Assembly (NCBI RefSeq): GCF_016586165.1
Contig: NZ_BCPR01000016.1
Location: 1-64,000, forward strand
DNA length: 64,000 nt
Direction: 5' to 3'
From: Dyella sp. EPa41
Lineage (GTDB): Bacteria; Pseudomonadota; Gammaproteobacteria; Xanthomonadales; Rhodanobacteraceae
Shown: positions 1 to 64,000 of the stretch, one piece after another
Numbering within the stretch: the stretch's first letter is position 1
How the letters are laid out: each line of letters starts with the position of its first letter
The notes under the pieces: generated by a model
What the model was told of the DNA's origin: nothing
Databases searched by the model: none
Seen by the model: only the letters and a program-made list of their open reading frames with translations
Translations under genes and position numbers: made by a program

Positions 1-4
1 TCAT

Positions 5-310
5 TTCTACCTCGAACGAAGCCGCTACACCGCAACGCGTCCTAACGAAGAGGACTTAAAGCCACTTCGCTGAGCCGTGATGAAGCCTATGGGCCGCCAC
101 GCACTTTCCCCCTCTCCCCTCCGGGGAGAGGGCTGGGGTGAGGGGCGGGGCTCGCGAAGTTCCTTCCTACCTATGTAGGAGCGCACCCAGTGCGCGACCA
201 CGACGCCAGGCCGCCACCTCGGTACGCAGTTATCGCCAGATCCGCCCGCAACGACCCGACCGCTGAAACATTCCGCATCCCTGCGGTCGCGCACTGGGTG
301 CGCTCCTACA
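5..310. repeat. Left copy of a long composite intergenic repeat
   Basis: This gene-free stretch holds a composite element that recurs in the same orientation at 25746-26073. In order it contains a block ending in AGGACTTAAAGCCACTTCGC, a GC palindrome (CCCTCTCCCC/GGGGAGAGGG, about 111-131) and an inverted REP pair. The two copies match closely over their first 130 bases. This copy lacks the 44-bp palindrome present in the other, so it looks like the empty site. Apparent reading frames here are Pro/Arg-rich and follow the repeat, so I do not call a gene. The element may extend beyond the left edge. Confidence 0.8.
174..310. repeat. Inverted REP pair
   Basis: The left arm (174-198) reads GGAGCGCACCCAGTGCGCGA and the right arm (285-310) is its reverse complement, so the pair can fold into a long hairpin. 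The same arms recur about ten times in the window. Both arms here are the CCAGT/ACTGG variant. Confidence 0.85.
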
Positions 311-346
311 ATGACGCGCGGCGCACCACTCGACGCAGACCCACCT

Positions 347-487
347 TGTGGGAGCGCACCCTGTGCGCGACCGCACCGCCGGGGCGTCACCTCGGTTTCC
401 GATGGTCGCCGGGCGCCGCGGATATTCGCGACGGCCCCCATGCGGCCAGCATTCGATCCGCAGGCGCGCACGGGGTGGGTTCCCGCA
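347..487. repeat. REP arm with a decayed mate
   Basis: The arm at 347-372 is the CCTGT variant of the REP family. A degraded inverted partner is visible at about 461-487 (CGCGCACGGGGTGGGTTCCC), suggesting an old pair whose right arm has drifted. The remainder of 1-506 shows no gene. Confidence 0.6.
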
Positions 488-506
488 GCGGAAGAGTTCG
501 GTTTGA

Positions 507-1661
507 TCAGGCGAAGGTATCGAGCAACCCGATCGCCTTGATCACCGGCGCGGCGACCGCGGCGATGCCGCCTTCCTGCGGCGTGTCGTCGGCGGCGCCA
601 TTGGTGCCGGACGACGACGCGCCCTGCCCGCTTTCTTGGCCGCGCCCGCCCTGCCCCACTTCCGCATGGCCGAGCGAAAGGCCGTGGTGCGCCAGCAAGG
701 TGTCGAGCTGGCCAAGTGTCTGCTGCACGGCGTGCACCGCCTGCGGGTGCTGGGCGATGAAACTGACGTCGACGTGGTCCTGCTTCACGCTGACCTTCAC
801 GTCGAGCGGCCCGAGGTCTTCGGGGTGCAGGCGGATGCGCGCCTCCTTGACGTCCTGCCCGCCCAGCCAGGCGACCTGCTGCCCCAGCTCCTGCGCGAAC
901 GCCGGCGTGCCGACGCTGGACTGCATGGTGAGCACATGCGCGGCCGGCGCGGCCGCGGCCGCCGGCTGTGGCAACGGCGAGGTCATCAGCGAGTTCAGCG
1001 CATCCAACGGATGGCTGTGATCGTTGGACGCCGACGGGGACGCCTGGTCGGCGCCGGTGTTCTTGGCCATCGCCGCCAGTGCGTCGGCAAAACTCGTGGC
1101 GGTTTCTTCGCTGTCGTCGGCGGCAGCGGATGTCGTCTCCGTTGCATCGCCCTTGGTCGCGCCGACGTCCTTCGAATCGAGCAGGTCGTCCGCGTCCGGC
1201 TGCAGGCCCGGCATCGCGGCTTGCTGGTTCGCGATGGCCTGCATGCCCGCGGGCAGTGTGGCGGCGGGCGGCGATGCCACCGCGTCGCCCTGCGTCGCGG
1301 CATCGGATCCGGGCGTGGCCGTGGGCTGCGCGGGCATGCTCTGCCCCAGCAATGCCAGCATGGCGGTGGCGGGATCGGGCGTGGCCGTCGTCGCGGTGGC
1401 GTCGTCCTTGCCGGCCTTGTCCTGCGGATCGGCGGCGTGATGGTCCGTGCGGGAATCCGTGGCGGCAGGCCTGGCGTCGCGGCCGGACGGCGCCTGCTGC
1501 GAGGAAGAGGCCTGCTGCTGTTGCTGGCGCGCCTGCAGCAGCGGCTTGCGGAAATCGCTGCGTGGGGCGTTGCCCGTCGCCTCGTGCGACGACGAAGCAT
1601 GGCTGGTGGTGGCATTTGCGGCCACGGCCGTAGTCACGGACAGCACGGCGGCAGAGGTCAT
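507..1661 (-). CDS. fliK: Flagellar hook-length control protein FliK
   Basis: FliK measures hook length and switches the flagellar export gate from hook to filament substrates. The 384-residue product has the usual two-part layout. A long Ala/Gln/Ser/Thr-rich ruler region occupies residues 1-240. The conserved C-terminal Flg_hook domain spans about 255-335 and includes LHPEDLGPLDV (278-288). The final 45 residues are Gly/Ser-rich. It is the last gene seen of a minus-strand series fliE-F-G-H-I-J-K, 25 bases after fliJ. Its downstream side is the repeat-rich left edge, so any fliL operon lies outside the window. Low-complexity N-termini are normal for FliK, so identity rests on the C-terminal domain and gene order. 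Confidence 0.93.
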   Translation of the reverse strand: MTSAAVLSVTTAVAANATTSHASSSHEATGNAPRSDFRKPLLQARQQQQQASSSQQAPSGRDARPAATDSRTDHHAADPQDKAGKDDATATTATPDPATAMLALLGQSMPAQPTATPGSDAATQGDAVASPPAATLPAGMQAIANQQAAMPGLQPDADDLLDSKDVGATKGDATETTSAAADDSEETATSFADALAAMAKNTGADQASPSASNDHSHPLDALNSLMTSPLPQPAAAAAPAAHVLTMQSSVGTPAFAQELGQQVAWLGGQDVKEARIRLHPEDLGPLDVKVSVKQDHVDVSFIAQHPQAVHAVQQTLGQLDTLLAHHGLSLGHAEVGQGGRGQESGQGASSSGTNGAADDTPQEGGIAAVAAPVIKAIGLLDTFA

Positions 1662-1686
1662 GGTGCGATCTCCAGATAGTGGCGGC

Positions 1687-2124
1687 TCATCGACGGGCGT
1701 CCCCGGGCGGGCGCCGGTATTGCATGCGTTCGTCGATCTCGGCCTGCTCGCGCCGTTCCTCGACCTTGCGTTCCTGCTCGCGGTAGCGGTCGATCACGCT
1801 GCCCAGTGCCTGTTCGCGGGCATGCGCATCGCGCCACTGGACGCGGACGTGTTCGAGCTGGCGCTGCTGGCGCGCCACTTCGTTGACCTGCTGTGCGATG
1901 ACGCTGTCGATGCGCTCGACGAACTGGCGACGGTTGAGCAAGGCGCTCACGGTAACGCCGCCGCCCGTCTCGGCGTACTCCTCGCGATAGCGGCGCAGTT
2001 CGGCCAGCTGTGCCTCGGCCTTGGCCAGGCGCTGCTGCTGTTCGGCCAGTTTCTGCATGGCCGCTTCCTGGCGGTCATGCGCCAGGTCGGCCGCCGGCTG
2101 CAGGCGATTGGCGCGTGACTTCAC
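1687..2124 (-). CDS. fliJ: Flagellar export chaperone/stalk protein FliJ
   Basis: FliJ is the small coiled-coil stalk of the flagellar type III export ATPase. It links FliI to the FlhA gate. The 145-residue product is almost entirely charged helix rich in Gln, Arg and Glu, with heptad-like spacing throughout and no membrane segment. This fits the family length of about 147 residues. Its ATG overlaps the fliI stop by four bases, indicating translational coupling. Sequence conservation in FliJ is weak, so the call depends mainly on size, coiled-coil character and position between fliI and fliK. Confidence 0.9.
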
Positions 2125-3485
2125 GGCGTACCCCCGGCGGTGAGTTGCTCAAGCATGGCGATCGCGTCGGACAACGTGGTGGGCGCGTCCACTTCCTGCT
2201 GCAGGAAGTCGCGCAACCTGGGCCACATCGCGATGGCGTGGTCCACCTGCGGGTCGGAGCCCTTCTGGTAGGCGCCGACCGCGATCAGGTCGCGTTGCTG
2301 GCGATAGGCCGAATACACCTGGCGGAAGCGCTGCGCCGCGCGCATGTGCTCGCGCCGGACCACGGCGGGCATCACGCGGCTGATCGACGCTTCGATATCG
2401 ATGGCGGGGTAATGCCCCGCCTCGGCCAGATCGCGCGAGAGCACGATATGGCCGTCCAGGATGGCGCGCGCCGCGTCCGCGATGGGGTCGTGGCGATAGT
2501 CGTCGCCTTCGGCCAGCACGGTATAGAACGCCGTAATCGAACCGCGGCCTTCGGCATCGTTGCCGGCGCGTTCCACCAGTGCGGGCAGCATGGCGAACAC
2601 CGACGGCGGGTAACCCTTGGTGGCCGGAGGCTCGCCGATGGCGAGGGCGATCTCGCGCTGCGCCTGGGCATAGCGGGTGATCGAATCCATCAGCAGCAAC
2701 ACGCGCTGGCCGCGATCGCGGAACCATTCGGCGATGGCCGTCGCGTACTGCGCGCCGCGCAGGCGCTTGAGCGGCGGCGCATCGGCCGGCGCGGCGACGA
2801 TCACCGAGCGCGCGCGGCCTTCGGGGCCCAGCGTGTGCTCGACGAATTCCTTCACTTCGCGGCCGCGTTCGCCGATCAGTCCCACTACCACCACGTCGGC
2901 ATCGGTGTAGCGGGTCATCATGCCCAGCAGCGTCGATTTGCCGACGCCGGAACCGGCGAACAGGCCGATACGCTGGCCACGGCCCACGCTGAGCAATGCA
3001 TTGATGGCGCGCACGCCGGTGTCCAGCGGCGTATCGATCGGCTTGCGCGACATCGGGTTGATCGGCTCGCGCTTGAGGCCCGCATGTTCGTCGACGTCGA
3101 GCGGGCCCATGCCGTCGAGCGGCAGGCCGTCGGCGCCGACCACGCGCCCGAGCAGGGCCGTACCGACCGGCAAGCCGCTGGTATGCGCGCAGGGCCGCAC
3201 GCGCGCGTTGGGCAGCACGCCGTGCATTTCGGTCACGGGCATCAGCAGCAGGCGTTCGTCGGCGAAGCCCACCACTTCGGTATCCAGTTCACTGCCATCG
3301 GCCGTGGTGACCATGCAACGCGCGCCGAGCGGCGCTTCGCAGCCTTCGGCCTCCAGCGTGAGACCGACCACGCGGCGCAGGCGCCCTTCCACGGTAAGCG
3401 TATGCGCGCCCTGGGCACGCATGCGCCGGCGCGCCAGCCGTTCCTGCCAAAGCGCGGTGCGCGTCTGGCCGGACGCCGCCTTCAC
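2121..3485 (-). CDS. fliI: Flagellum-specific export ATPase FliI
   Basis: FliI is the cytoplasmic ATPase that helps deliver rod, hook and filament subunits to the flagellar export gate. It resembles the F1 beta subunit. The 454-residue product has the Walker A loop [12 protein letters not shown] at 174-185, a Walker B strand [14 protein letters not shown] from 261 and a conserved [14 protein letters not shown] segment near 287. Length and motif order are typical. It overlaps fliH upstream and fliJ downstream by four bases each, so the H-I-J export complex is translated as a coupled unit. Confidence 0.98.
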
Positions 3486-4129
3486 CCGCGCACCTCATCG
3501 GCGTCGGCATCGAGATCTTCGGCCTCGGCGCCGAGCACGGCATCGACCACGGCGGCGAGCCGTGTTTCCAACCGCGCATCGAGGCGCGAGCGTTCGGTTT
3601 CGAGCATGCAGTCACCGCGCTGCAGCGCGGGATCGGCCACCAGTTGCCAGTTTTCCTCGGCCACGCCGAGCGTGCGCAGCAGCGAGAGATCTTCCGCATG
3701 CAGGCGCACGCGCAGGTTGCCCGAGGCCGCCGGCAGCGCCAGCGCGGCCTGGCGCACGGCTTCCACCACCAGGTCGGGCGAGGTGCGCAGTTCATGCGAC
3801 AGCACCTGGCGCGCGACGGTCATGGCCAGGCGCGCCAGTTCCAGCTCCACCAGTTCGTCCAAGGCACACAGGGGACGCGCGGCGGATTCCAGCAGCGCAT
3901 CGAGCTTGGCCATGCGCGAATTCATCAGGTCACGCGCCGCAGCCATGCCTTCGGCATGTCCGGCCGCATAGCCTTCCTCGCGCGCCTGTTGCTCCAACGC
4001 TTCCAGGTCGCGCACGGTCGGCTGGATCACCGGTTCGGCCGGCGCGGACTCGACGACGGGCTCGCCCATTTCCGGCGGAAGCCAGCGTTCGAACTGCACG
4101 AGGTTGTCGCGGTTCGAGAGCCTATTCAT
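3482..4129 (-). CDS. fliH: Flagellar assembly protein FliH
   Basis: FliH dimerises and holds the FliI ATPase near the C-ring, regulating its activity. The 215-residue product begins with a short N-terminal tail containing [10 protein letters not shown]. It continues through a long Glu/Ala-rich helix at about 45-110 ([20 protein letters not shown]) and ends in the conserved C-terminal domain that binds FliI. Alanine/Glu coiled helices with spaced Gly residues are a family signature. The start ATG overlaps the fliG stop and the stop overlaps fliI, keeping stoichiometric partners in one transcript. Confidence 0.95.
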
Positions 4130-5136
4130 GCGACCAGCTCGTCACCCGTACCGGAAAGATTGATCTGGCCCGAATCGGCCAGCTTGCGCGCGATGCCCAG
4201 CACTTCCTTCTGCGCCGCGTCGACTTCGCTGAGGCGAACGGGGCCCGATACTTCGAGGTCGTCGCGCAGCATGTCGGCCGCGCGCTTGGACATGTTGGCG
4301 AAGATCTTCTCGCGCACGCCGGGTTCGGCGCCCTTGAGCGCGGTGACCAGGCGGGCGGTGGGCACTTCGCGCAACAGCGTCTGCATGCTGCGGTCGTCCA
4401 GGTCGCCCAGGTCTTCGAACACGAACATCAGTTCTTCGATGCGGCCACTGAGGCCCGCGTCATGGGTGCGGATGGCGGCCATCAGCTCGTTCTCGCGCGT
4501 GGTTTCCATCGCGTTGAGGATGTTGGCCGCCGCCTTGAGGCCGCCCACGGTGGCGGACTTGAGCTTCTTGGTGTTGCCGGAGAACTGGCGTTCCATGATC
4601 TCGTCGAGCTCGTTGAGCGCATGTGGCTGCACGCCGTCGAGCGTGGCGATGCGCATCACCGCGTCGCTGCGCGTGCGCGGCGGCAGGTAGCCGATCACTT
4701 CGGCCGCCTGGTCGGGCTCCAGGTGCGCCAGCACCAGCGCGATGATCTGCGGGTGCTCCTGGCTGATCATCTCGGCGATGGCGCGGCTTTCCATCCACTT
4801 GAGCGACTCCAGGCCCTTGCTGGAACGGCCGAGCAGGATGCGGTCGATCAGGCCGCCAGCCTTGCTCTCGCCCAGTGCGTTGACCAGGATCTTGCGGATG
4901 TATTCCTCGGTGCCCACGCCCAGCGAGGTGTGGCGGCCCATGTCGTCGTTGAGACGGGAAAGCACCAGCTCCACCTGCTCGCGCGATACGTTGGTAAGGC
5001 TGGCCATGGCCGTGCCCACCGCCTGGACATCGCGCGCGCTGAGGTGCTTGAGCACCTCGGCGGCGTCCTGTTCGCCCAGCGTGAGCAACAGAATGGCGGC
5101 GCGCTGCGCACCGGTAATGGGTGTCTCTGCCTTCAT
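4126..5136 (-). CDS. fliG: Flagellar motor switch protein FliG
   Basis: FliG forms the torque-generating rim of the C-ring, contacting the MS ring through its N-terminus and the stators through its C-terminus. The 336-residue product shows the middle-domain EHPQ motif (127-130), which binds FliM, and the charged C-terminal torque helix near 280-300 (GAEPGVREKIFANMSKRAAD). Family length is about 331. A 132-bp gap separates it from fliF, unlike the overlapping genes that follow. I see no strong promoter there, so read-through from the fliE promoter is most likely. Confidence 0.98.
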   Translation of the reverse strand: MKAETPITGAQRAAILLLTLGEQDAAEVLKHLSARDVQAVGTAMASLTNVSREQVELVLSRLNDDMGRHTSLGVGTEEYIRKILVNALGESKAGGLIDRILLGRSSKGLESLKWMESRAIAEMISQEHPQIIALVLAHLEPDQAAEVIGYLPPRTRSDAVMRIATLDGVQPHALNELDEIMERQFSGNTKKLKSATVGGLKAAANILNAMETTRENELMAAIRTHDAGLSGRIEELMFVFEDLGDLDDRSMQTLLREVPTARLVTALKGAEPGVREKIFANMSKRAADMLRDDLEVSGPVRLSEVDAAQKEVLGIARKLADSGQINLSGTGDELVA

Positions 5137-5268
5137 GATTCAATCCGCCCGAATGGCTGCACGCGCGGGCGCATCACGGATGCACCGGTTGCGCGTGCCT
5201 GTCCCCGCGATATCGGCTGCGCGCGACGATTCCGAAGCGCCGGGCGAACGGATGGGCTTGCCGTATGC

Positions 5269-6978
5269 TTAGCCGCCATCTTCGCCCACCCAGCTCTTGA
5301 CCACCTGCGCCACCTGCTTGGGGTTCTCGCTCACCATGCGGCGCGCCAGGCCGATGCGCTGCTCGTAGGCCATGGCCGGCGCGATGCCGTTGTTGAGGCG
5401 CGCCAGTTCGTCGACGTCTTCCTTGTCGTCGATACGCACCGAAATGGTTGGCGGCACCTGTTCCTTCGCCACCGCGAGGGCCTTGCCCGGCGCCGGACTG
5501 CGCGTGAGTCCACGCAGCAGCGGGCGCAGCAGTCCAAACGCCACCAGCAGCGCCACCAGGATGCCCGCGCCCTGCTTGATCAGGTCGAGCATGCCGGGGC
5601 GCTCCCAGAACGCCAGCGGCGGCTGCGAGGTGTCGCCCGTCGTGTCCTGGTGGAACGGCTGGTTGATGACGCTGACGCTGTCGCCGCGCGTTTCGTTGTA
5701 GCCCACCGCGTTGCGGGTCAGCGTGGTGAGGTGCTCCAGTTCCTGCGGCGTGAACGGCACGCTCTTGTTGCCGCCCTTGTCGCCGGCCACCGTCTTGTTG
5801 TCGACCACCACCGCCACGGTCAGGCGCGCCAGGCGACCCGCCGGATCGCTGACATGGCTGATGGTGCGATCGAGTTCGTAGTTGCGCGTGGCGCTGCTGG
5901 AATTCTCCGACGGGCCGGCCGCCTGGGCCGTCGTCGCGGCCGCGCCCTTGCCCGCCGCGCCCTTGCCGGCATTCGGCTGTGCCGCGGTGGGCTGCGCGAC
6001 GGTGTTGGGCGGCTGGTTGCTCAGCGCGCCCGGCACACCGCCATCGGTTGCATTGCCGGTGCGCGACTGGCTGTTGGTCTGCTCGCTACGCAGCGCCGGA
6101 TGGTCGTGGCCGTAGGTCTCCGTGGCCTTCTCGGTCTCGCTGAAGTCGAGGTCCGCATAGACCTGCGCGCGAACCTTGCCCGGGCCGACCAGCGGCGTGA
6201 GCAGTTCTTCGATGCGCTGCGCGTAGGTGTTCTCCAGGCGCGTGGCCAGGCGCAGGCGCGTATCGCCGATGGCGCTGGCGCTGCCCGGATCGGTCGTGGT
6301 GAGCAACTGGCCCTGCTGGTCGACCACCGACACCTGCTTGGGATCGAGATTGGGCACGCTCGACGCCACCAGGTGCACGATCGCCGCCACCTGGCTCGCA
6401 TCGAGCTGGCGACCCGGATACAGCGTCACCAGCACCGAGGCGCTGGCTTCATGGTTGTCGCGAATGAAGGCCGACGGCTTGGGCAAGGCCAGATGCACGC
6501 GTGCGGCGCGTACCGACTGCAGGCCCGCGATGGTGTTGCCCAGGTCGGTTTCCAGCATCTGCTGGTAGCGCGTGCGCTCGGCGAGGTCGCTCATGCCGAA
6601 CGGCGAATCGGCGCCGGGCACCGCGGTCGCGCTGGCGCTGCCTTGCGGCAAGCCTTGCGAAGCGAGCTTCAGGCGGATCGCCGCGAGATCGGACGCGGGC
6701 ACCATGATCGAACTACCGTCCGCGCTCAGCGTGAACGGCGTATTGGAAGCCTGCAGCGCCTGCGTGACGGCGGCAGCGTCCTTCTGCTCCAGCCCTGTAT
6801 ACAGCAGGCTGTAATTGGGACCGCGCGACCACAGCACCACCGCGACGCCCAGCGCCACGGCGGCCGCCACGCCGAACAACAGCAAGAGCTGCCGCGTTGC
6901 CGGCGTACGTGCGAGCTGCTTGAGGTCCAGGCGAGAACCGGCCTTGTCGTCGGTGGTCGCGAGGGCGTTATCGGCCAT
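5269..6978 (-). CDS. fliF: Flagellar MS-ring protein FliF
   Basis: FliF builds the MS ring in the inner membrane and is the platform for flagellar assembly. The 569-residue product has a cytoplasmic N-tail, a first membrane helix near 33-52 (LLLLFGVAAAVALGVAVVLW), periplasmic ring-building domains, an Ala/Asn-rich linker around 310-350 and a second membrane helix near 463-482. The C-terminal cytoplasmic tail ends in the FliG-binding segment (VVKSWVGEDGG). Length and topology are typical. It follows fliE by 30 bases. Confidence 0.98.
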   Translation of the reverse strand: MADNALATTDDKAGSRLDLKQLARTPATRQLLLLFGVAAAVALGVAVVLWSRGPNYSLLYTGLEQKDAAAVTQALQASNTPFTLSADGSSIMVPASDLAAIRLKLASQGLPQGSASATAVPGADSPFGMSDLAERTRYQQMLETDLGNTIAGLQSVRAARVHLALPKPSAFIRDNHEASASVLVTLYPGRQLDASQVAAIVHLVASSVPNLDPKQVSVVDQQGQLLTTTDPGSASAIGDTRLRLATRLENTYAQRIEELLTPLVGPGKVRAQVYADLDFSETEKATETYGHDHPALRSEQTNSQSRTGNATDGGVPGALSNQPPNTVAQPTAAQPNAGKGAAGKGAAATTAQAAGPSENSSSATRNYELDRTISHVSDPAGRLARLTVAVVVDNKTVAGDKGGNKSVPFTPQELEHLTTLTRNAVGYNETRGDSVSVINQPFHQDTTGDTSQPPLAFWERPGMLDLIKQGAGILVALLVAFGLLRPLLRGLTRSPAPGKALAVAKEQVPPTISVRIDDKEDVDELARLNNGIAPAMAYEQRIGLARRMVSENPKQVAQVVKSWVGEDGG

Positions 6979-7008
6979 GGAAGGGGCTCGTGCGCGTCAG
7001 AGAGCCGG

Positions 7009-7332
7009 TCAGACCGGCATGTTCATGATGTTGTTGTAGGCATCGACCAGCTTGTTGCGCACCTGCGCGAGCGTGTTCAACGAGAGATCGGCCTTCTGGA
7101 CGGCCACCATCGTGCGGCCGAGGTCGGCGCCGGCATCGCCGCGCTCGAAACCGAGGGCGAGTCGCCCCGCATCGGTCTGCGCGTCGGCCACCGAAGCGAT
7201 GGACTGCTTCAGCAGGCTCGAGAAATCCGCCTGGCCGGGCTTGGCCGCGGTGAACGCCTGTTCGGCTGGCTTCACCTGCGAAGACATCTGGCGCATTTGC
7301 GACAGCAGGTTGTTGACGTCGATCTGGCTCAT
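7009..7332 (-). CDS. fliE: Flagellar hook-basal body complex protein FliE
   Basis: FliE is the first rod-side protein exported. It joins the MS ring to the rod. The start is set at the ATG giving MSQIDVNNLLSQM, yielding 107 residues, the usual size; the open frame continues upstream but is not FliE-like there. The C-terminal half (TMVAVQKADLSLNTLAQVRN) is the conserved FliE signature. A sigma-54 promoter lies 40 bases upstream, making this the first gene of the fliEFGHIJK operon. Confidence 0.97.
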   Translation of the reverse strand: MSQIDVNNLLSQMRQMSSQVKPAEQAFTAAKPGQADFSSLLKQSIASVADAQTDAGRLALGFERGDAGADLGRTMVAVQKADLSLNTLAQVRNKLVDAYNNIMNMPV

Positions 7333-7371
7333 GTCGGAATTCCAACGCGTGACGATGTTCTGGTGTGTAGA

Positions 7372-7387
7372 AGCACGATGCGTGCCA
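7372..7387 (-). promoter_or_regulatory. Sigma-54 promoter of the fliE operon
   Basis: On the minus strand the sequence reads TGGCAC-N5-GTGCT, giving the GG and GC dinucleotides at -24/-12 with correct spacing. It lies 40 bases before the fliE ATG and downstream of fleQ, its likely activator. The -12 element is slightly off consensus (GTGC for TTGC). Confidence 0.75.
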
Positions 7388-7413
7388 CCGTATTTTTTCG
7401 CCCCGATGTCCCC

Positions 7414-7496
7414 TGTAGGAGCGCACCCAGTGCGCGACCGCAGCGATTCGACGTCACCGCTTCGCCGGCTTTTCGCGCACTGGGTGCGCTCCTGCA
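7414..7496. repeat. Inverted REP pair between fleQ and fliE
   Basis: Two inverted REP arms (7414-7439 and 7473-7496), both of the CCAGT/ACTGG variant, enclose about 33 bases. They lie between the end of fleQ and the fliE promoter. A transcript of the region could form a stable hairpin, so the pair could separate fleQ transcription from the fli operon. Confidence 0.8.
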
Positions 7497-7519
7497 AACC
7501 CCGAAAAACCAGGGAAAAA

Positions 7520-8971
7520 TCAGGCCTGCAAACTCGGCTGCAAGCCATACTTGCGCAGCTTCTCCACCAGCGTGGTGCGTTGCATGCGCAACAGCTTCGC
7601 CGCATGCGCCACCACGCCGCCGGTCACGTCAAGCGCTTGACGGATGAGGCCCACCTCGATGTCGGCCAGGTGATCCTTAAGGTCCAGGCCGCCTTCGGGC
7701 AGCATCACCAGCGAATCGGTCGGCACCACGGCCATCGGCTCGGACATCACGCTGGACTGGCCGGTCATCAGCGACAGCAGCGCGGTGCCGCGCACTTCCT
7801 CGATCACCTGCTGGCCGCGGTACTTTTCCGGCAGGTCGCTCACGCGCACTTCGGCGTGGGGGTAAAGGATGGACAGGCGCTCCACCAGGTTGCACAGCTC
7901 ACGCACGTTGCCCGGCCAGCCATAGCCGTGCAGCGCATGCATGGCGCCGGCGCTGAAGCGCACGTTGGCCAGGCCGCGGCGCGAGAGGCGCTGGTTGAAC
8001 TCGGCCACCAGCTCCGGCAGGTCTTCCAGGTGCTCGCGCAGCGAGGGCATCTCCAGCGGAAACACGCTGAGGCGGTAATAGAGGTCTTCGCGGAAGTGGC
8101 CGTTGGCGATCGCGGCTTCGAGGTTGCGATGCGTGGCGGCGATGATGCGCACGTCGCAGCGCTGCGTGCGATTGCTGCCCACGCGCTCGAACACGCGCTC
8201 CTGCAGCACGCGCAGCAGCTTCACCTGCATCGGCAGGCTCATGTCGCCGATTTCGTCGAGGAACAGCGTGCCGCCCTCGGCCAGCTCGAAGCGGCCCTTG
8301 CGGGTGGCGATGGCGCCGGTGAAAGCGCCCTTCTCGTGACCGAAGAGTTCGCTTTCGAGCAGTTCGGCCGGAATGGCGCCGCAGTTGATCGCCACGAACG
8401 GCTTGTCGCGTCGCGAGGAGCAATCATGGATGGCGCGGGCCACCATTTCCTTGCCGGTGCCGGATTCGCCCAGCACCAGCACGCTGGAATCGAACGGCGC
8501 CACCTGGCGCACCAGTGCATTCACGCGGCTCATCGGACCCGAGCTGCCGACCAGGCGAAGCTCCGGGCGACGGCTCGGCGCGGTGGCCTGGTGGCCACGC
8601 AGCGCTTCGGTCAACTGTTCGTAGCGCAACGGGAATTCCACCATGCCGATGCGCGCGCTGAAGGGCGAGGCATCCGTACCCAGGCGCGCCACCCATTCCG
8701 AATCGGCGGCCAGCAGCACCATCGCATGCGCCGCGGCGGCACCGAGCCGGGAGAACTGACGCTCGGCTTCCGCGTCGTCCTTCACCGTGCCCACATACAC
8801 CACGCGCCACGCGTGGGTCGATTCGTCCACCGTTTCGCATTCGTCGCCGCATTGCGGCCGATAACCGAGAAACTCCAGCGCCGATACGACGGACTCCGCC
8901 CTGCGGCGATCGGATTCGATCACCAGTACGTCGAATTTCCCCATGCCTGACTCTCGTGCGTGCTGCTTCAT
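7520..8971 (-). CDS. fleQ: Sigma-54-dependent flagellar master activator FleQ
   Basis: FleQ is the enhancer-binding protein that drives RpoN-dependent flagellar genes and, in related bacteria, senses c-di-GMP. The 483-residue product has a receiver-like FleQ domain (about 12-125), an AAA+ core with Walker A GESGTGKE (168-175), the sigma-54 contact loop GAFTGA (215-220) and Walker B GGTLFLDE (233-240). A Fis-type helix-turn-helix occupies the last 36 residues. The chosen ATG has a GGGGT ribosome site; an internal ATG at codon 10 (8944) is the alternative. Sigma-54 sites before fliE, flgB and the chemoreceptor gene are the expected targets. Confidence 0.95.
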
Positions 8972-9307
8972 CGTGGACCCCTAACCCGGACTGCGCTGCT
9001 CGTTGTCGACGGTCCGTCGTCGACTCTCGAACGGGAGGGAGCAAGAAGAAGGCCAGTGCGTAACGAAATGCCGACACTGACTGTCAGGCTCATCTGTCGG
9101 CCTGCGTCACCTATGCGGACATGCGCTGACGCACGCCTCAGGGGTATGCGCCATGTCGCTGAATCCGTTGGATTAAATCGTTCCAATCCGCAGCGCGGGA
9201 AAGTGACCTTGTACGGCAGTCGACTGAGATCGGCGTCAAAGAATTTTCGCGTCGGCTTTTCGTAACGTGATGTCCATCACATAGCCACTCGTGCTGTCGG
9301 CACAGTC
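8972..9307. other. fleQ upstream region, no gene
   Basis: This 336-bp gap separates fleQ from the upstream PilZ-like gene and should hold the fleQ promoter. I find no coding sequence or convincing sigma-54 or sigma-28 site. The clearest motif is a near-perfect CRP/Clp-type palindrome at 9266-9281. In Xanthomonas flagellar clusters, rpoN2 and vemR lie close to fleQ; nothing of either is present here. Confidence 0.6.
9266..9281. promoter_or_regulatory. Candidate CRP/Clp-family operator
   Basis: The minus strand reads TGTGA-TGGACA-TCACG, one base from the TGTGA-N6-TCACA palindrome bound by CRP and by the xanthomonad c-di-GMP-responsive Clp. It lies between the PilZ-like gene and fleQ, about 295 bases before fleQ. 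Binding is inferred from the motif only. Confidence 0.5.
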
Positions 9308-9865
9308 CTAAGAAGCTGTCAGCCGACGACCTGCCACTTTACGTCGGTGGTGGCGGAACACGAGGCGCTCAAGTGCGTCACATGTCACTTCGTCGATGGA
9401 TTCAAAGGCAACAAAAATGTGATCGCCATCACGCTCTTGCACGAGGCGTGCCGGCAATTCGAGGGGCAGCGCGAGGCAGCCGTCGAAGTGCAGCCGGAGC
9501 AGTCCATGCGACTGGCCCGCGGGCCAAAGCGAGGGCGACAGCAGCGCCCCGACGGCGTTGAAGGATACCGTCTGCCGTGGCGGCAGCTCGGTGTCACGGC
9601 GCAGCAATTGGTCCAGCATCGCCATCAATACGTTGAGCTTGCTGTCCAGCCGCAGGATGTCCTGCGACACGGGACCTTCTTCATCCAGCGCCTCCACGCG
9701 ACGCTCGGTGAAAACGGCCAGCGTATTGAGCACGCTGAGATTGCGCTCGCGCATGGCCGACAGCTGGAGATCACCCAGCGGCTGCGGCAACGCCGCGCAG
9801 CTCACGTGCAGTCCGTCTTCGTAGGTAACGCGTTCGGAAAAGGCCAGCCAGGACGGGTCTTGCAT
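9308..9865 (-). CDS. Atypical PilZ-domain (tPilZ-like) c-di-GMP protein
   Basis: The 185-residue product resembles the atypical PilZ proteins of xanthomonads. A first half containing a long predicted helix (about 65-95, QDILRLDSKLNVLMAMLDQL) leads into a small beta domain (about 98-175, with LLRLHFDGCLALPLELPARL). These proteins pack through helical heptads and sit in flagellar clusters, but they often lack the RxxxR and D/NxSxxG c-di-GMP motifs; I see neither clearly here. It follows fliT by 95 bases on the same strand. Direct c-di-GMP binding is therefore uncertain, and a flagellar regulatory role is inferred from position and family. Confidence 0.72.
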   Translation of the reverse strand: MQDPSWLAFSERVTYEDGLHVSCAALPQPLGDLQLSAMRERNLSVLNTLAVFTERRVEALDEEGPVSQDILRLDSKLNVLMAMLDQLLRRDTELPPRQTVSFNAVGALLSPSLWPAGQSHGLLRLHFDGCLALPLELPARLVQERDGDHIFVAFESIDEVTCDALERLVFRHHRRKVAGRRLTAS

Positions 9866-9960
9866 GGGCTCCCCCCATGTTTCTGGACGGGGCTCCGCGA
9901 GCCGCCGCGATATGTAGGGATTATGCGCGCGATCGTCTCAGTGCCGAACAGGCCGTCTTG

Positions 9961-10242
9961 TCAGTCGTTGGCGGTCTGGAGATAGGCGCTGAGCGCGCGA
10001 TGACGCTGCTGGTGCTCGCCGAGCGCCTCGCCCAGGCGCTCGCGCTGCTGCTTCGCCAGTGCCCTTACTTCTTCCGTGTGAACCAGCAAGGCCTTGAAGG
10101 TGGCCAGGGCCGACGGGTCACCGAGCGACAGCCCCGCGATCAGCGGACTGCGTTCGGCCTCCAGCTGCACGACCGCATCCCAGTCGCCGGCGCGCGCGGC
10201 GTCGACCATGCGCGCACTGATGCCCAGAAGCTGGTCGATCAT
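9961..10242 (-). CDS. fliT: FliT-like flagellar chaperone
   Basis: FliT-type proteins are small helical chaperones that hold the cap protein FliD before export and in some species restrain flagellar transcription. The 93-residue product is all helical, with an N-terminal segment like that of FliT (VQLEAERSPLIAGL) and a charged Gln/Arg-rich C-terminal helix. It starts 11 bases after fliS, completing fliD-fliS-fliT. FliT sequences diverge widely, so the symbol rests on size, fold and order. Confidence 0.75.
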   Translation of the reverse strand: MIDQLLGISARMVDAARAGDWDAVVQLEAERSPLIAGLSLGDPSALATFKALLVHTEEVRALAKQQRERLGEALGEHQQRHRALSAYLQTAND

Positions 10243-10253
10243 GCCGTTCGTCC

Positions 10254-10685
10254 TCAGGCCGCCGCGGTCGAGGCGCCGCCTTGCGAAGCCAGGAAGGTGT
10301 CGCGGATCTGGCGCCAGGCATCGCGCACCGGCGTCAGCAGATCGATGGCTTCGTCGATGGCGCGCTCGTCATCGTTGAGCTGGGCATGCAAGAGGCGGCG
10401 GGTCACGTAGTCGTAAAGCGCATCCAGGCGACCGGCCAGTTCGGCGCCGGTCTTGTGGTCGAGGCTGCCGCGCAGTTCGTTGATGATCGCCAGCGCCTTG
10501 CCGAAGTACAGGCCCTTCGCCGGTACGTCGCCGCGGCGGATCGCCCCGCGCGCCTGGTTGATGCGATCGATCGCGCCATCGAACAGCATGCTGGTCAGCT
10601 GGTGGCGGTCGGCGCCCTCGACGCTGCCGCGTGCGCTGTTGTCCTGGTAAACCGCGCTGGCATTGCGCGCATAGCCGTAAGTCAT
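10254..10685 (-). CDS. fliS: Flagellin chaperone FliS
   Basis: FliS binds the C-terminal helix of flagellin, prevents premature polymerisation and hands it to the export gate. The 143-residue product has the characteristic start (YARNASAVYQ) and helical bundle (HQLTSMLFDGAIDRINQARG, about 27-46). The ATG at 10685 has a GGGAAAG ribosome site. An in-frame GTG two codons earlier is the alternative. A short Ala/Ser tail ends the protein. It lies 14 bases after fliD. Confidence 0.93.
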   Translation of the reverse strand: MTYGYARNASAVYQDNSARGSVEGADRHQLTSMLFDGAIDRINQARGAIRRGDVPAKGLYFGKALAIINELRGSLDHKTGAELAGRLDALYDYVTRRLLHAQLNDDERAIDEAIDLLTPVRDAWRQIRDTFLASQGGASTAAA

Positions 10686-10699
10686 GGTCACTTTCCCGT

Positions 10700-12238
10700 T
10701 CAGTTCTTCGAGCTGTTGGAGTTGTTGAGCTGCTCGAGTGCCGTGGTCAGGTAACTGCTGGTGTTGTTGAGCGAGGACATCAGCGTGTCCAGCGCGGTGT
10801 ACTGGCTCTGCAGCTGCTTCTGGTAGGTGGCCATGCGCGCGTTCAACGCGGTCTGCTGCTGGCTCAGCTGGGTCAGCGTGTTGTTGAGGCTGTCCATCCG
10901 GGCCGGGATGATCCCGCCCGTCGCCGTGTACGCGTTGATGGTGCTGTTGAGCTTGGTGCCATAGCCGTTGGTGCCGGCGAAGAGATCCTTGACCGCCGCG
11001 GCGTTGGACTGGAAAGCGGACGCGAGCTTGTCCGTGTCGAGGGCCAGCGTGCCGTCCGCGTTGCGGGTGATGCCGAGGTTGGCCAGCGTGCCGATGCTGT
11101 TGCCCTTCACCGAGCCGCTGAGCACGGAAGCGATGCCGCGCTGGACCGAGGTGAGCGTGGAATCGCCCAGCAGCACGCCGGCCGCGCCGGTGCTCTTGTC
11201 GTAGCTCGACAGCGAGGACACCGTGTTTACGTAGCTGTTGTACGCATCGACCAGGCCCTGGATGGCGTTGGTCGCGGCCGTGTTGTCCTGCGCGACGGTC
11301 AGCGTGTTGGTGCCGGTGCCGGTCAGGTTGAGGGTGACGCCGTCCATCTTGCCCGACACCGAGTTCGATGCGCTGGTCACGTCGATGCCGTCGATGGTGA
11401 GCTTGGCGTCCTGCGCCTCGTTGCTGCCGGCCGTGTCGAGCTTGGTGGCCAGGGCCTGCAGCCCGCCGCTGCTGGTCGCATTGGCGCTCACGCTGAAGCC
11501 GTTGGCCACGCCGGTCTTGCTGGAGCTGAGCACCAGCTGCTGGCCGTTGACACCGTTGACGATGGTGGCGGTCACGCCCGGGTTGGACGAAGAACTGTTG
11601 ATCGACGTGGCGATGTCGGCCAGCGTGTTGGTGGCGGACACCGCCACGTTCATCGTGTTGCTGCCGACCGTGATGCTCAGCGTGCCCTGCCCCACGGCCG
11701 TGCCACTGGCGACGGGATCGCTGGTGCGCTTCTGCGCCGTGGCGAGCTGGCTCACCGCGATGGTGTAGGTGCCCGGGTGCGCGCTGGACAGCGTGCTGGC
11801 GGTGCCGATGCTGGAACTGCCGCCGGTCGCCGTCAGCGTGGCGTTGTAGCTGTTGAACGTGTTGACCGAATTGAGCGTCGCCAGCGCGCTCTGGATGCCA
11901 CCCAACGCGGAGTTCAACGACGACAGGCCGGTGAGCAGGTTGTTGGTCTGCGTCGTGCGCGTGTCGATCTGGTTCTGCGACGCCGCCTTGCGCGCGTTGA
12001 CCAGCGCCGTGACGATCGAGCTCACGTCCAGGCCCGAACCGATGCCGCTGGCGCTGAGAATGCCGCCGCCGGAGCCGCTGCCGGACGAACTGCCCGAGCC
12101 GGTGCCGCTGGCAGACGAACCCGTGCTGGACGAGCCGCCCGTCGAGGAGCCGCCGTTGCTGCCGCCCGTGCTGTTCGCGGTGAGCGTGTTGAGCAGGGAG
12201 CTCAGGCTGTTGCTGCTGGTGGCACTGGTCGTGGTCAT
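10700..12238 (-). CDS. fliD: Flagellar filament cap protein FliD
   Basis: FliD forms the pentameric cap that folds flagellin at the growing filament tip. The start is the ATG at 12238, giving 512 residues; the longer upstream frame is not FliD-like. Canonical FliD begins at GIGSGLDVSSIVTALV, which here occurs only at about residue 65. It is preceded by roughly 60 residues that are mostly Ser, Gly and Thr. The rest is ordinary, with Ser/Thr/Asn-rich D1-D3 domains and a C-terminal coiled segment. The extra N-terminal tract is unusual for a protein whose terminus packs into the cap. It lies downstream of fliC, past a hairpin. Confidence 0.95.
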   Translation of the reverse strand: MTTTSATSSNSLSSLLNTLTANSTGGSNGGSSTGGSSSTGSSASGTGSGSSSGSGSGGGILSASGIGSGLDVSSIVTALVNARKAASQNQIDTRTTQTNNLLTGLSSLNSALGGIQSALATLNSVNTFNSYNATLTATGGSSSIGTASTLSSAHPGTYTIAVSQLATAQKRTSDPVASGTAVGQGTLSITVGSNTMNVAVSATNTLADIATSINSSSSNPGVTATIVNGVNGQQLVLSSSKTGVANGFSVSANATSSGGLQALATKLDTAGSNEAQDAKLTIDGIDVTSASNSVSGKMDGVTLNLTGTGTNTLTVAQDNTAATNAIQGLVDAYNSYVNTVSSLSSYDKSTGAAGVLLGDSTLTSVQRGIASVLSGSVKGNSIGTLANLGITRNADGTLALDTDKLASAFQSNAAAVKDLFAGTNGYGTKLNSTINAYTATGGIIPARMDSLNNTLTQLSQQQTALNARMATYQKQLQSQYTALDTLMSSLNNTSSYLTTALEQLNNSNSSKN

Positions 12239-12341
12239 CGCACTACCTTGTCGGTTCCCGAATGAGCCCGCCTTGCGGCGGCGTGTTCGAGCCCCCGGCA
12301 AAACCCTCGCACGCAAGGACTTTGCCGGCGGCTCCCGTGAT

Positions 12342-12371
12342 ATCGGGCGGATCGGCATCGATCCGCCCGAT
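12342..12371 (-). terminator. Strong hairpin after fliC
   Basis: A perfect 13-bp inverted repeat (ATCGGGCGGATCG and its complement) with a 4-base loop lies 60 bases beyond the fliC stop, before fliD. There is no T-run after it, so it may act as an attenuator or RNA-stabilising stem that keeps flagellin mRNA in excess over fliD rather than as a full terminator. Confidence 0.6.
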
Positions 12372-12429
12372 GGTGTTTCCGGCCGAGGTGGCCGCGACCC
12401 GGGAGAGCCGCGACCGGGGCCTCAGTCCG

Positions 12430-13881
12430 TTACTGCAACAGCTTCAGCACCTGCTGCGGGTTCGAGTTGGCCTGGGCCAGCACCGAGATACCGGCCTGCT
12501 GCAGCACCTGCGCCTTGCTCAGGTTGGCCGTCTCGGCCGCGAAGTCCGCGTCCTGGATGGTCGACTGCGAGGCCTGCAGGTTGGTCGTCTGCGCCGCCAC
12601 CGTGGAGATGGTGGACTGGAAGCGGTTCTGCACCGCACCCAGCTGGGCAGCGAAGTCGCTGACCGTCTTCAGCGCCACGTCGACGCGGGAGATCAGGTCA
12701 TTGGCCTTGTCCACCGTGGACACGCTACCCGTCGACAGCGAACCGCCGACCGTGGCGTCGGTACCCACCGCGTAGGTCGCACCGGCGTTCACGTCCTTGG
12801 CGTTGGCGCCGATCACGCCACCCTTGGTGTCGGCGATCTTCAGGCCAGCACTGGAGTAGAAGTTGATGCCCTTGCCGTCACCGCTGACCGCCGCGCTGAC
12901 GCCGCTGACGCCGGCGGCGTTGATGGCGTCGGACAGGTCCTGCAGCGACTTCACGCCGCTGGTATCGATGGCGGTGCCATTGATCGACAGACCTTCCGAA
13001 GCGATCGTGCCCGCCGTACCGCCGGCCGTGGTCGGCGTCGCGCCGAACAGCGTACCGGTGTCGTTGGTGATCGCCGGAGCAGCCGAAGCCGGCACGCTGG
13101 CGCCCGTCTGCGACGTTTCGGCGATGGACAGACCGTTGGTGGCGTCCCAGCTCACGGCGTAGCCCGAACCCAGCTGGGTCTGCACGTCGGAAGCGAGGGT
13201 GCTCTGGTCGGTGGTGTAGTCCTTGCTCAGCGTGACGGTCTTGCCGTCGACGTCGAACTTGGCGTTGGTGGTGCTGAAGTCAGCCTTGAAGCCCGCGGCC
13301 GAACCGGTCACCGAGGCACCCGTGGCGAACGCGCTGCTGATGTCGCCCGTGGACACTTCCGCCACCTGGCCCATCGCGCTGGACTTCACGCTGGTGCCCA
13401 GGCTCACGCTGATGGTCTGGCCGACGTCGGCGCCGATCTGGAAGCTCTTGGTCTGCATCGAACCGTCGAGCACCTTCGAACCGTTGAAGGTGGTCTGGTT
13501 GGCGATGCGGGTGATTTCCGCCAGACGCTGCTGCACTTCCTGGTCGATCGAGGAACGGTCGGCGTCGGTATAGGTGCCGTTGGCGGACTGCACGGCCAGG
13601 TCACGGATGGCCTGGAGGTTGGAGGTCACCTGGTCCAGCGCGGAGCCGGCGGTCTGCGCCAGGTTGATGGCGTCCGAGGCGTTCGAGCTGGCCTGGCTGA
13701 GGCCACCGATCTGCGTGGTGTAGCGCTGCGAGATGGCGAAGCCGGCGGCGTTGTCGGCGGCGCTGTTGATCTTCAGACCCGAGGACAGACGCGCCGTCGC
13801 CTGCGACAGGGCGTTCTTCGACTTGGTCAGGTTGTTCTGCGCGTTCAGCGACGAGACGTTGGTGTTGATAACGAGAGACAT
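12430..13881 (-). CDS. fliC: Flagellin FliC
   Basis: FliC is the filament subunit. The 483-residue product has the conserved N-terminal D0/D1 region (MSLVINTNVSSLNAQNNL) and the C-terminal one (SKAQVLQQAGISVLAQANSN), flanking a variable Ala/Gly/Thr-rich surface region at about 170-400. It is the only flagellin gene in the window. A sigma-28 promoter lies about 100 bases upstream, and the leader is roughly 90 bases. A strong hairpin follows the gene. The cognate chaperone FliS is two genes downstream. Confidence 0.98.
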   Translation of the reverse strand: MSLVINTNVSSLNAQNNLTKSKNALSQATARLSSGLKINSAADNAAGFAISQRYTTQIGGLSQASSNASDAINLAQTAGSALDQVTSNLQAIRDLAVQSANGTYTDADRSSIDQEVQQRLAEITRIANQTTFNGSKVLDGSMQTKSFQIGADVGQTISVSLGTSVKSSAMGQVAEVSTGDISSAFATGASVTGSAAGFKADFSTTNAKFDVDGKTVTLSKDYTTDQSTLASDVQTQLGSGYAVSWDATNGLSIAETSQTGASVPASAAPAITNDTGTLFGATPTTAGGTAGTIASEGLSINGTAIDTSGVKSLQDLSDAINAAGVSGVSAAVSGDGKGINFYSSAGLKIADTKGGVIGANAKDVNAGATYAVGTDATVGGSLSTGSVSTVDKANDLISRVDVALKTVSDFAAQLGAVQNRFQSTISTVAAQTTNLQASQSTIQDADFAAETANLSKAQVLQQAGISVLAQANSNPQQVLKLLQ

Positions 13882-13977
13882 GGATTTCTCCTGCGTAAAC
13901 CGGTGGCCGGTTTGATTGGCTTTGTTCTTGCCGGCGGCAACGGCCCGTCATGTGCTGTGCCATCCGCCTCAGTGAGT

Positions 13978-14004
13978 TTTTCGGCGCCTTTTCCGATTAC
14001 TTGA
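13978..14004 (-). promoter_or_regulatory. Sigma-28 (FliA) promoter of fliC
   Basis: The minus strand reads TCAAGTAA, then exactly 11 bases, then GCCGAAAA, close to TAAAGTTT-N11-GCCGATAA. It sits about 97 bases before the fliC ATG, in the flgL-fliC gap. This makes fliC a late-class gene controlled through FlgM. Confidence 0.85.
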
Positions 14005-14148
14005 GCCGATTCCCCCATTTCGTGACGGGGCTCACCTTGTGCTGCCAATGCAACCGTGCTTTTCCGCTACGCCGTGCCTCCCGTTCGCTGCCGTTGATCG
14101 CCGTGATATGCCGATGGCCGCACACATGCCGCCATCCTTGCGCGTTGC

Positions 14149-15375
14149 TTACTTGAGATAATTGAACAGGCTCATCGACTTCACCTGCGCAAATACCTGC
14201 TGCGATGCCTGCAGCGCCGCCGATTGAAGCGACAGGTTGCTGATCGCCTTGTAGGGATCGGCGCCTGCCACGTCACTGAGCGCGGACTGGTACGTGACGT
14301 TGAGATCCTGGTACGCACCCTGCTGCTGCGTGAGCGTGTTGAGCCGTCCACCAATGGACACCTGCGTCGCGCTGATCGTCGACTGCGCCTGGTCGATCGA
14401 TTCGATCTGCCGGCTCATCTGGTTCGCCAGCTGCGTATCGGTGGTGCCGCCCTGCAACGCCGAGATCATGTTGCTCAGCGTGGTGAACACATCTTGCTGG
14501 CCGCCGGTCGACACCGACACGGTATCGCCCGCCGCGGGCGTGCCGCTCATCGCGATGTTCATGCCGTTGAAGCTGATTGAGCCGCCATCCTGGTAAGTGC
14601 CGCCGACCGGATTGCCGCTGCCGTCGAGCACCGGATTGCCATTGGCGTCCGCCGCCGTCCAGCTGCCGCCGGTACCGAAGGTGATGGTGTAGCCGCCACC
14701 GCTCGACGCCTTGGTGCTGTTCCACGCGCCGAGGTCGGTAACGCTGTTGGCGCCCACCACCAGCGTGCCGGCATTGGCATTGCCGACGCTGGCGGAGAAC
14801 GAACCATTGCCCGCCGGAATGTTCATGAACAGGCCGGAGCCCGCATCGCCCGTGACCACCTGGAGGCCCGAACCCACCGACGCGTGCTGCGAATCGTCGT
14901 TGCCCACGTAGCCCACCACGCCATTGGCGCCCACCTGGAACGGTGCGCGCGTGGTGCTGGTGCCGGCAAACAACGCATTGCCGTTGCTGTCCGTGGTATT
15001 GGCCAGCTGCACGAGCTGGTCGCGGATCTGGCTGAGCTGGCTGGCAATGCTCTGGCGATCGGAATCACCCAGCGTGCCGTTGATCGCCTGCAAGGCCAGC
15101 GTGCGCGCGCTGTCCAGCACGCTGTTCACCGAGCTGAGCGTGCTCGCTTCGGTGTTGAGGCGCGTGTTCGCGCTGTCGATGTTGCTCGAATACTGCGTGT
15201 TCGCCGCAATCACGTGGCTCAGGCTCACCACCTGCCCCGCACCCGCCGGATCGTCGGACGCGACATTGATGCGCACGCCCGTCGTGACTTCGTTCTGCGT
15301 GGCCGCCAGTGCGCTCTGCTGGTTGAGCATCGTGGCAAGGGACTGCTGGTACATCCAACTGGTCGAGAGGCGCAT
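14149..15375 (-). CDS. flgL: Hook-filament junction protein FlgL (HAP3)
   Basis: FlgL forms the second junction layer between hook and filament. The 408-residue product has a flagellin-like N-terminus (MRLSTSWMYQQSLATMLNQQ) and C-terminal helix (SAALQASQQVFAQVKSMSLF), with a Gly/Ser/Asn-rich central domain. The start was placed at this ATG because the upstream frame runs through a repeat element. That element ends five bases before the ATG, leaving a poor ribosome site (CAGGCTCT). flgL ends the flg operon. Confidence 0.95.
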   Translation of the reverse strand: MRLSTSWMYQQSLATMLNQQSALAATQNEVTTGVRINVASDDPAGAGQVVSLSHVIAANTQYSSNIDSANTRLNTEASTLSSVNSVLDSARTLALQAINGTLGDSDRQSIASQLSQIRDQLVQLANTTDSNGNALFAGTSTTRAPFQVGANGVVGYVGNDDSQHASVGSGLQVVTGDAGSGLFMNIPAGNGSFSASVGNANAGTLVVGANSVTDLGAWNSTKASSGGGYTITFGTGGSWTAADANGNPVLDGSGNPVGGTYQDGGSISFNGMNIAMSGTPAAGDTVSVSTGGQQDVFTTLSNMISALQGGTTDTQLANQMSRQIESIDQAQSTISATQVSIGGRLNTLTQQQGAYQDLNVTYQSALSDVAGADPYKAISNLSLQSAALQASQQVFAQVKSMSLFNYLK

Positions 15376-15379
15376 GGCT

Positions 15380-15590
15380 AGAGCCTGTTCAATGTCTGCA
15401 CGTGGCCCGCGCCGGGATCTGCTTGCGCGCCAGCCAAGGAAGAACGATGGAGCGTGTGTCGACACACGACTGAGTGATGACGACGGATGGTGGACAAACA
15501 GACCCGGCCCGCACGCGGGAAGGCGCCATGGATGGCGCCGGCTTTGAGGGGCGAGCAACGCGGGCTACGTGCAGGCATTGAACAGGCTCT
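15380..15590. repeat. MITE-like palindromic element between flgK and flgL
   Basis: Arms of 32 bp (15380-15411 and 15559-15590; outer part AGAGCCTGTTCAATG) are inverted with two mismatches and enclose about 147 bases. Inside lie a 96-bp hairpin core (15412-15507), related to one at 21434-21528 in the opposite orientation, and a separate 44-bp palindrome. No transposase or gene is encoded. The element fills almost the whole flgK-flgL gap, so the RNA must fold or be cut before flgL is translated. Confidence 0.85.
15512..15555. repeat. 44-bp mini-palindrome, copy 1
   Basis: The stem GGCGCC-ATGGAT-GGCGCC is followed by GGCTTTGAGG. It matches copy 2 (25866-25909) at 38 of 44 positions with no gaps. 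Two of the differences in each stem arm are compensatory (GCGGCC with GGCCGC in copy 2). Confidence 0.8.
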
Positions 15591-15596
15591 TATCCG

Positions 15597-17471
15597 TTAT
15601 CCGTTGATCGCGCTGATCAGGCTGCTGAAGATGCTCTGCGAGGTCGAGATGATCTGCGCCGAGGCCTGGTAGGCCTGCTGGTAGCGCACAAGGCTCGCCG
15701 CCTCCTCGTCGAGGTTCACGCCCGACACGCTCTGCTGCGACGACACGGCCTGGTTGTACAGGCTGGTCTGCGTGGTGAGATTGGTCTGCGCCTGGCTGCC
15801 CACCGTGCCGATGTTGGTGGTCAGCGTGCCGTAGGCAGCCACCACCGATTGCTTGCCGCCGTTGAGGATGCCCTTGTCCGCCAACTGCGCCATGGCCAGC
15901 GCGTTGCTGGTGTCGTTGAGGCCATTGGCATTGATGCCAATGGTGAAGCTGTCGTTCGCGGCCGGCGTGCCGGAAGGCGTCACGCTCCAACCATTGGCGC
16001 TGATGGTCTGCCCCGGCGTGTAGCTGCCGCTGCCAAGCACGTTGCCGCTACCGTCGGTCACCTGATAGCTGCCAGCCGTCGGAAAGCTCAGCGTGGCGTT
16101 GCCGAGCAATGCGGCGTTGGTCGGATCATCCACCGTCACCGCACCGATGCTGCCCGTGCCCGTGTTGGTGCTCGCCGCCTTGGACGTCAGCGCGGCGGCC
16201 GCGGCGATGCCGTTCGGATCGGTCATCGTCAGCGTCAGGCCACTGGCCGCCCCACGCGTAGGCTGGATCTGGAAGCTGTCGCCCTTCTGCGCCGCGCCGG
16301 ACAGGTTGAAGGTCAGGCCATCCGCCGAGTAGGAACCGTCCGGGTTGGCCGTCATCGGCACGCTCTGGCCGGCCGTGGTGGCGAGGTTCCAGTTGCTGCC
16401 GTCGTAGCTGAGCACATAGTCGGACGTGGTGAGCTTCGAGACATCGGTGATGCTGGCCGCGACGCTTGCACTGCCCTTGTTGTTGCCGGCCGCGAGCACC
16501 TTGGGGTCCGGCACGCTGAACATCGCGCCGCCCTGGTTGCCGTTGAGATCCAGGCCCTTGGCCTGTTGCGTGTTGACGCTGCCGGCAAGCGCCACCGCGG
16601 CCTGGCCAAGCTGGTTCTGTACACTGTCCAGCACGCTGCTGCGATAGTCGAGCAACGCGCCCAGCGTGCCGCCGCTGAGCTTGCTGGTGATGTCCGTACC
16701 CGTGGTGTCGAGCACCACCGTGCGCGAGGCATCGTATCTGTCGGTGCCGGTGGACAGCGCGAAGGACTTGTCCCCGCTGACCAGCGCCTGTCCGCTCGAC
16801 GCGTACACGCTGATGGTGCCGTCCGCCTGCGCATAGGTGGACACGCCCAGATATCCCGACAGCGTCTGGATCATGGTGTCGCGCTGATCCAGCAGGTCGT
16901 TGGGGACGTTGGTGCCCGCCTGGTGGATCTTCGCGTTGAGGTCGGCAATGCTGCCGGCCACGCTGTTGATGCTGTCCACCGTGGTGCCGATCTGGCTGTT
17001 CACCTGGCTTTGCTGCGAAGTGAACTGCTGCGCCAGCGTGTTGAACACGGTGACCATGGAACCGGCGCTGCCCAGCAGCGATTGCCGGCTGGATGCCACG
17101 CCCGGCGTATTGGCCACCGTATCGAACGCGCCGTAGAAGCTGTCCAGCGCACTCTGCAGGTTGCCGCTGGCGCTCAGCATGCTGTTGAGCGTCGTGGTCA
17201 GGTTGTTGTACGTGGTGGCGCGCTGCATGCCGGAGTTGCTGCTCCACACCGCGCTGGTCAGGAAGTCGCTATAGGCGCGCTGCACCGACTGCACGTCCAC
17301 GCCACTGCCGATGCTGTAGCGACCGGCGGAGTTCGACATGTTCTCGGTCTGCAGCACGGTCTGCCGGCTGTAACCCGGCGTGTTGACGTTGCTGATGTTG
17401 TTGCCGACCGTGGTCAGCGCCACCTGGGCGGCATTCAGCCCCGAGGCGCCAATGCTGAGAAGGTTGGACAT
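15597..17471 (-). CDS. flgK: Hook-filament junction protein FlgK (HAP1)
   Basis: FlgK is the first junction protein placed on the completed hook. The 624-residue product has the rod/hook-family N-terminus (GNNISNVNTPGYSRQ, about 23-37) and a conserved C-terminal helix (DEEAASLVRYQQAYQASAQI), with a large variable middle. Length is within the family range of about 550-650. The start is 16 bases from the flgJ stop. It is followed by the palindromic element that precedes flgL. Confidence 0.96.
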   Translation of the reverse strand: MSNLLSIGASGLNAAQVALTTVGNNISNVNTPGYSRQTVLQTENMSNSAGRYSIGSGVDVQSVQRAYSDFLTSAVWSSNSGMQRATTYNNLTTTLNSMLSASGNLQSALDSFYGAFDTVANTPGVASSRQSLLGSAGSMVTVFNTLAQQFTSQQSQVNSQIGTTVDSINSVAGSIADLNAKIHQAGTNVPNDLLDQRDTMIQTLSGYLGVSTYAQADGTISVYASSGQALVSGDKSFALSTGTDRYDASRTVVLDTTGTDITSKLSGGTLGALLDYRSSVLDSVQNQLGQAAVALAGSVNTQQAKGLDLNGNQGGAMFSVPDPKVLAAGNNKGSASVAASITDVSKLTTSDYVLSYDGSNWNLATTAGQSVPMTANPDGSYSADGLTFNLSGAAQKGDSFQIQPTRGAASGLTLTMTDPNGIAAAAALTSKAASTNTGTGSIGAVTVDDPTNAALLGNATLSFPTAGSYQVTDGSGNVLGSGSYTPGQTISANGWSVTPSGTPAANDSFTIGINANGLNDTSNALAMAQLADKGILNGGKQSVVAAYGTLTTNIGTVGSQAQTNLTTQTSLYNQAVSSQQSVSGVNLDEEAASLVRYQQAYQASAQIISTSQSIFSSLISAING

Positions 17472-17487
17472 GGATCATTCCCTGACG

Positions 17488-18423
17488 TTATTCGAAGGAG
17501 TTCGGCTGGGCGCTGACATTCTTGAGTGCCGCCAGCGCTTCTTTCATCGCAGGGCTGTTGGCTATGGCCACGATTTTTTGCGCATAGGAGGGGTCGGTGG
17601 CGTAACCGCCGCTCACCAGGCCGCGCGCGAAACCCACCACGTCCTCGCCGTGGTTCAGCGCCTTGGCGTAGCGCGGGTTGTCGGCAATCAACTGGGCGTA
17701 GTCGTTGAACGATTCGCCCGGGTTGTTGTACGAGCGGAACTGCGCCCGACGGTGCACCGCCACGCCATCCTCGAATTCCAGCGTGGGCACGCTGACCTTC
17801 TGGCCGTCCCAGCTGCTGCCCGCCTTCATGCCGAACAGGTTGTTGCTGGTGTCGCCGTTGGAATGGGACGGCATGTGCTTGCCCCACTGCGTTTCCAGCG
17901 CGGCCTGGGCCAGCACGGCGCGCACCGATACACCAAGCTTCTCGGCCGCCTTCTGCGCGTATGGCGCCAGTTCCTTCACGAATGTCTGCGCGTCCTGCGG
18001 CAGCCACTTCACCACGTCGGCGCCGACTGACTTGGCCGCATGGACGACGGTGCCGAGGCGCTGCTGCCAATCGTCGGTTTTCGCGCCCCCGGCCGCGCCC
18101 GAGGAAGAGGAGGAGGCGCCGCCCAACTGGCGCATCAGCATCTGCGCGATGCCCAGGCCGTTGCCCTGCGAGAGGTTCACCGACAGCTGCTGGTCGAACA
18201 TGTCGCGCCAGGCGTTGCCCGCCTCGCTGTCGCCCAGGCCGTCGCCCGGGCTGGCCTCGCGCATCGACTTCAGCATCATCTGCGTGAAGATCGACTCGAA
18301 CTGCTTGGCGACGGCCGGCAAGGCGGACTTCGCGTCCGACTGCGCCGTCTGGCGCAACGCTCCGAACCCGGACAGATCCGTCCAGGTGTTGAGGCTTTTG
18401 GCGGCGTCCCCTGAGATGGCCAT
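17488..18423 (-). CDS. flgJ: Flagellar rod assembly protein/muramidase FlgJ
   Basis: FlgJ caps the growing rod and cuts a hole in peptidoglycan. The 311-residue product is the two-domain proteobacterial form. The N-terminal rod-binding domain spans about 30-105 (IFTQMMLKSMREASPGDGLG). The C-terminal glucosaminidase-family domain spans about 150-300, with the candidate catalytic Glu in AALETQWGKHM and the NNLFGMKAG motif. A Ser/Gly/Ala linker joins the two. It overlaps the flgI stop by one base (TGATG), as expected for coupled translation. Confidence 0.96.
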   Translation of the reverse strand: MAISGDAAKSLNTWTDLSGFGALRQTAQSDAKSALPAVAKQFESIFTQMMLKSMREASPGDGLGDSEAGNAWRDMFDQQLSVNLSQGNGLGIAQMLMRQLGGASSSSSGAAGGAKTDDWQQRLGTVVHAAKSVGADVVKWLPQDAQTFVKELAPYAQKAAEKLGVSVRAVLAQAALETQWGKHMPSHSNGDTSNNLFGMKAGSSWDGQKVSVPTLEFEDGVAVHRRAQFRSYNNPGESFNDYAQLIADNPRYAKALNHGEDVVGFARGLVSGGYATDPSYAQKIVAIANSPAMKEALAALKNVSAQPNSFE

Positions 18424-19805
18424 CAGATCACTACCAGCTCCGCGTGGAGCGCGCCGGCCTGTTTCAAGGCCTGCAGGATGGAAATGAGATCGCTCGGCGA
18501 AGCGCCCACCTGGTTCACCGCGCGCACGATGGTGTCGAGATTGGTGCCGGGGCCGAACTTGAACATGTGGCCGCCGTCTTCGCTCACCTGCACGTTGCTG
18601 TTGGGCACCACCACGGTCTGCCCCTTGCTGAAGGCTTCCGGCTGGCTGACGCTCGACTGCTCGCTGATGGTCACCTGGATCGCGCCATGCGCCACGGCGG
18701 CCGGCGTCACGCGCACCTCCGAACCGATCACCACGGTGCCGGTACGCGAATTCACCACTACGCGCGCCGGTGCGTCACCCGGGTTCACGTCCAGCGCCTG
18801 GATCGCGCCCAGCCACGCCACGCGCTGGCTGGCGTCGGCCGGACCGCGCACGGCCACCGAGCCGCCGTCCATCGCATTCGCCGTGCCCGCGCCATAGGTA
18901 CGGTTCACGGCTTCGGCGATACGCGTGGCGGTGGTGAAGTCCGGCGTATTGAGGTTGAGCATGAGATCGCCATTGCTGTTGGCGAACGACGAGGCCACGC
19001 TGCGCTCCACCGTCGCGCCGTTCGGCACGCGGCCGCTGGCGGAAATATTCACCTGCACGCTGGAACCGCTCTTGCCCTGCGCGCTGATGCCGCCCACCAC
19101 CACGCTGCCCTGCGCCATCGCATAGACGTTGCCGTCCGCGCCGCGCAACGGTGTCATCAGCAGCTCGCCGCCGCGGATGCTCTTGGCGTTGCCGATGGAG
19201 GCCACGGTGACATCGATGGTCTGGCCCGGCTTGGCGAACGGCGGCAGCTGCGCCGTGATCGTCACGGCCGCGGCGTTCTTCAGCTGCGGGCGCACGTTGG
19301 CCGGCACCGTGATGCCGAACTGCACCAGCATGTTCTCGAGGCTTTGCGTGGTGAACGGCGCCTGCGTGGTCTGGTCGCCGCTGCCATCCAGGCCAACGAC
19401 GAGGCCGTAGCCGATCAACTGGTTGCTGCGCACGCCGCCGACCTGCGCGAGGTCGCGGATCTTGTCGGCGTGGGCCAGGGGAATGAAGGCGCAGAGCAGC
19501 AAGGCAAGAGCGCCACCCCACCCCAGCCCTCCCCTGCGTGCAGGGGAGGGAGCGCTTGCGACAAGCCTCAGCTCCACCCCCATGCTTGCAGGGGAGGCAG
19601 GCTTCGGTCCCCTCCCCCTACTTGCAGGGAAGGCAGGCTTCAGTCCCTTCCCCCTGCTTGCAGGGAAGGCAGACTTCAGTCCCTTCCCCCTACTTGCGGG
19701 AAAGGCAGGCTTCAGTCCCCTCCCCCTGCCTGCAGGGGGAGGTTGGGAGGGGGTACAACCTTGCGCCAGTCCACGCAGGAACGAACCCATCTTCAGCACG
19801 TTCAT
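18423..19805 (-). CDS. flgI: Flagellar P-ring protein FlgI with repeat-expanded signal region
   Basis: FlgI makes the periplasmic P-ring bushing around the rod. The mature part begins near [20 protein letters not shown] and is normal to the C-terminus. The N-terminus is not. Starting at the ATG that overlaps the flgH stop, residues 1-16 look like the front of a signal peptide. About 81 residues of repeat translation follow, including roughly four 12-residue units such as [12 protein letters not shown]. The hydrophobic core [16 protein letters not shown] then resumes. The full form is 460 residues against about 365-370 for the family. An internal ATG at 19583 would give a 386-residue form with a workable signal peptide but no obvious ribosome site. 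Confidence 0.93.
19515..19757. repeat. 36-bp repeat array inside flgI
   Basis: About 243 bases of GC-rich repeat sit within the flgI signal-peptide coding region. The unit is 36 bp (containing CAGGGAAGGCAGGCTTCAGT on the plus strand), repeated about four times with small changes, so copy changes keep frame. The array is flanked by an inverted pair of CCCTCCCC/GGGGAGGG palindromes (about 19528-19550 and 19720-19754) like those found between genes elsewhere in the window. Confidence 0.85.
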
Positions 19806-20485
19806 CAGTACGGCATCCACTTGGAATTGAAGAAGCGCGACAGCCAGCCCTGCGTGTTCGCGTCGGCCAGCGAACCCTTGCCGGTATAGGCGATTTGCGC
19901 GTCGGCCACGCGAGTGGACGGCACGCTGTTGTCCTGCAGGATGTCCTGCGGGCGCACGATGCCGGAGATGCGGATCAGCTCCTGCCCCTGGTTGATGGTG
20001 AGCATCTTCTCGCCGCGCACCAGCAGGTTGCCGTTGGAAAGACGCTGCGCCACGGTGACGGTGATCGAGCCGGTGAGCTGGTTGCTCTGGCTGCTGTCGC
20101 CGCTGCCGTCGAAGCTGCGGTTGCCGGCGGTGGAAATATCCGCCGCCTTGCCGCCCACCTTCAGCGCATGGCCGAGGATGGTCGGGGCGGTGATGTCGGT
20201 GTTGTCCTTCTTGCTGGTGCTGGTGCTGGCCTTCTTCGACGCCTGCGTGCTCTCCACCAGCGAAATGGTGAGGATGTCGCCCACGCGATGGGCGCGCGCA
20301 TCGTTGAACAGCTCCATGCCCTGCTCGGCGTGATAGATCGCGCCGTCGGTCGGCGGCGCCGCGTTCTGCTCCACCGGCATGGTGGCAGCCCACTGGTGCT
20401 CGTCGCGCGGCGGCTGCATGCCGCAGCCCGCCAGCAGCACGAGCGCCAGCGCAGTGGAAAGACGGGACAGGGAACGGAAGGACAT
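19805..20485 (-). CDS. flgH: Flagellar L-ring lipoprotein FlgH
   Basis: FlgH forms the outer-membrane L-ring. The ATG at 20485 gives 226 residues with a lipoprotein signal ending in the lipobox LLAGC (about 17-21), so the Cys is predicted to be acylated and the protein sorted to the outer membrane. The body contains the family segments [20 protein letters not shown] and [10 protein letters not shown]. It ends in a TGATG overlap with flgI, so the rings are translated in series. The longer open frame upstream belongs to flgG in another phase. Confidence 0.96.
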
Positions 20486-20493
20486 GGCGGTGC

Positions 20494-21279
20494 TCACATC
20501 TTGTCGGTCAGGTCCTGCAGCATCTGGTCGGTGCTGCTGATGGCCTTGGAATTCATTTCGTAGGTGCGCTGCGTTTCGATCATGTTGACCATCTCGGCCA
20601 CCACGTTGACGTTGGAGGACTCCAGCGAGCCCTGCAGCAGCGAACCCATGCCGTTGAGCGCGGGCTGCCCGGTCTGGGGCGCGCCGCTCGAAGCAGTCTC
20701 GAGATACATGTTCTGCCCCATCGGCTGCAGGCCGGCGGGGTTGATGAAGTCGGCCAGCTGCAGCGTGCCCAGCGTCTGCGGCGTGGCGGATGCCGTGGTG
20801 GTGGCCGACACGGTGCCGTCGCTGCCGATGGTCATCGACTGCACGTTCGGCGGCACGGTGATCGCCGGCTCCAGCGGATAGCCGTCCGAAGTGACGAGCT
20901 GGCCGTTGGCATCGGTGTGCAGCGAACCGTCGCGCGTATAGGCCACGGTACCGTCGGGCATGCTCACCTGCAGGAAGCCGCGACCCTGGATGGCCACGTC
21001 CATCGAGCTGCCGGTCTGCGTGATGTTGCCTTCGGTGAACAACTTCTCGTTGCCCACCACGCGCACGCCGGTGCCCAGCATCAGGCCCGAGGGCGACAGC
21101 GTCTGCTCGGTGGTCTGGCCGCCCGGCTGGCCCTTGTTCTGGTACATCAGGTCCTGGAACGCCGCGCGCGAACTCTTGAACGCGGTGGTATTGGCGTTGG
21201 CCAGGTTGTTGGAGATGACGTCCATGCGCGTCTGCTGCGCATCGAGGCCGGTCTTGGCGATCCACAAGGAAGAAAACAT
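20494..21279 (-). CDS. flgG: Flagellar distal rod protein FlgG
   Basis: FlgG builds the distal rod. The 261-residue product, the typical length, has the rod/hook N-terminal motif [18 protein letters not shown] (about 24-41) and a C-terminal helix ([20 protein letters not shown]). The ribosome site AGGAG is six bases before the ATG and lies immediately next to the end of the repeat element that separates it from flgF. It precedes flgH by eight bases. Confidence 0.97.
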
Positions 21280-21287
21280 CGGTTACT

Positions 21288-21560
21288 CCTGGAAAGAGTC
21301 CAAATACGGTTGGTACGTAGCCTGCGTTGGTTTCATGTGCCCGCCAGGGAACGGGGCGTGGCGCGGGGCTGACTGGCCGTCAGCTCAAGCCGTGCATCGC
21401 TTCCTGGCGGGCACATGAAACCAACCCTCCGGGCCGGCTCTGTTTGCCCGCCAGCCGGCGTCATCACTGCGTCACGTATCGACATACATTCCCTCGTTCT
21501 TCCTGGTCTGGCAGGCAAACAGAACCGGCGCGGGCGTACCAACCGTATTTGGACTCTCCT
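21288..21560. repeat. MITE-like nested palindromic element between flgF and flgG
   Basis: Perfect 22-bp inverted arms (21296-21317 and 21535-21556, beginning GAGTCCAAATACGGTTGGTA) enclose two inner hairpins. One is a perfect 22-bp pair (21327-21348 and 21403-21424). The other is a 95-bp core (21434-21528) homologous to the flgK-flgL element. A 7-base direct repeat, CCAGGAG on the minus strand, borders the element on both sides. Removing the element would restore a 13-base flgF-flgG spacing with its ribosome site. Confidence 0.88.
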
Positions 21561-21563
21561 GGC

Positions 21564-22304
21564 TCAGTTGGACTGAAGCAGCTTGGTGGCGGAATCGGCG
21601 TTGTCCTCGGAGGCCTTGATGGACTTCACCTGCATGTCGTACTGGCGCGAGAGCGCGATCATCTTCACGAGCTCCGCCGACGGATTGACGTTGCTGCCTT
21701 CGAGCACGCCCGAGGCCACCGTCACCGTGGGATCCGCATCGGCGGTGCCGCCGCCGGCGATATGCATCAGGCCATCACTGCCCTGGACGAGCTGCGCCGC
21801 GTCGGGATTCACCAGCTTGAGGCGATCGAGCGTGGTGACCGAGTTGGGCCCCTGGCCCAGCGGCACCGAGGAAATCGTGCCATCGCTGCCGATGTTGATC
21901 TCCGCCGCCGGCGGGATGGTGATGGGACCGGAACCGCCCATCACCGGGTTGCCGCGCGCATCGACCAGCCCGCCGTCGGCGGTGAGCTGCAGGTCGCCCG
22001 CGCGCGTGTACGCTTCCGAACCGTCCGGCGCCTGCACCGCGATCCAGCCCGGACCGCGCACCGACACGTCGAGCGGGCGCCCGGTGTCGATTTGCGAGCC
22101 CTGGGTGAAGCTCTGGCCCACGCCCTGCGCGACGGCATTGATGCGCGAGGGCGAACCCTGCCCCAGCACCGGCACGCTCTGGAACGCGGTGAGCTCGCTC
22201 TTGAAGCCGACCGTGGACGCGTTGGCCAGGTTGTGGCTCACCGCTTCCTGCGCACGCATGATCTGCGTGGCGCCGGTCATCGAGACGTAGACGGAACGGT
22301 CCAT
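21564..22304 (-). CDS. flgF: Flagellar proximal rod protein FlgF
   Basis: FlgF is one of the proximal rod proteins. The 246-residue product has the family N-terminus (VSMTGATQIMRAQEAVSHNL, NLANASTVGFKSELTAF) and a C-terminal rod helix (AELVKMIALSRQYDMQVKSI). Length is typical. It starts two bases after the flgE stop, so these genes are tightly packed. A repeat element separates it from flgG. Confidence 0.96.
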   Translation of the reverse strand: MDRSVYVSMTGATQIMRAQEAVSHNLANASTVGFKSELTAFQSVPVLGQGSPSRINAVAQGVGQSFTQGSQIDTGRPLDVSVRGPGWIAVQAPDGSEAYTRAGDLQLTADGGLVDARGNPVMGGSGPITIPPAAEINIGSDGTISSVPLGQGPNSVTTLDRLKLVNPDAAQLVQGSDGLMHIAGGGTADADPTVTVASGVLEGSNVNPSAELVKMIALSRQYDMQVKSIKASEDNADSATKLLQSN

Positions 22305-22306
22305 GG

Positions 22307-23524
22307 TCAGCGCGATACGGCGTTGAACAGCGCGGAGGCCAGCGTGTTGTCGGTGGACAGCACCTGTGCGTTCGCCTGGTAGTCGCGCTGCGCCTGGATC
22401 ATGTTGACCAGCTGCGCGGTGGTGTCGGCGGTGTTGGAACTTTCCAGCTCGCCCGACTTGATGTTGCCGTACTCGCCGGAGCTGGCCGTGCCCATCACCG
22501 CCGGTCCGGAATCCGTGCTGGATGCCCAGGTGGTGTTGCCCAGCTGGCGCAGCCCCTGCACGTTGGCGAAATTGGCGACCGCCACCTGCCCGATCTGCGT
22601 GCTCTGGTTGTTCGAGTAGGTGGCGGTGATCACGCCCTTTTCGTCGATGTCGATGCCGGTCAGGGTGCCCGCTTCAAAACCGTTCTGCAGGATGCTTCCG
22701 GCCGCATAGTCGGTGCCGTACTGCGTGAGGTTGGTGACACCGAGCGAGAGCGTCAGCGGCGACGAGCCATTGCCCAGGTTGACGGCGTTGAAGGCAAGCG
22801 TGCCGTTGGTCGGCGTGGTGAGCTTGCCCGTGCTGTCGAAGGTCATCGGCTGCGTGCCGGCGCTCTGGCCGTCGACGTAGAGATTGGCGTCCCAGGTGTT
22901 GGTGCCGGTCTTGACGTAGTAGATGGTCGCCTGGTGCGAACCACCCTGCGAGTCGTACACCGTCACGGGCGCCGCGTTGTTGTACGTGGTGGAGTCGGTG
23001 GTGCTGAACGCGCCGGTCGGCACGGTGGCGCTGGCGGGGAGGTTCGAGGCCAGCGTGATGGCCGACGTGGCCGTGGCATTGCTCTGCGCCGTCACCCAGT
23101 TGAAGTCCGACAGCGTGCTCATGTCGAAGCCGCCCGCGCCGTTCGGCGGGTAGATCTGCAGGCGAGCGCCATCGGGCGTGGTGACGTAGCCGTTGGAGTT
23201 CTTCATGAAATCGCCGGCGCGGGTGTACTGCGCGCCATTGCCGTTGTTGACCACGAAGAAGCCGTTGCCGTTGATGGCCAGGTCCAGGCTGTTGCCGGTG
23301 GTCTGCAGGTCGCCCTGGTTGAACTGCTGCGCCACGTTCTGCAGCATTACGCCGCTGCCGACGGCCGTGGAATTGAGGTTGAGGCCGGTCACCGCGAAGA
23401 CATCGGCGAACTCCGCGCGGGAACCCTTGAAGCCCGTGGTGTTCGCGTTGGCGATGTTGTTGGCGATGACGTTGAGATCGGACTGGGCCGCATTGATGCC
23501 GCTGAGCGCTGTATTCAGTGCCAT
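22307..23524 (-). CDS. flgE: Flagellar hook protein FlgE
   Basis: FlgE is the hook subunit, exported before filament proteins and counted by FliK. The 405-residue product starts with the rod/hook motif (ANNIANANTTGFKGSRAEF, about 21-39). It has a central hook domain rich in Asn, Thr and Ser, and ends in the conserved helix VNMIQAQRDYQANAQVLSTD. Length is within the usual 390-420. It follows flgD by 33 bases. Confidence 0.97.
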   Translation of the reverse strand: MALNTALSGINAAQSDLNVIANNIANANTTGFKGSRAEFADVFAVTGLNLNSTAVGSGVMLQNVAQQFNQGDLQTTGNSLDLAINGNGFFVVNNGNGAQYTRAGDFMKNSNGYVTTPDGARLQIYPPNGAGGFDMSTLSDFNWVTAQSNATATSAITLASNLPASATVPTGAFSTTDSTTYNNAAPVTVYDSQGGSHQATIYYVKTGTNTWDANLYVDGQSAGTQPMTFDSTGKLTTPTNGTLAFNAVNLGNGSSPLTLSLGVTNLTQYGTDYAAGSILQNGFEAGTLTGIDIDEKGVITATYSNNQSTQIGQVAVANFANVQGLRQLGNTTWASSTDSGPAVMGTASSGEYGNIKSGELESSNTADTTAQLVNMIQAQRDYQANAQVLSTDNTLASALFNAVSR

Positions 23525-23557
23525 GTTCGGTTCCTCGTAAGTAAACGCAGCGAGCGT

Positions 23558-24235
23558 TTAAAGAATTTGTGCCACCTGGCTGAGCGACACGCCGCCCACG
23601 CCCGAGACCTGCAGATACGTGCCCACCGAATCGCCGCCGTAACCGACGCCGGTGACCGTGCCGGTCACGTAGGTGTCGAGCGTGCTGCTGCCGGCGGTTG
23701 CCTTGAGCGTGTAGTTGCCGCTGGCCACCGTGTTGCCGTTGTCGTCCTTGCCGTCCCAGGTGAACTGGGAAAGGCCCGTGCTTTGCGAACCCAGGGGAAT
23801 CGTGCGCACCACGTTGCCGCTGCCGTCGAGCACCTGCACCGTGACGCTGCTGGCCGCGGTGACGTTCACCGCACCCTTCATGCTGCCGGTGCCGTCGTAG
23901 CTCATCGTGCTGGAGGGCACCATCACCTGGCGGTTCACCAGGTTGGACGAACTGAGCACCTGCGAGGTCTGCAGCGCCGAGTTGATATTGCTGCTCAAGG
24001 TCTGCAGGTCCGTATCCAGCTGCTGCGTCGTCGACAGCTGGCTGAATTGCGCCATCTGCGAGACGAACTGCGAGTTGTCGACCGGATTGGTCGGGTCCTG
24101 CGCCTGCAGCTGGGCCGTCATCAACTTCAGGAAGTCGGCCTGCGTCATGGTGCTGGACAGCGCCGAGTTGACGTTAGACGTGCCGGTCGTGGCGCTGGAG
24201 CCGGTGGTGCTGCTGTTGCTTGGAATCGTGGACAC
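23558..24235 (-). CDS. flgD: Flagellar hook cap protein FlgD
   Basis: FlgD forms the temporary cap for hook assembly. The 225-residue product has a Ser/Thr-rich N-terminal tail, the family motif MTQADFLKLMTAQLQAQDPT (about 31-50), and a C-terminal FLG-Ig/Tudor-like region (TGLSQFTWDGKDDNGNTVAS near 147-166). It lies 17 bases from the flgC stop in the rod-hook operon. Confidence 0.96.
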   Translation of the reverse strand: MSTIPSNSSTTGSSATTGTSNVNSALSSTMTQADFLKLMTAQLQAQDPTNPVDNSQFVSQMAQFSQLSTTQQLDTDLQTLSSNINSALQTSQVLSSSNLVNRQVMVPSSTMSYDGTGSMKGAVNVTAASSVTVQVLDGSGNVVRTIPLGSQSTGLSQFTWDGKDDNGNTVASGNYTLKATAGSSTLDTYVTGTVTGVGYGGDSVGTYLQVSGVGGVSLSQVAQIL

Positions 24236-24252
24236 GTGGGTTTCCTCCCGGC

Positions 24253-24681
24253 TTACTTGCCGAGGTCGAGGGTCTTGAGCATCAGCTGCTTGGTGGTGTT
24301 CATCACCTCGACGTTGTTCTGGTACGAACGCGAAGCGGAAATCATGTTCACCAGTTCATCGATGGGGTTGACGTTGCTGCCGTAGACGTAGCCGTCGCCA
24401 TCGGCCATCGGGTTGCCGGGCTCATAGCGCGCCTGCACGTCGGCCTGGCTTTCGGTAACGCCTTTCACCTGCACGCCGACGCTGCTGTCGCCATCGGCAT
24501 TGCCCGCGCCACCGAGCGCGCGCTGCACCGCCGAGAACAATGGCTCCTTCGCGCGATACGCGCCTTCGGGCGTGCCCGACACGCTGTCGGCGTTGGCGAG
24601 GTTGCTGGCCACGGTGTTGAGGCGCAGCGACTGCGCCGCCATGCCGGACCCTGCAACATCGAAGATCTTGAACATTGACAT
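24253..24681 (-). CDS. flgC: Flagellar proximal rod protein FlgC
   Basis: FlgC is a proximal rod component. The ATG at 24681, overlapping the flgB stop as TGATG, gives 142 residues (MSMFKIFDVAGSGMAAQSLR). The rod motif NTVASNLANADSVSGTPEGA lies at 22-41 and the C-terminal helix VNMISASRSYQNNVEVMNTT at 111-130. An ATG two codons in (24675) is an alternative start. The longer upstream frame runs into flgB and is not used. Confidence 0.96.
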   Translation of the reverse strand: MSMFKIFDVAGSGMAAQSLRLNTVASNLANADSVSGTPEGAYRAKEPLFSAVQRALGGAGNADGDSSVGVQVKGVTESQADVQARYEPGNPMADGDGYVYGSNVNPIDELVNMISASRSYQNNVEVMNTTKQLMLKTLDLGK

Positions 24682-25079
24682 CACTGGCCCCCGGTAATGG
24701 CGGTGCGCAGCATGTGGATCTGCGCGGTGATGAAGGAAAGGCTGGCCTGGTAGTGCACGCCGTTGGCGGCGAAGTTGGCCTGCTCGGCCTGCGCATCGAC
24801 GGTGTTGCCGTCCATGCTCGGCTGCGTCGGCACGCGATAGGCCAGCTGCGTCGCCGCCTGCGCCTGCGGGTTGATCTGCCCCGGCTGCGTGATGCTCATC
24901 GCCAACCCATCGCCCTGCCCGCTGGCACTCGCCAGCGCCTGCTTGAAGTCGACATCGCGCGCGAGATAACCCGGCGTGTCCGCATTCGCCAGATTGCTGG
25001 CCAGCACCTCGCCGCGACGCTGCCAGAGATCCAGCGCCTGCGTGTGCAAACCGAACAGGTTGTCGTTGATCGAACTCAT
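24681..25079 (-). CDS. flgB: Flagellar proximal rod protein FlgB
   Basis: FlgB is the first proximal rod protein and the first gene of the flgBCDEFGHIJKL operon. The ATG at 25079 gives 132 residues with the motif VLASNLANADTPGYLARDVD (25-44) and C-terminal helix SLSFITAQIHMLRTAITG. The upstream open frame passes through repeats and has no homology to FlgB. A consensus sigma-54 promoter lies 37 bases before the start. Confidence 0.97.
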   Translation of the reverse strand: MSSINDNLFGLHTQALDLWQRRGEVLASNLANADTPGYLARDVDFKQALASASGQGDGLAMSITQPGQINPQAQAATQLAYRVPTQPSMDGNTVDAQAEQANFAANGVHYQASLSFITAQIHMLRTAITGGQ

Positions 25080-25115
25080 TGCTCGCTCCTGCGGCGGGGG
25101 CCGCGGGAGGGTTTG

Positions 25116-25131
25116 AGCAAGTTGCGTGCCA
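25116..25131 (-). promoter_or_regulatory. Sigma-54 promoter of the flg operon
   Basis: The minus strand reads TGGCACGCAACTTGCT, a full match to TGGCAC-N5-TTGCW. It is 37 bases before flgB and is the strongest sigma-54 site in the window. FleQ is the expected activator. Confidence 0.92.
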
Positions 25132-25283
25132 CGGGGGTTGGGGGCGGCGGAAGCCGCGCCGTTGCTGGATTTGCGAGGGATGGGGCAAGTGTTTGGCAGG
25201 GTGCCCGAGGCAGGCTGACGGAAATCCGACGCGGACGGCAACGGCTTCCCGTCGCCCCCATTCCCCGCCCCCCCGCATCCCTT

Positions 25284-25309
25284 TGTAGGAGCGCACCCTG
25301 TGCGCGACA
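25284..25309. repeat. Single REP arm, mixed variant
   Basis: One REP arm of mixed type (AGGAG with CCTGT) and no nearby inverted mate. It opens the 2.2-kb repeat region between flgB and cheV. Confidence 0.65.
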
Positions 25310-25342
25310 GCCTTTCGCGACAGCCTTTCGCGACAGCCTCCA
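25304..25342. repeat. 13-bp tandem repeat, three copies
   Basis: GCGACAGCCTTTC is repeated at 25304, 25317 and 25330, with the last copy slightly changed. It begins inside the REP arm, so it probably grew by slippage from it. Confidence 0.75.
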
Positions 25343-25350
25343 TGGTCGTC

Positions 25351-25370
25351 ATCCCGGCGCAGGCCGGGAT
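25351..25370. repeat. Short palindromic hairpin (second REP type)
   Basis: ATCCCGGC-GCA-GGCCGGGAT forms a compact GC stem, followed by CCAG. It is unrelated to the main REP arms and looks like a different extragenic palindrome family. Confidence 0.6.
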
Positions 25371-25449
25371 CCAGTAGTGTCCAGTCTTCGGCTGTCGCGA
25401 TACGGCCAGGTTGCCGCCTACGCAGCGGGCGTTTCGACGTCCTGCCGGC

Positions 25450-25646
25450 GACGCGAAGCTAGTCCCGTGGGACGACGCGAAGCTAGTCCCGTGGGACGAC
25501 GCGAAGCTAGTCCCGTGGGACGCTCGAGTCACTTTTCTTTTGCTGGCCCACGCACGCGCTCTTTGCGTGCGAACGGCGAAGCCGGCCCGCAGGGCGGAGG
25601 GCGGAACGCCCGGAGTCAAAGATCCCACGGGGACTAGCTTCGCGTC
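25450..25646. repeat. 24-bp triple tandem repeat with distal inverted copy
   Basis: A 24-bp unit beginning GACGCGAAGCTAGTCCCGTG occurs three times head to tail (25450-25521). An inverted copy follows at 25623-25646, about 100 bases away, with one extra G. The spacer holds a GC-rich stretch with its own small palindromes (CGCACGC/GCGTGCG; GGGCGG/GGGCGG). There is no gene. Any of the three direct copies could pair with the inverted one. Confidence 0.85.
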
Positions 25647-25745
25647 GAAAGTAACCCAAAGAAAATGGCCTTCAGGGCCAAGGCTCATGGCAGTACGTGG
25701 GATAGAAGCGTCGGCCGATCGAGGCCAGCCGTGATGCGCTTGTTA

Positions 25746-26073
25746 CTACCTCGAACGGAGCCGCTATACCGCCACGCGCCGACGCGAAGAGGACTTAAAG
25801 CCACTTCGCTGAGTCGTGATGAAGCCTATGGGCTGCCGCACCCTTTCCCCCTCTCCCCTCCGGGGCACGCGGGGAGCGGCCATGGATGGCCGCGGCTTTG
25901 AGGAGCGAGGAGAGGGCTCGGGTGAGGGGGGGGGCTCGCCAAAACCTCTCCTATCTCTGTAGGAGCGCACCCAGTGCGCGACCGCCACGCCGGAACATGC
26001 CGCGGTAGTCGCGCCCATCGCGGATCGAGGCAACCCTGTCAGTCCGCGGTCGCGCACTGGGTGCGCTCCTACA
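25746..26073. repeat. Right copy of the long composite repeat
   Basis: This matches 5-310 in the same orientation: the AGGACTTAAAGCCACTTCGC block, the CCCTCTCCCC palindrome and an inverted REP pair (25958-25983 and 26048-26073). It differs chiefly by a 44-bp palindrome inserted in the middle of the GC palindrome. Together with the left copy it brackets the fliK-flgB flagellar block. Confidence 0.85.
25866..25909. repeat. 44-bp mini-palindrome, copy 2 (filled site)
   Basis: It lies between CTCCGGGG and GAGAGGG. In the left copy of the composite repeat the same flanks are directly joined, so this is an insertion into a known empty site. The stem is GCGGCC-ATGGAT-GGCCGC. Confidence 0.85.
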
Positions 26074-26097
26074 GAATGGGACGGCGGCCTTCAGCTC

Positions 26098-27241
26098 CTC
26101 GACGCGATGTGCCGCGCAGCGGCACGAGCCTTCAATGACCCCCTGTGGGGCGGTGAGGGGTGGACGATCAGGCCCCGCAGGGGTGCCCGACACGGACGTC
26201 GGGCACTTTTCGTCCGGGCAGGAGCCCGGTCGAAAAGCCCGGCCGCCCCTCACGGACTGGCTGGGCGTAGCCCGGCCAGCGCCACGCGGGGTGCCTTTCT
26301 CTTTGGTTACTTTCTCTTGGGCAAGCAAGAGAAAGTGACCCGGCCTCCGGCAGGAGGGCGGAAGCCCGCCGCAGGCGAGCCCGGTCGCGAGAAACCAACA
26401 AGTGCAATGCCAAAATCGTCGTCCATCGAAACGATGAACATGCAGACAGGCGCGAAAGCGCGGTCGCGCACTGGGTGTGCTCCTACAAGGGGACACCATG
26501 CGGAGAAAGTGACCCAGGGCAGCGGCTCGAAAGCACGCCGCGGGTGAGCCGGGTCACGAGAAACCAACAAGTACAACGCCAAAAATCTTCGCCCATCGAC
26601 ACGATGAACATGCGGACCGTCGCGAAAGGCTGTCGCGCACTGGGTGCGCTCCTACAGAGAGAGGGAGGTTGTCGCTCGCGATGTGCCGCTCCGCGGCACG
26701 AGCCTTCCCCCATCCCCTGTGGGGCGGTGAGGGGTGGACGAATAGGCCCCGCAGGGGTGCCCGACAGGGATGTCGGGCACTTTTCGTCCGGGCAGGAGCC
26801 CGGTCGAAAAGCCCGGCCGCCCCTCACGCACTGGCTGGGCATCGCCCAGGCAGCGCCACGCGGGGTGCCGTTCTCTTTGGTTACTTTCTCTTGGGCAAGC
26901 AAGAGAAAGTGACCCGGCCTCCGGCAGGAGGACGGAAGCCCGCCGCAGGCGAGCCAAGCCGCGATAAGGAAGAATGCAACCGAAACATCGACAATCTTTG
27001 TCTATCGAAAGACGAACATGCAGACCGGCGCGAAAGGCGGTCGCGCACTGGGTGCGCTCCTACAAGGGAGTCTACGCGACGAGAAAGTGACCCGGGCCGC
27101 GGCAACGGCTCGGAAGCACACCGCAGGCGAGCCCGGTCACGATAAACCAACAAGTACAACGCCAAAAATCTTCGCCCATCGACACGATGAACATGCAGAC
27201 CGGCGCGAAAGGCGGTCGCGCACTGGGTGCGCTCCTACAGA
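26098..27241. repeat. Tandemly duplicated composite repeat unit (about 570 bp x 2)
   Basis: Two head-to-tail units (about 26098-26667 and 26668-27241) each have the order A-B-C-B. Module A (about 280 bp) contains nested palindromes (GGTGCCCGACA/TGTCGGGCAC-like stems, CTTTCTCTTGGGCAAGCAAG). Module B contains CATCGACACGATGAACATGC and ends in a REP arm of one orientation. Module C is a short linker. REP arms end at 26487, 26656, 27064 and 27239. Arg/Pro-rich frames here follow the repeat and are not called as genes. The tract fills the space between flgB and cheV. Confidence 0.8.
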
Positions 27242-27284
27242 AAGCCGGCTGGATACACGCGCCAAACCACACCCGGCGCGAGCC

Positions 27285-28214
27285 CTAAAACTTCTCGAAA
27301 TTCTCCGGCAGCAACTCCAACACCGTCTGCGCCAGCAGATCCGGCTGGAACTTCGCCACGAAGCGATCCGCGTTCACCTCGCGCACCATCGCCTCGTTGA
27401 AAATGCCGCTGATCGAACTGTGCAGCACCACCTTCAGCGGCCGCAGCTCCGGCGTCTCGCGAATCGCGCGCGTGAGCGCATAGCCGTCGATGCGCGGCAT
27501 TTCGATGTCGGACACCACCAGCGTGACGCCCTCGCCTTCCGGTGCATTGGCCAGTTCCTTGAGTCGCTCCAGTGCCTCGCGGCCGTCCTGGGCAACCACG
27601 CACTCCACGTCCATCTGGCGGAACAGGCCCACCAGCTGGTTGCGCGCGACCAGCGAGTCGTCCACCACCATCACGCGCCGCGGCTGCAGGTCGTGGAAAC
27701 GGGCGATGCGCTGCATGGGTTCCGACAGCGTGGTGGTCGTCGCGTTGAGGCTGGCGAGCACCTGCTCGACGTCGACCACCGCCACGAGGGCGCCATCGAC
27801 GCGCGTGACGGCGTTGACACGGCTGCCGAAACCCAGCGCGGGCGCGGGGGCTTCAAGGTTGTCGCCGTCGCACTGCACCAGGCGCTGCGGATCGGCCACC
27901 AGGAAGCCCTGCACCGTCCGGCTGAACTCCGTCACCATCAGGTGTGCCGCCGCTTCGTCGCGCAGCGGGGCGTAACCCAGCGCCACGGCGAGGTCGATCA
28001 CGGGAATGGTCATGCCGCGGTAATCGCAGCTGCCGGCGATGAGCGGATTGGCGCCGGGCATGCGCTCCATTGGCGGGCGACGCATCACTTCGCGCACCTT
28101 GAAGACGTTGATGCCGTAGAGCTGCTCATCGCCCATGCGAAACAACAGCATGGCCACGCGGTTGTGGCCCGCCAGCCGGGTCTGCTGCTCCACCTTGTCC
28201 ATCCATGCGCTCAT
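27285..28214 (-). CDS. cheV: Chemotaxis coupling/response protein CheV
   Basis: CheV couples chemoreceptors to CheA and carries its own phospho-acceptor domain for adaptation. The 309-residue product has a CheW-like domain (about 17-165, with [12 protein letters not shown] and [16 protein letters not shown]). A receiver domain follows (about 180-305), with the acidic pair in VMVVDDS and the likely phospho-Asp in [13 protein letters not shown]. The start ATG was chosen for [10 protein letters not shown]. It is divergent from the chemoreceptor gene, with a sigma-28 site 44 bases upstream. In xanthomonads cheV sits beside flgB; here 2.2 kb of repeats intervene. Confidence 0.96.
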
Positions 28215-28257
28215 GCGCACTCCTCGCAGGCGGCCGGATGCCGCGATCACTTCCGAC

Positions 28258-28284
28258 GTATCGGCACGCGGGGCACGCGCTTGA
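28258..28284 (-). promoter_or_regulatory. Sigma-28 promoter of cheV
   Basis: The minus strand reads TCAAGCGC, 11 bases, then GCCGATAC. The -10 matches GCCGATA exactly and the -35 begins TCAAG as at fliC. It ends 44 bases before the cheV ATG. Confidence 0.72.
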
Positions 28285-28301
28285 GGGGCGCGGGCAAACG
28301 G

Positions 28302-28317
28302 TGGCACGTCGCTTGCT
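28302..28317 (+). promoter_or_regulatory. Sigma-54 promoter of the chemoreceptor-flgA operon
   Basis: TGGCACGTCGCTTGCT matches TGGCAC-N5-TTGCW fully, 65 bases before the chemoreceptor ATG. It lies back to back with the cheV sigma-28 site in the 167-bp divergent gap. Confidence 0.9.
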
Positions 28318-28381
28318 TCTCAAGTTCCGACGTCTCGCGCCGATGCCAGAGACGAACCTTTTAGGAAGGAACGATCCACCC

Positions 28382-29689
28382 ATGAGTCTTATCTGGAGCC
28401 AGCATCTCGCCGAGCTTGCGCGCGCCGCCGCGGCGGGCGACCAGGCACGGGTGGCGCAGCTGTCAGCCCGCCATCCCCGCGCCGCGCAGGCCTTGGCGCC
28501 GTTGCTGACAGCCGTTTCCACCACCCCGCCGCCCGCCGCCGTGGCGCTGCAGACGCTGGAACAGCAGGGGCTGGTGCTCAGCTCCGCGCAACAGCTGTCC
28601 CGCGAACAGGCGGCCATGCACCAGTCCGCCCAGGACAGCCGCGAGGACGTCGGTCGTTTGACGGACGGCAGCGCCGGAATCTCGACATCGCTACAGCAGA
28701 TCGCCACCGGCCTGGATTACGCGCGCCAGACCGGCCAGGCCAGCGAGCGCAGCGTCAGCGAACTCGATGGCCAGTTGCGCCTTCTGCGCACGGCCCTTTC
28801 CGCCATGAGCCGCAACCAGAGCAAGCTGGCCGAGGAAGTGGCGCAGATCCGCAAGCTCACCGGCGTGGTGCAGGAAATCGCGCACCAGACCAATCTGGTC
28901 GCGCTCAATGCCGCCATCGAAGCCGCGCGCGCCGGCGAAGCTGGCCGCGGCTTCGCCGTGGTCGCCGACGAGGTGAAGCAACTCGCCGAAAAGACCAGCC
29001 AGGCCACCGCCGAGATCGAACAGGTCACCGGTTCCATCGGCGAGTTCTCATTGCAGCTGGACGGTGACGTGCAGCAGGGCATGCAGCGCCTCGAGCGCGC
29101 GCAGTCCGGCGCCAGCCAGACCGGAACGTCGCTGCAGGACAGCGGCGAAGCCCTGCGCCAGGTCGCCGACCGCATCGCCACCATGCACAAGAACCAGGAT
29201 GCACAGCACGCCCGTGCGGTCGCTGCGCAGGCCGCGCTTGGCGCGTGGCACCGCCGCGCCGCCGAGGCCAGCCGCCAGGCCGAGGCGCTCAGCCGTGGCG
29301 CCCTGCTCGCCCATCGCCTTGCGCTCGACTGGCTGGAAAGCGAGAGCGGCGAAGATCCGGCCAGCCTCAGCCTTACCGTGCGCGAGGCCGCGCAGAGCCT
29401 GCGCCAGGCGATGGATCTCGCCCTGCAGGAACCGGCCGCGCTGGACCGTCGCTGGTTCGACACGCAACCGCTCAGCCGCACCCTGCGACGCCTGACCCAC
29501 GGCCGCGATGCCCATCCGGCCGCATCCGCGCTCACCGCCGCCGGCATGCGCCTGCGCGAGCAGGGCAACACCTTCGCGACCCTGCTCTGCGACGGTCACA
29601 TCGATCAGGCCAGCCAGCTCGTGCCGCAGTTGGAGAGCGAACGCGAAACGCTGCTGGCCCAACTCAACGCGCTGCTGGCCGACCTATGA
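28382..29689 (+). CDS. Soluble methyl-accepting chemotaxis protein
   Basis: This 435-residue chemoreceptor has no signal peptide or membrane helix, so it should be cytoplasmic. The signalling hairpin is clear at about 155-215 ([20 protein letters not shown], then [20 protein letters not shown]). A coiled region precedes it. The last 150 residues form a helical domain containing [10 protein letters not shown] and ending [16 protein letters not shown]. That tail has the general layout of CZB zinc-binding domains, but I do not find the Cys ligand or full His set, so it is at best degenerate. The gene shares an ATGA overlap with flgA and has a sigma-54 promoter, so the receptor is co-expressed with basal body genes. 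Confidence 0.9.
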
Positions 29690-30375
29690 CGCGTCGCCTG
29701 CTGGCCGGCCTGCTGCTGTGCGTGTTCGCGCTGCCCGCTTTCGCCGCGGAACCGGCGCAGGCTGCGCGCGCCACCGCCGAGCAGTGGCTGCGCGGCCAGT
29801 ACGCCACGCCGGGCGCCCGCGTGGTGGCCCAGGCGGGCACGCTCGATCAGCGGCTGCAGCTCGCACCCTGCCCGGCCGCGCTGGACGCAAGCCTGCAGGA
29901 AGGCACGCGGCTGATGCCGCGCATGAACGTCACGGTGCGTTGCCCCGGCGCCGAAGGCTGGACCCTGCGCGTCCCGGTGCAGCTGCAGGTATTTCGCCAG
30001 GTGCTGGTGATCGCACGCCCGCTTCAGCGTGGCGACGGCGTCAGGCCCGATGATGTGCGCAGCGAAGAGCGCGACGTCACGCGCCTGGGCTACGGCTATG
30101 TCAGCGACATGGGTGAAGTGGAGGGCCGCACGCTCTCCCGCGCCATGGCCGCCGGCAGCGTGCTGACCCCGGCCGCGCTGGGCGGTCGCACGGCGGTGAA
30201 GGCCGGCGACCAGGTGCAGCTGGTATCGCGCCTGGACGGTATCGAAGTGCGGGCGAGCGGCGTGGCGCTGGGCAGCGGCGACAGCGGCTCCCGCCTGCGC
30301 GTGCGCAACGGCAGTTCGGGCAAGGTGATCGATGCGATGGTCACGGCGCCGGGCGAGGTGCTCGCCCTGCCATGA
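29686..30375 (+). CDS. flgA: Flagellar P-ring assembly chaperone FlgA
   Basis: FlgA is the periplasmic chaperone that helps FlgI form the P-ring. The 229-residue product has a Sec signal peptide ([16 protein letters not shown], cleavage near residue 20) and a C-terminal SAF domain (about 100-225, with [18 protein letters not shown] and [17 protein letters not shown]). The start overlaps the chemoreceptor stop as ATGA, so translation is probably coupled. Its client FlgI, encoded on the other strand, has the repeat-expanded N-terminus noted above. Confidence 0.95.
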
Positions 30376-30405
30376 GCGCCTGTTCCAGGCTCTAAGGAAT
30401 CACCC

Positions 30406-30432
30406 TAAAGTTTGGCGCCGCCCTGCCGATCC
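30406..30432 (+). promoter_or_regulatory. Sigma-28 promoter of flgMN
   Basis: TAAAGTTT, exactly 11 bases, then GCCGATCC: a near-perfect FliA promoter, 37 bases before flgM. It gives the known feedback in which sigma-28 drives its own antagonist. Confidence 0.9.
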
Positions 30433-30468
30433 TGACGGTAACAGGGCCAAAACCAGAGAACGGACCCC

Positions 30469-30783
30469 ATGAACACCACCATCTCCAACAATGGCTTGCC
30501 CAAGCTTCCCCAGGCCCCCAGCGGCCAGGGCAGCTCGACGCAGAACGCCAGCGGCACGGCCGGCAGCGAGGCCGCCGGCGGCACCGCCGGCGCCGACGAT
30601 CGCGTCCAGCTGACCGATTCGGCCAAGGCCATGCAGGAAGCCGCCCGCACCCACAGTGGCGCCGAAATCGACACCAGGAAGGTGGAACAGCTGCGCCAGT
30701 CCCTGGCCAACGGCACCTACAAGGCCGATCCGGGCCGCATCGCCGATCGCATGCTGTCGCTGGAAAGCCAGCTCAAGTCATGA
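30469..30783 (+). CDS. flgM: Anti-sigma-28 factor FlgM
   Basis: FlgM holds sigma-28 inactive until the hook is finished, then leaves through the flagellar export channel. The 104-residue product has a disordered Gly/Ala/Ser-rich N-terminal half and the conserved C-terminal sigma-binding helices (about 65-102, EIDTRKVEQLRQSLANGTY and ADRMLSLESQL). Length is typical. It overlaps flgN as ATGA and has its own sigma-28 promoter. Confidence 0.95.
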   Translation: MNTTISNNGLPKLPQAPSGQGSSTQNASGTAGSEAAGGTAGADDRVQLTDSAKAMQEAARTHSGAEIDTRKVEQLRQSLANGTYKADPGRIADRMLSLESQLKS

Positions 30784-31226
30784 ACACCTCTCTGCAAGCC
30801 GAACTGGACCATGCCCTGACGGCCGCGGTCGAGGAGATGCGGCTCGCAGTGGAGCAATTGGCCGACGCGCTCCACGACGAGCGCGCCGCACTTGAAACCG
30901 CCGATGTCGACGGGCTAAACCGCGCAGGCGCCGCGAAACACTCGCTGATGCTCAAGCTGGAGCAGCTCGACGGCGAGCGCGTGCAGCTGAGCCAGGGCGC
31001 CCCCGAGGCTGCCCGCGAGCTGGCCCCGAAGTGGCAGCAGATCCTGCAATCGCTGCGTGCCTGCCAGATGCTCAACCAGCGCAATGGGCAGCTGGTCGGC
31101 GTTCGCCTGCAGCAGGTGCGCAAGGCGCTGGCCGTGCTGACCGGCAACGACGCGGAAGCAAGCGTGTACGGCCGCGCAGGCGAACTGCGCACGAGCCTGC
31201 GCTCGCAGACCCTGGCCGAGGCATAA
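30780..31226 (+). CDS. flgN: Flagellar export chaperone FlgN
   Basis: FlgN is the chaperone for the junction proteins FlgK and FlgL, which lie in the flg operon. The 148-residue product is helical (LADALHDERAALETADVDGL, about 22-41; CQMLNQRNGQLVGVRLQQVR near 98). The C-terminal part corresponds to the FlgK/FlgL-binding helix. The ATGA overlap with flgM and its place in a sigma-28 operon support the call. Confidence 0.92.
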   Translation: MNTSLQAELDHALTAAVEEMRLAVEQLADALHDERAALETADVDGLNRAGAAKHSLMLKLEQLDGERVQLSQGAPEAARELAPKWQQILQSLRACQMLNQRNGQLVGVRLQQVRKALAVLTGNDAEASVYGRAGELRTSLRSQTLAEA

Positions 31227-31231
31227 CCATC

Positions 31232-31318
31232 ATGGCGCGCATCCCCGTCTCCTCGATGCGCACCTGTCAGCCGGCGACCGCCGGCCTCCCCCACTGCCAC
31301 CACATCGACCGACCATGA
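31232..31318 (+). CDS. Possible 28-residue leader ORF
   Basis: A short ATG frame fills the gap between flgN and the EAL/HDOD gene and its TGA overlaps the next ATG. A GAGG lies 11 bases before it. The peptide is Cys/His/Pro-rich near the end and matches nothing I recognise. It may serve only to couple translation, or it may be chance. Confidence 0.2.
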   Translation: MARIPVSSMRTCQPATAGLPHCHHIDRP

Positions 31319-32571
31319 GCGAAGCCGCGGCCATCCCCTCCGCCCACGAAGGCGCCAATGCAAGCGAACAACCGCTGCCGGTCATCCGCTTGCCGATGCT
31401 GGACACCAAGCGCGAACTGTTCGCCTACGAGATCGTGTTCCAGAACGAGGCCGAGGACGAAGCCGCGCTGATGCGCCGCGCACTCGCGACCATCACCGAC
31501 GGCGCGCTCGCCCGCCTCGTGCGTGGCAACCGCACCTTCCTGCGCCTCACCCGCGAGCTGCTGATGGAAGACACCGACGTGCTGCAGCACCAGCCGCGCT
31601 TCGGCGTGCTGCTGCAACCGGAGGCTGCCACCGACGCCGCCCTGCTCGATCGTCTTTCGCGCATGGCCCAGCGCGGCTGCCCGCTGATGCTGGATGCCGG
31701 CGAGACCCCGCTCGAATACAACGTCGCGGTGGAGCCGCTGCTCAAGATCGTGCAGTACGTGCGCCTGGATGCCAGCAAGCTGGACCCGGCCACGCTGCGT
31801 ACGCGCAGCGAGTACCTGCACGCGCGCGGCATCCACGTGATCGCCGGCCATGTCGACGACCACGATACCTATCACCGTTGCGAAGCGCTGCCGGTACAGG
31901 CGATCCAGGGCCAGTTCCTGCTCAAGCCCGAACCCGTCGCGGTTCCGGTGCTCACCGCCAACCGCCTCAGCCTGCTGCGCTTGATGAAGGCGCTGGAAGA
32001 AGGCAATCCGGGCCCGGTCGAGATCGGCCAGATCGTGCGCGACGACGCCATCCTGAGCTACAAGCTGCTGGGCTGCGTGAACTCCGCGTACTTCGCCCTG
32101 CCGCGGCAGCTCAAGTCGGTGCAGCAGGCCGCGATCTTCTTCGGCGCCAACCGCCTGCGCAACTGGATCTACACCATGGCGCTCGGCGGCGTGGGCGACC
32201 GCCCGCCCGAACTGCTGCGCGCCGCGCTTATCCGCGCGCACATGTGCGAAAAGCTGGCCCAGCACATGCCGGGCGAACAGCGCGAAATGGCCTTCACCGC
32301 CGGCCTGTTCTCGCTGCTCGACACCCTGATGGAAGCCCCGATGGATTTCGTGCTGTGGCACCTGCCCCTCGCACGCGACATCAGCAGCGCCCTTCTGGAA
32401 AACAAGGGCCCGTTCGCGCCCTTGCTCGAACAGATCCGCGCCTGGGAAGCCGGCGACCTCCGCGGCGGCGAAGCCCAACCGCAAGTCATCCGCCGCATGG
32501 CCGCCATCTACCTCGAAGCCACGCAATGGGCCGACCACGTCTTCGCCTTCGCGGACCAGCGGCCGAATTGA
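31315..32571 (+). CDS. EAL-like/HDOD signalling protein (YuxH type)
   Basis: The 418-residue product joins an EAL-like fold (about 22-195) to an HDOD domain (about 205-400, with VEIGQIVRDDAILSYKLLGC, FFGANRLRNWIYTM). The EAL part lacks the catalytic Glu-Ala-Leu signature (AYEIVFQ is at its place) and metal ligands, so it is unlikely to cleave c-di-GMP. YuxH-type proteins are regulatory, and in xanthomonads some affect motility. It follows flgN after 88 bases and may be read from the sigma-28 promoter of flgM. Function beyond signalling is not shown by the sequence. Confidence 0.88.
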   Translation: MSEAAAIPSAHEGANASEQPLPVIRLPMLDTKRELFAYEIVFQNEAEDEAALMRRALATITDGALARLVRGNRTFLRLTRELLMEDTDVLQHQPRFGVLLQPEAATDAALLDRLSRMAQRGCPLMLDAGETPLEYNVAVEPLLKIVQYVRLDASKLDPATLRTRSEYLHARGIHVIAGHVDDHDTYHRCEALPVQAIQGQFLLKPEPVAVPVLTANRLSLLRLMKALEEGNPGPVEIGQIVRDDAILSYKLLGCVNSAYFALPRQLKSVQQAAIFFGANRLRNWIYTMALGGVGDRPPELLRAALIRAHMCEKLAQHMPGEQREMAFTAGLFSLLDTLMEAPMDFVLWHLPLARDISSALLENKGPFAPLLEQIRAWEAGDLRGGEAQPQVIRRMAAIYLEATQWADHVFAFADQRPN

Positions 32572-32750
32572 GCGGTGCCGCCCCCGTTCCGAACGGATGA
32601 GGGCTGAGGCCCAAGGGTGGGCTCGCCGGGGCAGCGCGCGCCTCTTCCCGGGGCGGGGCGCCATGCGCCCCTCGTCCCGGCGGCCTCCCCCACAGGGATG
32701 ACCCTCGGGTCGCCTGAAGGGGAGGGAAAACGCGGCGCCCTCAACAGGCC
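32572..32750. other. GC-rich convergent gap with small palindromes
   Basis: The gap lies between two converging genes. It holds GC palindromes (GGGGCGCCATGCGCCCC-like around 32652-32673) but no T-run terminator. I see no gene. Confidence 0.4.
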
Positions 32751-33209
32751 CTAGACCCCGACCATCGAATACAACTTGTCCGGCAGGTGCCCGCGAATTT
32801 CAGCGGCATTCCGCTGCACAAGGTTCTTGTCCACCTCCAGCGTGATGCACTCGCGCGTCGAGGTATCCAATCGTTCGCGCAACGCCCCCAGGAAGGCCGG
32901 CGCGGCGATGAGCACCAGCGCATCGAACTTCCGCTCGCAACGTGCCTTGTGCAAGAAGCGGCTCAACTGGACGGCGAAGTTGGTCGCCTCCTGCTCGGTC
33001 GCCGCGGTGTCGGGATCTTCGGCGTGCCGGCCCGCGCCATGGCTGTCGAAGGAACGACCGGGACGATCGGAGACCAGGTCATGCTCCTGCAGGCGGCCTT
33101 CGGGATGGATGAAGGCATTGAGTTCTTCGAGAGGCCCCATGGGCTGGCTGGCCTGGAACAGGCGCGCCGCAGCGCGATTGGCAACCATGATCCATACGAT
33201 CTTGTTCAT
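32751..33209 (-). CDS. Host-attachment family protein
   Basis: The 152-residue product matches the family named for a protein needed for host-cell attachment in plant-associated bacteria. The start MNKIVWIMVANRAAARLFQA, a central Asp/His/Arg-rich loop (SDRPGRSFDSHGAGRHAEDP, about 47-66) and a C-terminal alpha/beta part (FDALVLIAAPAFLGALRERL) are characteristic. There is no signal peptide, so it is cytoplasmic despite the name. The molecular role is unknown; the fold resembles release-factor-like domains. The start was chosen at MNKIVW rather than the longer frame. Confidence 0.8.
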   Translation of the reverse strand: MNKIVWIMVANRAAARLFQASQPMGPLEELNAFIHPEGRLQEHDLVSDRPGRSFDSHGAGRHAEDPDTAATEQEATNFAVQLSRFLHKARCERKFDALVLIAAPAFLGALRERLDTSTRECITLEVDKNLVQRNAAEIRGHLPDKLYSMVGV

Positions 33210-33385
33210 CACGCGCTCCCAGGATGATGTCACCAGGAATGCCGTGGGACACCATGCAGCCTTCACAGGCAGATGCGCCGCCACTTCACGGAGGTTCCGC
33301 GCGTAGCCGTCAAGCCAGCGTGAGCAGGGACCGGGATTTCACGCAAAGCAACCATGAATGCCTCCTCGCAGGAGGAGAGCCCCTG

Positions 33386-34054
33386 TCAGGCCGCCGAAGC
33401 CTTGCGCAAGGGCATTCTCTCGAGCACTTCGAACGGCGCGCCGGCCGCCCGCTCCGCGCAAATGGAAAGCGCATCGACGCGTGCGACGGGTATCGCGGCC
33501 GCACGCAGGGCGAGCCAGCGCTGCAGGGCATGCTCTTCCTCGACGGTGGCAGGCGCGGACAAGGTCATGTGGAAACGATAGCGTTCAAACACGTAGGGAT
33601 ATCCGTAGCGCTGTAGATAGTGGGTTTCGATGGCGTCGAGCCCGCGTACGCGACGCTGGAATTCGGGTTCGACCAAGGGCGCCCGCAGTCCCTCGATCGC
33701 TTCGGTGCATGCGGCCGCCATGGCGCTGATGGCGGCCCGGTCGCTTACCGGGCGCAGGGCCAGAAAGCCGCCCAGACGGCTCAATCGGAGCGGGACCGTG
33801 GTTGGCGCATACGATTGGGCCACGACGTTGACCACGCGACGCAGCTCGTCATAGCCCGCATCCGGCGACAGCGTGAACGGCGAACGCACCGTCGCATGCC
33901 AGCCATAGCGCCGCACGTCGGCGAGCAACTCGTTCCATCGCTGCAACGGGATGCCGGGGATGCCGTTGGGCGCGGCTTCGCCACCTAGCCAGTCGCGCCC
34001 CAGCGCACCCAGGGCGCTGGCGGGAGCCGGGCAGAAATAGATGGCGTAGCGCAT
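33386..34054 (-). CDS. DUF1045 / 2H-phosphoesterase-like protein
   Basis: The 222-residue product has the two His-x-Thr motifs of 2H phosphoesterases: YGWHATVRSPF (about 53-63) and YRFHMTLSA (about 158-166). This family includes proteins annotated with phosphonate metabolism (DUF1045). No phn gene is nearby, so that role is not supported here; processing of a small phosphodiester or RNA end is an alternative. The start at MRYAIYFCPAP fits the family better than the longer frame. Confidence 0.8.
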   Translation of the reverse strand: MRYAIYFCPAPASALGALGRDWLGGEAAPNGIPGIPLQRWNELLADVRRYGWHATVRSPFTLSPDAGYDELRRVVNVVAQSYAPTTVPLRLSRLGGFLALRPVSDRAAISAMAAACTEAIEGLRAPLVEPEFQRRVRGLDAIETHYLQRYGYPYVFERYRFHMTLSAPATVEEEHALQRWLALRAAAIPVARVDALSICAERAAGAPFEVLERMPLRKASAA

Positions 34055-34492
34055 CAGCCAGCCGTCCCCGGCACGAACGGCGCTTCCGGCCACACGGCAG
34101 GCTCTCGATCGACCCGATACTGCAGCACCCCAACCATGCTCCCCTTTCCCCTTGTGCGGACCCGATCCCGCTGTTTCGGCCCACCGTGTCGACGGCGGCT
34201 CGCCGCGACGCGGGAGCCGCCTAGCTAACTAGACGAATGTGACAACACGTCGAAACGTGCCATCGCCCTGCGCCATCGTCCTTGATGTAACCCCATGGCA
34301 CGCGGGTGCCGTGAGCCGCCATCCGTGGCGTGGCAAGGGCCGGGCTTCGCTGCGTGACGAAAGCTCGGCGGCGTTCCACAGTTCAACATGGATGCGCCGC
34401 CGGAGTAGCGATGCAGTGGGCAGATTGGGCGCCCATCCACCCTGCCCGACGGCACGGCGGCCAGGCGAGGGACAGTGCCTCCGTGCGCCCGC
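34055..34492. other. 438-bp gap upstream of the DUF1045 gene
   Basis: I find no coding sequence, RNA gene or repeat here. It should contain the DUF1045 promoter and the end of the phasin transcript. Its base composition resembles the surroundings. Confidence 0.4.
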
Positions 34493-34957
34493 CTACTTGT
34501 TGCCGCCGCCCGCGCCATGCTCCGTCGCCCACGGCCATGCCCGCCCCCACTGCGCCATGGCGTCGCTCCAGGGCGCATTCGCGACGCTGCCCAGATCGGA
34601 CATGCTGCCCAGTGCGCGTGCCGTGTCCTTCTGCCAGGTCTGGATCGCCTCCTGCAGGCCCTGGGCGAAATGGGCCTGCACGCTCGCGGCGATGTGATTG
34701 GTCACGTTGGCGTCGCCCAGGCGCTGCTGCAGCATGCGCCCGAAGGTCTCGGCCGGCATCGTCGCCAGCGCCGACCAGTCCTGTGCCTTCAGCAGCTGCT
34801 CCACGCGTGCCTGCGATTCGGCGATGCCGTCATCCACGGCGCGCGTGGAAAGCTCCAGCCATTTCTTCCAGTTTTCCATCACCAGCTTGCTGATGCGAAG
34901 CTGAAGTTCGCTGTTGGCCTTGTACAAGGCCAACGGTAGATCGCTCGTGTGATTCAT
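34493..34957 (-). CDS. Phasin-family protein
   Basis: Phasins coat polyhydroxyalkanoate granules. The 154-residue product is helical and amphipathic, with the family-like stretch NSELQLRISKLVMENWKKWL (about 15-34) and later a long Ala/Gln-rich region (SVQAHFAQGLQEAIQTWQKD). It has no signal peptide. No PHA synthase lies in this window, so substrate granules are inferred from the family only. The start MNHTSDLPLAL has a GAGGG ribosome site. Confidence 0.82.
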   Translation of the reverse strand: MNHTSDLPLALYKANSELQLRISKLVMENWKKWLELSTRAVDDGIAESQARVEQLLKAQDWSALATMPAETFGRMLQQRLGDANVTNHIAASVQAHFAQGLQEAIQTWQKDTARALGSMSDLGSVANAPWSDAMAQWGRAWPWATEHGAGGGNK

Positions 34958-35399
34958 CGTGACGCCCTCGTTGAAAGATGCCTGCCGCGGCCGCTTCACT
35001 TGCTTCGGCCGATTGCCCTGCACAAACGCCGCCATGCCGGCCGCGCCACGAATGGCCACCTCCGGCTTCGCCCGAGCATGGACTGTCCCGGTTCAATAAA
35101 ACGTGTGGCCACCGGCGGCTCCGCTTTTTGCACCGGGCTTCGCGACTGCTTGATGACGCCCGGGCGACAGGTCCCCTCCCGTCCGCTTGGTGCCTCGCAG
35201 CCAGGCGCCTTGGGAAAGGTGCGCGATACCCGTGCGTCAGCGCGGGGCTCTCCGCGTGCCGATGCCGTGCGCGTTCGGAGCAACGGCAGCCCTGACAGCC
35301 GGAGGTGGCGCCGTTCAGCTGATAGTCCGTTTGCATTCACCGCGTGTTGTTTGCGCGCATGCCAAAACTCGTGCTCCCCGCCAACAAGAGGCATGAGCA
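34958..35399. other. 442-bp divergent gap between phasin and PepSY genes
   Basis: No gene, RNA or repeat is evident. The region must hold the two divergent promoters. An AT-richer patch near 35320-35350 is the likeliest promoter for the PepSY gene, but I cannot define a clear -35/-10 pair. Confidence 0.4.
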
Positions 35400-35822
35400 A
35401 TGAAGAAGATCGCTTCGTTGACCATCGCGACGGCCCTGGTCTTTGCCGGCATGGCCATGGCGCAGGATGCGCTCACCGAACACCAGGTGCAGTCTTCGCT
35501 GGAGCGGCAGGGCTACAGCAAGGTGCACGACCTGGATTTTCGCAATGGCGTATGGACGGCCAAAGCGCGCAGCGCGAACGGCAAGAATGTTGCCGTGCGC
35601 GTTGATCCCAGGACGGGCCAGGTGTTCCCGGACAAGCCGGTGTCGCGGTTGAGCGAAGCGGATGTACGCGCATCGCTGTCGACCCAGGGCTATACCCACG
35701 TGCATGACGTGGATTTCGATGGGGGCGTGTGGACGGCCAAGGCCGACAACGAGGCCGGCAAGAAGGTGAAGCTGCAGCTCGATCCGGAAACCGGCCGCGT
35801 GATCGGCTCCGATCGCCATTGA
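35400..35822 (+). CDS. Periplasmic protein with two PepSY repeats
   Basis: The 140-residue product has a Sec signal peptide (MKKIASLTIATALVFAGMAM, cleavage near AMA-Q). Two similar PepSY-like units of about 55 residues follow. Each pairs VHD(L/V)DF with GVWTAKA and ends in an (R/Q)(V/L)DP-TG turn (about 42-75 and 100-135). PepSY domains are linked to protease inhibition or metal-stress responses. Nothing around it indicates a partner. It ends before a bidirectional terminator. Confidence 0.8.
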   Translation: MKKIASLTIATALVFAGMAMAQDALTEHQVQSSLERQGYSKVHDLDFRNGVWTAKARSANGKNVAVRVDPRTGQVFPDKPVSRLSEADVRASLSTQGYTHVHDVDFDGGVWTAKADNEAGKKVKLQLDPETGRVIGSDRH

Positions 35823-35852
35823 TGCACGACGGGCGCCTGCTCGGCGCCCCAT

Positions 35853-35882
35853 AAAAAAAGGCCGCCCGAGGGCGGCCTTTCG
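35853..35882. terminator. Bidirectional intrinsic terminator
   Basis: A stem of AAAGGCCGCC and GGCGGCCTTT is flanked by seven As on the left and Ts on the right. It lies between the converging PepSY and HU-like genes and should work in both directions. Confidence 0.9.
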
Positions 35883-35940
35883 GACCCTGACCGGGCGCGC
35901 CCTGGCGGGAGCATCCGATCGAGGGGTCGGATAGCAACGC

Positions 35941-36336
35941 TTACTGCGCGGCGTCCTTGAGCTTCTTCAGCGCGCGGACCTTCAGCTTCACCGTGGCCGG
36001 CTTGGCAGCGAACCACTGCTCTTCCTTGGTGAAGGGGTTGATGCCCTTGCGCTTCGGCTTGGCCGGCACGTTGACAGCGGTGATCTTCAGCAGGCCCGGC
36101 AGCGTGAAGTGGCCAGCACCCTTCTTGTGCACCGAGGAGGTGACAGCGCCCTCGAGCGTGGCGAGCACGGCACGCACGTCCTTGGCGACCACGCCGCTGA
36201 CTTCAGCGATGTGGGCAACCAGGCCCGACTTGCTCAGTGCTTCCTTGATCGGCTTCTGCACGACTGCCTTGGCGGCCGTCTTCGCTGCCTTCGGAGCGGC
36301 CTTCTTCTTTGCTGCTGCTTTCTGCGCCTTCGCCAT
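35941..36336 (-). CDS. HU-family DNA-binding protein with basic N-terminal tail
   Basis: The 131-residue product combines a Lys/Ala-rich tail (about 1-28, AKAAAKKKAAPKAAKTAAKA) with an HU/IHF-type domain (about 31-130). The domain keeps the core helix and beta arms (GHFTLPGLLKITAVNVPAKP, KRKGINPFTKEEQ). Such tails resemble histone H1-like extensions and are common in xanthomonads. It probably bends or compacts DNA. It is distinct from canonical HU in length (about 90) and tail. The start MAKAQ was preferred to the longer frame. Confidence 0.88.
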   Translation of the reverse strand: MAKAQKAAAKKKAAPKAAKTAAKAVVQKPIKEALSKSGLVAHIAEVSGVVAKDVRAVLATLEGAVTSSVHKKGAGHFTLPGLLKITAVNVPAKPKRKGINPFTKEEQWFAAKPATVKLKVRALKKLKDAAQ

Positions 36337-36624
36337 ACATTTCCCCGTGGTCATCGAGATGATGTGTTGAATGCCTTTCGGCATGCGGAATGTATGGCAT
36401 GGCGAGCGCCACGCCAAGCTGCAGAACGGAAAAAATGCGGTTTTTTTGCCGCTTTGGCCTGACAGGGGTGAAGAAAGTCACGATCGGGCCCCTCGAAAGG
36501 CTGTTTTTCAGGCCTTTTTCGTGTCCCCCGTCGCCGTCTTCCCCCTCAGCCCGGCACGAGGCTATGGACCGGCGCCAGCACCGCTATCTACTATCGGGAC
36601 TCGTTTAACCGCTAGGTGCGCCTC

Positions 36625-38277
<1,653 letters not shown>

Positions 38278-38301
38278 GCAACACCGCCGTTGAGACGAAG
38301 T

Positions 38302-38331
38302 ACGGCCCGCAGCGATGCGGGCCGTTTTTTT
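38302..38331 (+). terminator. Intrinsic terminator after the M28 peptidase gene
   Basis: A 9-bp stem (ACGGCCCGC and GCGGGCCGT) with a six-base loop is followed by seven Ts, 25 bases after the stop. Confidence 0.93.
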
Positions 38332-38508
38332 ATGCGTTGAACAGCTTTTTCACTTGTTGCTGAATCTCGTGACGCCGCAACACAAACGCAGCCTGACCGT
38401 CATGTCCGATCCGTGCGGATGCCACGCAATCGTCGCGTCGGAATAACGGGAAAGTCATGCGCGATAGGCAGTCTATGCAGACCCGCCGTAAAAAGAACGT
38501 CTCATACC

Positions 38509-38766
38509 ATGCTGGCGCAATACGTTTACCCTTCGAAAACCGGCCTGTTCCGCATCATTCGCCACGGCCGCCAATGGCGCGTGCTTCATGACGAACAGGA
38601 AGTGGGCCGCCACGACACCGTCGAAACCGCGCTGATCGCCACCCGCATTGCCTGCCCGCAAGCGCGTCTGCCCGGCGAACTCGACCAATGGCGCTACATC
38701 CCCGAACTGGCGCTGGCCCATTCGCGCGTTTCCGCGGACGGCACGCATTGGCCATTGGCAGGGTGA
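38509..38766 (+). CDS. Small conserved-looking protein of unknown function
   Basis: The ATG at 38509 gives 85 residues, compact and mixed alpha/beta, with aromatic and His residues (RIIRHGRQWRVLHDEQEVGR, LDQWRYIPELALAHSR). There is no signal or membrane segment. I do not recognise the family. It is bounded by a terminator upstream and palindromes downstream, so it is probably a single-gene unit. Confidence 0.55.
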   Translation: MLAQYVYPSKTGLFRIIRHGRQWRVLHDEQEVGRHDTVETALIATRIACPQARLPGELDQWRYIPELALAHSRVSADGTHWPLAG

Positions 38767-38780
38767 GCGCAGCTTTTATT

Positions 38781-38909
38781 CCCTCTCCCCGCCGGGGAGC
38801 GGGTTGGGGTGAGGGGGTGCTGGCGGCAGCCTTTCCACGAAGCCCGTCCGATATCCCGCCACCGCAAGGGTGACCCTCACCCTGCCCTTTCCCCGGAAGG
38901 GAGAGGGAA
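38781..38909. repeat. Inverted pair of CCCTCTCC palindromes
   Basis: The left element (about 38781-38817, CCCTCTCCCC then GGTTGGGGTGAGG) and right element (about 38874-38909, CCTCACCCTGCCC then GGGAGAGGG) face each other. They lie between two converging genes and can pair. They belong to the same GC palindrome family seen near 111 and within flgI. Confidence 0.7.
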
Positions 38910-38917
38910 AACCCACA

Positions 38918-40732
38918 TCACTCGTGCGCGTTGATCACCGCGAGGAAGTCCCTGCCATAGCGCTTGAGCTTGGCCTCGCCCACGCCGCTGATCGCGCCCA
39001 ACTCTTCTTCGTTGGACGGCAATGCGCGCAGCATCGCCAACAGCGTGGCATCGTGGAAGATGACATAGGGCGGCACGCCATGCTGCTTGGCGAGCTGGGT
39101 GCGCAATTTGCGCAATTCATCCCATAGTGGCTGCTCGTAGGCCTCCACGCCCAGGCTTCCGCCTGTCACCAGCTGGCTGTCGCGGCGTTTGCGCGAGGCG
39201 CGTACGGGTCGCGCATCTTCTCGCAGGCGCACGGAGCGCCCGCCCACCAGCACCTCGCGGCTCGACCTGGTAAGCCGCAGCGTGCCGAAGCCCTCCGCGT
39301 CGGCCTCCAGCAGGCCCATCGCCAGGAGCTGCCGGAACACGGAGCGCCACTGCTTGTCGTCCATGTCCGCACCGATGCCGAACGTGGAAAGCCGATCGTG
39401 GCCCAGCTCGCTCATGCGCGCGCTGTCTTCGCCGCGCAGGATGCTGATGACGTGGCCCGAACCAAAGCGCTGCCCGCTGCGATACACCGCCGAGAGCGCC
39501 TTCTGCGCGGGCACCGTGGCATCCCAGGTCTTCGGCGGCTCGATGCAGTTGTCACAGCGCCCGCAGGGGCCGTGGAAGGTTTCGCCGAAGGCCGCCAGCA
39601 ACCGTTCGCGGCGACATTCCGTCGCCTCCGCGTAGGCAAGCAACGATTCCAGCTTCTGCCGCTCGACGCGCTTGCGATCGTCGGCCGATTCGGACTGCGC
39701 GATCATCTGGCTCATCGTCACCACGTCCGACAGTCCGTAGATCATCCATGCATCGGCCGGGAGGCTGTCGCGACCGGCGCGGCCGGTTTCCTGGTAATAG
39801 CCTTCCATGCTGCGCGGAAGATCCAGGTGCGCGACGAAGCGCACGTCCGGCTTGTCGATGCCCATGCCGAATGCCACGGTGGCCACCATCACCAGGCCGT
39901 CCTCGCGCAGGAAACGCCGCTGGTGCGCATGGCGCGTCGCCGAATCGAGGCCGGCGTGATAGGGCAACGCATCGATGCCCGCCTCGGCCAGCCAGGCCGC
40001 CGTCTCGTCCACCTTGCGGCGGCTGAGCGCATAGACGATGCCTGTTTCGCCGCGGCGACGCTCGAGGAAATCCATCAACTGCCGGCGCGCGTTGTGACGC
40101 AGGCCGACCTGGTAGCGGATGTTGGGTCGATCGAAGCTGGAGACGAACTGGCGTGCCTGCTGCAACGCCAGGCGTTCGACGATTTCGTCGCGCGTGCGCT
40201 CATCCGCCGTGGCGGTCAGTGCAATGCGCGGCACCTCGGGAAACCGTTGGTGCAGCACCACCAGTTCGCGATACTCGGGGCGAAAATCGTGGCCCCATTG
40301 CGATACGCAGTGCGCTTCGTCGATGGCAAACAAAGCCACTTCGGTGCGTTCAAGCAGGCCGAGGAAGCGCGGCGTCAGCAGGCGCTCCGGCGCCACGTAA
40401 AGCAGGTTCAGCTCACCGGCGAGCAAGCGCCGCTCCACTTCGCGCTGGTCTTCCGCACCCAGGCTGGAATTGAGATAGGCCGCGGCGACGCCGGCCTCGC
40501 GCAACGCGTCCACCTGGTCCTGCATCAGCGCGATGAGCGGCGACACCACGATGCCGGTGCCTTGCCGCACCAGGGCGGGAATCTGGTAGCACAGCGATTT
40601 GCCGCCACCGGTAGGCATGAGCACCAACGCATCGCCGCCCTCGATCAGATGCCCGACGATGGACTGCTGCTGGCCGCGGAACTGGGTGTAGCCGAAAACG
40701 CTGTGGAGAATGTCGAGAGGGGAAGGAGGCAT
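38918..40732 (-). CDS. recQ: ATP-dependent DNA helicase RecQ
   Basis: RecQ unwinds DNA in the 3'-5' direction during recombination and repair. The 604-residue product has Walker A TGGGKS (41-46), the DEAH box (138-141, [16 protein letters not shown]) and helicase motif VI (QETGRAGRD). A zinc-binding RQC region (Cys residues in ATECRRE and CGRCDNC) and a C-terminal HRDC domain (about 525-600) complete it. The order and length are typical of full RecQ. Confidence 0.97.
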
Positions 40733-40788
40733 CGGGAAATGCTAGCAAATGCGGCCGCACTCCCGTGCCCTGCAATGCCCTCCGCGCG

Positions 40789-40813
40789 TGTAGGAGCGCA
40801 CCCAGTGCGCGAA
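40789..40813. repeat. REP arm upstream of recQ
   Basis: A single CCAGT-type arm followed by AAAGCCTAC, the same trailing sequence as the REP at 41856. Confidence 0.7.
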
Positions 40814-40855
40814 AAGCCTACGGAGCGAACGCGACACCCAGGTTGATGGCCTGAT

Positions 40856-40990
40856 GGATGCGAAAAAGGCGCCACAAGGCACCTTTTCTCCTTGCCGCCG
40901 GCTTTTTGTGGGAGCGCACCCAGTGCGCGACAAACCAACGAAGCGGAACCGACATGGCTCTGCGGTCGCGCACTGGCTGCGCTCCTACAG
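40856..40990. repeat. Terminator-plus-REP cassette, copy 1
   Basis: A hairpin (AAAAAGGCGCC, ACAA, GGCACCTTTT) at about 40863-40887 is followed by GCCGCCGGCTTTTTG and an inverted REP pair (40907-40990). The spacer is GACAAACCAACGAAGCGGAA. The whole block recurs at 47328-47458. The stem has one mismatch here, so this copy may be decaying. Confidence 0.8.
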
Positions 40991-41005
40991 GAGGGGCATA
41001 ACGCC

Positions 41006-41356
41006 TCAGCCTGGCATGCCCCACAACGCGCGATCCAGGTTCGCATCGAGCCCGAAACTCGCCAGTGGCACCTTCCCGTTGCGCACGTCGACGCCTTCGG
41101 CCTTCAGGCGCTTGCTCTGCTCCCGGAAACCCCGGCTGCCCTGCGGAAAGGCGATCTGCCCGCTGGAACGCAACACGCGATGCCATGGCAGCTCCATGCC
41201 GTCAGGCACCATGCCCAGCGCCCGGCCGACCAACCGGGCGCGCCCGGGCAGCCCTGCCCTCGTGGCGATCGCGCCGTAGCTGGCGACGCGCCCACGGGGT
41301 ATCGCCGCTATGGCATTCCAGATGCGCTCATAAGCATCGTCGATAGCGCTTTCCAT
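41006..41356 (-). CDS. Alkyltransferase-like protein (ATL)
   Basis: The 116-residue product is the DNA-binding domain of the MGMT/Ogt family, with RVASYGAIATRAGLPGRARL and VGRALGM matching the recognition helix region. The catalytic PCHR motif is replaced by PWHR (57-60), with Trp at the Cys position. Like other ATLs it should bind O6-alkylguanine and flag it for nucleotide excision repair rather than remove the alkyl group. The start MESAIDDAYE was chosen; the upstream frame is not homologous. Confidence 0.92.
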   Translation of the reverse strand: MESAIDDAYERIWNAIAAIPRGRVASYGAIATRAGLPGRARLVGRALGMVPDGMELPWHRVLRSSGQIAFPQGSRGFREQSKRLKAEGVDVRNGKVPLASFGLDANLDRALWGMPG

Positions 41357-41432
41357 GATCTTCAACAGGCCCTTTACAGCAGGTCGTGGCACAGTAGCGG
41401 GGCTCTCGCCGCCTGCCAAGGAGACCGCACCC

Positions 41433-41837
41433 ATGCGCCATTTCGAAGCCGTGCGTTCCCACGTCGGCAGCCTGCACGAGCTGCGCCACAACGATCCCTA
41501 CTTGATCAGCTTCGACCTGTCGCTGCCGCATGACCGGCACCAGGGCATCTATCTCGCCGAGCTCGAAGACGAGGCGGGTCGCCGCTACCTGCGCATCTCC
41601 ACGCCAGTGGGCCCGTTGGCAGGTGCCGACCCCCGGCGCTGCCTCCGTTTCAACTGGGAGCAGCGCAAGGGCTTTCTCGCGGTGGCCGACCTCGATGGCT
41701 CGCCCTACCTGCACCTGTGCGAGAACCGGCCGTACGAACTGCTGGATGCCGCCGAACTGAAGCGGCTGATCGAAGAACTCGGTGCGCTCGGCGACCAGCT
41801 GGAGAGGATCGTCGCCGCGGGCGGCGACGACCTGTAA
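41433..41837 (+). CDS. Small acidic protein of unknown function
   Basis: The 134-residue product is acidic, soluble and without a signal peptide. It contains HNDPYLISFDLSLPHDRHQG (about 20-39), a beta-rich middle and a C-terminal helix (ELKRLIEELGALGDQLERIV). A GGAG ribosome site precedes the ATG. The pattern suggests a conserved single-domain protein, perhaps a chaperone-like fold, but I do not recognise it. It is divergent from the ATL gene and ends before a REP pair. Confidence 0.65.
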   Translation: MRHFEAVRSHVGSLHELRHNDPYLISFDLSLPHDRHQGIYLAELEDEAGRRYLRISTPVGPLAGADPRRCLRFNWEQRKGFLAVADLDGSPYLHLCENRPYELLDAAELKRLIEELGALGDQLERIVAAGGDDL

Positions 41838-41855
41838 CCCCGCGCCCTCTTAACC

Positions 41856-41961
41856 TGTAGGAGCGCACCCAGTGCGCGAAAAGCCTACAGAGCGGCAACG
41901 CGACCACCCTTGGTCGAAAACGCACGCGGCTCCGCGGTCGCGCACTGGGTGCGCTCCTACA
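41856..41961. repeat. Inverted REP pair
   Basis: Both arms are the CCAGT/ACTGG variant, starting 19 bases after a stop codon. It lies between converging genes (41433-41837 and pit). Confidence 0.85.
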
Positions 41962-41989
41962 TCAGCTGAAGCCGGGGCGCGCCGCAGGC

Positions 41990-43111
41990 TCAGAACATGC
42001 CAGCCAACCGCACGAACCCGTAGGCCAGCAGCGCGGTGATCGGCAGCGTCAGAATCCACGCCCACACCATGCGCTCGACCACCGACCAGCGGATGGCGTT
42101 CCAGCGCTTGGCAGCGCCCACGCCCATGATCGAGGCGGACACGTTGTGCGTGGTCGATACCGGGATGCCGAAGGCGGACGCGGTGAGGATCACCGCCGCC
42201 GAGCTGCCTTCGGCGGCAAAGCCGTTGATGGGATGCAGCTTCACCATCTTGTGGCCCAGCGTCTTGATGATGCGCCAGCCACCGCCCGCCGTGCCGCCCG
42301 CCATGGTCAGCGCGCATACCACCGCTACCCATGCCGGCACGTCGAAGCCGCCGGTCGACGAGCCGTGGATGCGCAGGAAGCCCAGCCATGACGGCAAGCC
42401 ATCGAACTGGCCGGCCGTAGTGGCGCCGGCCAGTGCGAGAGCGATGATGCCCATGCTCTTCTGGGCGTCGTTCATGCCGTGCGCCAGGCCCATGGCGCTG
42501 GCCGAAACGATCTGGGCCTTGCCGAAGAACGCGTTGACGAACGGCGTGCGCCCCAATCGCCGCAGGAGGCCGGTGCGGCTGGAGAACCAGCTGAGCAGCG
42601 CGTACAGCGCACCCATCAGCAGGAAGCCGATGACGAAACCCATCAATGGCGACGCCACCATGGGCACGATCACTTTGGGCACCACGCCCTTGCCGTCCCA
42701 CCAGTGCGCGCCGCCCTGCGACCAGATCACCGCGGCGAAATTGTTGCCGGACGATGCGATGGCGGCACCGACGAGCGCGCCAACCAGCGCATGGCTGGAA
42801 CTCGACGGCAGGCCCCACCACCACGTGATGAGGTTCCACGCGGTCGCCGCCAGCAACGCGCAGATCAGCAGCTGCGGCCCCGCCTCGATCACATGCGTGT
42901 CGATGATGCCGGCGGCGATGGTCTTGGCCACCGCGGTGCCCCACAAGGCGCCGATCAGGTTGGTGATCGCCGCCAGCATCACGGCCTGCCCCGGCGTCAG
43001 CACCTTCGTGGCCACGACGGTGGCGATCGAGTTGGCGGTGTCGTGGAAGCCGTTGATGTAGGTGAAGGCGAGTGCGATGAGCACGACCGCAATGGCGAGA
43101 CCGATGCTCAT
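41990..43111 (-). CDS. pit: Low-affinity inorganic phosphate transporter (PiT family)
   Basis: PiT proteins import metal-phosphate with protons. The 373-residue product has about ten membrane helices and both family signatures: FTYINGFHDTANSIATVVAT (N-terminal half) and MGLAHGMNDAQKSMGIIALA (C-terminal half). GIPVSTTHNVSASIMGVG near the end is also typical. The start MSIGLAIAV was chosen for the first helix. It is downstream of a DUF47 gene on the same strand with a 78-bp gap, the usual pairing. Confidence 0.95.
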   Translation of the reverse strand: MSIGLAIAVVLIALAFTYINGFHDTANSIATVVATKVLTPGQAVMLAAITNLIGALWGTAVAKTIAAGIIDTHVIEAGPQLLICALLAATAWNLITWWWGLPSSSSHALVGALVGAAIASSGNNFAAVIWSQGGAHWWDGKGVVPKVIVPMVASPLMGFVIGFLLMGALYALLSWFSSRTGLLRRLGRTPFVNAFFGKAQIVSASAMGLAHGMNDAQKSMGIIALALAGATTAGQFDGLPSWLGFLRIHGSSTGGFDVPAWVAVVCALTMAGGTAGGGWRIIKTLGHKMVKLHPINGFAAEGSSAAVILTASAFGIPVSTTHNVSASIMGVGAAKRWNAIRWSVVERMVWAWILTLPITALLAYGFVRLAGMF

Positions 43112-43189
43112 GCATGCACTCCGTGCACCACGACGAAAGCCCGGACCAAAGCCGGGCGGCAACGAGAAGAGGACGTCATCGCGCTGGCC

Positions 43190-43819
43190 TCAGGAGTTCT
43201 TCAGCACGATCGAATAGACGATGTTGCCGACGTCGCGGCACTTGTCGATGGCCTTCTCGATCAGCTCGAACAGGTCCTTGGCCAGCATCGCACGCATGGC
43301 GTCGTTGCCTTCCACGTAAAGGTTGCGGTACGGCGAGAGCAGCATGCGGTCGCCTTCCGATTCCAGCGTCTGCAGGCGATCCTGCAACTTCTTCACCGGG
43401 TCGATGCGCAGGCCGCGGCGCAGCTCGCCGATCATTTCCGAGACCACGGCGGTGGCGCGCTCGAGCACCAGCGCGCGCGCGGCGAAGTCCACGTCGGACA
43501 CGCGCCCGGCGATGATCTCGTAGCGCTCGGCGAACTTCTCGATGGTCTTGGGGATCTTGTAGAGCGCCGAGTTCAGCGCTTCGATGTCCTCGCGGTCGAG
43601 CGCGGTGACGAAGGTGTTCACCAGCTCCTCGCTGATCTGCCCGGCAAGTGCCTTTTCGCGCGCACGCGCGGAAGCGAAGGCGGCCATGACCGGGGCGTGA
43701 TCCTTGCCCGTCACCAGTTCATGGAGGGCCTTGGCGCTCTCGCGCGCCGCTTCGGCGCTTTGCTCGAGCAGGCCGTAGAACTTGTCGCCTTTGCCGAAAA
43801 TCGTTTGCAATGAAAACAT
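43190..43819 (-). CDS. DUF47 PhoU-like partner of the phosphate transporter
   Basis: The 209-residue all-helical product belongs to the DUF47/PhoU-like family (FGKGDKFYGLLEQSAEAARE near 8-27; KAIDKCRDVGNIVYSIVLKN at the end). It lies upstream of pit on the same strand. Related proteins are thought to adjust Pit activity in step with phosphate supply, by analogy with PhoU. Acidic and His residues are spaced as for metal clusters, but the ligands cannot be fixed from sequence alone. Confidence 0.92.
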   Translation of the reverse strand: MFSLQTIFGKGDKFYGLLEQSAEAARESAKALHELVTGKDHAPVMAAFASARAREKALAGQISEELVNTFVTALDREDIEALNSALYKIPKTIEKFAERYEIIAGRVSDVDFAARALVLERATAVVSEMIGELRRGLRIDPVKKLQDRLQTLESEGDRMLLSPYRNLYVEGNDAMRAMLAKDLFELIEKAIDKCRDVGNIVYSIVLKNS

Positions 43820-44130
43820 GCAGTTATTGCCTAGGGTGCGGGGGCTGAAATGACGGATATGTTACAGGACGCCCCTGCCGCACCGCATCACGGGCTTCGC
43901 GACAGGCTGCCGCGCTCCCGAACCCCTTGCGGGGATGACCCCATGCAGGCGTTACCGGTTCTGCGGGCGGTATCCAGCCGGCCCACCCACCGCGGTGCGC
44001 GGCCTGCCCAGGAGGCCAGCCTGCGCGACGCCACGCCACACGCCCTGCAGGCTGGCTGTGATCAGGGCATCCCTGGCCTTACACTCCGTCTCATGTCCCC
44101 ACGCGACCTCCCCCGCTCCGCCCGGCCGCC
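43820..44130. other. 311-bp divergent promoter region
   Basis: Between the DUF47 gene (minus) and the CNNM-like gene (plus). No gene or repeat is seen. It should hold both promoters, but I find no match good enough to mark. Confidence 0.4.
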
Positions 44131-45453
44131 ATGCTGACCGAAATCGCGACCGTCATCGTCCTCTCGCTGTTCAACGGCTTCTTCGCCTTGTCGGAAATGG
44201 CCCTGGTGGCCTCCCGCAAGACGCGCCTGAAGCAGATGTCCCGCACCAGCCGGCGCGCGCGGGTGGCGCTGCGCAATGCCGAGGCCCCCGAGCGCTTCCT
44301 CTCCACCGTCCAGGTGGGCATGACCCTGGTGATCCTGGTGACCGGTGCGCTGGCCGGCGATGCCCTGGGTGACCACATCGCCCAGGCCATCCACGGCGGC
44401 CGGGCGGCATGGCTGGAGCCCTACGCCAAGGTCGTGGGCCTGGTGCTTGGCTTCGTGCTGATCTCCTTCATCCAGATCGTCATCGGCGAACTGGTGCCCA
44501 AGCGCGTGGCGCTGTCCGCGCCGGAGAAGTTTTCCGGCTACGTGTCGATGCCGATGATGGTGCTCTCGCGCCTCACGGCGCCGTTCGTATGGATGCTCAA
44601 TCTCTGCAGCGGGCTGATCCTGCGCATGCTCAACGTGAAGCAGCGCGGCAGCGACGTGGCGACGGAAGAAGAAATCCGCCTGCTGGTGGCCGAAAGCGCC
44701 GAGCACGGCATCCTCGATCGCGACGAGCACAACATGGTCAACCGCGTGCTGCGCCTGGGCGACCGCACGGTGGAAAGCGTGATGACCCCGCGCACGCGCA
44801 TCGTCTGGCTGGACCAGAACGCGGGTTACAAGGAGAACGCGGCAATCCTGCGCGACACCCCTTATTCGCGTTATCCGGTGTACCGAGGCGACGAGAGCGA
44901 CATCGCCGGCGTGGTGGAAGTGAAGCGGCTGCTGCGCGGCTACGAGCAGGGCAAGCCGGACCTGTTCGGCCAACTGGTCAAGCCGCTCTACGTCCCTGCC
45001 ACGGCACGTGCGCTGGACCTGCTGGAGGAGTTCCGCGACGCTGAAACGCAGCTCGCCCTGGTGGTGGACGAGTACGGCGACATCGTCGGCCTGGTCACGC
45101 TCAACGACCTGCTGGCCGCTATCGTCGGCGCCACCCAGCTCGGCGGCAGCGGCCCGGAGGAGAGCCCGCTCATCACGCAGCGCGGCGATGGCAGCTGGCT
45201 GATCGATGGCTCGCTGTCCATCGACGACCTGCGCGAGCTGCTGCAGGTGGATGCACTGCCCGGTGAGGAAGAACACGAATACCGCACCGCCGCCGGCATG
45301 GTCATGGCCGCGCTCGGCCATATCCCGCAGACCGGCGAGATATTCGAGTGGCACGGTTTCCGGGTGGAGGTGATCGACCTCGACGGCGCGCGCATCGACA
45401 AGCTGCTGGTGATGCGCAAGCCGCAGATCGATGTGGAGGAAGACGGGTTTTAG
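44131..45453 (+). CDS. CNNM/CorC-like membrane protein (hemolysin family)
   Basis: The 440-residue product has an N-terminal CNNM transmembrane domain (about 1-190; VIVLSLFNGFFALSEMALVA). Two CBS domains follow (about 205-325; ESVMTPRTRIVWLD, ALVVDEYGDIVGLVTLNDLL). A C-terminal CorC/HlyC domain spans about 345-430 (GDGSWLIDGSLSIDDLRELL). The family is linked to magnesium or cobalt efflux and resistance. The older hemolysin label is not supported by function. It is followed by an inverted REP pair. Confidence 0.92.
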   Translation: MLTEIATVIVLSLFNGFFALSEMALVASRKTRLKQMSRTSRRARVALRNAEAPERFLSTVQVGMTLVILVTGALAGDALGDHIAQAIHGGRAAWLEPYAKVVGLVLGFVLISFIQIVIGELVPKRVALSAPEKFSGYVSMPMMVLSRLTAPFVWMLNLCSGLILRMLNVKQRGSDVATEEEIRLLVAESAEHGILDRDEHNMVNRVLRLGDRTVESVMTPRTRIVWLDQNAGYKENAAILRDTPYSRYPVYRGDESDIAGVVEVKRLLRGYEQGKPDLFGQLVKPLYVPATARALDLLEEFRDAETQLALVVDEYGDIVGLVTLNDLLAAIVGATQLGGSGPEESPLITQRGDGSWLIDGSLSIDDLRELLQVDALPGEEEHEYRTAAGMVMAALGHIPQTGEIFEWHGFRVEVIDLDGARIDKLLVMRKPQIDVEEDGF

Positions 45454-45466
45454 CCGCAAGCTTCTT

Positions 45467-45587
45467 TGTGGGAGCGCACCCTGTGCGCGACCGCGGCACC
45501 GCGCTGGCCTTCGGTTGGAGGTTGTCGCCTCAGTGCCGAAACCGGCCGCTCCGGCACAGCCTGTCGCGCACAGGGTGCGCTCCCACA
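45467..45587. repeat. Inverted REP pair
   Basis: Both arms are the CCTGT/ACAGG variant with GTGGG ends, 14 bases after the CNNM-like gene stop and 23 bases before the trmJ stop. Confidence 0.85.
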
Positions 45588-45609
45588 CAGGGGAGACCGC
45601 TGCGACGCA

Positions 45610-46377
45610 TTACCCCTTCTTGAGCTTGTCGCTCGCTATCGCCGCCATGCGCTGCGCATCGGCGAAAATGCCATGCATCACGCGCAGCTCGCGTTCGTCC
45701 GGCTGGGCCCGCTGGAACAGCTTGCGCAGCCGCAGCATGATCGTGGTCGGGGCACGGCCCTTGTGGAAGTCGATGTCGTCGAGCATCTGCGACAGGTGCT
45801 CGAAGAAGCGCTCCATCTGCGCCGCGTCGGCCGGAGGCTCGGCATCCGCGCGCACCGGCGTGGCGACTTCGCCCAAAGAGGCGACGCGCAGTTCGTAGGC
45901 CATCACCTGCACGGCCTGCGAGAGGTTGAGCGAGCTGAAATCGTCCACGCTGGGGATGCGCACCATGGCGTGGCAGCGCGCCAGCTCCTCGTTCTCCAGG
46001 CCGGTGCGCTCGTTGCCGAACACCAGGGCCACCTGCTCCCCGCGAGCGGCGGCCGCCAGGGCGCGCGCCGCCGCCTCGCGGGGGGTGATCTCCTCCAGGT
46101 CCACGCCACGCCGCCGAGCCGACAGGCCCAGCGCCAGGCTGGTGCCGGCCAGGGCGTCCACCAGGCCTTCGCTGACCGTGGCTTGCTCCAGCACGTCGTC
46201 GGCACCGGCGGCCAGGGCCGAGGCCTCGCGATCCGGGAACCGGTGGGGGGCGACCAGCGCCATGCGGTCGAAGCCCATGGTGCGGATGGCCCGGGCGGCG
46301 CTGCCGATGTTGCCGGGATGCGAGGTGCGCACCAGCACGTAGCGGATGCGGGCAGCGATGTCGGGAGGGGTAGTCAT
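45610..46377 (-). CDS. trmJ: tRNA (cytidine/uridine-2'-O-)-methyltransferase TrmJ
   Basis: TrmJ is a SPOUT-class enzyme that 2'-O-methylates position 32 of tRNAs using SAM. The 255-residue product shows the knotted core ([20 protein letters not shown] near 14; [20 protein letters not shown] near 119; [20 protein letters not shown] near 143). An extra C-terminal extension of about 80 residues is typical of TrmJ. The ATG at 46377 was chosen because it begins [13 protein letters not shown]. It is divergent from suhB. Confidence 0.93.
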
Positions 46378-46520
46378 GCCGGGAAAGGTTCGTGCAAACG
46401 GGCGCAAAGCTTGGAAATTGCGGGCCTCCGTGTCAAACCGTTCATGTTCCCTACCTGAACCGCAGCGGCTCCTCTGCTAGACTTTGCCGCCGAAACCCCG
46501 TTCTTTTGAAAGCCGAAGCC

Positions 46521-47324
46521 ATGCCAAGACCCGCCGTCAACGTCGCGGTGCGCGCCGCGCGCTCCGCAGGAAACATCATCCTGCGCTACATGAATCGCAT
46601 CGACGGACTCAACGTCGTTGAGAAGCAACGCATGGACTTCGCCTCGGAAGTCGACCGCCTGGCCGAAGCCGAGATCGTCAAGGAACTCAAGCGCGCCTAC
46701 CCGACCCACGCCTTCCTCGCCGAGGAAAGCGGCGCCACGGGCAAGGGGCCACTGGTGTGGGTGATCGATCCACTCGACGGCACCCACAACTACCTGCGCG
46801 GCATCCCGCACTTCTGCGTCTCCATCGCGCTGCTCGACAAGGGCGAGCCGGTGTACGCCGTGGTGTTCGATCCGCTGCGCGACGAGCTGTACACCGCCAG
46901 CAAGGGCGACGGCGCCTACCTCAACGACCGCCGCATCCGCGTCAGCAAGCGCGAGAACCTGGGCGGCGCGATGATCGCCACCGGGTTTCCCTATCGCCAG
47001 CGTTCGCACCTCGACGCGCAGTTGGACATGACCCGCGCCCTGCTCGGCCAGGCCGAGGACATCCGCCGCTCGGGCTCGGCCGCGCTGGACCTGGCTTACA
47101 CCGCCGCCGGCCGCTATGACGGCTACTTCGAGATCGGCCTCAAGCCCTGGGACATGGCTGCCGGCGTGCTGCTGGTGCGCGAAGCGGGCGGCCGCTACTG
47201 CGACTTCGCCGGCCGTGACGGCATCCCGGAGAGCGGCAACATCATCGCCGGCAACCTGAATGTGGCGCAGGCGATGGTGGATGCGGTCGGGGCGAACGCG
47301 ACGCCCAGGCTGCTGATGGCCTGA
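46521..47324 (+). CDS. suhB: Inositol monophosphatase family protein SuhB
   Basis: The 267-residue product has the Mg-dependent phosphatase signature: EES (68-70), DPLDGTHN (83-90) and KPWDMAAG (near 217). In enterobacteria SuhB also joins the rRNA antitermination complex; whether that holds here is unknown. The ATG follows GAAGCC. Its divergence from trmJ and the strong terminator downstream suggest a single-gene unit. Confidence 0.95.
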
Positions 47325-47332
47325 CGGATACG

Positions 47333-47359
47333 AAAAAGGCGCCGCGAGGCGCCTTTTTT
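47333..47359. terminator. Intrinsic terminator after suhB
   Basis: A perfect stem (AAAAAGGCGCC and GGCGCCTTTTTT) with loop GCGA lies nine bases after the suhB stop. Runs on both sides allow bidirectional use. It is the first half of the cassette also seen at 40856-40990. Confidence 0.95.
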
Positions 47360-47375
47360 CTATGCCGCCGGCTTT

Positions 47376-47458
47376 TGTGGGAGCGCACCCTGTGCGCGAC
47401 AAACCAACGAAGCGGAACCGACGGGGCGCTGCGGTCGCGCACAGGGTGCGCTCCCACA
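47376..47458. repeat. Inverted REP pair, cassette copy 2
   Basis: CCTGT/ACAGG arms with spacer AAACCAACGAAGCGGAACCG. The spacer matches copy 1 at 40856-40990 although the arms are a different variant. Confidence 0.88.
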
Positions 47459-47473
47459 CGGATTGTCGACCGC

Positions 47474-48178
47474 TTACGCACCCGGCTCTGCCTCGCGCAG
47501 GAACCCGCGCAGGAACGGCACCGTGATCTTCCGCCGTGCCGCCAGCGACGCCTGGTCGAGGCGATCGAGCAGATCCAGCAGGGCGCCCAGGTCGCGTGCG
47601 TAGCGGTTGAACAGCCAGTCGAGCACCGTATCGTCCAGCTCGATGCCGCGCGAGGCGGCTTGCTGGCGCAGCACGGCGCGGCGCTCGGCGTCATCCAGCG
47701 GCTTGATCAGGGCCTGCTGGCACGCCCCCAGGCGCGAGCGAAGGTCCGGCAGGCCCAGGCCGAGCTGCGACGACAGGGCCTCGGCGGCGAACAGCAGCGT
47801 GGCGCCTTCTGCCCTGGCGCGGTTGTAGACATCGAACATCGCGTGCTCGGCCTCGCGATCCCCGGCGATCGCACCGAGATCGTCCAGCGCGAGGAACTCG
47901 CTACCGGCGACGCCACGGATGGCGGCCGCCTTGTCGGCCAGGCTGGCCAACGGCAGGTATTGCACGATGCGGTCAGCGGCGAACGCCGCCTGGCAAGCCG
48001 CCATCAGCAGATGGCTCTTGCCGCTGCCGACCGGGCCTGCCAGGTACAGCCACGGCATGCCCGGCGCATGGGCGAGTTGTTCCACCGCGGCGAGCGTGGC
48101 CGCGTTGGCCCCCGGATGGAAATGTTCGAAGCGCTGGCGACGTGGCCAGCGCAGGGCGAGCGGCAACTGCGGGATCAT
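47474..48178 (-). CDS. hda: DnaA regulatory inactivator Hda
   Basis: Hda, together with the sliding clamp, triggers ATP hydrolysis on DnaA to prevent re-initiation. The 234-residue product has an N-terminal clamp-binding segment (QLPLAL, 4-9), Walker A GPVGSGKS (48-55), a Walker B-like FLALDDLGA (near 93-101) and the AAA+ lid. It lacks the DnaA DNA-binding domain, so it is not DnaA itself. It overlaps the PerM-like gene by four bases. Confidence 0.93.
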   Translation of the reverse strand: MIPQLPLALRWPRRQRFEHFHPGANAATLAAVEQLAHAPGMPWLYLAGPVGSGKSHLLMAACQAAFAADRIVQYLPLASLADKAAAIRGVAGSEFLALDDLGAIAGDREAEHAMFDVYNRARAEGATLLFAAEALSSQLGLGLPDLRSRLGACQQALIKPLDDAERRAVLRQQAASRGIELDDTVLDWLFNRYARDLGALLDLLDRLDQASLAARRKITVPFLRGFLREAEPGA

Positions 48179-49356
48179 GCGGGAGGTGTTGCGTCCTTCG
48201 TTTCGTCGCGAGGGGTCACGACCGTATCGGTTTCCACCGTGCCTTGCAGCGTCTCGACGATGACATCGACTTCGGAGAGCACGGGATCGCCGTGGCCCTC
48301 TTCCGTGTACAGATCGCTCTGCCGGTAGCGTTCGCTAAGGTAGCGCAACACGACCAGGATCACCGAGGCCGCCGGCAGCGCGAGCAGCACGCCCAGGAAT
48401 CCGAACAGGTAGCCGCCGGCCAGCACGGCGAAGATCACCGCCACCGGGTGCAGGCCGATCTTCTCGCCGACCAGGCGGGGCACCAGCACATAGCCTTCGA
48501 GCAATTGGCCGACGGTAAAGATGGCCACCACGACCAGCACGTGGCCCCAATCGCCGTACTGCACCAGCGCGGCGATCAGCGCCGAGCCGAAGCCGACGAT
48601 GAAACCCAGGTACGGCACGAAACTGAGCAGGCCGGCCACCATGCCGATCAGTGGGCCAACCGACAGGCCCATGATGGTGAGCGCCGCGCCATAGAAGATG
48701 CCCAGTGCCAGCATCACGGCCAGCTGACCGCGCACGAACGCGCCCAGCACGCTGTCCGCTTCGCGGGCGAGGTGGGCGACGGTCGGCTCGATCGAGCGCG
48801 GCAGCATGCGGTCGATCCAGGCCACCAGCCGGTCCCAGTCGCGCAGCAGGTAGAACGCCACCACGGGGATCAGCACGAGATTGGTCAGCCAGGCGATCAC
48901 GCCCAGGCTCGAGCGCGAGATCTTGCCCAGCACGGTGGAGGCGGCATCGCCGATCGAACCGATATGCGCCTTCAGCTGCTCCACCAGGCGATCCGTATCG
49001 AAAGCGCTCGGGTCCAGGTGCAGCTTGGCCTGTACCCAGGGCAGCGCCACGTTGCGGGCCCAGTCCACGTAGCGCGGCAGGTTCTGCACGAGGTTGTCGA
49101 CCTGGCGCGAGACCAGCGGGATCAGCAGCAGCAGCGCACCGATCGCCAGCAACAGCAGCACGATGAACACGATGCTCACCGCCAGCGTGCGCCCCAGCCC
49201 CAGGCGTTCGAGACGATCGGCCAGCGGGTCGCCGAGGTAGGCCAGCATCGCGGCGAAGGCGAACGGCATCAGCACCGGCGCGAGCAGCCAGAGCAGGTAG
49301 AGGATGACCGCGGCGATGGCAAGCATCTGCCAGCGGCGGGAGGTGTCATGAGTCAT
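48175..49356 (-). CDS. perM: PerM/AI-2E family permease
   Basis: The roughly 393-residue product has about eight membrane helices with the AI-2E exporter-like layout. Two N-terminal helices (MLAIAAVILYLLWLLAPVLM) and a soluble insertion precede a C-terminal core (FVPYLGFIVGFGSALIAALV). A charged C-terminal tail rich in Thr/Glu follows. Substrate is unknown. The nearby hda and purM order is conserved in related bacteria. Two ATGs (49356 and 49368) are possible starts; neither has a strong ribosome site. Confidence 0.85.
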   Translation of the reverse strand: MTHDTSRRWQMLAIAAVILYLLWLLAPVLMPFAFAAMLAYLGDPLADRLERLGLGRTLAVSIVFIVLLLLAIGALLLLIPLVSRQVDNLVQNLPRYVDWARNVALPWVQAKLHLDPSAFDTDRLVEQLKAHIGSIGDAASTVLGKISRSSLGVIAWLTNLVLIPVVAFYLLRDWDRLVAWIDRMLPRSIEPTVAHLAREADSVLGAFVRGQLAVMLALGIFYGAALTIMGLSVGPLIGMVAGLLSFVPYLGFIVGFGSALIAALVQYGDWGHVLVVVAIFTVGQLLEGYVLVPRLVGEKIGLHPVAVIFAVLAGGYLFGFLGVLLALPAASVILVVLRYLSERYRQSDLYTEEGHGDPVLSEVDVIVETLQGTVETDTVVTPRDETKDATPPA

Positions 49357-49460
49357 GGCATGGCTCATCGGGCGGAACGGGCGAGTGTGACCCATGCAAC
49401 CGGGCATCGCCAGCGCAGCGGTAGCGCCGGCGATTCAGGCCGGGAAATTCCCGGCGCGAT

Positions 49461-50441
49461 TCAATGCACCCAGCGCAGGCTGATGTCCGCATCGGTATGC
49501 GATTCACCCCGCAGCAGGCGCCCGCTGGCGGCAAGGTTGGCCGCCAACACGTCCATCGGCAGGCTGGCCTTCACGGCGAACAGCATGCCGTCGCCCTGCG
49601 CGCCAACGGTGGTGACCTGGCGTACGGACGGGTCCGCGCGCAGCGTGGCGAGCAGGTTGGCGTAATCCATCGCGGAATTGATCTGGGAGACCCACAGCTT
49701 GCCGTCCACCGTGGCCGAGCCGATCACGTTCAGCTGCTTGCCCAGGCGGTCGGCCAGGCCGTTGCCGGCGTCAGTCAGCACTGCGCCCGTGTTGGCGCCG
49801 TTGCTGGTCCAGCGCTGCTGCGGGCCGCCGGACACCAGCATCCAGTCGGCGCTGTTGCCGTGCAGCTGGCCGAGCAGGATCAGCCCGGTCTTGTACTGGC
49901 GCGCCAGCGCGGCCACCTGGTCGGGTTCGGCCGTGGTCAGGTTCGGCGTGTCGCCGGTCTTGCCCGGATCGGCCAGCACCGTGGCGTAGCCCCGGGCCGC
50001 GACGGCCTGGGCCAGCGGCGCCAGCGCATCGCGGGTCAGCACGCTGCCATCCTCGTCGCGCACCACCAGCAGCACCGGCGGCTTCGGCCCACCCCCGGCC
50101 ACGCCCAGCTGCGCGATCGTGCGCTGCACCGCCGCCTCGTCGAAGGTGACCTGCAGGCTCATCCCGGTGGCGGCGCGCTGGTACTGGTACTGCTTGACGA
50201 TGCCGCTGGCGCCCTTGAGCGCATCGGGGTAGCCCGCCTTGGCGCTCAGGTCCTGCCCGCCCGCGGTGCGCGCCAGCACCTGGGCCAGGGCGTCGCTGAA
50301 GGCGCTGTTGCGGGCCGCATCGCTGGTGTCCGCCACCGACACCACGACCGTGTAGGGCGACACCTGTCCCTGGGCGTGCACGGACAGCAGCGGGGCAAGG
50401 CCCAGCATGAGACAGACGAGCAGCAGGCGGGACAGGCGCAT
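49461..50441 (-). CDS. DUF2066 exported protein
   Basis: The 326-residue product begins with a Sec signal peptide ([17 protein letters not shown]). A DUF2066-like domain follows ([20 protein letters not shown] near 43; [20 protein letters not shown] near 98). Its function is not known. The conserved setting next to purM and a PerM-type gene is shared across many gammaproteobacteria. No lipobox is seen, so it is probably soluble in the periplasm. Confidence 0.88.
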
Positions 50442-50603
50442 GGGGAAGCGATATCCGGAGGGGAAACGTCGGAAGTCTGCCCAATCCCGCCCCCAGCGTC
50501 CATCGAAGCGGTCCCGGTTCGGGCCATGCTTTCCGGTTCGCGCTCAGGCAGGGCGATGCCTTCACTGCTACACTTTGACGTTTCTCCACGCCGGGTTTCC
50601 CTC

Positions 50604-51632
50604 ATGTCCGACGCCCTCACCTACCGCGCCGCTGGCGTCGACATCGACGCGGGCAATGCCGTGGTCGAACGCATCAAGCCGCTGGTCAAGCGCACCTCCC
50701 GCCCCGAAGTGATGGGTGGCCTGGGCGGCTTCGGCGGCCTGTTCGACCTGTCGGGCAAGTACAAGGAGCCGGTGCTGGTCTCGGGCACCGACGGCGTGGG
50801 CACCAAGCTCAAGCTGGCCCAGCAGCTGGGCCGCCACGACACCATCGGCATCGACCTGGTCGGCATGTGCGTCAACGACGTGCTGGTGCAGGGCGCCGAG
50901 CCGCTGTTCTTCCTCGACTATTTCGCCACCGGCAAGCTGGACGTGGACACCACCGTGGCCGTGGTCGGCGGCATCGCCAAGGGCTGCGAGCTGGCCGGTT
51001 GCGCGCTGATCGGCGGCGAAACCGCCGAAATGCCGGACATGTACCCGCCGGGCGAATACGACCTGGGCGGCTTCACCGTGGGCGCGGTGGAAAAGTCGCA
51101 GCTGCTCAGCGGCGAGGCCATCGTGGCGGGCGACGTGATCCTGGGCGTGGCCTCCTCCGGCCCGCACTCGAACGGTTATTCGCTGATCCGCAAGATCCTC
51201 GAGCGCGCCGGCAACCCGCTGGACCTCGAGGTCGGTGGCGTGACGCTGGCCGACGCCCTGATGGCCCCGACCACCATCTACGTGAAGCCGATGCTCGACC
51301 TGCTGAAGAGTGGATCGGTTCACGGCATGGCCCACATCACCGGCGGCGGCCTGAAGGAAAACATCATCCGCGTGGTGCCGGACGCCTTGGGCATCCGGCT
51401 CGACGCCGCGGCCATCGTGTTGCCGCCGGTGTTCGAGTGGCTGATGCGCGAAGGCAACGTGGCGCGCGAGGAAATGTGGCGCACCTTCAACTGCGGCGTG
51501 GGCTTCACCGTGATCCTGCCGCGCGACGCGGTGGAGGCCGCCTCCGCCCTGCTGGCCACGCACGGCCTGGCCAGCTCGGTGATCGGCGAGATCGTGCCCG
51601 CCCAGGGCGACGAGCGCGTGCACATCGGCTAA
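50604..51632 (+). CDS. purM: Phosphoribosylaminoimidazole synthetase PurM
   Basis: PurM catalyses ATP-dependent ring closure of FGAM to AIR in purine synthesis. The 342-residue product carries the family segments [48 protein letters not shown] and [12 protein letters not shown]. The start [12 protein letters not shown] is canonical; the frame is open far upstream but there reads antisense through the DUF2066 gene. purN follows four bases after the stop, so the two steps are co-expressed. A purine operator was not identified. Confidence 0.97.
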
Positions 51633-51636
51633 GCCC

Positions 51637-52305
51637 GTGACAACCCAGCGTCTTCGTGTCGCCGTGCTCGCCTCCGGGCGCGGCAGCAACCTGCAGGCCC
51701 TGATCGTCGCCCGTGACGCGGGACAGTTGCCGGTCGAGTTCGTGCTGGTCGGCAGCGACAAGGCCAACGCCGGCGCCCTGCAATTGGCGAAGGACGCGTG
51801 CATTCCCACGCTCACGCTCAATCCCAAGGCCTTCGCCAACCGCCGCGACTTCGACCTCGAGCTGTTCCGCCAGCTCGAGGCCAGCGGCGCCGACGTGCTG
51901 GTGCTGGCCGGCTTCATGCGCATCATCGACGGCGAAGCGCTGAAGCCCTGGGTCGGCCGGATGATCAACATCCACCCTTCCCTGCTGCCGAAATACCGCG
52001 GCCTGCACACGCATCGGCGCGCGCTCGAAGCCGGGGACGTGGAGCATGGCGCCAGCGTGCATTACGTAACGGCCGAACTGGATGGCGGCCCGGTGATCGC
52101 ACAGGCCACCATCGACGTCCGCCCCGGCGATGACGAGCTGCAGCTCGCCCAGCGCCTGCTCCGCTTCGAGCACCAGCTGCTGCCCGAGGTGCTGCGCCTG
52201 ATCGCCGAGGGACGCCTGTCGCTGCTGCCACCGGATCGCGTCGCGCTGGATGGGCAGCCCCAGGACGCGCCACTGCAACTGCGCAACGGCCGTTTGGTTG
52301 ACTGA
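51637..52305 (+). CDS. purN: Phosphoribosylglycinamide formyltransferase PurN
   Basis: PurN transfers the formyl group from 10-formyl-THF to GAR. The 222-residue product uses a GTG start, needed because no ATG occurs before the conserved VLASGRGSNLQAL (near 9-21). The catalytic Asn-His-Asp triad is visible in INIHPSLLPKYRGLHTH and HYVTAELDGGPVIAQ. Length is typical. Confidence 0.96.
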   Translation: MTTQRLRVAVLASGRGSNLQALIVARDAGQLPVEFVLVGSDKANAGALQLAKDACIPTLTLNPKAFANRRDFDLELFRQLEASGADVLVLAGFMRIIDGEALKPWVGRMINIHPSLLPKYRGLHTHRRALEAGDVEHGASVHYVTAELDGGPVIAQATIDVRPGDDELQLAQRLLRFEHQLLPEVLRLIAEGRLSLLPPDRVALDGQPQDAPLQLRNGRLVD

Positions 52306-52361
52306 GCGGCCCACCGCTTCTCTACAAGTCGTTCAGGCTGAACACGTAGACTGCGGTTCCC

Positions 52362-53078
52362 ATGACCCCGCTCCCCATCCTCCGCACGTTTGCCGCCGGC
52401 TTGCTGCTGGCGTTCTCCACTTCGGCCGCGCTCGCCGCGACGGCGCCTGCACCGTTCACGGCGACCTACCAGGTGTCGCAAGGCGGCCAGGCCATCGGCC
52501 AGGCCGTGGTGACGCTCAAGCCCGCCGGTGACGGCCAGTGGGAATACAGCAACCAGACCAAGGGCACCTCGGGCCTGGCCGCCGCGCTCGGCGCCAACTC
52601 CAATGAGACCACGCGCTTTCGCTGGAACAACAACGCACCGGAAACGGTGAGCTACGACTACCGCATGGATGCGGCGATCAAGAGCAAGCAGCGCCACACC
52701 GACGTGAACTGGAGCACCAACCAGGTCACCGTGGACGAGGGCAAGGGCCCGATGAACTACGCCAGCGTGCCTGGCCTGGTGGACCGCAATACCGCGCCTT
52801 ATGCCATCGGCCTGGCGCTGCGCGACGGCAAGCAGAGCGTGGCGTTGCCGGTCGCGGTGAAGCGCAACGTCGAGACGCAGACGTTCAAGGTGGCCGGCAA
52901 GGACACGGTGAAGGTCCCGGCCGGCAGCTTCCAGGCCGAACGCGTGGAACGCAGCGACGACAACAAGGCCTTCAGCGCGTGGTATGCGCCGCAGAAATAC
53001 CCGGTGCCGGTGAAGCTGGCGCAGAGCGACGGCGGCAACCTGACGCTGGAGCTGGTGAGTTACAAGAACGGCCATTGA
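52362..53078 (+). CDS. DUF3108 exported protein
   Basis: The 238-residue product has a Sec signal peptide (TFAAGLLLAFSTSAALAA) and a DUF3108 beta-rich body (QVSQGGQAIGQAVVTL near 36; YAPQKYPVPVKLAQ near the C-terminus). DUF3108 proteins commonly follow purMN in these bacteria and may act in the periplasm, but no activity is known. It is followed by a REP pair and a strong terminator. Confidence 0.87.
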   Translation: MTPLPILRTFAAGLLLAFSTSAALAATAPAPFTATYQVSQGGQAIGQAVVTLKPAGDGQWEYSNQTKGTSGLAAALGANSNETTRFRWNNNAPETVSYDYRMDAAIKSKQRHTDVNWSTNQVTVDEGKGPMNYASVPGLVDRNTAPYAIGLALRDGKQSVALPVAVKRNVETQTFKVAGKDTVKVPAGSFQAERVERSDDNKAFSAWYAPQKYPVPVKLAQSDGGNLTLELVSYKNGH

Positions 53079-53092
53079 GCGCAAATGCTCTC

Positions 53093-53174
53093 TGTGGGAG
53101 CGCACCCTGTGCGCGACGGCGAGGCATGGGTTTACCGCCATGTAGGCTCGTCGCGCACAGGGTGCGCTCCCACA
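53093..53174. repeat. Inverted REP pair
   Basis: CCTGT/ACAGG arms with GTGGG ends, 15 bases after the DUF3108 gene stop. Confidence 0.88.
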
Positions 53175-53195
53175 AAAAGAATGCAAGGAAAAAAG

Positions 53196-53220
53196 AAAAA
53201 GGCCGCTGACGCGGCCTTTT
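53196..53220. terminator. Bidirectional terminator between DUF3108 and murA genes
   Basis: The stem AAAAGGCCGC/GCGGCCTTTT has loop TGAC, with an outer TGCAA/TTGCA pairing. It serves two converging genes. Confidence 0.93.
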
Positions 53221-53241
53221 CTTTGCACCAGGATCGCCGGA

Positions 53242-54785
<1,544 letters not shown>

Positions 54786-55039
54786 GGGTTTTTCCACTTG
54801 CAGGAGTTGGGTCGGCGCCGGGTTTGGAGACGATCCAAGCCCAATGGCACCGACTATCACGTTAAAATGCGAATATGCCATGTTAATGGAAAACCTCTGT
54901 CGCAGAAACGACACGTGTTGCGGACGCCACCCTCACCATGGCCCGCGCAACGGCCCAACCCCATGATTCAACGGAATATCCGCCCCTGACCGGATCGTTC
55001 AGGGTGATGACAAGATTCCGGCACGGACCCCGAGGACGC

Positions 55040-56050
55040 ATGAACGCCCACGTCGCCACTCCCACCCCTCACGCGATCAACGATGAAGCGCTCGTGCGCA
55101 GTGCGCGCACGGTCATCGCCACCGAGGCGGCCGCCATCCGCGCGCTCGAACCGCGCATCGGCCCCGAGTTCGTGGAGGCCTGCCGGTTGATCATGGCCTG
55201 CGCGGGCCGCGTGGTGGTCACCGGCATGGGCAAGTCCGGCCATGTGGCCCGCAAGATCGCCGCGACGCTCGCCTCCACCGGCACCCCGGCCTTCTTTGTC
55301 CATCCGGGCGAAGCCAGCCATGGCGACCTCGGCATGATCCTGCCGCAGGATGTGGTGCTGGCCCTGTCCAACTCCGGCGAAACCGACGAGGTGCTGTTCA
55401 TCCTCCCGGTGATCAAGCGCCAGGGCATTCCGCTGATCGCCATCACCGGCAATGCGCACTCCTCACTGGCCGACCAGGCCGACGTCCACCTGGACGCCAG
55501 CATCGCCGCCGAAGCCTGTCCGCTCGGCCTGGCGCCCACCGCCAGCACGACCGCGGCGCTGGTGATGGGCGACGCGCTGGCGATCGCCCTGCTGGAAGCC
55601 CGCGGCTTCACCTCCGAGGACTTCGCGCGCTCGCACCCGGCCGGCAGCCTTGGCCGCCGCCTGTTGCTGCACATCAGCGACATCATGCATACCGGCGAGG
55701 GCATCCCGACGGTACCGCCGAATGCCTCGCTGACCCAGGCCCTGATGGAAATGACCCGCAAGCACCTGGGCATGACCGCGGTGATCGATTCCAACCGCCG
55801 CCTGCTCGGCGTGTTCACCGACGGCGACCTTCGCCGCGCGCTGGATGACGACGGCGTGGACCTGCGCGGCGCGACCGTGGCCGAACTGATGACCCGCGGC
55901 CCCAAGACCATCGGCACGGACAAGCTCGCCATCGAGGCGGCCCAGTTGATGGAGAAGCACCAGATCCACGCCCTGCTGGTGGTCAACGACGACCAGCAGG
56001 TGGTCGGCGCCCTGAACATTCACGATCTGCTGCGCGCGCGCGTGGTCTGA
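55040..56050 (+). CDS. kdsD: Arabinose-5-phosphate isomerase KdsD
   Basis: KdsD makes arabinose 5-phosphate, the precursor of Kdo in LPS. The 336-residue product has a SIS domain (about 35-180; TGMGKSGHVARKIAATLAST, NSGETDEV) and two CBS domains (about 210-335; MTAVIDSNRRLLGVFTDGDL). A GAGGA ribosome site precedes the ATG at 55040. It begins the plus-strand LPS-transport series and is divergent from ibaG-murA. Confidence 0.95.
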   Translation: MNAHVATPTPHAINDEALVRSARTVIATEAAAIRALEPRIGPEFVEACRLIMACAGRVVVTGMGKSGHVARKIAATLASTGTPAFFVHPGEASHGDLGMILPQDVVLALSNSGETDEVLFILPVIKRQGIPLIAITGNAHSSLADQADVHLDASIAAEACPLGLAPTASTTAALVMGDALAIALLEARGFTSEDFARSHPAGSLGRRLLLHISDIMHTGEGIPTVPPNASLTQALMEMTRKHLGMTAVIDSNRRLLGVFTDGDLRRALDDDGVDLRGATVAELMTRGPKTIGTDKLAIEAAQLMEKHQIHALLVVNDDQQVVGALNIHDLLRARVV

Positions 56051-56146
56051 TCGAAAGGTTCGCGGGACACCATTCCCATTACGTCCACCGTCGCGCCCCA
56101 CCGGCGTTTGACGGTATCGCCCTCCTGCCCCTTGCCGAACGCGCCC

Positions 56147-56686
56147 ATGACCCTGGCTGACATCCCCGCTGACGTACTCGCCCGTGCCGCCAAGGTCCGC
56201 CTCGCCGTGTTCGACGTGGACGGCACGCTCACCGACGGCCGCCTGTGGTACGCCGAAGACGGGCACGAAACCAAGGTCTTCCACGTGCACGACGGCCTGG
56301 GCCTGAAGCGGCTGATGGCCAATGGCGTGCAGGTGGCCATCATTTCCGCGCGCATCAGCCACCCGGTGGCGTTGCGCGCCGAGGAGCTGGATATCGCCCA
56401 CGTCTACCAGGGCCAGGGCGACAAGCGCGCCTGCCTCAACCAGTTGCTCGAGGCACTGGCGCTGGCCCCGGACGAAGTGGCCTTCGTGGGCGATGACCTG
56501 CCCGACCTGCCGCCGATGCGGACGGTCGGGCTGGCCGTGGCCGTGGCCAACGCGCATCCGTGGGTGGCCGAGCAGGCCCACTGGCGCACGAGCCTGGCCG
56601 GTGGCCAGGGTGCGGCACGCGAGGTCGCCGACATGATCCTGGTCGCTCAGGGCAAGGATGCGGCCGAGCGGGAGCGCTGGCAGTGA
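56147..56686 (+). CDS. kdsC: Kdo-8-phosphate phosphatase KdsC
   Basis: KdsC dephosphorylates Kdo-8-P. The 179-residue product is a HAD-family phosphatase with the nucleophile and acid in VFDVDGTLTDG (Asp23 and Asp25). The second Asp pair is in FVGDDLPDLPPMR. It lacks a cap domain, as expected for the tetrameric KdsC form. It ends overlapping the lptC GTG start by four bases. Confidence 0.96.
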   Translation: MTLADIPADVLARAAKVRLAVFDVDGTLTDGRLWYAEDGHETKVFHVHDGLGLKRLMANGVQVAIISARISHPVALRAEELDIAHVYQGQGDKRACLNQLLEALALAPDEVAFVGDDLPDLPPMRTVGLAVAVANAHPWVAEQAHWRTSLAGGQGAAREVADMILVAQGKDAAERERWQ

Positions 56687-57288
56687 GTTGGCGCACCTAT
56701 ATACGCGACCGCGGACTCGTGGTCGCGATCGCCCTGGTCGCCGCCGCGACCGGCGCGACCCAGATGCTGTACTGGTGGCTCGCCCCGGCACCGAGGGTGA
56801 GCGACTTCGTCGGCCCGCCGCGCTCGGGCTATACGCTCACCAACTTCCGCCTGTGGTCCTACGACGTCGACGGCCAACCCAGCTTCAACATGGTCGCACC
56901 GCACCTGGAGCGCCGCGAGAACGACGAATCGCTGTACATCAACACGCCCAAGTTCGAGCTGCCCTCCAACCAGGACGGCGTGCCGCCCTGGCTGGGCGAC
57001 TCGCTGTATGCGTGGGTGGACAAGAGCGGCACCCTGCTCAAGCTGCAGGGACCGGTCTACATGCACCGGCTCGCCTTCCAGGACACCCCGGCCGCCGAGA
57101 TCCATACCTCCGACGTCACCGCGTGGCCGAAGGAGAACCGCATGGAAACGGCCGCCGCGGCACACATGGTGCAGGGCGACAGTACAATGAGCGGAGTTGG
57201 CATGCGCGCCAACCTCAACACCAATCACATGGAGCTGCTCGATGAAAGCCACGGCTCGTTCCCGCCGCGCAAAAAGAAGTCGTCTTAA
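56683..57288 (+). CDS. lptC: LPS transport protein LptC
   Basis: LptC is the bitopic inner-membrane protein that passes LPS from LptBFG to LptA. The 201-residue product has one N-terminal membrane helix (VVAIALVAAATGATQMLYWW, about 13-32) and a beta-jellyroll periplasmic domain. It starts with GTG within the kdsC stop (GTGA), which gives MSWRTYIRDRG. It ends 47 bases inside lptA, an unusually deep overlap. Confidence 0.93.
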   Translation: MSWRTYIRDRGLVVAIALVAAATGATQMLYWWLAPAPRVSDFVGPPRSGYTLTNFRLWSYDVDGQPSFNMVAPHLERRENDESLYINTPKFELPSNQDGVPPWLGDSLYAWVDKSGTLLKLQGPVYMHRLAFQDTPAAEIHTSDVTAWPKENRMETAAAAHMVQGDSTMSGVGMRANLNTNHMELLDESHGSFPPRKKKSS

Positions 57289-57811
57289 GCTTTCCCTCGG
57301 CCTGCTCTGCCTTGGTGTCCTTGCCCTGCAACCGGCGCTTGCCAAGCAGGACGATCGCAACCAGCCGATGAATTTCCAGGCGAAGACCACCGACGCGTAC
57401 AACGCGCCGAACACCATCAGCACGCTGAAGGGCAACGTGATCCTTACGCAGGGCACGCTGAAGGTGACCGGCGACGTGGCCAAGGTGCACCTGGATGGCG
57501 ACACGCAGATCGCCCGCGTGGTCGTCACCGGCAATCCGGCGCATATCCAGCAGCTCGACGACAACAACAACCTGATGCAGGGCGACGCCGCGACGCTCGA
57601 CTACGACAACATCAACGGCATCGCCGTGCTGATCGGCAACGCATCGGTGACGCAGCAGGGTCGCGGCGAGTTCCACGGCGACAAGCTCACCTACAACACG
57701 AACACCAGCCTGATCACCGGCGAAGCCGGTGGCGAAGGCGTGGTGCACGGCACCTTCCTGCCCAAGCAGAAACCTGCCACGCCGGCGCCCAAGCCGGCCG
57801 AGGGCCACTGA
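57242..57811 (+). CDS. lptA: LPS transport periplasmic protein LptA
   Basis: LptA polymers bridge the periplasm for LPS. The 189-residue product has a basic n-region with a hydrophobic signal (LSLGLLCLGVLALQPALA) and an OstA-like domain (about 43-165; GNVILTQGTLKVTGDVAKVH). The C-terminal tail is Lys/Pro-rich. The ATG lies inside lptC by 47 bases. It precedes lptB by three bases. Confidence 0.95.
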   Translation: MKATARSRRAKRSRLKLSLGLLCLGVLALQPALAKQDDRNQPMNFQAKTTDAYNAPNTISTLKGNVILTQGTLKVTGDVAKVHLDGDTQIARVVVTGNPAHIQQLDDNNNLMQGDAATLDYDNINGIAVLIGNASVTQQGRGEFHGDKLTYNTNTSLITGEAGGEGVVHGTFLPKQKPATPAPKPAEGH

Positions 57812-57814
57812 TCG

Positions 57815-58534
57815 ATGCTGTCCGCCGAAGGTCTGCAGAAAAGTTTCAAATCGCGCCAGGTGGTGCGTGACTTCGCCTTCTCCATCCGGGAGGGCGAAGT
57901 GGTCGGCCTGCTCGGCCCCAACGGCGCGGGCAAGACCACCTGCTTCTACATGGTGGTGGGCCTGATCGAAGCGGACGCCGGCGTCATCAAGCTCGACAAG
58001 CAGGACATCACCGGTCTGCCGATGCACCAGCGCGCCAAGCTCGGCATCGGCTACCTGCCGCAGGAAGCCTCGGTGTTCCGCCGCCTGAGCGTGGCCGACA
58101 ACATCATGGCCGTGCTGGAACTGCGCGAAGGCTGGGACGAAAAGCGTCGCACCAACGAGCTGGAAAGCCTGCTGGACGAGCTGAAGATCGCGCACATCGC
58201 CGACCAGAAGGGCATCAGCCTTTCCGGCGGCGAGCGTCGCCGCGTGGAAATCGCCCGCGCCCTGGCCGCGCACCCGCGCTACATGCTGCTGGACGAACCG
58301 TTCGCCGGCGTCGACCCCATTTCGGTGGGCGAGATCCAGCGCATCGTGCGGCACCTCAAGGAGCGCGGCATCGGCGTGCTCATCACCGACCACAACGTGC
58401 GAGAGACGCTGGGCATCTGCGACCGCGCCTACATCCTCAACGACGGCGAGGTGCTGTCCCGCGGAACGCCGGCCCACATCCTGGCCGACGAAAAGGTCCG
58501 GGAAGTGTATCTGGGTCGCGAATTCCGCCTCTGA
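57815..58534 (+). CDS. lptB: LPS export ABC ATPase LptB
   Basis: LptB powers extraction of LPS from the inner membrane. The 239-residue product has Walker [10 protein letters not shown] (34-42), the Q-loop [14 protein letters not shown], the ABC signature [15 protein letters not shown], Walker [14 protein letters not shown] and the switch His in LITDHNVRE. Length matches LptB. It is followed by rpoN, the usual order. Confidence 0.97.
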
Positions 58535-58659
58535 TTTCCGCGCTGTAACGGCTGGGCTACATCGCTAAACCGGAGGTAGTACTCGATTCGGCCTTTGACC
58601 TATGGCCGACCCTCCGACCACGCGTTACGATGCCTTTGAGTTCATTCCGACCGCCAGGC

Positions 58660-60129
58660 ATGAAACCCGGACTGCAGTTTCGCCTCAACCAACAGCTCAC
58701 GCTGACCCCCCAGCTGCAGCAGGCCATCCGCCTCCTGCAGCTGTCTCAGCTGGAGCTGGAAGCGGAGCTGCGTCAGATCGCCGAAAGCAACCCGCTGCTC
58801 GAGTTTTCCGACGACAACCCGGAGAACGCGGAAAGCGACGACCACGAAGTGGTCGAGCCCCTCCCCGCCGGCACCAGCAGCACCAGCACCAGCAGCAACG
58901 ACAGCGTCGACGACAGCGAGGCGCCGGACTGGAGCGATGGCGACGGCGCGGGCGAGGATCCGATCGATTTCTCGGGCGGCTCCTCCTCGTCGCGCAATGG
59001 GTCCTCCAGCGACGAGGACGGTTTCGAGCCGCAAAGCGCCGCGCCGGAAACGCTGCAGGAACACCTCCTGTGGCAGCTCAACCTCACGCACATGAGCCCG
59101 CGCGATCGCGCCATCGCGGAAGTGCTGATCGACGCGCTCAATGCGGACGGCTATCTCACCGAAAGCATGGAATCGCTGCTCGCGGCGCTGCCGGCCGACA
59201 TCAAGGCCAGCGCCGCCGAGTTGGAGCACGTGCGCCGCCTGCTGCAACGCTTCGACCCCACCGGCATCGCCAGCCTGGACCTGCGCGATTGCCTGCGCGT
59301 GCAGCTGGAGCAATTCGATCCGGACACGCCGCACCGCGATCTCGCGCTGCGTATCGTCGACAGCGAGCTGGAACTGCTGGCCCGCAACGACATCGCCCGC
59401 CTGGCGCGCAAGCTGCGCGCCAGCGAAGACGACACCGCCGCGGCCGCCGTGCTGATCCGCAGCCTCGACCCGCGCCCCGGCGCGGCGCTCGACGTGACGC
59501 CGGTGGAGTACGTGGCACCGGACGTCTATGCGCGCAAGGATGGCGGCCGCTGGCGCGTCAGCCTCAACCCGGACTGCCAGCCCCGGCTCGGCCTCAACCA
59601 GCATTACTGCGGCCTCATTGCCCAGGCCCGCGGCACCGACGCCAGCTGGATGCGCGGCCAGTTGCAGGAGGCTCGCTGGCTGATCAAGAGCCTGGAATCG
59701 CGTGCCGAGACCCTGCTCAAGGTGGCCGAGGCCATCGTGCGGCGCCAGAGCGCCTTCCTCGACTACGGCCCCGAAGCCATGCACCCGCTGGTACTGCGCG
59801 AAGTGGCCGAGGAAGTGGGCATGCACGAGTCGACCATTTCACGTGTAACTACGCGCAAGTACATCCATACGCCGCGCGGCACGTTCGAACTTAAGCACTT
59901 CTTCTCCAGCGGCGTGTCCACCGAAGACGGTGGCAGCGCGTCGGCCACCGCCATCCAGGCCATGCTGCGCAAGCTGGTCGATGCCGAGGACCCGCGCAAG
60001 CCGCTGTCCGACCAGGCGATCGCGGAGGAACTTCACCGCAAGGGCATTCAGGTTGCCCGACGCACCGTGGCCAAGTATCGCGAGGCCATGCGCATTCCCA
60101 GCTCCAGCGAGCGGCAACGCGCTGGCTGA
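58660..60129 (+). CDS. rpoN: RNA polymerase sigma-54 factor RpoN
   Basis: RpoN recognises -24/-12 promoters and needs activators such as FleQ. The 489-residue product starts at MKPGLQFRLNQQLTLTPQLQ, with a Gln-rich region I. An acidic Asp/Ser-rich region II lies at about 48-125. The core-binding domain, the HTH and the RpoN box ARRTVAKYRE (466-475) follow. The ATG at 58660 was chosen because the upstream ten codons are not conserved. This is the only rpoN in the window and so the probable sigma factor for the flagellar sites listed above. Confidence 0.97.
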   Translation: MKPGLQFRLNQQLTLTPQLQQAIRLLQLSQLELEAELRQIAESNPLLEFSDDNPENAESDDHEVVEPLPAGTSSTSTSSNDSVDDSEAPDWSDGDGAGEDPIDFSGGSSSSRNGSSSDEDGFEPQSAAPETLQEHLLWQLNLTHMSPRDRAIAEVLIDALNADGYLTESMESLLAALPADIKASAAELEHVRRLLQRFDPTGIASLDLRDCLRVQLEQFDPDTPHRDLALRIVDSELELLARNDIARLARKLRASEDDTAAAAVLIRSLDPRPGAALDVTPVEYVAPDVYARKDGGRWRVSLNPDCQPRLGLNQHYCGLIAQARGTDASWMRGQLQEARWLIKSLESRAETLLKVAEAIVRRQSAFLDYGPEAMHPLVLREVAEEVGMHESTISRVTTRKYIHTPRGTFELKHFFSSGVSTEDGGSASATAIQAMLRKLVDAEDPRKPLSDQAIAEELHRKGIQVARRTVAKYREAMRIPSSSERQRAG

Positions 60130-60419
60130 ACGGGGCTTTCCGGTCTGTGGCAAAGCGCCCCAGGAACTTGGGGCCAAAAAAGCCGTCTCCATATTTCATA
60201 GTGGCGGCGCGCGCAGGGAAACCGGCCATGTCCGAACCGTGAAGGTCTTTCTAACGCGGGCATGACGGCAAAGGCGCATAGTGACTGTCCCGACTTGGTG
60301 AGGAGGCCGGAAAAACGCATCGAACATCCCCAGGTTTTTGAAGGTGTGTCGGTCACGCGACGAGCGCCCGGCGCATCGATTCCAGTCGCTTCGGCGGCGT
60401 GTACCAGAGGAGGCGCAAC
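60130..60419. other. 290-bp rpoN-hpf gap, no gene
   Basis: No coding sequence, RNA or named repeat is seen. It holds the hpf ribosome site and probably an hpf promoter, which I cannot place with confidence. Confidence 0.4.
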
Positions 60420-60743
60420 ATGCAAGTTCAGCTCAGCGGTCAGCAGATTGAAGTCACCCCGGCACTGCGGGATCACGTGAACAACCGGCTCGACCGCCTC
60501 ACCCGCCTCGACGAACGAATTCTCAGCCTCAGCATCGTGCTTTCCGTGAACAAGCTGCAGCAGCGTGCCGAAGGCACGATGACCGTGAGCGGCTCGACCC
60601 TGCACGCCGAGGCCAATGAGAATGACATGTACGTCTCTATCGATGTCCTGTTCGACAAGCTGGTGACCCAGCTGCGTAAACACCGCGAGAAGGTCTGCGA
60701 CAAGCACCAACGCGCCTCGCGTGAAGAGCGCCTTTACGGCTGA
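60420..60743 (+). CDS. hpf: Ribosome hibernation promoting factor Hpf (short form)
   Basis: Hpf drives formation of inactive 100S ribosomes in stationary phase. The 107-residue product is the short form with the RaiA-like fold (VQLSGQQIEVTPALRDHVNN near 3-22; VSIDVLFDKLVTQLRKHREK near 72-91). An AGAGGAGG-type ribosome site precedes the ATG. It lies in the customary place after rpoN and ends with a GC hairpin. Confidence 0.94.
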   Translation: MQVQLSGQQIEVTPALRDHVNNRLDRLTRLDERILSLSIVLSVNKLQQRAEGTMTVSGSTLHAEANENDMYVSIDVLFDKLVTQLRKHREKVCDKHQRASREERLYG

Positions 60744-60751
60744 CCCTCCCT

Positions 60752-60773
60752 GGCCCGCCCCCTCCGGGCGGGC
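60752..60773 (+). terminator. GC hairpin after hpf
   Basis: A stem of GGCCCGCCC and GGGCGGGCC with loop CTCC-like bases starts eight bases after the hpf stop and is followed by TTACC. The weak T-run suggests partial termination, leaving some read-through to hprK. Confidence 0.65.
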
Positions 60774-60887
60774 CTTACCCCCCCCGATTTCCGCGATCCA
60801 AAGGCAGTTGCCGGTGCGAACTGGCACAATGCCCGTGACGCTGCCCGCAGCCATGAAGGCTCCCCATGGCAGTGCAAAGGAATTGGC

Positions 60888-61838
60888 TTGGATCGGCTGA
60901 CCGCCCGACAACTCTACGATGGTGTCCACGAGCGCATGGCGCTGCGCTGGGTTTCCGGCATGCGCGGCGAATCGCGCCTGCTCGAACAGGCGGCCACCAC
61001 CACCCGGCGCCCCTCGCTGATCGGGTATTTGAACGTCATCTACCCCAACAAGATCCAGATCATCGGCACCGAGGAGCTCAACTACCTCGACGGCCTGGAT
61101 TCGCGCCAGCGCTGGGAGGCGATCAACAAGATCGCGGCCTACCAGCCGGTGGCGATCATCGTGACCAAGGACCAGGCCATCCCGACGGACTTGCGCGAGG
61201 TAGCCGAGGAAACCAACACGCCGCTGTGGATCAGCTCCAAGCGCGGGCACGAATTGCTGACGTGGATGCAGTACCACCTCGCACGCATGCTCGCGCCGAA
61301 GATCACGCTGCACGGCGTCTTCCTGGAGGTGTTCTCGATCGGCGTGCTGATCACCGGCGAATCGGGCTCCGGCAAGAGCGAGCTCGCGCTGGAACTCATC
61401 AGCCGTGGCCACCGCCTGGTGGCCGACGACGCCACCGAGTTCACCCTGATCGCACCCGACGTCATCGACGGCACCTGCCCGGAGCTGCTGCAGGACCTGC
61501 TGGAAGTGCGCGGCCTGGGCGTGCTCAACGTGCGCGAGATGTTCGGCCATACGGCCGTGAAGCCGTCCAAATACCTGCGCCTGGTGGTGCACTTGAAGCC
61601 ACTGCGCGAAGGAGAGGATACCGACGGGCTCACCCGCCTCACCGGCGACATCGGCCATCGCGAGATCTTCGAGGTGCAGGTGCCGATGATCACCATCCCG
61701 GTGGCGCCCGGCCGCAACCTCGCGGTGCTGGTCGAGGCCGCGGTGCGCAACCACGTACTCAAGAGCAAGGGCATCGACCCGGCCCAGACCTTCATCGATC
61801 GCCAGGCGCACCAGATGCGCCGACTGCCTCCCTGGTGA
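60888..61838 (+). CDS. hprK: HPr kinase/phosphorylase HprK
   Basis: HprK phosphorylates and dephosphorylates Ser46 of HPr. The 316-residue product has an N-terminal regulatory domain and the kinase domain with Walker A GESGSGKS (157-164) and a conserved His (LHGVFLEVF, near 142). [14 protein letters not shown] is the signature segment. A TTG start is inferred, with AAAGGA eight bases before it, because no ATG lies at the family start position. hpr lies three genes downstream. Confidence 0.93.
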
Positions 61839-61841
61839 CCC

Positions 61842-62738
61842 ATGAGCGAGAAGACGTCCCTCCTCCCCGCCTCACCCGACGCGACGCACCTGATCGTGCT
61901 CACCGGCATGTCCGGTGGCGGCAAGACCGTGGCGCTGCGCGCGCTGGAAGACCTCGAGTTCTACTGCGTCGACAACCTGCCGACCGTGCTGCTGCCGCAA
62001 CTGGTTGCCTCGGTGCGGCGCGACGCGGGCGAAAAGCGCCGACATGTCGCCGTGGGCGTGGACGTGCGCAACCCCAGCGAGGACCTGCGGCGCATGCCCG
62101 CCATGTTGTCCGAGCTGGCGGCGGCGGGCGTGCATGCGCACCTGATCTTCCTGGACAGCCGCGACGAAGTGCTGATCAAGCGCTATTCGGAAACCCGCCG
62201 GCGCCATCCGCTTTCCTGGCAGGGCCTGTCGCTGGCTGATGCGATCGCCGAGGAGCGTCGCCTGCTGCGCCCGCTCGCCGCGATCGCCGACAAGGTGATC
62301 GACTCCAGCGACCTCAACGTGCACCAGCTGCGCCGCCTGTTCGCCACCGGCTATGCCGACGCGACCGAAGGGCTGACCCTGATGTTCCAGTCGTTCGCCT
62401 TCCGGCGCGGACTGCCGCTCGATGCCGACTTCGTGTTCGACGCGCGCTGCCTGCCCAACCCGCACTGGGACCCGACCCTGCGCCCCCTGTCGGGCAAGGA
62501 CGTGGCCGTACGCGACTACCTCGATGGCCAGCCCCTGGTGGGCGAGTACCTGGCCGATACCACGCGCTGGCTCGACACCTGGCTTCCACGCTTCGAGGTG
62601 GATGATCGCAGCTATGTAACCATCTCCATCGGCTGCACCGGCGGGCGGCATCGTTCGGTCTACCTGGTGGAAAAGCTGGCTTCCCATTACCGCGAGCTAC
62701 GCAACGGCGTGCTCACTTTCCATCGCGAACTCGAGTGA
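61842..62738 (+). CDS. rapZ: RNase adapter / nucleotide-binding protein RapZ
   Basis: RapZ proteins bind nucleotides and, in E. coli, direct RNase E to a small RNA that governs glucosamine-6-phosphate synthase. The 298-residue product has Walker A GMSGGGKT (22-29), followed by ALRALEDLEFYCVDNLP. The C-terminal RNA-binding half contains ISIGCTGGRHRSVYLVEKLA. It starts three bases after hprK. Whether the small-RNA role applies here is unknown. Confidence 0.95.
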   Translation: MSEKTSLLPASPDATHLIVLTGMSGGGKTVALRALEDLEFYCVDNLPTVLLPQLVASVRRDAGEKRRHVAVGVDVRNPSEDLRRMPAMLSELAAAGVHAHLIFLDSRDEVLIKRYSETRRRHPLSWQGLSLADAIAEERRLLRPLAAIADKVIDSSDLNVHQLRRLFATGYADATEGLTLMFQSFAFRRGLPLDADFVFDARCLPNPHWDPTLRPLSGKDVAVRDYLDGQPLVGEYLADTTRWLDTWLPRFEVDDRSYVTISIGCTGGRHRSVYLVEKLASHYRELRNGVLTFHRELE

Positions 62739-62781
62739 CAGCCATGCGGTCCTTATCCACGAAACGGACGGGCACGTCGCC

Positions 62782-63174
62782 ATGAGCGTTGGCGTATTGC
62801 TGATGACGCACGAGGCCGTCGGCCAGGCACTGATCTCGGCCGCGCACCACGTGCTGCCCAAGCTGCCCTTGCAGGTGGAGGCGGTGGAAGTGCCGCCGCA
62901 GGCCGACCCCGACGTGATGCGCACGCTTACCGCCAGGCATGCGCGGGCGCTCGACCAGGGCGACGGCGTGCTGGTGCTGGCCGACCTGTATGGCGCCACG
63001 CCATGCAACATCGGGCTGTCATTGGGCGCGCTGGGCGTGCGGCTGCGCTGCGTGTCGGGCCTCAACCTGCCGATGCTGCTGCGCGTACTCAACTATGCTG
63101 AAAAACCGCTGGATGAGCTGGCGGAAATAGCGGCCAGTGGCGGCCGCGGGGGAATCTTCATCGACCATGCTTGA
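62782..63174 (+). CDS. PTS EIIA component, mannose/fructose type
   Basis: The 130-residue product is a stand-alone EIIA-Man domain with the phospho-acceptor His10 in LLMTHEAVGQ and the segment VLVLADLYGATPCNIGLSLG. No EIIB, EIIC or EIID gene follows, so it is probably regulatory rather than for sugar uptake. Its stop overlaps the hpr start by eight bases. Confidence 0.92.
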   Translation: MSVGVLLMTHEAVGQALISAAHHVLPKLPLQVEAVEVPPQADPDVMRTLTARHARALDQGDGVLVLADLYGATPCNIGLSLGALGVRLRCVSGLNLPMLLRVLNYAEKPLDELAEIAASGGRGGIFIDHA

Positions 63175-63436
63175 ACGAGACATTGTGGTATCCAACAAGC
63201 TGGGCCTGCACGCACGCGCGTCGGCCAAGCTGGTGCAACTGGTGCAGGGCTTCAAATCGACGGTGTGGCTGGTCAGCAAGGGGCGCGAGGTCAACGCGCA
63301 AAGCATCATGGGCGTCATGATGCTGGCGGCGGGCATCGGCACGCCGCTCACCGTCCGCGCGGACGGTCCGGACGAAGCGTCGGCCATCAACGCCGTGGTG
63401 GAGCTGTTCGATCGCAAGTTTGACGAAGGGGCCTGA
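63167..63436 (+). CDS. ptsH: Phosphocarrier protein HPr
   Basis: The 89-residue product carries both control residues: His15 (GLHARASA, phosphorylated by EI) and Ser46 (VNAQSIMGVMML, the HprK target). The start MLERDIVVSN was chosen; it lies inside the EIIA gene by eight bases. An NPr-type name (npr) is possible. EI follows after 155 bases. Confidence 0.95.
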   Translation: MLERDIVVSNKLGLHARASAKLVQLVQGFKSTVWLVSKGREVNAQSIMGVMMLAAGIGTPLTVRADGPDEASAINAVVELFDRKFDEGA

Positions 63437-63591
63437 ATGGGAGGGTGGAGCGCACGAACGTCGCATCCTGAGGTCGTATTCACGGCCCGGTTTGCCGCGT
63501 CATGCGATCTTTCCCGCGCGGGATTCGAGATGCTGGCCGGATGCCGGCATCCATCGTGGCCTGAGCGGCCATCCCACCACGGAGGGTACGC

Positions 63592-64000
63592 ATGAGACAG
63601 ATATTGGCAGGCACCACGGCCGCGAAAGGCATGGCGCTCGGCCGTGCCCGCCTGGTGCAACCGAGCCGCTATCTGGTCGACACGCGTCCGCTCAATGAGG
63701 ACGAGGTCGACGTCGAACTCGCGCGCCTGCATCGTGCATTGGAAACCGCCCGGCAGGAGCTGCGCGAACTGCGCGGCAAGCTGCACGGCGCGCTGGCGCG
63801 CGAGGTCAACGAGTTCATCGATGCGCACAGCCTGCTGCTGGATGATCCGGAACTGCTGCGTGGACTGGACGACCTCGTGCGCATCGGCCATTACCGTCCC
63901 GGCGCCGCGCTGAAGAAACAGCGCGACCGCCTCGCCGCCGTATTCGAGGCCATGGACGATCCTTACCTGCGTTCTCGCAAGGAGGACGTCGACCAGGTCA
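63592..64000 (+). CDS. ptsI: PTS enzyme I, partial (5' end only)
   Basis: The first 136 codons of enzyme I are present and run off the right edge. They include the N-terminal phosphocarrier-binding part (RQILAGTTAAKGMALGRARL) and the HPr-binding helical domain (LDDPELLRGLDDLVRIGHY). EI starts the PTS chain by taking phosphate from PEP. The GAGGGT ribosome site supports the ATG at 63592. The catalytic His lies beyond the window. Confidence 0.93.
   Translation, partial: MRQILAGTTAAKGMALGRARLVQPSRYLVDTRPLNEDEVDVELARLHRALETARQELRELRGKLHGALAREVNEFIDAHSLLLDDPELLRGLDDLVRIGHYRPGAALKKQRDRLAAVFEAMDDPYLRSRKEDVDQV

Follow-up and report, generated by a model that had tools for sequence, protein, structure and literature searches.

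A palindromic repeat element lies in frame in the flgI leader of Dyella sp. EPa41, at a junction where long, repeat-bearing leaders recur across the family

The window analysed here, a 64,000-nucleotide stretch of a Dyella sp. EPa41 contig (NZ_BCPR01000016.1), carries the flagellar genes flgH and flgI on its minus strand (Table 1). flgH, which we take to be the L-ring protein gene from its position and from knowledge of the family, is joined to flgI by a TGATG at 19807–19803, in which the flgH stop shares one base with the flgI ATG (19805–19803), as a sequence-only reading of this DNA had already described. The same reading held mature FlgI to be intact, which agrees with its PF02119 match and its high identity to relatives. 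With the cleavage site placed, tentatively, after AHA, the leader comprises 113 codons, compared with 41 in the nearest relatives. Matches of the five distinct solved P-ring sequences to FlgI begin at residue 102, 104 or 115, indicating that about 100 N-terminal residues have no counterpart in them. Elsewhere in the window, perfect tandem repeats of 24 bp (25449–25522, 3.1 copies) and 13 bp (25303–25339, 2.8 copies) were present.

Table 1. Features of the flgH–flgI locus in the window, and position of the HrpA linker in the same genome.
Feature	Position	Strand	Details
flgH	19805–20485	−	226 aa; stop TGA 19807–19805
flgI CDS (flagellar P-ring protein)	18423–19805	−	460 codons + stop; PF02119 at residues 115–459, E 7.3e-142
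flgI leader, first 17 codons, ahead of the repeat element	19755–19805	−	
Repeat element	19515–19754	−	240 nt = 80 codons (codons 18–97), in frame
Triplex-type motif 1, CCTCCCCC-loop-GGGGGAGG-TT-GGGAGGGGG(T)	19719–19754	+	9-nt arms; mirror tail with 1 mismatch
36-bp tandem array encoding 12-residue units	19578–19737	−	TRF: 4.4 copies, 87% matches, 0% indels
Internal in-frame ATG	19581–19583	−	would give a 39-residue leader; no SD-like sequence 5′ of the ATG
Triplex-type motif 2, inverted relative to motif 1	19515–19550	−	9-nt arms; mirror tail with 2 mismatches
Hydrophobic core + AHA cleavage motif	19467–19514	−	hydropathy 3.04; window begins at −15
Mature FlgI	18426–19466	−	similarity to relatives and to solved P-ring sequences
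HrpA linker, this genome	L264 2414–2510 (G000 contig C79)		

The leader contains a repeat element that is open throughout in the flgI frame, in agreement with the earlier description of a stop-free insert whose length is a multiple of three. That description had counted 16 residues ahead of the insert and about 81 within it, where 17 and 80 codons were found; its span of 19515–19757 was right to one codon, with the outermost motifs ending at 19754 and 19515. A 36-bp array between inverted palindromes, also proposed from the letters, was recovered by TRF, by a second repeat search (array at 19562–19741, spacing 36/36/36) and by motif search, and a 21-nt piece of the array unit occurred four times with at most 3 mismatches, against 0 expected from 100 shuffles. 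Slippage in steps of 12 residues is possible in the array; the units were 75–82% identical to one another (72-nt windows), which does not indicate that any slippage was very recent. Both ends of the element show, in two 36-nt matches, the geometry of an intrastrand triplex motif, that is, an arm-loop-arm hairpin with a mirror-symmetric purine third strand, and this arm, loop and tail geometry is the basis on which the motifs are provisionally assigned to the triplex type. The ends, ACCCCCTCCC and GGGGTGGGGT, carry neither a GTAG nor a CGTC tag. They are inverted, as in a MITE; a target-site duplication was not seen by eye, and the diverged leader leaves no matching empty site. RNA folding gave a z-score of −3.46, with 1 of 200 shuffles folding equally well.

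Intrastrand triplex motifs (TM) of E. coli are always intergenic according to the accessible text of Holder et al. (2015; PMC4666352), and the motifs described there share with ours the pyrimidine arm, loop, purine arm and mirror-like purine tail, the richness in G/C and the occurrence of some inverted pairs. Two patterns were searched, with reversed patterns as controls: type A, the classic triplex motif, and type B, a strict pattern for the variant in the window, which differs from the TM in its TGC..GCA loop and in the 36-bp array between two motifs. Type A motifs, closely resembling the E. coli motifs in Table 1 of the accessible text of PMC4666352, were present in 20/20 genus genomes, with 46 matches in this genome and 0 for the reversed control. 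In this genome, type B matched 11 times, at 6 places (control 0): flgI, hrpA (in frame), and contigs C5, C12, C23 and C130, where the four places were intergenic-looking or uncertain as judged from ORF lists only. Thus, the motifs are multi-copy here and, unlike the E. coli TM, not confined to intergenic DNA, being in frame in both flgI and hrpA. Among relatives, type B matches numbered 44 in G018, 22 in G012, two each in G007 and G014, and one each in G002, G004, G006 and G010; there were none in eleven of the 20 genus genomes, G005 and G008 among them. G018 and G012, the two richest in type B, likewise carry long flgI leaders. The in-frame flgI array contained 0% indels, vs. 3% and 4–6% in two other arrays of the genome. 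Those two arrays, at L260 (2643–2946) and L261 (2341–2594), belong to the same element type and are built of 47–48-bp units. No RAYT was found near the element, the sole PF01797 match in the genome being located on contig C90 rather than C16, and PF01797 was likewise not detected in G012 despite its type B matches, which leaves a RAYT-driven spread of the element unsupported.

The hrpA copy concerns a long in-frame linker that the RNA helicase HrpA carries at one mid-protein place in 20/20 genus genomes (loci L264 and L265–L284). Because this linker is mid-protein, such elements can be coding. A triplex-type motif was detected in 17 of the 20 linkers; those without were L266 (G018, in which a type B peptide is readable but decayed), L267 and L272. 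Ns are present in L282 and L284, and the printed frame of L282 has stops. The solved HrpA 6zwx, presumably the E. coli protein, has 7 residues between the blocks flanking the linker place, and a linker-free HrpA query matched 34 of 37 family genomes in two pieces and three (G020, G030 and G034) in one. This genome and G018 share an HrpA repeat type unlike that of the rest of the genus. Identity around the linker was 88, 79, and 90% to G018 vs. 78, 53, and 77% to G008, with one window lacking aligned columns; upstream, G008 was closer in 9 of 10 windows, and downstream the windows were mixed, with the longer 3′ alignment favouring G008 (91 vs. 85%). The HrpA linker region may therefore have been exchanged locally with a G018-like lineage, to judge from these identities.

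The claim that repeat-family DNA has become an in-frame part of the FlgI leader held up on comparison with relatives. The counter-possibility raised with it, an ancestral insert shared by relatives, was not what was found: in the three nearest relatives (G005, G007, and G008), whose mature FlgI is 97–98% identical, the leader has 41 codons and the element is absent. DNA identity to these three was about 87–95% for flgH and mature flgI (92–95% to G005 and G008) but only about 51–65% for the leader outside the element (aligned windows, 27–59 columns), indicating that the whole leader was either replaced or fast-evolving. Such divergence does not appear to support a model in which the element simply inserted into a signal peptide like that of the relatives. 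Of the proposal that the repeat splits a conserved signal peptide, the in-frame position within the leader stands, but a clean split does not, given how far the remaining leader has diverged. A second FlgI-like gene, about 42–44% identical, was observed in several relatives (G013:C1, G018:C16, G009:C20, G002:C1, G015:C29, G158:C383 and others), which suggests a second flagellar system in them.

The survey searched 233 family genomes, 141 of which yielded FlgI; 130 junctions were fetched and 125 analysed, leaving out L210 (search motif absent), L022, L024, L138 and L165 (no recognisable flgH stop) and eleven FlgI genomes. The distance from the flgH stop to mature FlgI ranged from 68 to 536 nt. 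With a long leader defined as more than 130 nt, 64 of the 125 leaders were long and 61 short, and long ones were present in 11 of the 17 genera analysed. The insert described from the letters is real in this strain and belongs to a wider pattern, shared across the family, at the flgH–flgI junction. Triplex-type motifs were present in 27/64 long leaders from 7 genera, where mononucleotide shuffles predict 0.1, and in 0/61 short ones. GTAG-type or CGTC-type palindromes were found in seven more long leaders; altogether, 34/64 fell in some named repeat class and 30/64 in none recognised, and the classes occupying the junction vary widely in sequence. On a quick maximum-likelihood tree of one gene (mature flgI), the long or short state changed at least 18 times, and presence of the triplex motif at least 24 times, the latter number being an overestimate because decayed copies escape the detector. 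Among the 36 closest loci with titled records (L031–L066, mostly Rhodanobacteraceae to judge by title), used as a junction control, lengths of at least 60 nt above the minimum were observed at 17/35 flgH–flgI junctions, vs. 2/35 for flgF–flgG, 0/35 for flgG–flgH and 3/36 for flgI–flgJ. Approximately 150–270 extra nt at flgI–flgJ (L032, L039, and L064) and flgF–flgG (L065) are perhaps further repeat insertions. In most of the 44 more distant loci, L067–L110, an in-frame ATG lay no more than about 50 residues ahead of mature FlgI, and inspection by eye showed no such repeats (L072, a Rhodanobacter, has Ns there).

One explanation for these observations is that the element acts as a nucleic acid, its hairpin or triplex tuning mRNA stability, translation or local recombination, with translation of the insert being incidental. 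The low folding z-score, matched by so few shuffles, would fit such a role, as would the influence of MITE and REP hairpins on mRNA (accessible text of PMC3733652 and PMC2229807) and the link between triplex motifs and local instability (accessible text of PMC4666352). However, nearly half of the junctions make do with short leaders, and the repeat classes at this site differ widely in sequence. We consider this role unlikely, although it is compatible with the reading preferred below.

An ATG coupled to flgH was present in 59 long leaders, in 53 of which it was in frame and open to mature FlgI; it was out of frame in six (L030, L112, L141, which contains Ns, L190, L196, and L206) and absent in 5 of the 64 (L188, L192, L195, L197, and L200). 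In these, downstream starts must serve, and read-through is not obligatory. Among short leaders, 60/61 had the coupled ATG, every one in frame. The other two frames were open in 2/59 and 25/59 (the latter being the +2 frame); an open frame alone was rejected as evidence of coding, because in this GC-rich DNA the antisense and +2 frames frequently lack stops as well. To allow for kinship, leader lengths were compared in path-disjoint tree pairs: 38 of 43 differences were multiples of three, as were 22 of 26 when the comparison was limited to differences of 30 nt and above (P ~1e-7 against a simple null of 1/3, on a single-gene tree). These frame statistics support the view that the insert is translated in frame.

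The sequence-only reading had allowed that the internal ATG at 19583 could be the working start, in which case FlgI would have an ordinary 39-residue signal peptide and most of the array would be untranslated leader RNA. The 39-residue product is a plausible signal peptide, the frame-broken relatives must use downstream ATGs, some of them with SD-like sequences (L190 −9.8, L196 −7.0, L030 −8.6, and L206 −4.1), and the accessible text of PMC3733652 warns that many N-terminal REPs are possibly non-coding. Furthermore, 23 of the 53 in-frame leaders contain an internal ATG or GTG preceded by a strong SD-like sequence (duplex energy at or below −6; 10/53 if only ATG is counted). It exceeds the one at the coupled ATG (−3.1 or −4.3), making an internal start a live option in those leaders. 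In the window, however, the duplex energy was +1.3 before 19583 vs. −3.1 at the coupled ATG, as calculated with the standard anti-SD sequence rather than one taken from this genome (the hydropathy scale was likewise a standard one). The 80 codons in frame, the conservation of the frame across the family and the lack of indels in the array also speak against it, so that the evidence does not favour initiation at 19583, whose use in this strain seems quite unlikely.

The best hydrophobic window began 11–20 residues before the mature end in 64/64 long leaders, and the net charge of the n-region had a median of +5 in 45 long leaders vs. +2 in 59 short ones. The part lengthened is the n-region, while the core stays beside the cleavage site. 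The pN/pS was 0.35 for the genus's short leaders, 0.38–0.53 for four groups of long leaders without recognised repeats, 0.58–0.69 for three triplex-type groups, and 1.02 and 1.04 for another two long groups, including a GTAG-type one. To judge from these values, the residues of repeat-bearing leaders are hardly constrained, and less so than the frame. Purifying selection on the peptide was not adopted as evidence of translation, being weak in repeat-bearing leaders (0.58–1.04). A long n-region could itself be adaptive, for instance by delaying FlgI export for a correctly timed P-ring, which would agree with its occurrence in most of the genera analysed and with the low pN/pS of the four groups without recognised repeats; the higher ratios of the other long groups compared to short leaders, and the many short leaders, make this very improbable. 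A sequencing or assembly artefact is scarcely credible, since, although this is a draft genome of 165 contigs and repeats are difficult to assemble, the frame and flanks are intact, the array units differ in sequence, and single-contig genomes have repeat-bearing long leaders at the same place (G175/L130, G218/L155, and G108/L196).

The reading we prefer, with a probability of roughly two in three, is that the flgI insert is translated, tolerated mobile DNA that forms a long basic n-region removed by signal peptidase. It builds on the sequence and frame of the insert, its recurrence, the conservation of frame and the preserved core, all of which are observed. An element of the intrastrand-triplex type, palindromic and either mobile or copied, with two inverted motifs around a 36-bp palindromic array, would have come to lie in the n-region. 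Ribosomes finishing flgH would restart at the overlapping ATG and translate through the element, yielding a precursor whose leader, about 113 residues long, includes the element as a net positive segment rich in Gly, Pro, Ser, Ala, Lys and Arg. With the hydrophobic core and the AXA site next to the mature protein retained, the precursor would still be directed to Sec for export; signal peptidase would cut off the entire leader, leaving the P-ring unchanged and the insertion presumably close to neutral. The n-region may be a permissive place, in that an insertion further upstream would break the coupling to flgH and one further downstream the core or the P-ring; such insertions appear to have occurred repeatedly across the family.

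A broader proposal, held more tentatively and in our view somewhat doubtful, is that the FlgI n-region constitutes a family-wide landing pad. Given the flgH–flgI coupling and a segment that requires hardly more than positive charge, mobile palindromes of several unrelated classes would find a niche in a packed operon, settle in frame and be recycled into a removable segment, and they may even be shaped as stop-free basic peptides.

In-frame palindromes are already known from other bacteria. The Rickettsia RPE interrupt conserved genes without breaking the frame and are translated with them (accessible text of PMC2229807). The present case is alike in that a conserved gene stays intact around an in-frame palindrome; it differs in having a signal peptide as its site, which repeats of several classes fill in many lineages. 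GTAG/CGTC-tagged REPs also occur within ORFs, where clusters encode 43–82 residues, many of them N-terminal, and in recB of two Xanthomonas species REPs lie at about one shared site (Di Nocera et al., 2013; accessible text of PMC3733652). The window element is untagged, and a signal-peptide hotspot is absent from the REP description in that text. Mobile palindromic DNA supplies part of an export signal in Yersinia, where a YPAL/RU-2 element forms part of the signal peptide of YPO1552 (Delihas; accessible text of PMC2229807), but that case concerns a single locus encoding a putative new exported protein, whereas here a conserved flagellar gene is affected in many lineages and in its n-region only. 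Coding palindromes have also been reported in Pseudomonas aeruginosa (accessible text of PMC4496055). Recurrent repeat insertion at the FlgI signal peptide was not found among the papers listed by searches of the open-access PMC literature; this recurrent site appears to be the new part, and as a pattern in the genomes surveyed it is well supported.

Triplex-type motifs, always intergenic in the E. coli reports, thus occur here inside conserved genes, and gene callers may misplace the starts of such leaders. The flgH–flgI junction offers a natural experiment, in which one cleaved signal peptide has apparently been lengthened many times by repeat DNA. This makes directly testable both the tolerance of Sec for n-region length and the persistence of mobile palindromes as coding sequence whose product is discarded.
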